DNA of 15,990 nucleotides, from positions 1 to 15,990 of the forward strand of contig JAMCQY010000367.1 of the NCBI GenBank assembly GCA_023381945.1, in the 5' to 3' direction. How positions within the stretch are numbered: the first letter of the stretch is position 1; each line of letters opens with the position of its first letter. A model generated the notes under the pieces. The model was not told the origin of the DNA. It saw only the letters and a list, made by a program, of their open reading frames with translations, and made no database searches. A program made the position numbers and the translations under genes. Positions 1 through 15,990 of this stretch are shown here, one piece after another. Source of the DNA: Deltaproteobacteria bacterium. GTDB taxonomy: Bacteria > Desulfobacterota > Desulfobaccia > Desulfobaccales > 0-14-0-80-60-11.

Positions 1-537
1 CTGGCCGCCGCCCTGCGGCTCTATTTCACCCAGGCGGGCAAACAGGTCCAGGTGGATGAAACCAGCCTCACCCGCCAGTGCGAAAAGGAATACCTGGCCC
101 AGCTCAGCGACCGCATGGACGGCTACGACGCCGCGGTCTCCTTGGCCTGCGGCTGCGGCATCCAGTACCTGGCGGAGATGTACAACAACAAGCTCGTCTT
201 CCCCGGGGTGGACACCTGTTTTATGGGGGTCAACGAGGAGCGGGGCCTTTATTCAGAACGCTGCCAGGCCTGCGGCCGCTGCATCTTGGCCGAGACCGGC
301 GGCATCTGCCCCATCGCCCGCTGCTCCAAACGCATGCTTAACGGCCCCTGCGGCGGCTCCGACAAGGGCAAGTGCGAGGTCAACCCGGAAATTCCCTGCG
401 GCTGGGAGCTGATTTATGAGCGCCTCAAGACCCTGGGGCAACTGGACCGCTTTGAAAGGCCGGTGGTGCCCAAAGACTGGACCAGTTCCCGAGATGGCGG
501 ACCCCGCAAGATTGTCAGAGAGGACTTACGGATATGA
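1..537 (+). CDS. metV: MetV-like methylenetetrahydrofolate reductase C-terminal-domain protein (5' end outside window)
   Basis: The reading frame is open from base 1, so the start lies upstream; 178 residues are visible. A GTG at 52 is only an internal valine codon. The protein is cysteine-rich, with the segments A-C-G-C-G-I-Q, P-G-V-D-T-C-F, E-R-C-Q-A-C-G-R-C-I, G-I-C-P-I-A-R-C, N-G-P-C-G-G and I-P-C-G-W. These are typical of the MetV family, a zinc and iron-sulfur partner of MetF. In acetogens MetV and MetF form the core of the reductase that makes methyl-H4folate in the methyl branch of the Wood-Ljungdahl pathway, in the cytoplasm. The stop overlaps the metF start as ATGA (534-537), which indicates translational coupling. 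From family size I estimate that a few dozen N-terminal residues are missing. The family call is confident; the physiological direction, acetate synthesis or C1 oxidation, cannot be read from the sequence. Confidence 0.88.
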   Translation: MAAALRLYFTQAGKQVQVDETSLTRQCEKEYLAQLSDRMDGYDAAVSLACGCGIQYLAEMYNNKLVFPGVDTCFMGVNEERGLYSERCQACGRCILAETGGICPIARCSKRMLNGPCGGSDKGKCEVNPEIPCGWELIYERLKTLGQLDRFERPVVPKDWTSSRDGGPRKIVREDLRI

Positions 538-1463
538 GCGAGACGACTCCCAGCAAACTCCAGAAGATTATCGCCTCCGGTCAGGTGGCCGTCACCTCCG
601 AGGTGGGTCCGCCCCGCAACGCCGACGGCGCGGTGATCGAACACAAGGCCAAGCTGATCAAAGACTACGTGGACGCCATCAACGTTACCGACAACCAGAC
701 TTCGGTGTGCCGCATGTGCTCCCTGGCCTGCTGCATTCGCATCAAGCTCATGGGGCTGGAGCCCATCCTGCAGATGACGACCCGGGACCGCAACCGCATC
801 GCCTTGCAAAGCGATATCCTGGGGGCGGCAAGCTTCGGAATCAATAATATCCTCTGCCTGACCGGCGACCACCAGCACTTCGGCGATCACGCCACCTGCG
901 CCAACGTCTTCGATCTGGACTCGACGCAACTGGCCATGGCGGTGATGATGATGCGGGACGAAGGCAAGCTGCTGGGCGGCTATGAATTTCAAGTAAAACC
1001 CCAGATGTTCATCGGCGCCGCAGTCAACCCCTTCGCCGGCCCCAATGTCTTCATGCGGGTGGTCCGCATGGGCAAGAAGGCCGCGGCGGGGGTGCAATTT
1101 GTCCAGACCCAGTGCATCTATAACCTGGACAAATTCAAGGAGTTCATGAAGATCGCCACGGATAAGGGCCTGACGGAAAAAGTGGCCGTCCTGGCGGGCA
1201 TCACCCCCATGAAAAACGTGGGCATGGCCAAGTATATGCAAAAACGGGTGCCAGGCATTGATGTTCCCGATGAGATCGTCAAACGCATCGGCGGCGTGCC
1301 CAAGGAGAAGCAGGCGGCGGAAGGCATCAACCTGGCCGTCGAGCAGATCCAGGAACTCAAGAGCGTCCCGGGAGTCAAGGGCTTCCACCTTATGGCCATC
1401 GAATGGGAGGAGAAGGTCCCGGAAATCGTGGAGCAGGCTGGTCTGTATCCCCGGCCGCAATAG
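534..1463 (+). CDS. metF: 5,10-methylenetetrahydrofolate reductase, MetF type
   Basis: This is a complete 309-residue TIM-barrel flavoprotein, the normal length for bacterial MetF. It interconverts methylene-H4folate and methyl-H4folate. The N-terminal T-S-E-V-G-P-P holds the expected catalytic glutamate (E23), L-T-G-D-H-Q holds the conserved folate-contacting aspartate (D112), and R-D-R-N-R-I-A is the usual barrel segment. The start is fixed by the ATGA overlap with metV. Pairing with MetV, instead of a fused NAD(P)H domain, suggests electrons come through a partner complex, as in acetogenic MetVF. One oddity is four cysteines at residues 59, 62, 66 and 67 (C-R-M-C-S-L-A-C-C), where MetF proteins I know carry mostly serine and alanine. 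The gene is followed by a palindromic stretch and the next transcription unit. Confidence 0.93.
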   Translation: MSETTPSKLQKIIASGQVAVTSEVGPPRNADGAVIEHKAKLIKDYVDAINVTDNQTSVCRMCSLACCIRIKLMGLEPILQMTTRDRNRIALQSDILGAASFGINNILCLTGDHQHFGDHATCANVFDLDSTQLAMAVMMMRDEGKLLGGYEFQVKPQMFIGAAVNPFAGPNVFMRVVRMGKKAAAGVQFVQTQCIYNLDKFKEFMKIATDKGLTEKVAVLAGITPMKNVGMAKYMQKRVPGIDVPDEIVKRIGGVPKEKQAAEGINLAVEQIQELKSVPGVKGFHLMAIEWEEKVPEIVEQAGLYPRPQ

Positions 1464-1471
1464 AGAGACAA

Positions 1472-1502
1472 GGGAATTTTTTCCCGGGTAAAATTTACCC
1501 GG
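1472..1502. repeat. Two adjacent perfect inverted repeats after metF
   Basis: GGGAA-TTTT-TTCCC (1472-1485) is followed, sharing two bases, by CCGGGTAAA-A-TTTACCCGG (1484-1502). Both are perfect, but neither is followed by a clean T-run, so a simple rho-independent terminator is doubtful. They lie 9 bases after the metF stop and upstream of a candidate promoter. They could be an mRNA 3' stabiliser, an atypical terminator or an operator for the next unit. Confidence 0.5.
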
Positions 1503-1514
1503 TCCGAAAGTGCC

Positions 1515-1543
1515 TTGTAATTTACCATCTTAGTGACTAATAA
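1515..1543 (+). promoter_or_regulatory. Candidate sigma-70 promoter for the signalling cluster
   Basis: TTGTAA (1515-1520) and TAATAA (1538-1543) are separated by exactly 17 bases. They lie 38 bases upstream of the receiver gene start in an AT-rich patch. The match to consensus is only moderate (4 of 6 and 3 of 6). Confidence 0.35.
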
Positions 1544-1580
1544 TTAGGGTAAGTAACGCCATCAAGAAAGGGGAGACCTC

Positions 1581-1961
1581 ATGTCTGGTAAATACGTGCT
1601 GATTGTGGACGACGATCCTGATCTGGTGGAAACTGTGGCGATGATGCTGCAGAGCAAGGGCTTCGAGGTCGGCAAGGCCTATGACGGCATTGAGGGCGAG
1701 GCGGCCATCAAGCAACGCCGGCCTGACGTGTTGGTCCTGGACGTCATGATGCCCCGGAAAAACGGCTACCAGCTCTGCAAGGAACTGAAATCCAACAAGT
1801 GGACCTCGGACATCCCCATCGTCATGCTCACCGCGGTTGGCGATGCGGTGCCCACCACCAGTTACAGCCATGCCGAAGGCATGTCCATGGAAGCCGAGGA
1901 TTTCATCCCCAAGCCGGTGGATGCGGCCACGCTGGTGGAAGCAGTGGAAAGACTGGTTTAA
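1581..1961 (+). CDS. Stand-alone response regulator receiver protein (CheY/DivK-like)
   Basis: This is 126 residues made only of a receiver domain, with no output domain. The acidic pocket is V-D-D-D-P (D10-D12), the phospho-acceptor is D54 in L-V-L-D-V-M-M-P, the switch threonine is T84 in V-M-L-T-A, and the conserved lysine is K111 in I-P-K-P. The ATG at 1581 has a GGGGAG ribosome binding site at 1570-1575 with a five-base spacer. It is the first gene of a same-strand run that continues with the ACT-like protein and two histidine kinases. Likely roles are phosphate carrier in a relay or protein-protein switch. A loop of about 10 residues between T84 and K111 (around P-T-T-S-Y-S-H-A-E-G) is longer than in CheY; this occurs in several single-domain regulators. 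Confidence 0.93.
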   Translation: MSGKYVLIVDDDPDLVETVAMMLQSKGFEVGKAYDGIEGEAAIKQRRPDVLVLDVMMPRKNGYQLCKELKSNKWTSDIPIVMLTAVGDAVPTTSYSHAEGMSMEAEDFIPKPVDAATLVEAVERLV

Positions 1962-1973
1962 CGGCCCGTTAAA
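1957..1973. repeat. Inverted repeat spanning the receiver gene stop
   Basis: TTTAACG-GCC-CGTTAAA is a perfect 7-bp inverted repeat that includes the TAA stop at 1959-1961. It lies between the receiver gene and the ACT-like gene. It has no T-run, so it may be an operator or an RNA-processing hairpin, or it may be chance. Confidence 0.3.
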
Positions 1974-1994
1974 TGCCATGCAAGCTGACCGACA

Positions 1995-3059
1995 TTGGAG
2001 CAGCAAATCGACAGAATCAGGATTGGGGGCCTTAAGATTCAGGAAGGAGGCGCCTGCGTGGTGTCCTCCTTCCCCCAGGCCGAGGGGCGCCTGGCCCAGC
2101 GGGTCTGCGCCCCGATCGCTCTCAATCGCATCAATCTGAGCTTCTTTACCCACGTGGCCGCAGACCATCAGGTCCTGTGCACCGCGGCGCCGTTGGGAGA
2201 AGCAGCCTTTACCCTGATCAGGTCCCAAGCTGAAGCTGAGACCGCCGCCGTGCATTTTCACCCCCGAACGGCCATTATTTCCGTCTATCCCCATGATAAG
2301 CGCCCGGAGGTCATCGGCAACTTCATCCGCAGCCTGGCCCGGGCCAGGGTGATGCTCCATGGCCTGGCCAGTTCGCCTTCCGCCATCTCGGCCGTGATGG
2401 CGGCCAAAAAAGAACAGACCGTGGTGCGCCAGCTCTTTGCCGATTTCGACTTCCCGGCCTTCGGGTCTCCCGAAGAGTTCTTTGCGGCCCAAAGCCCGCC
2501 GGAAGAACTGGTGCGCAAGGTGGTGGCCGACTATCAGGAAAAGGTCATCAAGGTCTATTGGATCGTGCCCCAACCCGACCTGGACCTGTGGGGCATGGCC
2601 ATATCCTCCACCGGCATCCTGGCCGGTTTCGCCGACGCCCTGCTGGAACTGGGGAGTCTGGGGTTGAAGATCCCCTTCCTGGTGGCTATCCCGGCCCGGG
2701 AGAGTAAGGACTTCCTGCTGTCCTTCAGCGCCGTCAGCCCTCAAACTTTGGAAGAGCGCGGCCCGCAGATACGCCGCGTTTTACAGAAGCACCTGCCGGA
2801 CCTTAAGCCCATGCGCCTCACCCCGGTGGCGGGTATCTTCCTGCACGGCCCCCATTTTGGCGACCGCTACGGCATCGCCCAGGTGTTGGTGCAGTGCCTG
2901 GAGAAGGCTCATGTGAGGCTGTTGGCATTGAGCTGCACCATTTCGTCCATCTCTCTGATTATTCGCCAGCAGGAACTGGCGGCGGCGCAACTGGTCCTGG
3001 GGAATACCTTTGCTTCCCCGGTGGAGGTCCCCAGGGCATCCTCCGGGAGCCGGTCATGA
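1995..3059 (+). CDS. Protein of tandem ACT-like modules within a two-component operon
   Basis: The 354 residues are predicted soluble, with no membrane segment or signal peptide. I recognise no named family, but the pattern is repeated ACT-like folds. The clearest is residues 277-340: a hydrophobic strand, G-D-R-Y-G-I-A, a helix (V-L-V-Q-C-L-E-K-A), V-R-L-L-A-L-S-C-T-I-S-S-I-S-L-I-I and a second helix. This resembles aspartokinase C-terminal ACT domains. Looser versions are seen at about 12-75, 92-150 and 184-245. No kinase or other catalytic motif is visible. ACT modules usually bind amino acids or other small ligands, so a ligand-sensing role next to the kinases is inferred. Start choice is uncertain. 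TTG 1995 keeps the first strand (I-G-G-L-K-I) but lacks a ribosome binding site. An in-frame GTG at 2058 has an ideal AGGAGG (2045-2050) but would clip that strand. The stop overlaps the next gene by ATGA. Confidence 0.72.
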   Translation: MEQQIDRIRIGGLKIQEGGACVVSSFPQAEGRLAQRVCAPIALNRINLSFFTHVAADHQVLCTAAPLGEAAFTLIRSQAEAETAAVHFHPRTAIISVYPHDKRPEVIGNFIRSLARARVMLHGLASSPSAISAVMAAKKEQTVVRQLFADFDFPAFGSPEEFFAAQSPPEELVRKVVADYQEKVIKVYWIVPQPDLDLWGMAISSTGILAGFADALLELGSLGLKIPFLVAIPARESKDFLLSFSAVSPQTLEERGPQIRRVLQKHLPDLKPMRLTPVAGIFLHGPHFGDRYGIAQVLVQCLEKAHVRLLALSCTISSISLIIRQQELAAAQLVLGNTFASPVEVPRASSGSRS

Positions 3060-5368
3060 GGCGCAGGGTGTTCAAGGTCCCCATTCACCCGCCGGTCACT
3101 AAAGCGGTGTCCGTCGATTCGGCGCGGCTGGCTGAGTCCTACGGCGCGTTGCTGGCCGATTTTCCCGATCCGGTGTTGATCGCCGACCGGGACCGGCAAG
3201 TAGTCTTCCTGAACCGGGCCGCCGAAAAGATCTTCGGCGCCACCCTAAAGCCGGGAGACCCTTGTCCAATCTGCAGCCAGCTCACCGGATTGCCCTTGAG
3301 TGTGGATGGCACGGTCCGTCAGGCGCGCTGTCTGGAGGCGGGCGAAAGTCTGAATCGCGCCCCCATTCTGCCCAAGGCGGGTTGGGCCACCCGAACCCCC
3401 CTGACGGTGACCGCCACCCCCATTAAGGGTCATGGGGAGGAGCCCGCCGGTTGCCTGATGGTGTTCCGGGAGCATGAGGAACTGCTGGCGCATCCGGTGG
3501 TCCAATTGCAAATCGCCACCTTGTCCAGCATTCTCGAAAATTTCCCTATTCCTTTTTTCATGGTGGACCCGGACCTGGTGGTCACCCATGTGAATGAGCT
3601 ATTGGAAAAGCTTACCGGCTATACCAGCAAGGAAGTGGTGGGCCGGATGACCTGCGGCCAGGTGCTGAACACCAAACAGTGCGACACCTGCGATTGTGTG
3701 CTAAAGCAGGTGATGGAGCAAAAGAAACCCCTTTCGGGATTGCGGCGGGTGGTGCGGCACCGCGACGGCCGGGAGATTCCGGTGACCGTGTCGGCCTCCA
3801 TCATCACCGATCCTTCGGGGAAGGTCATCGGCGGTTTCGAGGCCATCCGGGACATCACGCCCATTGTCGAAGCGGAACGCAAGATCGACCTCCTGACCGA
3901 GCATACCCGGGAAGGCTTGTTAATGGCGGACGAAAAGCAGCGGGTGGTGTATGTCAATACGCCCATGGCCGAGATCCTCCATCAGCCCAAAGAAAAGTTG
4001 ATAGGAAGGCAACTGGGAAAGCTGCTCACGTCCCAACACCTGCACATGGCCCGCGACCTGGTCAACCGGGTGGAGCGGGGTCAGGAAAAGGAGACCCGCT
4101 TTTGCAGTTTGCTGGACCTGCCGCATAAAGGTGATAAACCCAGGGTTTTTGAGACCTGCATGGCGGTCTCCCGCCTGGGAACCAAGGTCCTCACCTGCCT
4201 CTATCTACGGGACCTCACCGAGCGGGTCCGGATTGAGCGGGAGCTCCAGAAGACCAACGCCTTCCTCCACAATATTATCCAAAGCTCGGTGGACGGCATT
4301 GTCGTGGTGGACCGCAAGGGGGTGCCGATAATTTTTAACGAGGGTGCCGAACGTATTTTGGGCTATAAAGCTGAAGAGATTATCGGCAATACCGAAAACT
4401 TACGCCGTTTCTATCCGCTCGCGGTGGCGGCGGAAATGATGCGGCGCATGCGCAGCCAGGAATACGGCCCCCCGGATAAACTGAATACCACCCGCCTCAT
4501 TTTCATCAACAAGAACGGCGAAGAGGTGCCGGTGAATTTTTCGGCCACCATCATTCGGGAACGGGGCCGGGAGGTGGCCAGCGTGGGCATCTTTTCCGAC
4601 TTGCGGGAGATTTTGAAGGTGCACCAGGAACTGGAAGCCACCCATCATCAGCTGGTACAGGCCGAGAAGATCGCCTCCCTGGGAAGGATGGCGGCAGGTG
4701 TGGCCCACGAAATCAACAACCCCCTGGCGGGCATCCTGATCTATGCGGAATTGCTGGCCCGGGAGCTGGCCCAAGACGCTCCCATCCGGGAAAACGTTGA
4801 CATTATTATCAATCAGACTATGCGCTGCCAGCAGATCGTCAACCGTCTGCTGGACTTCAGCCGCCAGTCCCTGGGCGAAAAGAAGCTGCTGGACGTGAAC
4901 GAAATCCTGGGCCGGTGCGTGGAGTTGGTCCGTCACCAGGCCTTCTTCCACAATATCGAGATCAAAGAGGAGTTCGATCCCGAGCTGCCTCAGATCGTCG
5001 GCGACCCCGGCCAGTTGCAGCAGGTTTTCACCAACTTGCTGCTTAACGCCGCCGACGCCATTAGCGGCGCAGGAACGATCACCCTCTCTAGCCACCCATC
5101 CTGGCATGGCAAGGGGGTAGTCCTGCAATTCTGTGATAGCGGCTGCGGTATCCCCGAGGAGATCAGGGACAAGATCTTTGAGCCCTTTTTCACCACCAAG
5201 CCGCCGGGCAAAGGCACCGGACTGGGGCTGTCCATCGTCTATGGGGTTATCCAGCGCCACGGCGGCTCCATTCAGGCCTATTCGCCCCCGGCGGGCGGGA
5301 CTATCTTCACGGTGACCCTGCCCCTGGTATCAGCGGAACCTGAGCCTGCCGCAGGGTTTGAGGGGTAA
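3056..5368 (+). CDS. Multi-PAS sensor histidine kinase, soluble
   Basis: The protein has 770 residues. The ATG at 3056 overlaps the preceding stop (ATGA) and has GGGAG at 3045-3049; the open frame upstream of it only shadows the ACT-like gene. In order it shows about four PAS-like domains (roughly 25-120, 160-275, 280-400, 405-525), a HisKA domain with the phospho-accepting H551 in [10 protein letters not shown], and a HATPase domain with an N-box (L-L-L-N-A-A-D-A), D-S-G-C-G-I-P and G-K-G-T-G-L-G-L-S. No transmembrane helix is evident, so it is probably a cytoplasmic sensor. PAS1 carries C70, C73 and C92; PAS2 carries C200, C209, C212 and C214 (C-D-T-C-D-C). These may bind a metal or Fe-S cluster or sense redox state. 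It probably phosphorylates the receiver proteins of the same cluster. Confidence 0.93.
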
Positions 5369-5381
5369 GCAGTGAGCAGGT

Positions 5382-5440
5382 AGTAGGGGCATGGCGTGCC
5401 ATGCCCCAAGCTTAAGGGCACGGCACGCCGTGCCCCTACA
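5382..5440. repeat. Dispersed double-hairpin repeat, copy A
   Basis: The 59-base element begins A-GTAGGGGC and ends GCCCCTAC-A, so its ends are inverted repeats. Inside are two perfect hairpins: 10-bp arms at 5386-5395/5398-5407 and 9-bp arms at 5416-5424/5427-5435. It occupies most of the 96-base gap between the two kinase genes. Similar copies lie at 8391-8450 and 8567-8626, and a half copy lies at 11899-11928. Confidence 0.85.
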
Positions 5441-5464
5441 GGCGGACAGCAATAAAGGTGATCC

Positions 5465-6953
5465 ATGACTGACAAGGACGTGATCCTGGTAGTGGACGAC
5501 GAAGAGGTGCTGCGTCAGGGCTGCAGCCTGGTGCTGAAAGCGGAAGGCTTCCAGGTTGTCACCGCGACCCAGGGACAGGAGGCCCTGGAGGTGCTGGCTA
5601 ACGAGCGGGTGAACGTGGTCCTCTGTGACCTGAAAATGCCGGTGATGGGGGCCTTGGAGGTCCTGGAGGACGCCGGTGGGCGTTATCCCGATATCCCGAT
5701 AATCATCATGACCGGGCTAGGTACAGTGGCCGATGCGGTGGACTGCATGAAGAAGGGAGCCTATGACTTCATCACCAAGCCTTTCGGCATCGATCACCTC
5801 GTCTTAGTGGTGCGCCGGGCCCTGGAAAAGCAAAGATTGCAGGAGCAGACCCGGCGGCTGCAAGAGGCCCAGGCTCAGAATCTTTACAATTTGGCCCTGG
5901 AACAGAGCCGCATGCACACCATGGTCAACTGCATGGCTGACGGCGTCCTGGTTACCAACCGGGAGGCAGAAGTAGTATTGTTCAACACCACCTTGGTGCA
6001 ACTCCTGGGTCTGAAGGAGTCGCCGCCCCAGCCCGGACCCCTGTCGGCCTACATTGACGACGCCGCCCTCCACGAGGCTATCCGCCTGCTTTTGACCGAG
6101 GCGACGGAAAATCCAGGAAAATGCATCTCCCAGGAAGTCTGCCATTGCCGGCTGCACCTGCGGGCCTTATCGGCGCCGTTTTTGGGGCCGGACCGGCAGG
6201 TCCTGGGCACGGTCACGGTATTTCACGACATCACCAGTTTCAAAGAACTGGACGAGATGAAGAACGACTTTGTCCGGATGGTCTCCCATGAGCTTCGGGC
6301 CCCGCTCGCGGCCATCAAACAGCAGCATACGGTGATCCTGGATGGTCTGGCCGGTGACTTGACCGCCAAGCAGAAAGAATTGCTCAGCCGGGCCCAGGCC
6401 AAGATCCAGGGCCTGCTGGACCTGATCAACGATCTCTTGGACGTCGCCCGCATGGAAGCCGGGCATGGCCAGATGGAGCAGGTTCCCCTGCAGCTGGGAG
6501 AGGTGCTGGCTGAGATCGTCGAACTGATGCGGGCCAAGGCCGAAGATCAGAAAGTTAGATTGAGCCTGGAAGTGCCCCCCGAGCTCCCCATGGTCCTGGC
6601 CGAAAAGCGCAGCATGGAAGAGGTTTTTATCAACCTGGTGAGCAACGCCATTAATTATTCCCCCGACGGCGGCGAGGTCACTGTTTCAGCGGTGTCTCAC
6701 GGCGACTACCTGGAATTAAGGGTGCAGGATACCGGCATTGGCATCGATCCCGAAGAGCTTCCCAAGATATTTGACAAATTTTACCGGGTCAAGCATCCTA
6801 GCACCAGGCAGGTGATCGGCACCGGTCTGGGGCTGTCCCTGGTCAAGGGCCAGGTGGAGGCGCACCGGGGCACGGTGGAAGTGGAGAGTGAAGTGGGCCG
6901 GGGCACAGTTTTCAAGGTCCTGCTGCCGGTGTTTGCCGGCGGAAAGGCTGTCA

Positions 6954-6967
<14 letters not shown>
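5465..6967 (+). CDS. Hybrid response regulator / PAS histidine kinase
   Basis: The protein has 500 residues. An N-terminal receiver (about 5-120) has D11/D12, phospho-acceptor D55 in L-C-D-L-K-M-P, T83 and K105. A glutamine-rich coiled coil (about 118-145) leads to a divergent PAS domain (about 150-260). A HisKA domain follows with H275 in M-V-S-H-E-L-R-A-P, and the HATPase has N-L-V-S-N-A-I-N-Y, D-T-G-I-G-I and G-T-G-L-G-L-S. With the receiver before the kinase, the kinase may be controlled by upstream phosphorylation, for example from the four-PAS kinase. The start has AAGGTGA at 5454-5460. The 3' end overlaps the next gene by 14 bases, which makes that gene its likely direct partner. No membrane segment is seen. 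Confidence 0.93.
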
Positions 6968-8318
<1,351 letters not shown>

Positions 8319-8354
8319 TCAGCAGCCAGTAGCCAGTATCCAGTGGTCAGTATC

Positions 8355-8472
8355 GCGATTGCCAAAAGTTTTTTCCGATACCGGGTGTATTGTAGGGGCG
8401 GACCCATGTGTCCGCCCGCAGGAGGGCGCACACGCGGGTGCGCCCCTACAGGAAATTATTTTTGGCAATCGC
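8355..8472. repeat. Long-range 13-bp inverted repeat enclosing repeat copy B
   Basis: GCGATTGCCAAAA (8355-8367) and its perfect reverse complement (8460-8472) flank 92 bases that include the whole copy B element. The match extends imperfectly outward (TATC and CTATA). The arrangement resembles a small non-autonomous element, or a palindrome split by insertion of the 60-bp repeat. Confidence 0.7.
8391..8450. repeat. Dispersed double-hairpin repeat, copy B
   Basis: The 60-base element has TGTAGGGGC and GCCCCTACA as perfect terminal inverted repeats. Its two internal hairpins read GGGCGGAC...GTCCGCCC and, imperfectly, GGGCGCAC...GTGCGCCC. The left half is nearly identical to the half copy after guaB. 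Confidence 0.88.
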
Positions 8473-8517
8473 TATAAATAGAGAACTGAGAGACAGGCAG
8501 AATGATTTGCAGGGAGG

Positions 8518-8544
8518 GCGGCTGTGGGCCGCTTTTCTTTTTTT
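8518..8544 (+). terminator. Rho-independent terminator candidate after the signalling cluster
   Basis: GCGGC-TGTGG-GCCGC is followed by TTTTCTTTTTTT. The perfect stem is only 5 bp, extendable by G-T pairs, but the T-run is strong. It lies about 200 bases after the stop of the sigma-54 activator gene, with no gene between. Confidence 0.6.
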
Positions 8545-8566
8545 AGGAACAAATGGCTAAAAATGT

Positions 8567-8626
8567 TGTAGGGGCATGGCGACCCATGCCCAAAGCAGCG
8601 AGGGCACGGCGTGCCGTGCCCTTACA
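8567..8626. repeat. Dispersed double-hairpin repeat, copy C
   Basis: This 60-base element is the same length as copy B. It starts TGTAGGGGCATGG and ends GCCCTTACA (one mismatch in the terminal inverted repeat). The right hairpin GGGCACGGC...GCCGTGCCC matches the right half of copy A; the left half resembles copy A's left half with a less perfect stem. It lies just upstream of the hpt promoter. Confidence 0.85.
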
Positions 8627-8644
8627 AAATTGCCTTTTTATGAT

Positions 8645-8673
8645 TTGACAACCATCCTGCCATTTTTTATTTT
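8645..8673 (+). promoter_or_regulatory. Sigma-70-type promoter for hpt-ppx
   Basis: A consensus TTGACA (8645-8650) is followed after 17 bases by TATTTT (8668-8673, 4 of 6 matches to the -10 consensus). The hpt start at 8695 is 22 bases beyond, leaving a short leader with the ribosome binding site GGGAGGG at 8681-8687. Confidence 0.62.
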
Positions 8674-8694
8674 AGGCTACGGGAGGGTAAAATA

Positions 8695-9219
8695 TTGGCT
8701 ACATCGACGCGCTGTCTCATTTCCCGGGAAGACATTGCCCGGCGGGTGAAGGATCTGGCCGGAGAAATCAGCCGGGATTACCGGAATCGCGACCTGGTGA
8801 TGGTGGGAGTCCTGAAAGGCGCTTTCATCTTTTTGGCCGATCTGGTGCGGGAACTAACCATTCCCGTGGAAATCGACTTTGTCCGTTTGGCCAGCTACGG
8901 CGGGGACACCAGCCCCACCGGCGAGGTGCAGATCACCAAAGACGTGGAATTATCCCTGGAGGGCCGGGATGTCCTGATCGTGGAAGATATCATGGACCTC
9001 GGGTTCACCCTGGATTTTTTGAAGCGGCATCTGGCCACCCATCAGGCGAATTCGGTGAAAATTTGCGTATTGGTGGACAAAAAGGAGCGCCGCCAGGTCG
9101 AGGTGTCCCTGGATTATGTGGGCTTCGTGGTGGAAAAGGGCTTTCTGGTGGGCTATGGCCTGGATTGCGGCGAGCAAAAGCGCACCCTGCCGGAGATATA
9201 TGTCCTGGAAACAGATTAA
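8695..9219 (+). CDS. hpt: Hypoxanthine phosphoribosyltransferase
   Basis: This is a 174-residue type I phosphoribosyltransferase of normal length. It makes IMP (and GMP) from hypoxanthine (and guanine) with PRPP in the cytoplasm. V-G-V-L-K-G-A-F-I-F is the first conserved loop, and V-R-L-A-S-Y-G (64-69) is the start of the flexible loop. L-I-V-E-D-I-M-D-L-G-F-T-L (94-106) is the PRPP-binding motif, with E97, D98 and the catalytic aspartate D101. G-Y-G-L-D plus L-P-E-I-Y-V-L is the C-terminal signature. The motif has leucine (102) where most family members have threonine (D-T-G). The start is TTG at 8695, supported by GGGAGGG seven bases upstream; no ATG competes. It is followed by ppx and guaB on the same strand, giving a salvage and guanine-nucleotide module. 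Confidence 0.93.
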   Translation: MATSTRCLISREDIARRVKDLAGEISRDYRNRDLVMVGVLKGAFIFLADLVRELTIPVEIDFVRLASYGGDTSPTGEVQITKDVELSLEGRDVLIVEDIMDLGFTLDFLKRHLATHQANSVKICVLVDKKERRQVEVSLDYVGFVVEKGFLVGYGLDCGEQKRTLPEIYVLETD

Positions 9220-9278
9220 GTTTCTGGGACTCAGCAAGAGTTGTGTTGTCATTTTGTGCGAAGCGAGGATTTTATAGC

Positions 9279-10268
9279 ATGGACGAGAGACGGGAGACGG
9301 GAGACCGGTTAAAATCGCCCGTCCCCGGTCCCCGGTCTCCGGTCCGTTTCGCCGCCCTGGACCTGGGCAGCCTGACAGTGCGCCTGGCCATTGCCGAGAA
9401 GACCGCGGCGGGCTTGAAAATTTTGCTGCACCGCCGGGAGATCACCGGCCTGGGACAGGGATTGGCGCAGACCGGGAAACTCGCCGCCGAAGGTATGGAC
9501 CGGACCTTTCAGGCTCTCCAGGGCTTTTGCCGGGTGATGGCCGACTATCGGGTGGAGCAATATCGGGCGGTGGCCACCCACGCGGTGCGGGCCGCGGCAA
9601 ATGGGCGGGAATTTCTGGCGCGGCTCCGGGCGGAATTGGACCTGGCCGCAGAAGTCCTGGCCCCGGAGGAGGAGGCCCGCCTGTCCCTCCAGGGAGTGCT
9701 CTCCGCCCTGGCCCCCGAATATTTACAGGGGCCAGTCCTGGTCTTTGACGTGGGCGGCGGCAGTTCCGAATTCGCCCTGGTGCGGCCGTTTGGTGCGCCT
9801 AAATTCGCCAGCCTGCCTTTGGGGGTCCTCACCCTGACCCAGGCCCGGCCCCTGGGCGACCCGCCGGAGCCGGAAACAGTTGCCGCGCTCAGGGCTGAAA
9901 TTGCCGAAAAATTGCGGCGCTTCCAGGAGGACACTTTCCCGCCGGACCTCCGCGATTCTCTCCGTCTGGTGGGCACGGCCGGCGCCGTCACTACCCTGGC
10001 GGCTATGCATTTAAGGCTCACGGAATACGATCCGCAGAAGGTCAACAACCTGGTGATGACCAAGGAACAGGTGGAACAATTGGCCCGGTCTATTTGCCGC
10101 CTGCCTGAGGCCGAACGGGCCCGGCTGCCGGGGATCGAGCCGGCTAAGGCGCCGGTAATGGTGGCCGGGGCCTTGATTATCCTCACCGTTTTCGAGGTTT
10201 TCGGCCAGGACTCCCTGGTGGTCGTCGACGCCGGCCTTTTAGAAGGGGTGCTGGCAAGTTTTGTTTAA
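9279..10268 (+). CDS. Ppx/GppA-family phosphatase (short form)
   Basis: The protein has 329 residues with the actin-like ASKHA fold of exopolyphosphatases and guanosine pentaphosphate phosphohydrolases. Phosphate-binding segments are A-A-L-D-L-G-S-L-T-V-R-L (26-36) and V-F-D-V-G-G-G-S-S-E-F (155-165). Others seen are A-T-H-A-V-R-A-A-A-N, P-E-E-E-A-R-L with the presumed catalytic glutamate, V-G-T-A-G-A-V-T-T-L, and the C-terminal V-A-G-A-L-I-I. There is no C-terminal HD domain, so it is the short class. The D-L-G-S-N-S/T signature has leucine in place of asparagine. The ATG at 9279 has GAGG at 9265-9268; further upstream reading lies inside hpt. The first 22 or so residues are encoded by a heptameric DNA repeat and look unrelated to the family. 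Substrate, polyphosphate or pppGpp, cannot be decided here; the guanine-nucleotide neighbours slightly favour (p)ppGpp metabolism. Confidence 0.88.
   Translation: MDERRETGDRLKSPVPGPRSPVRFAALDLGSLTVRLAIAEKTAAGLKILLHRREITGLGQGLAQTGKLAAEGMDRTFQALQGFCRVMADYRVEQYRAVATHAVRAAANGREFLARLRAELDLAAEVLAPEEEARLSLQGVLSALAPEYLQGPVLVFDVGGGSSEFALVRPFGAPKFASLPLGVLTLTQARPLGDPPEPETVAALRAEIAEKLRRFQEDTFPPDLRDSLRLVGTAGAVTTLAAMHLRLTEYDPQKVNNLVMTKEQVEQLARSICRLPEAERARLPGIEPAKAPVMVAGALIILTVFEVFGQDSLVVVDAGLLEGVLASFV
9287..9343. repeat. Heptameric repeat blocks inside the 5' end of the ppx-like gene
   Basis: Three near-identical 7-mers GAGACGG (9287-9307, the last variant) are followed after 15 bases by three 7-mers CCCCGGT, CCCCGGT and CTCCGGT (9323-9343). 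The two blocks are partly complementary. Seven is not a codon multiple, so the repeat acts at DNA level, yet it is translated as the N-terminus of the phosphatase. Confidence 0.7.
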
Positions 10269-10280
10269 GTTTCGAGTTTC

Positions 10281-10398
10281 AAGTTTTGGGTTTCGAGTTA
10301 AAATAAACGAATATCTTGATTTCAAACCCGCAGAGGTTAGATTTTTCTAAATATTGAATGCCAGGCCAAGCTAACTAAAAGCTCGAAACTCAAAACTT
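10281..10398. repeat. Long-range 17-bp inverted repeat between ppx and guaB
   Basis: The arm at 10281-10297 (AAGTTTTGGGTTTCGAG) and the reverse complement of 10382-10398 match at 16 of 17 positions, enclosing 84 AT-rich bases. The left side also carries an extra direct copy of GTTTCGAG (10269-10276 and 10290-10297). The element fills nearly the whole gap and ends against the guaB ribosome binding site. It could be a small mobile element remnant or a regulatory RNA structure. Confidence 0.7.
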
Positions 10399-10400
10399 AA

Positions 10401-11873
<1,473 letters not shown>

Positions 11874-11898
11874 TGGAGTGGGCAGTAAACGGAATCCG

Positions 11899-11928
11899 TA
11901 GGGGCGGACCCAGGTGTCCGCCCTTTTT
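11899..11928 (+). terminator. Terminator of guaB formed by a half copy of the dispersed repeat
   Basis: The perfect 8-bp stem GGGCGGAC (11902-11909) / GTCCGCCC (11916-11923) has a six-base loop and is followed by TTTTT (11924-11928), a good rho-independent terminator for the plus strand. The sequence from GTAGGGGCGG to CCGCCC matches the left half of repeat copy B with one base difference. The right half and the closing CCCCTACA are missing. Confidence 0.8.
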
Positions 11929-11952
11929 GTATCGCGGGAACGAAAATCCCTG

Positions 11953-12423
11953 CTAGCCGGCCAGCCTTTCCATGAGGTGATCAAATACTCTGGAAATGTA
12001 AACAATTCCCAAAATCTTGCCTTCTTCCAAAACCGGCAGGCGGCGCACGTGTTTTTCAATCATAATATCGACGATCAGCAGCAGGTTGGTTTCCGGGGTG
12101 ATGGTAATGACTTCGGTGGTCATAATATCGCCGACCTGCGCCACCTGAGCGCGGCGGCAGGCCTTGTCCAGAAAACTGGTGACCTCCAGATCGGCCATTT
12201 CTCTCAAATTGGGGATCTGTTTGGGCCGCAACAGCAGGAAAATATCGTAAATCGACAGCATGCCCACCAGGGTTCTTTTGGCGTCGGTCACCATTAAGCC
12301 GAAGACCTTGGCCCCGGATACGCGGCCGGCGCGTTCGAATATCCGCACGGCCTCGGCAATAGACATCTCCGGCCGCAGGGTCTGAAAACAGTCATCCATC
12401 ACGTCGCGGGCGGTTAGTCCCAT
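11953..12423 (-). CDS. Tandem CBS-domain protein
   Basis: The 156-residue protein is made only of two CBS domains, at about 5-65 (A-R-D-V-M-D-D ... G-M-L-S-I-Y-D-I) and 95-155 (V-G-D-I-M-T-T-E-V ... R-R-L-P-V-L-E-E-G-K-I-L-G-I-V). Such proteins bind adenine nucleotides, NAD or S-adenosylmethionine and act as energy sensors or modulators of partners. No output domain is present. Start choice: an in-frame ATG at 12438 is possible, but the ATG at 12423 has AAGGAGA directly upstream (12429-12435), with the first ATG lying next to that ribosome binding site; I prefer 12423. The gene converges on guaB, which carries its own CBS pair, and stands alone with its own candidate promoter. Its specific role is unknown. 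Confidence 0.88.
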   Translation of the reverse strand: MGLTARDVMDDCFQTLRPEMSIAEAVRIFERAGRVSGAKVFGLMVTDAKRTLVGMLSIYDIFLLLRPKQIPNLREMADLEVTSFLDKACRRAQVAQVGDIMTTEVITITPETNLLLIVDIMIEKHVRRLPVLEEGKILGIVYISRVFDHLMERLAG

Positions 12424-12459
12424 GGCGGTCTCCTTCATTTATCTAGTTCTTTTGTGCTA

Positions 12460-12487
12460 ATTTTAGCGAGGATTGGAGAAAAAACAA
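12460..12487 (-). promoter_or_regulatory. Candidate sigma-70 promoter for the CBS protein gene
   Basis: On the minus strand, TTGTTT (12487-12482) and TAAAAT (12465-12460; 5 of 6 to consensus) have a 16-base spacer. The -10 lies 37 bases upstream of the chosen start. It sits in an AT-rich stretch downstream of the terminator of the preceding operon. Confidence 0.45.
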
Positions 12488-12591
12488 GATCAGGCGCAGG
12501 CTGGGAAGCCTGTACCCCTAAAATAATTGCTGAGGAGAGAAAAAATAAGTATTACGCTCCAACAAATTCAGGCGCGGGGAACTCACTCTGC

Positions 12592-12620
12592 AAAAAAGGG
12601 CGACCAGTTGGGTCGCCCTT
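12592..12620 (-). terminator. Rho-independent terminator of the hdrA-mvhD operon
   Basis: On the minus strand a perfect 10-bp stem (AAGGGCGACC at 12620-12611, complement at 12605-12596) with a five-base loop is followed by a T-run (bases 12597-12592 are all A on the plus strand). It lies 77 bases beyond the mvhD stop. It is the strongest terminator in the window. Confidence 0.88.
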
Positions 12621-12696
12621 ATATACGGATTGGGGGACTGGGTGTGAGGTAAGGCCCCGCGGCCCTTAGCCCCCTTCCCCAACCGTCATTTCATCT

Positions 12697-13143
12697 TTAT
12701 GCCGCCTGCTTTTTCAGCCACTCGGCCCGGGTTTCCGGTTTAGCCGGGCTGGGACCCAGCTTCAAGGCCCGCTCCACCATCTCCTTGGCGATGGCGGCGA
12801 AGCGCGGCCCTTCCGAAGACGACAGGTTAAACATCTCGATCCGCTCGGGCTCCAGCCCCATGGCCTCGAAGTCCTTCTTCACTTTATTAACGCGTTTCCG
12901 GGCCCTGAGGTTGCCCTTCAGGTAGTGGCATTCGCCCTCCAGGCAGCCGGCCACGAAGACTGCGTCCGCCCCGGCCTCGAAGGCCTTGAGCAGGTGGAGG
13001 ATATCCACCCGCCCGGTGCAGGGCATCATGATCACCTTGATATCCGGGGGATATTGCAGCCGCATCGAACCTGCCAGGTCCGCAGCGCTGTATGCTCAGT
13101 AACGGCAGCAAAAACCGATGATCTTGGGAGCAAATTCAGTCAT
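12697..13143 (-). CDS. mvhD: MvhD/FlpD-like hydrogenase iron-sulfur subunit, predicted selenoprotein (TGA at codon 16 read as Sec)
   Basis: Read from the ATG at 13143, the product has 148 residues with one in-frame TGA at codon 16 (13098-13096). The N-terminus reads K-I-I-G-F-C-C-R-Y-U-A-Y-S-A-A-D-L-A-G, the family's C-C-x-x-C motif with U at the third cysteine. It continues with M-P-C-T-G-R-V-D, F-V-A-G-C-L-E-G-E-C-H-Y and S-S-S-E-G-P-R-F. The family (PF02662 type) carries a [2Fe-2S] cluster and passes electrons between hydrogenase or dehydrogenase partners and HdrA. The 13143 start has AGGAGA at 13156-13151 with a seven-base spacer, 17 bases after the hdrA stop. The alternative ATG at 13065 has only a weak ribosome binding site and would lose the conserved N-terminus. 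A SECIS-like hairpin follows the TGA. If Sec were not inserted the gene would be broken, but clean conservation on both sides argues against decay. Confidence 0.85.
13059..13086 (-). promoter_or_regulatory. Predicted bacterial SECIS hairpin
   Basis: Downstream of the TGA, GGACCU (13081-13076) pairs with AGGUUC (13072-13067) as six base pairs with one G-U. The loop is GGC (13075-13073). A lower stem GCUGC/GCGGC (13086-13082 with 13063-13059) adds five pairs across a three-base bulge. The apical loop begins 20 nt after the TGA and has G at its first two positions, as expected for SelB-dependent SECIS elements. Confidence 0.7.
13096..13098 (-). other. In-frame TGA, predicted selenocysteine codon of mvhD
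   Basis: The codon lies between TAC (Y15) and GCA (A17) and aligns with the third cysteine of the F-C-C-x-x-C-x-Y motif. It is the only stop in an otherwise open 149-codon frame. TGA to TGC or TGT is one base change, as in Cys/Sec homolog pairs. Confidence 0.82.
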
Positions 13144-13150
13144 GACATCC

Positions 13151-13156
13151 TCTCCT
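13151..13156 (-). promoter_or_regulatory. Ribosome binding site deciding the mvhD start
   Basis: On the minus strand AGGAGA (13156-13151) lies seven bases before the ATG at 13143, in the short gap after the hdrA stop at 13161-13163. It supports translation through the TGA and not initiation at 13065. Confidence 0.8.
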
Positions 13157-13160
13157 TTCT

Positions 13161-15990
13161 TTAACCAGCGGCCAGGGCCGTTTCCTGGGCGATGACCTGG
13201 GCGTCGGTGAAGTTTTTCAAAGTAATGGCCTTAGCCGGGCATTCAGACGGGCAGATGCCGCAGCCCTGGCATTTGGCCGGGTCGATATAGGCCGCATCCA
13301 CGGTGTAGTCGATGACCGGCACGTTGAACGGGCAGGTGCGCACGCAGGTGAGGCAGACGGCGCACTTGTCCTGATCGACCACGGCGACGATGCCGCCCAC
13401 TTCGACCTTGTCTTTGGACAGGAAGGTGGCGGCCCGGCCTGCCGCGGCCTTGGCCTGGGCGATGGACTCATCGATGGGTTTCGGGTAGTGGGTCAGCCCG
13501 GCCAGGAAGATGCCGTCGGTGGGCAGGTCCACCGGCCGCAGCTTGGCATGGGCCTCGTTCAGGAAGCCTTCGGCGTTTCTGGGCACCTTGAAGATCTCGC
13601 CCAGCTCATCCACCGGGTTGGGCAGGATGGCGCTGGCCAGGGTGAGCAGGTCGGGGTGCAGGACCACCGGCATCTGCAGGATCGGGTCGAAGACCGTGAG
13701 CTTCAGGCCGTCGCCGTCCTTCTCCACCACCGGTTTGGAATCCAGGTCGTAGCGAATGAAGATCACGCCCAATTCCCGGGCCTCTTTGTAGAGCAATTCC
13801 CGTTCGCCGTAGGTGCGCAGATCGCGATACAGCACGAAGACGTCCATATCCTTGTTGTGGCGCTTCAGGTCGATGGCGCTTTCCACCGAGTGGGTGCAGC
13901 ACAGGCGGCTGCAGTAAGGCCGCTGCGGCTCCCGGGAACCGACGCATTGGATGAAGACCGCCTGTTTGGCGGCATCGATCCGCGGGTCCTTGTCGGCGTA
14001 GACCTTGTCGAACTCCAGCGAGGTGAAGATATTGGGGTGCTGGCCGTAGAGGTACTCTTCCGGCTTATAGGGCTGGCCGCCGGTGCACATGACGGTGACG
14101 CCGTGATCCAGGGAGCGCTCGCCGTCCGGCGTCTTGACCGTGGTGTTGTAATTGCCGATGAAGCCGCCGGTGTCGGTGACCTCGGAGTTAAACAGGATTT
14201 CGATCTGCGGATGGCTCTCGATCTTCTTGATCAGGCCTTCCAGGTAGCCCCGGTAGTCATAGCCCCGGGCGCTGGTCACCAGGTTCCAGGCATTGCCGCC
14301 CAGCTTGTTGCTCTTCTCCACCAGGGTGACCTGAAAGCCCTGATCCGCGATGGAACGGGCTGCTTCCATGCCGGCCACGCCGCCGCCGATGACCAGAGCG
14401 TTCTTGAACACCGGGAAGGCTTGCTTGTGCAGCGGTTCCAACTGCACCACCCGGGCCACCGCGCCCCGCACCAGGTCCTTGGCCTTGGCCAGGGCCTTTT
14501 CGGGCTCGTGCATATGCACCCAGGAGTCCTGGTCCCGGATGTTGGCCATATCGAAGAGGTAGGGGTTGAGACCCACCTGCTGGATGGTTTCCTGGAACAT
14601 CGACATATGAGTCCGGGGCGAGCAGGAAGCCACCACCACCCGGTTCAGCTTGTGCTCCTTGATGGCGTTCAGGATCTTCTCCTGCGTATCAGCCGAACAG
14701 GTGAACAGGTTCTGATCCGCCAGGACCACGCCGGGCAGGGTCGCGGCGTACTCAGTCAGGGCCGGGACATTGATGACCCCGCCGATGTTGATGCCGCAAT
14801 TGCAGATGAAGACGCCCACCCTGGGGGCCTGGCCGGCCACGTCGATCTCCGGCGGCAGTTCCCGCACCTTGAGCTGAGTCCCCCTGGCCGAAGCGAGGAT
14901 TTCGCCCGCCGCGGCCGCGGCCGCGGAGGCCTCCATCACCGACTGGGGAATGTCCTTGGGCGCCTGGAAGACGCCGCAGGCAAAGACGCCCTCCTTATTG
15001 GTGTTCACCGGGGTGAAGGGCGAAGTATTGGCAAACCGGGTGTTAGGCTTGACTTCGATGCCCATGGTCTTGGCCAGGGTCAGGGCGTCCTGGGAGGACT
15101 CCAGCCCCACCGACAACACCACCATGTCAAACTCTTCGATCTTCAGCTCGCCGTTCTCCGCCAGATAGCGGATGGCCAGGCTGCCGGTGCCGGGCACCTC
15201 GTCGATGGTGTGCACCCGGGAGCGGAGGAACCGCACCCCGTGCTCGTCCCGAGCCCGCCAATAGTATTTCTCGAAGTCCTTCCCATGGGTCCGCATGTCC
15301 ATGAAAAAGATGGCGGTGTCCAGGGTGTATTCCTTGCAGTGCTCCTTGGCGATAACCGCCTGCTTGATGGCGTACATGCAGCACACCGCCGAGCAGTAGC
15401 TGTTGTCGCAGTGGTGCAGGTCCCGGGAGCCCACGCATTGCAGCCAGGCGATCTTCTTGGGCTCCTTATGGTCGCCGGGCCGGATCAGGTGACCGGCGTA
15501 AGGTCCGGAGGCGGAGAGAATGCGCTCGAACTCCAGCGAAGTGACCACATTGGGGAACAGGGAATAATGATAGGCCGAATATTTGGTCGGGTCGTAAACC
15601 GAGAAACCCGGGGCCAGGACCACGGCGCCCACATCCAGCGTGAAGGTTTCCGGACCCATGTCGTGGGCCACGGCCCTGGCCTGGCAGGAGATGGCGCACT
15701 GCATGCATTCGGAGCACACCCCGCAGTTGATGCAGCGGGCCGCCTCGGCCACGGCCTCTTCTTCGCTGTAGCCCAAGTTGATTTCTTTGAAGCTGTCGAT
15801 CCACTCTTCCACCGGGGTGGTCCGCATCAAGGCCCGGTGCTTCTTTTCGATGTCGGCCCGGATGGGCGACCACTTGCCTTCTTCTTTGGGTTTGGGCCGG
15901 ATCGGCATCTGGCGGCCGGCCAGCAAATCCTGCCCCTGGAGGTAGCGGTCAATGGAGATGGCGGCCTCGCGGCCCGCGGCCACCGCGGCG
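13161..15990 (-). CDS. hdrA: HdrA-like FAD/polyferredoxin protein with duplicated modules (5' end outside window)
   Basis: The frame is open to the right edge, so the start is missing; GTG 15983 is probably an internal valine. Residues here count from that codon (940 aa to the stop). The visible N-terminus (V-A-A-G-R-E-A-A-I-S-I-D-R-Y-L) resembles the end of a GltD-like flavoprotein domain. A cysteine cluster follows (C84, C87, C90, C93, C96, C100), then an HdrA-type module with C-V-G-S-R-D and Y-C-S-A-V-C-C-M-Y-A-I-K. A second HdrA module follows: F-I-C-N-C-G at 392-397, FAD-binding V-I-G-G-G-V-A-G-M-E at 531-540, and C-V-G-S-R-E with C-S-R-L-C-C. It ends in a two-cluster ferredoxin (C874/877/880/884 and C905/908/911/915). 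HdrA proteins carry the bifurcating or confurcating FAD of heterodisulfide-reductase-type complexes. MvhD directly downstream is the usual electron-entry partner. Confidence 0.9.
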   Translation of the reverse strand, partial: AAVAAGREAAISIDRYLQGQDLLAGRQMPIRPKPKEEGKWSPIRADIEKKHRALMRTTPVEEWIDSFKEINLGYSEEEAVAEAARCINCGVCSECMQCAISCQARAVAHDMGPETFTLDVGAVVLAPGFSVYDPTKYSAYHYSLFPNVVTSLEFERILSASGPYAGHLIRPGDHKEPKKIAWLQCVGSRDLHHCDNSYCSAVCCMYAIKQAVIAKEHCKEYTLDTAIFFMDMRTHGKDFEKYYWRARDEHGVRFLRSRVHTIDEVPGTGSLAIRYLAENGELKIEEFDMVVLSVGLESSQDALTLAKTMGIEVKPNTRFANTSPFTPVNTNKEGVFACGVFQAPKDIPQSVMEASAAAAAAGEILASARGTQLKVRELPPEIDVAGQAPRVGVFICNCGINIGGVINVPALTEYAATLPGVVLADQNLFTCSADTQEKILNAIKEHKLNRVVVASCSPRTHMSMFQETIQQVGLNPYLFDMANIRDQDSWVHMHEPEKALAKAKDLVRGAVARVVQLEPLHKQAFPVFKNALVIGGGVAGMEAARSIADQGFQVTLVEKSNKLGGNAWNLVTSARGYDYRGYLEGLIKKIESHPQIEILFNSEVTDTGGFIGNYNTTVKTPDGERSLDHGVTVMCTGGQPYKPEEYLYGQHPNIFTSLEFDKVYADKDPRIDAAKQAVFIQCVGSREPQRPYCSRLCCTHSVESAIDLKRHNKDMDVFVLYRDLRTYGERELLYKEARELGVIFIRYDLDSKPVVEKDGDGLKLTVFDPILQMPVVLHPDLLTLASAILPNPVDELGEIFKVPRNAEGFLNEAHAKLRPVDLPTDGIFLAGLTHYPKPIDESIAQAKAAAGRAATFLSKDKVEVGGIVAVVDQDKCAVCLTCVRTCPFNVPVIDYTVDAAYIDPAKCQGCGICPSECPAKAITLKNFTDAQVIAQETALAAG

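Follow-up and report, generated by a model that had tools for sequence, protein, structure and literature searches.

The locus at 12697..13143 (minus strand) of the window, which is the whole stretch of 15,990 nucleotides analysed, raises the question of whether an in-frame TGA terminates a reading frame or encodes selenocysteine (Sec). The ORF list obtained with translation table 11 contains a shortened ORF of 122 amino acids at 12697..13065 (minus strand), which starts at ATG 13065 and is the expected product of automatic annotation. Upstream of this ATG, the frame is open through the TGA up to ATG 13143, with the translation MTEFAPKIIGFCCRY-U-AYSAADLAGSM..., and defines an mvhD gene (FlpD/FrhD/VhuD family) of 148 codons in which the TGA (13096..13098, minus strand) is codon 16. 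The 122-residue version is exactly 26 residues shorter than the full frame. A ribosome-binding site, AGGAGAGG (13149..13156, minus strand, read from 13156 to 13149), is located within the gap of 17 nt separating the hdr stop codon from the mvhD start, and AGGAGG is found at the equivalent spot in the three nearest loci, L001-L003. The original prediction had restored the frame from ATG 13065 to ATG 13143 with exact coordinates, and the ribosome-binding site and the 26 residues that automatic annotation would cost were both as it had described them.

The read-through product matched PF02662 from end to end (profile positions 1-123 of 123, 163.3 bits for a cut-off of 22.3). It also matched the fold of the solved MvhD chains and contains all of the conserved Cys13, 42, 67 and 72. 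The score against the NCBIfam model NF045873 (VhuD) was 155.1 bits, below the curated cut-off of 215, and the window MvhD is, judging from these profiles, a relative of VhuD and not VhuD proper.

The family was represented by 80 loci (the best 80 of 127 confirmed) and 42 loci from the genomes of relatives, TGA being read through everywhere; removal of 6 rows with identical DNA from a total of 130 left 124 distinct members, window included. The minimum reading-frame piece searched was 80 residues for the first-round loci and 70 residues for the 124-member set. The loci were drawn with peptide words of the window protein, so that the frequencies of Sec at position 16 (U16) and position 67 (U67) in this set are not population frequencies: column 16 contained Cys in 90 members, TGA in 17, S, A, T or D in 15 and a gap in 2. 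The exchange of C and U at codon 16 among homologues, proposed earlier as a check, was thus found in 90 and 17 of the 124 members, respectively. The 16,462 aligned codons contained 53 TGAs, every one of them on a Cys column (17 at position 16, 35 at position 67 and one at position 72). The single TGA at column 72 (L050:3172-3534) occurs in one copy whose N-terminal part could not be aligned with the family; a faulty assembly or gene decay could account for it, and it was set aside as doubtful.

The same appearance might be produced by a sequencing error, the true codon being TGC or TGT, or by a dead gene in which TGA is a real stop. TGA is one base away from either of these codons, and the window is a single assembly of uncertain quality. 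However, the nearest loci among the best 80 of 127 (L001-L003, 80-82% identity), which come from three other assemblies, all kept the frame and the TGA at codon 16. Between the window and these three loci, codons 3-15 showed 3-4 synonymous and 2-3 non-synonymous changes, indicating that the region 5′ of the TGA evolves as protein. The restriction of all the sampled TGAs to Cys columns speaks against error or decay in the same way. Since the PF02662 match covers the full length, the TGA is kept in L001-L003 and the 53 TGAs all fall on Cys columns, the read-through frame goes beyond what chance would give.

The sequence following the TGA provided a further argument. The window reads GCATACAGCGCTG-CGGACCTGGCAGGTTCG 3′ of the TGA, and CGGACCTGGCAGGTTCG (13066..13082, minus strand) folds as a hairpin with a 7-bp stem and G in the apical loop; the GGC loop starts 21 nt past the TGA, and the element overlaps codons 21-26. 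A core of 15 nt, GGACCTGGCAGGTTC, was identical in 12 of the 17 TGA16 genes and in none of the 90 Cys16 genes, a distribution that a sequencing error or a decayed gene would hardly explain; with all of this evidence, either origin of the TGA is very improbable. The five TGA16 genes devoid of the core are the four Asgard copies and the bacterial L115. A TGA16 gene of the same kind as in the window occurs in the named species Desulfocarbo indianensis (L006). ADLAG is encoded, with a variety of codons, in 63 of the 90 Cys16 genes as well, so that the protein constraint does not account for the identity of the core. Over the ten codons past the TGA, L001, L002 and L003 differed from the window by 1, 0 and 0 synonymous changes, respectively, for 32, 37 and 34 in the next 114 codons. 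A shorter core of 12 nt was present in 12/17 TGA16 genes and 1/90 Cys16 genes. The sole Cys16 gene concerned, L028:6001-6396 from a Planctomycetota MAG, possibly carries a remnant of a Sec-to-Cys change, or the match may be due to chance.

Folding energies did not separate the two classes of genes at site 16. The minimum free energy of the 48 nt after this site averaged −13.96 in U16 and −14.66 in C16 genes (p 0.76), and hairpins of −3 kcal/mol or better were detected in 13/17 TGA16 and 67/90 Cys16 genes (p 0.52). The 41-nt stretch of the window gave a z value of −0.56 relative to shuffled sequences, 53 of 200 shuffles being equally good, and an Rfam search of the window returned no match at the gathering level. 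Since fold energy is uninformative at this site, the case rests on nucleotide conservation, and on that basis the 15-nt block and hairpin after TGA16 are assigned as a bacterial SECIS element. At site 67, the same hairpin scan (−3 kcal/mol or better) retained 31/35 TGA67 genes vs 15/89 Cys67 genes (p 3e-9), and the 48-nt energy did not separate TGA67 from Cys67 genes (p 0.46). Most of the Sec genes have their own hairpin: its best loop lies at +21 in 14 of the 17 site-16 genes, two of which are Asgard genes with a weak hairpin, and at +24 in 28 of the 35 site-67 genes.

We considered also that the functional product might be the 122-aa protein initiated at ATG 13065, the upstream codons forming an untranslated leader. 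This ATG is present, and among the best 120 of 7931 protein homologues (P0002-P0121), 49 are annotated from the corresponding internal residue, Met27. However, the other 71, which are full length and are all those that reach column 16, start at residue 1 and have Cys16. The short form would lack Cys13, which is invariant in a 79-sequence alignment, together with the strand and the helix that open the modelled fold, and AGGAGAGG precedes ATG 13143. Internal initiation as the source of the functional protein is thus extremely improbable, and the 49 homologues starting at Met27 are most likely shortened selenoproteins resulting from an annotation artefact.

Insertion of Sec requires a dedicated machinery, which was searched for in the genomes of relatives. 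SelB passed the cut-off in 15 of 18 of these genomes, including all nine with a TGA16 gene (a 240-residue piece only in G003); two of the 14 control genomes also passed. The relatives below the cut-off were G010 and G013, reached via Cys loci, and G016, reached via the TGA67 locus L013; G016, which contains this TGA67 gene, has a SelB piece of 87 residues that does not attain the cut-off. tRNA-Sec was over the cut-off in 13/18 relatives' genomes, including 7/9 TGA16 genomes (G004 and G005 being below it), and 5 of the 14 control genomes also passed. Twelve of the 13 passing genomes had best tRNA-Sec scores of 68-77 bits, while G013 was borderline with 47.3 for a cut-off of 47. In the six genomes G001-G006, relatives of L001-L006, SelA was over the cut-off in five (as a piece in G001), none being found in G005, and SelD in all six (as a piece in G005). 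Each of the six SelD matches has one in-frame TGA, and SelD is probably itself a selenoprotein in these genomes. The same six genomes contain 66 PF02662 matches in total, 17 of them with one internal TGA. Two TGA-less MvhD genes lie head to tail in L100 (G001) and L101 (G003), with 488 bases between match starts. Sec insertion in the window organism would depend on a machinery that we infer from these relatives. UGA is reassigned in some bacteria, but the chance that it encodes another amino acid here is very small, because the upstream hdr gene of L001 and L003 terminates in TGA 14 nt ahead of the mvhD start, TGA is confined to Cys columns in the MvhD family, and the Sec machinery is found in relatives.

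The Sec at codon 16 put forward in the original prediction is therefore supported by the Cys/Sec exchange in the family, by the hairpin core shared by 12 of the 17 TGA16 genes but by none of the Cys16 genes, and by the Sec machinery in most relatives tested. We conclude with very high confidence that the locus is a genuine bacterial selenoprotein gene, encoding a 148-residue MvhD with Sec at UGA codon 16. The hidden selenoprotein is thus confirmed, and automatic annotation truncates the gene of the window at its N-terminus.

The position of Sec relative to the cluster was then considered. The alignment of 79 sequences (A1) shows no variation at Cys13, 42, 67 and 72 but does at residue 16, and across the 124 members these four cysteines are constant save for Sec replacements and gaps. 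These four residues would hold the [2Fe-2S] cluster. Because column 16 varies while the four others do not, residue 16 is probably a nearby replaceable Cys and not an obligatory ligand. The TGA had been placed initially at the third cysteine of the cluster-binding motif: it does occupy the third cysteine, but the presence of S, A, T or D at this column in 15 of 124 members makes an obligatory ligand improbable. In the available parts of PMC12350162, PMC6085437 and PMC6019823, the cluster ligand residues are unnamed.

Of the 46 bacterial Sec genes in the sample, window included, 13 use position 16 alone and 32 use position 67 alone; the remaining one is the doubtful position-72 case, and no gene has Sec at both 16 and 67, whereas both positions are Sec in three of the four Asgard Sec copies. 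In each of the Asgard loci L065, L067, L068 and L077, the Sec copy is accompanied, at a distance of about 3 kb, by an MvhD copy with Cys only. A tree was built from 132 columns, without the Sec columns, and 122 rows, 2 of the 124 members being of insufficient length. Because support was low for 35 of its 119 inner branches, which are drawn open, and long branches were flagged, only the minimum of forced changes and the near neighbours of the window were read from it. On this tree, U16 needed 7 changes, at least 4 of them forced by well-supported branches, and U67 needed 10, at least 5 of them so forced. Together, the four U16 genes of the window's group, four Cys genes and the doubtful U72 gene make up a supported set of nine; two U67 genes lie just outside this set, with weaker support. 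Related MvhD proteins thus change the Sec site on the tree. A tentative reading, which we hold to be somewhat less than an even chance, is that the Sec position is interchangeable in bacterial MvhD, one Sec being placed at either 16 or 67 under selection for one selenium in the cluster pocket and not for a fixed atom, whether at a probable ligand (67) or at a probable non-ligand (16). No description of a switch between 16 and 67 was found in the literature searched, of which full texts or supplements may hold one. The existence of this small protein, whose fold is known, in Cys-only, Sec16 and Sec67 versions offers a natural set for studying the role of selenium beside [2Fe-2S] in flavin-based electron bifurcation, and raises the question of why selenium shifts from one cysteine to another within the same cluster pocket.

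The gene preceding mvhD (13161..15990, minus strand) has its 5′ end beyond the window edge. It had been taken for a plain HdrA; its homology to the 1485-aa protein of L003 shows instead that its 942 residues are the C-terminal portion of an HdrL-type protein (HdrA with a GltD-like part), with 81% identity over 915 aligned positions in the C-terminal part of the L003 protein. The latter combines HdrA-type parts with a Fer4_20/pyridine-nucleotide module, that is, a GltD-like module fused to HdrA, and the window partner holds only the end of this part, with an NF009410 match at its start. From this match, we take the module to be GltD-like. At the other end of the window (1-1463, plus strand), about 11 kb from mvhD and on the opposite strand, are metV-like (PF12225) and metF (PF02219) methylene-THF reductase genes; MetVF is described as a partner of HdrABC-MvhD in Moorella-type systems in the parts of the literature available.

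The following mechanism explains these data best. The ribosome would start at ATG 13143, and the hairpin, 14-30 nt past the UGA, would recruit SelB and Sec-tRNA for the insertion of Sec at codon 16, yielding the 148-residue MvhD. With its [2Fe-2S] cluster, MvhD would move electrons between a donor module and an HdrA-type flavin; such a cluster and electron transfer to the HdrA flavin are stated for MvhD homologues in the source passages available. Since the upstream partner is of the HdrL type, with a fused GltD-like part for NAD(P)H binding, the likely electron route would connect NAD(P)H, HdrL and MvhD, and would feed or drain the bifurcating flavin. Sec16 would lie beside the cluster, in a CxxU pair with Cys13, and may serve as a selenol of the second sphere, tuning the cluster or relaying electrons; it would not be an essential ligand.

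Sec-containing MvhD/FrhD/VhuD proteins are not new, and the accessible parts of the literature catalogue them in delta-proteobacteria since 2006. FrhD (= MvhD) was listed in that year as a bacterial selenoprotein family in which Sec has been converted to Cys and Cys to Sec (PMC1794560), and 131 FrhD selenoproteins from 53 bacteria were counted in 2016 (PMC5029168). Sec forms, noted in the original prediction for Vhu/Frh/Mvh-type subunits, are published for delta-proteobacterial MvhD/FrhD (PMC1794560, PMC2702500, PMC5109826). As in the window, a PF02662-type subunit carries a Sec codon in four mvhD genes of Desulfobacterium autotrophicum (mvhD1, 2, 3 and 5; PMC2702500), in one mvhD of Desulfococcus multivorans (PMC5109826) and in eight FrhD of Syntrophobacter fumaroxidans (PMC1794560). 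A 2026 review describes, in the text available, a CxxU motif, a representative with two Sec and multiple Sec in some archaeal copies (PMC13188914); CxxU corresponds to C13-R-Y-U16 in the window MvhD. VhuD of Methanococcales belongs to the same family and has a Sec isoform, a known selenoprotein in M. maripaludis according to the source parts available. The Asgard FrhD of L065, L067, L068 and L077 share U16 with the window, but the two Sec of three of these four copies contrast with the single one of the window MvhD, and the Asgard SECIS is described, in the available text, in the 3′ untranslated region, whereas the hairpin of the window is within the coding region, right after the TGA. The MvhD-type chains of 5odc, 7bkb and 8rvu have Cys at position 16, unlike the Sec16 of the window, and belong to Mvh-, Fdh- or Elp-Hdr complexes, whereas the neighbour in the window is of the HdrL type. 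The design of the partner is the one named HdrL in D. autotrophicum, where, from the accessible text, Sec mvhD adjoins hdrA/hdrL genes and HdrL, a heterodisulfide reductase/glutamate synthase fusion, is followed by mvhD as in the window (PMC2702500). HdrL1 and HdrL3 of this organism are themselves Sec proteins (PMC2702500), whereas no in-frame TGA was found in the L003 HdrL (1485 codons) or in the 942 residues of the window partner.
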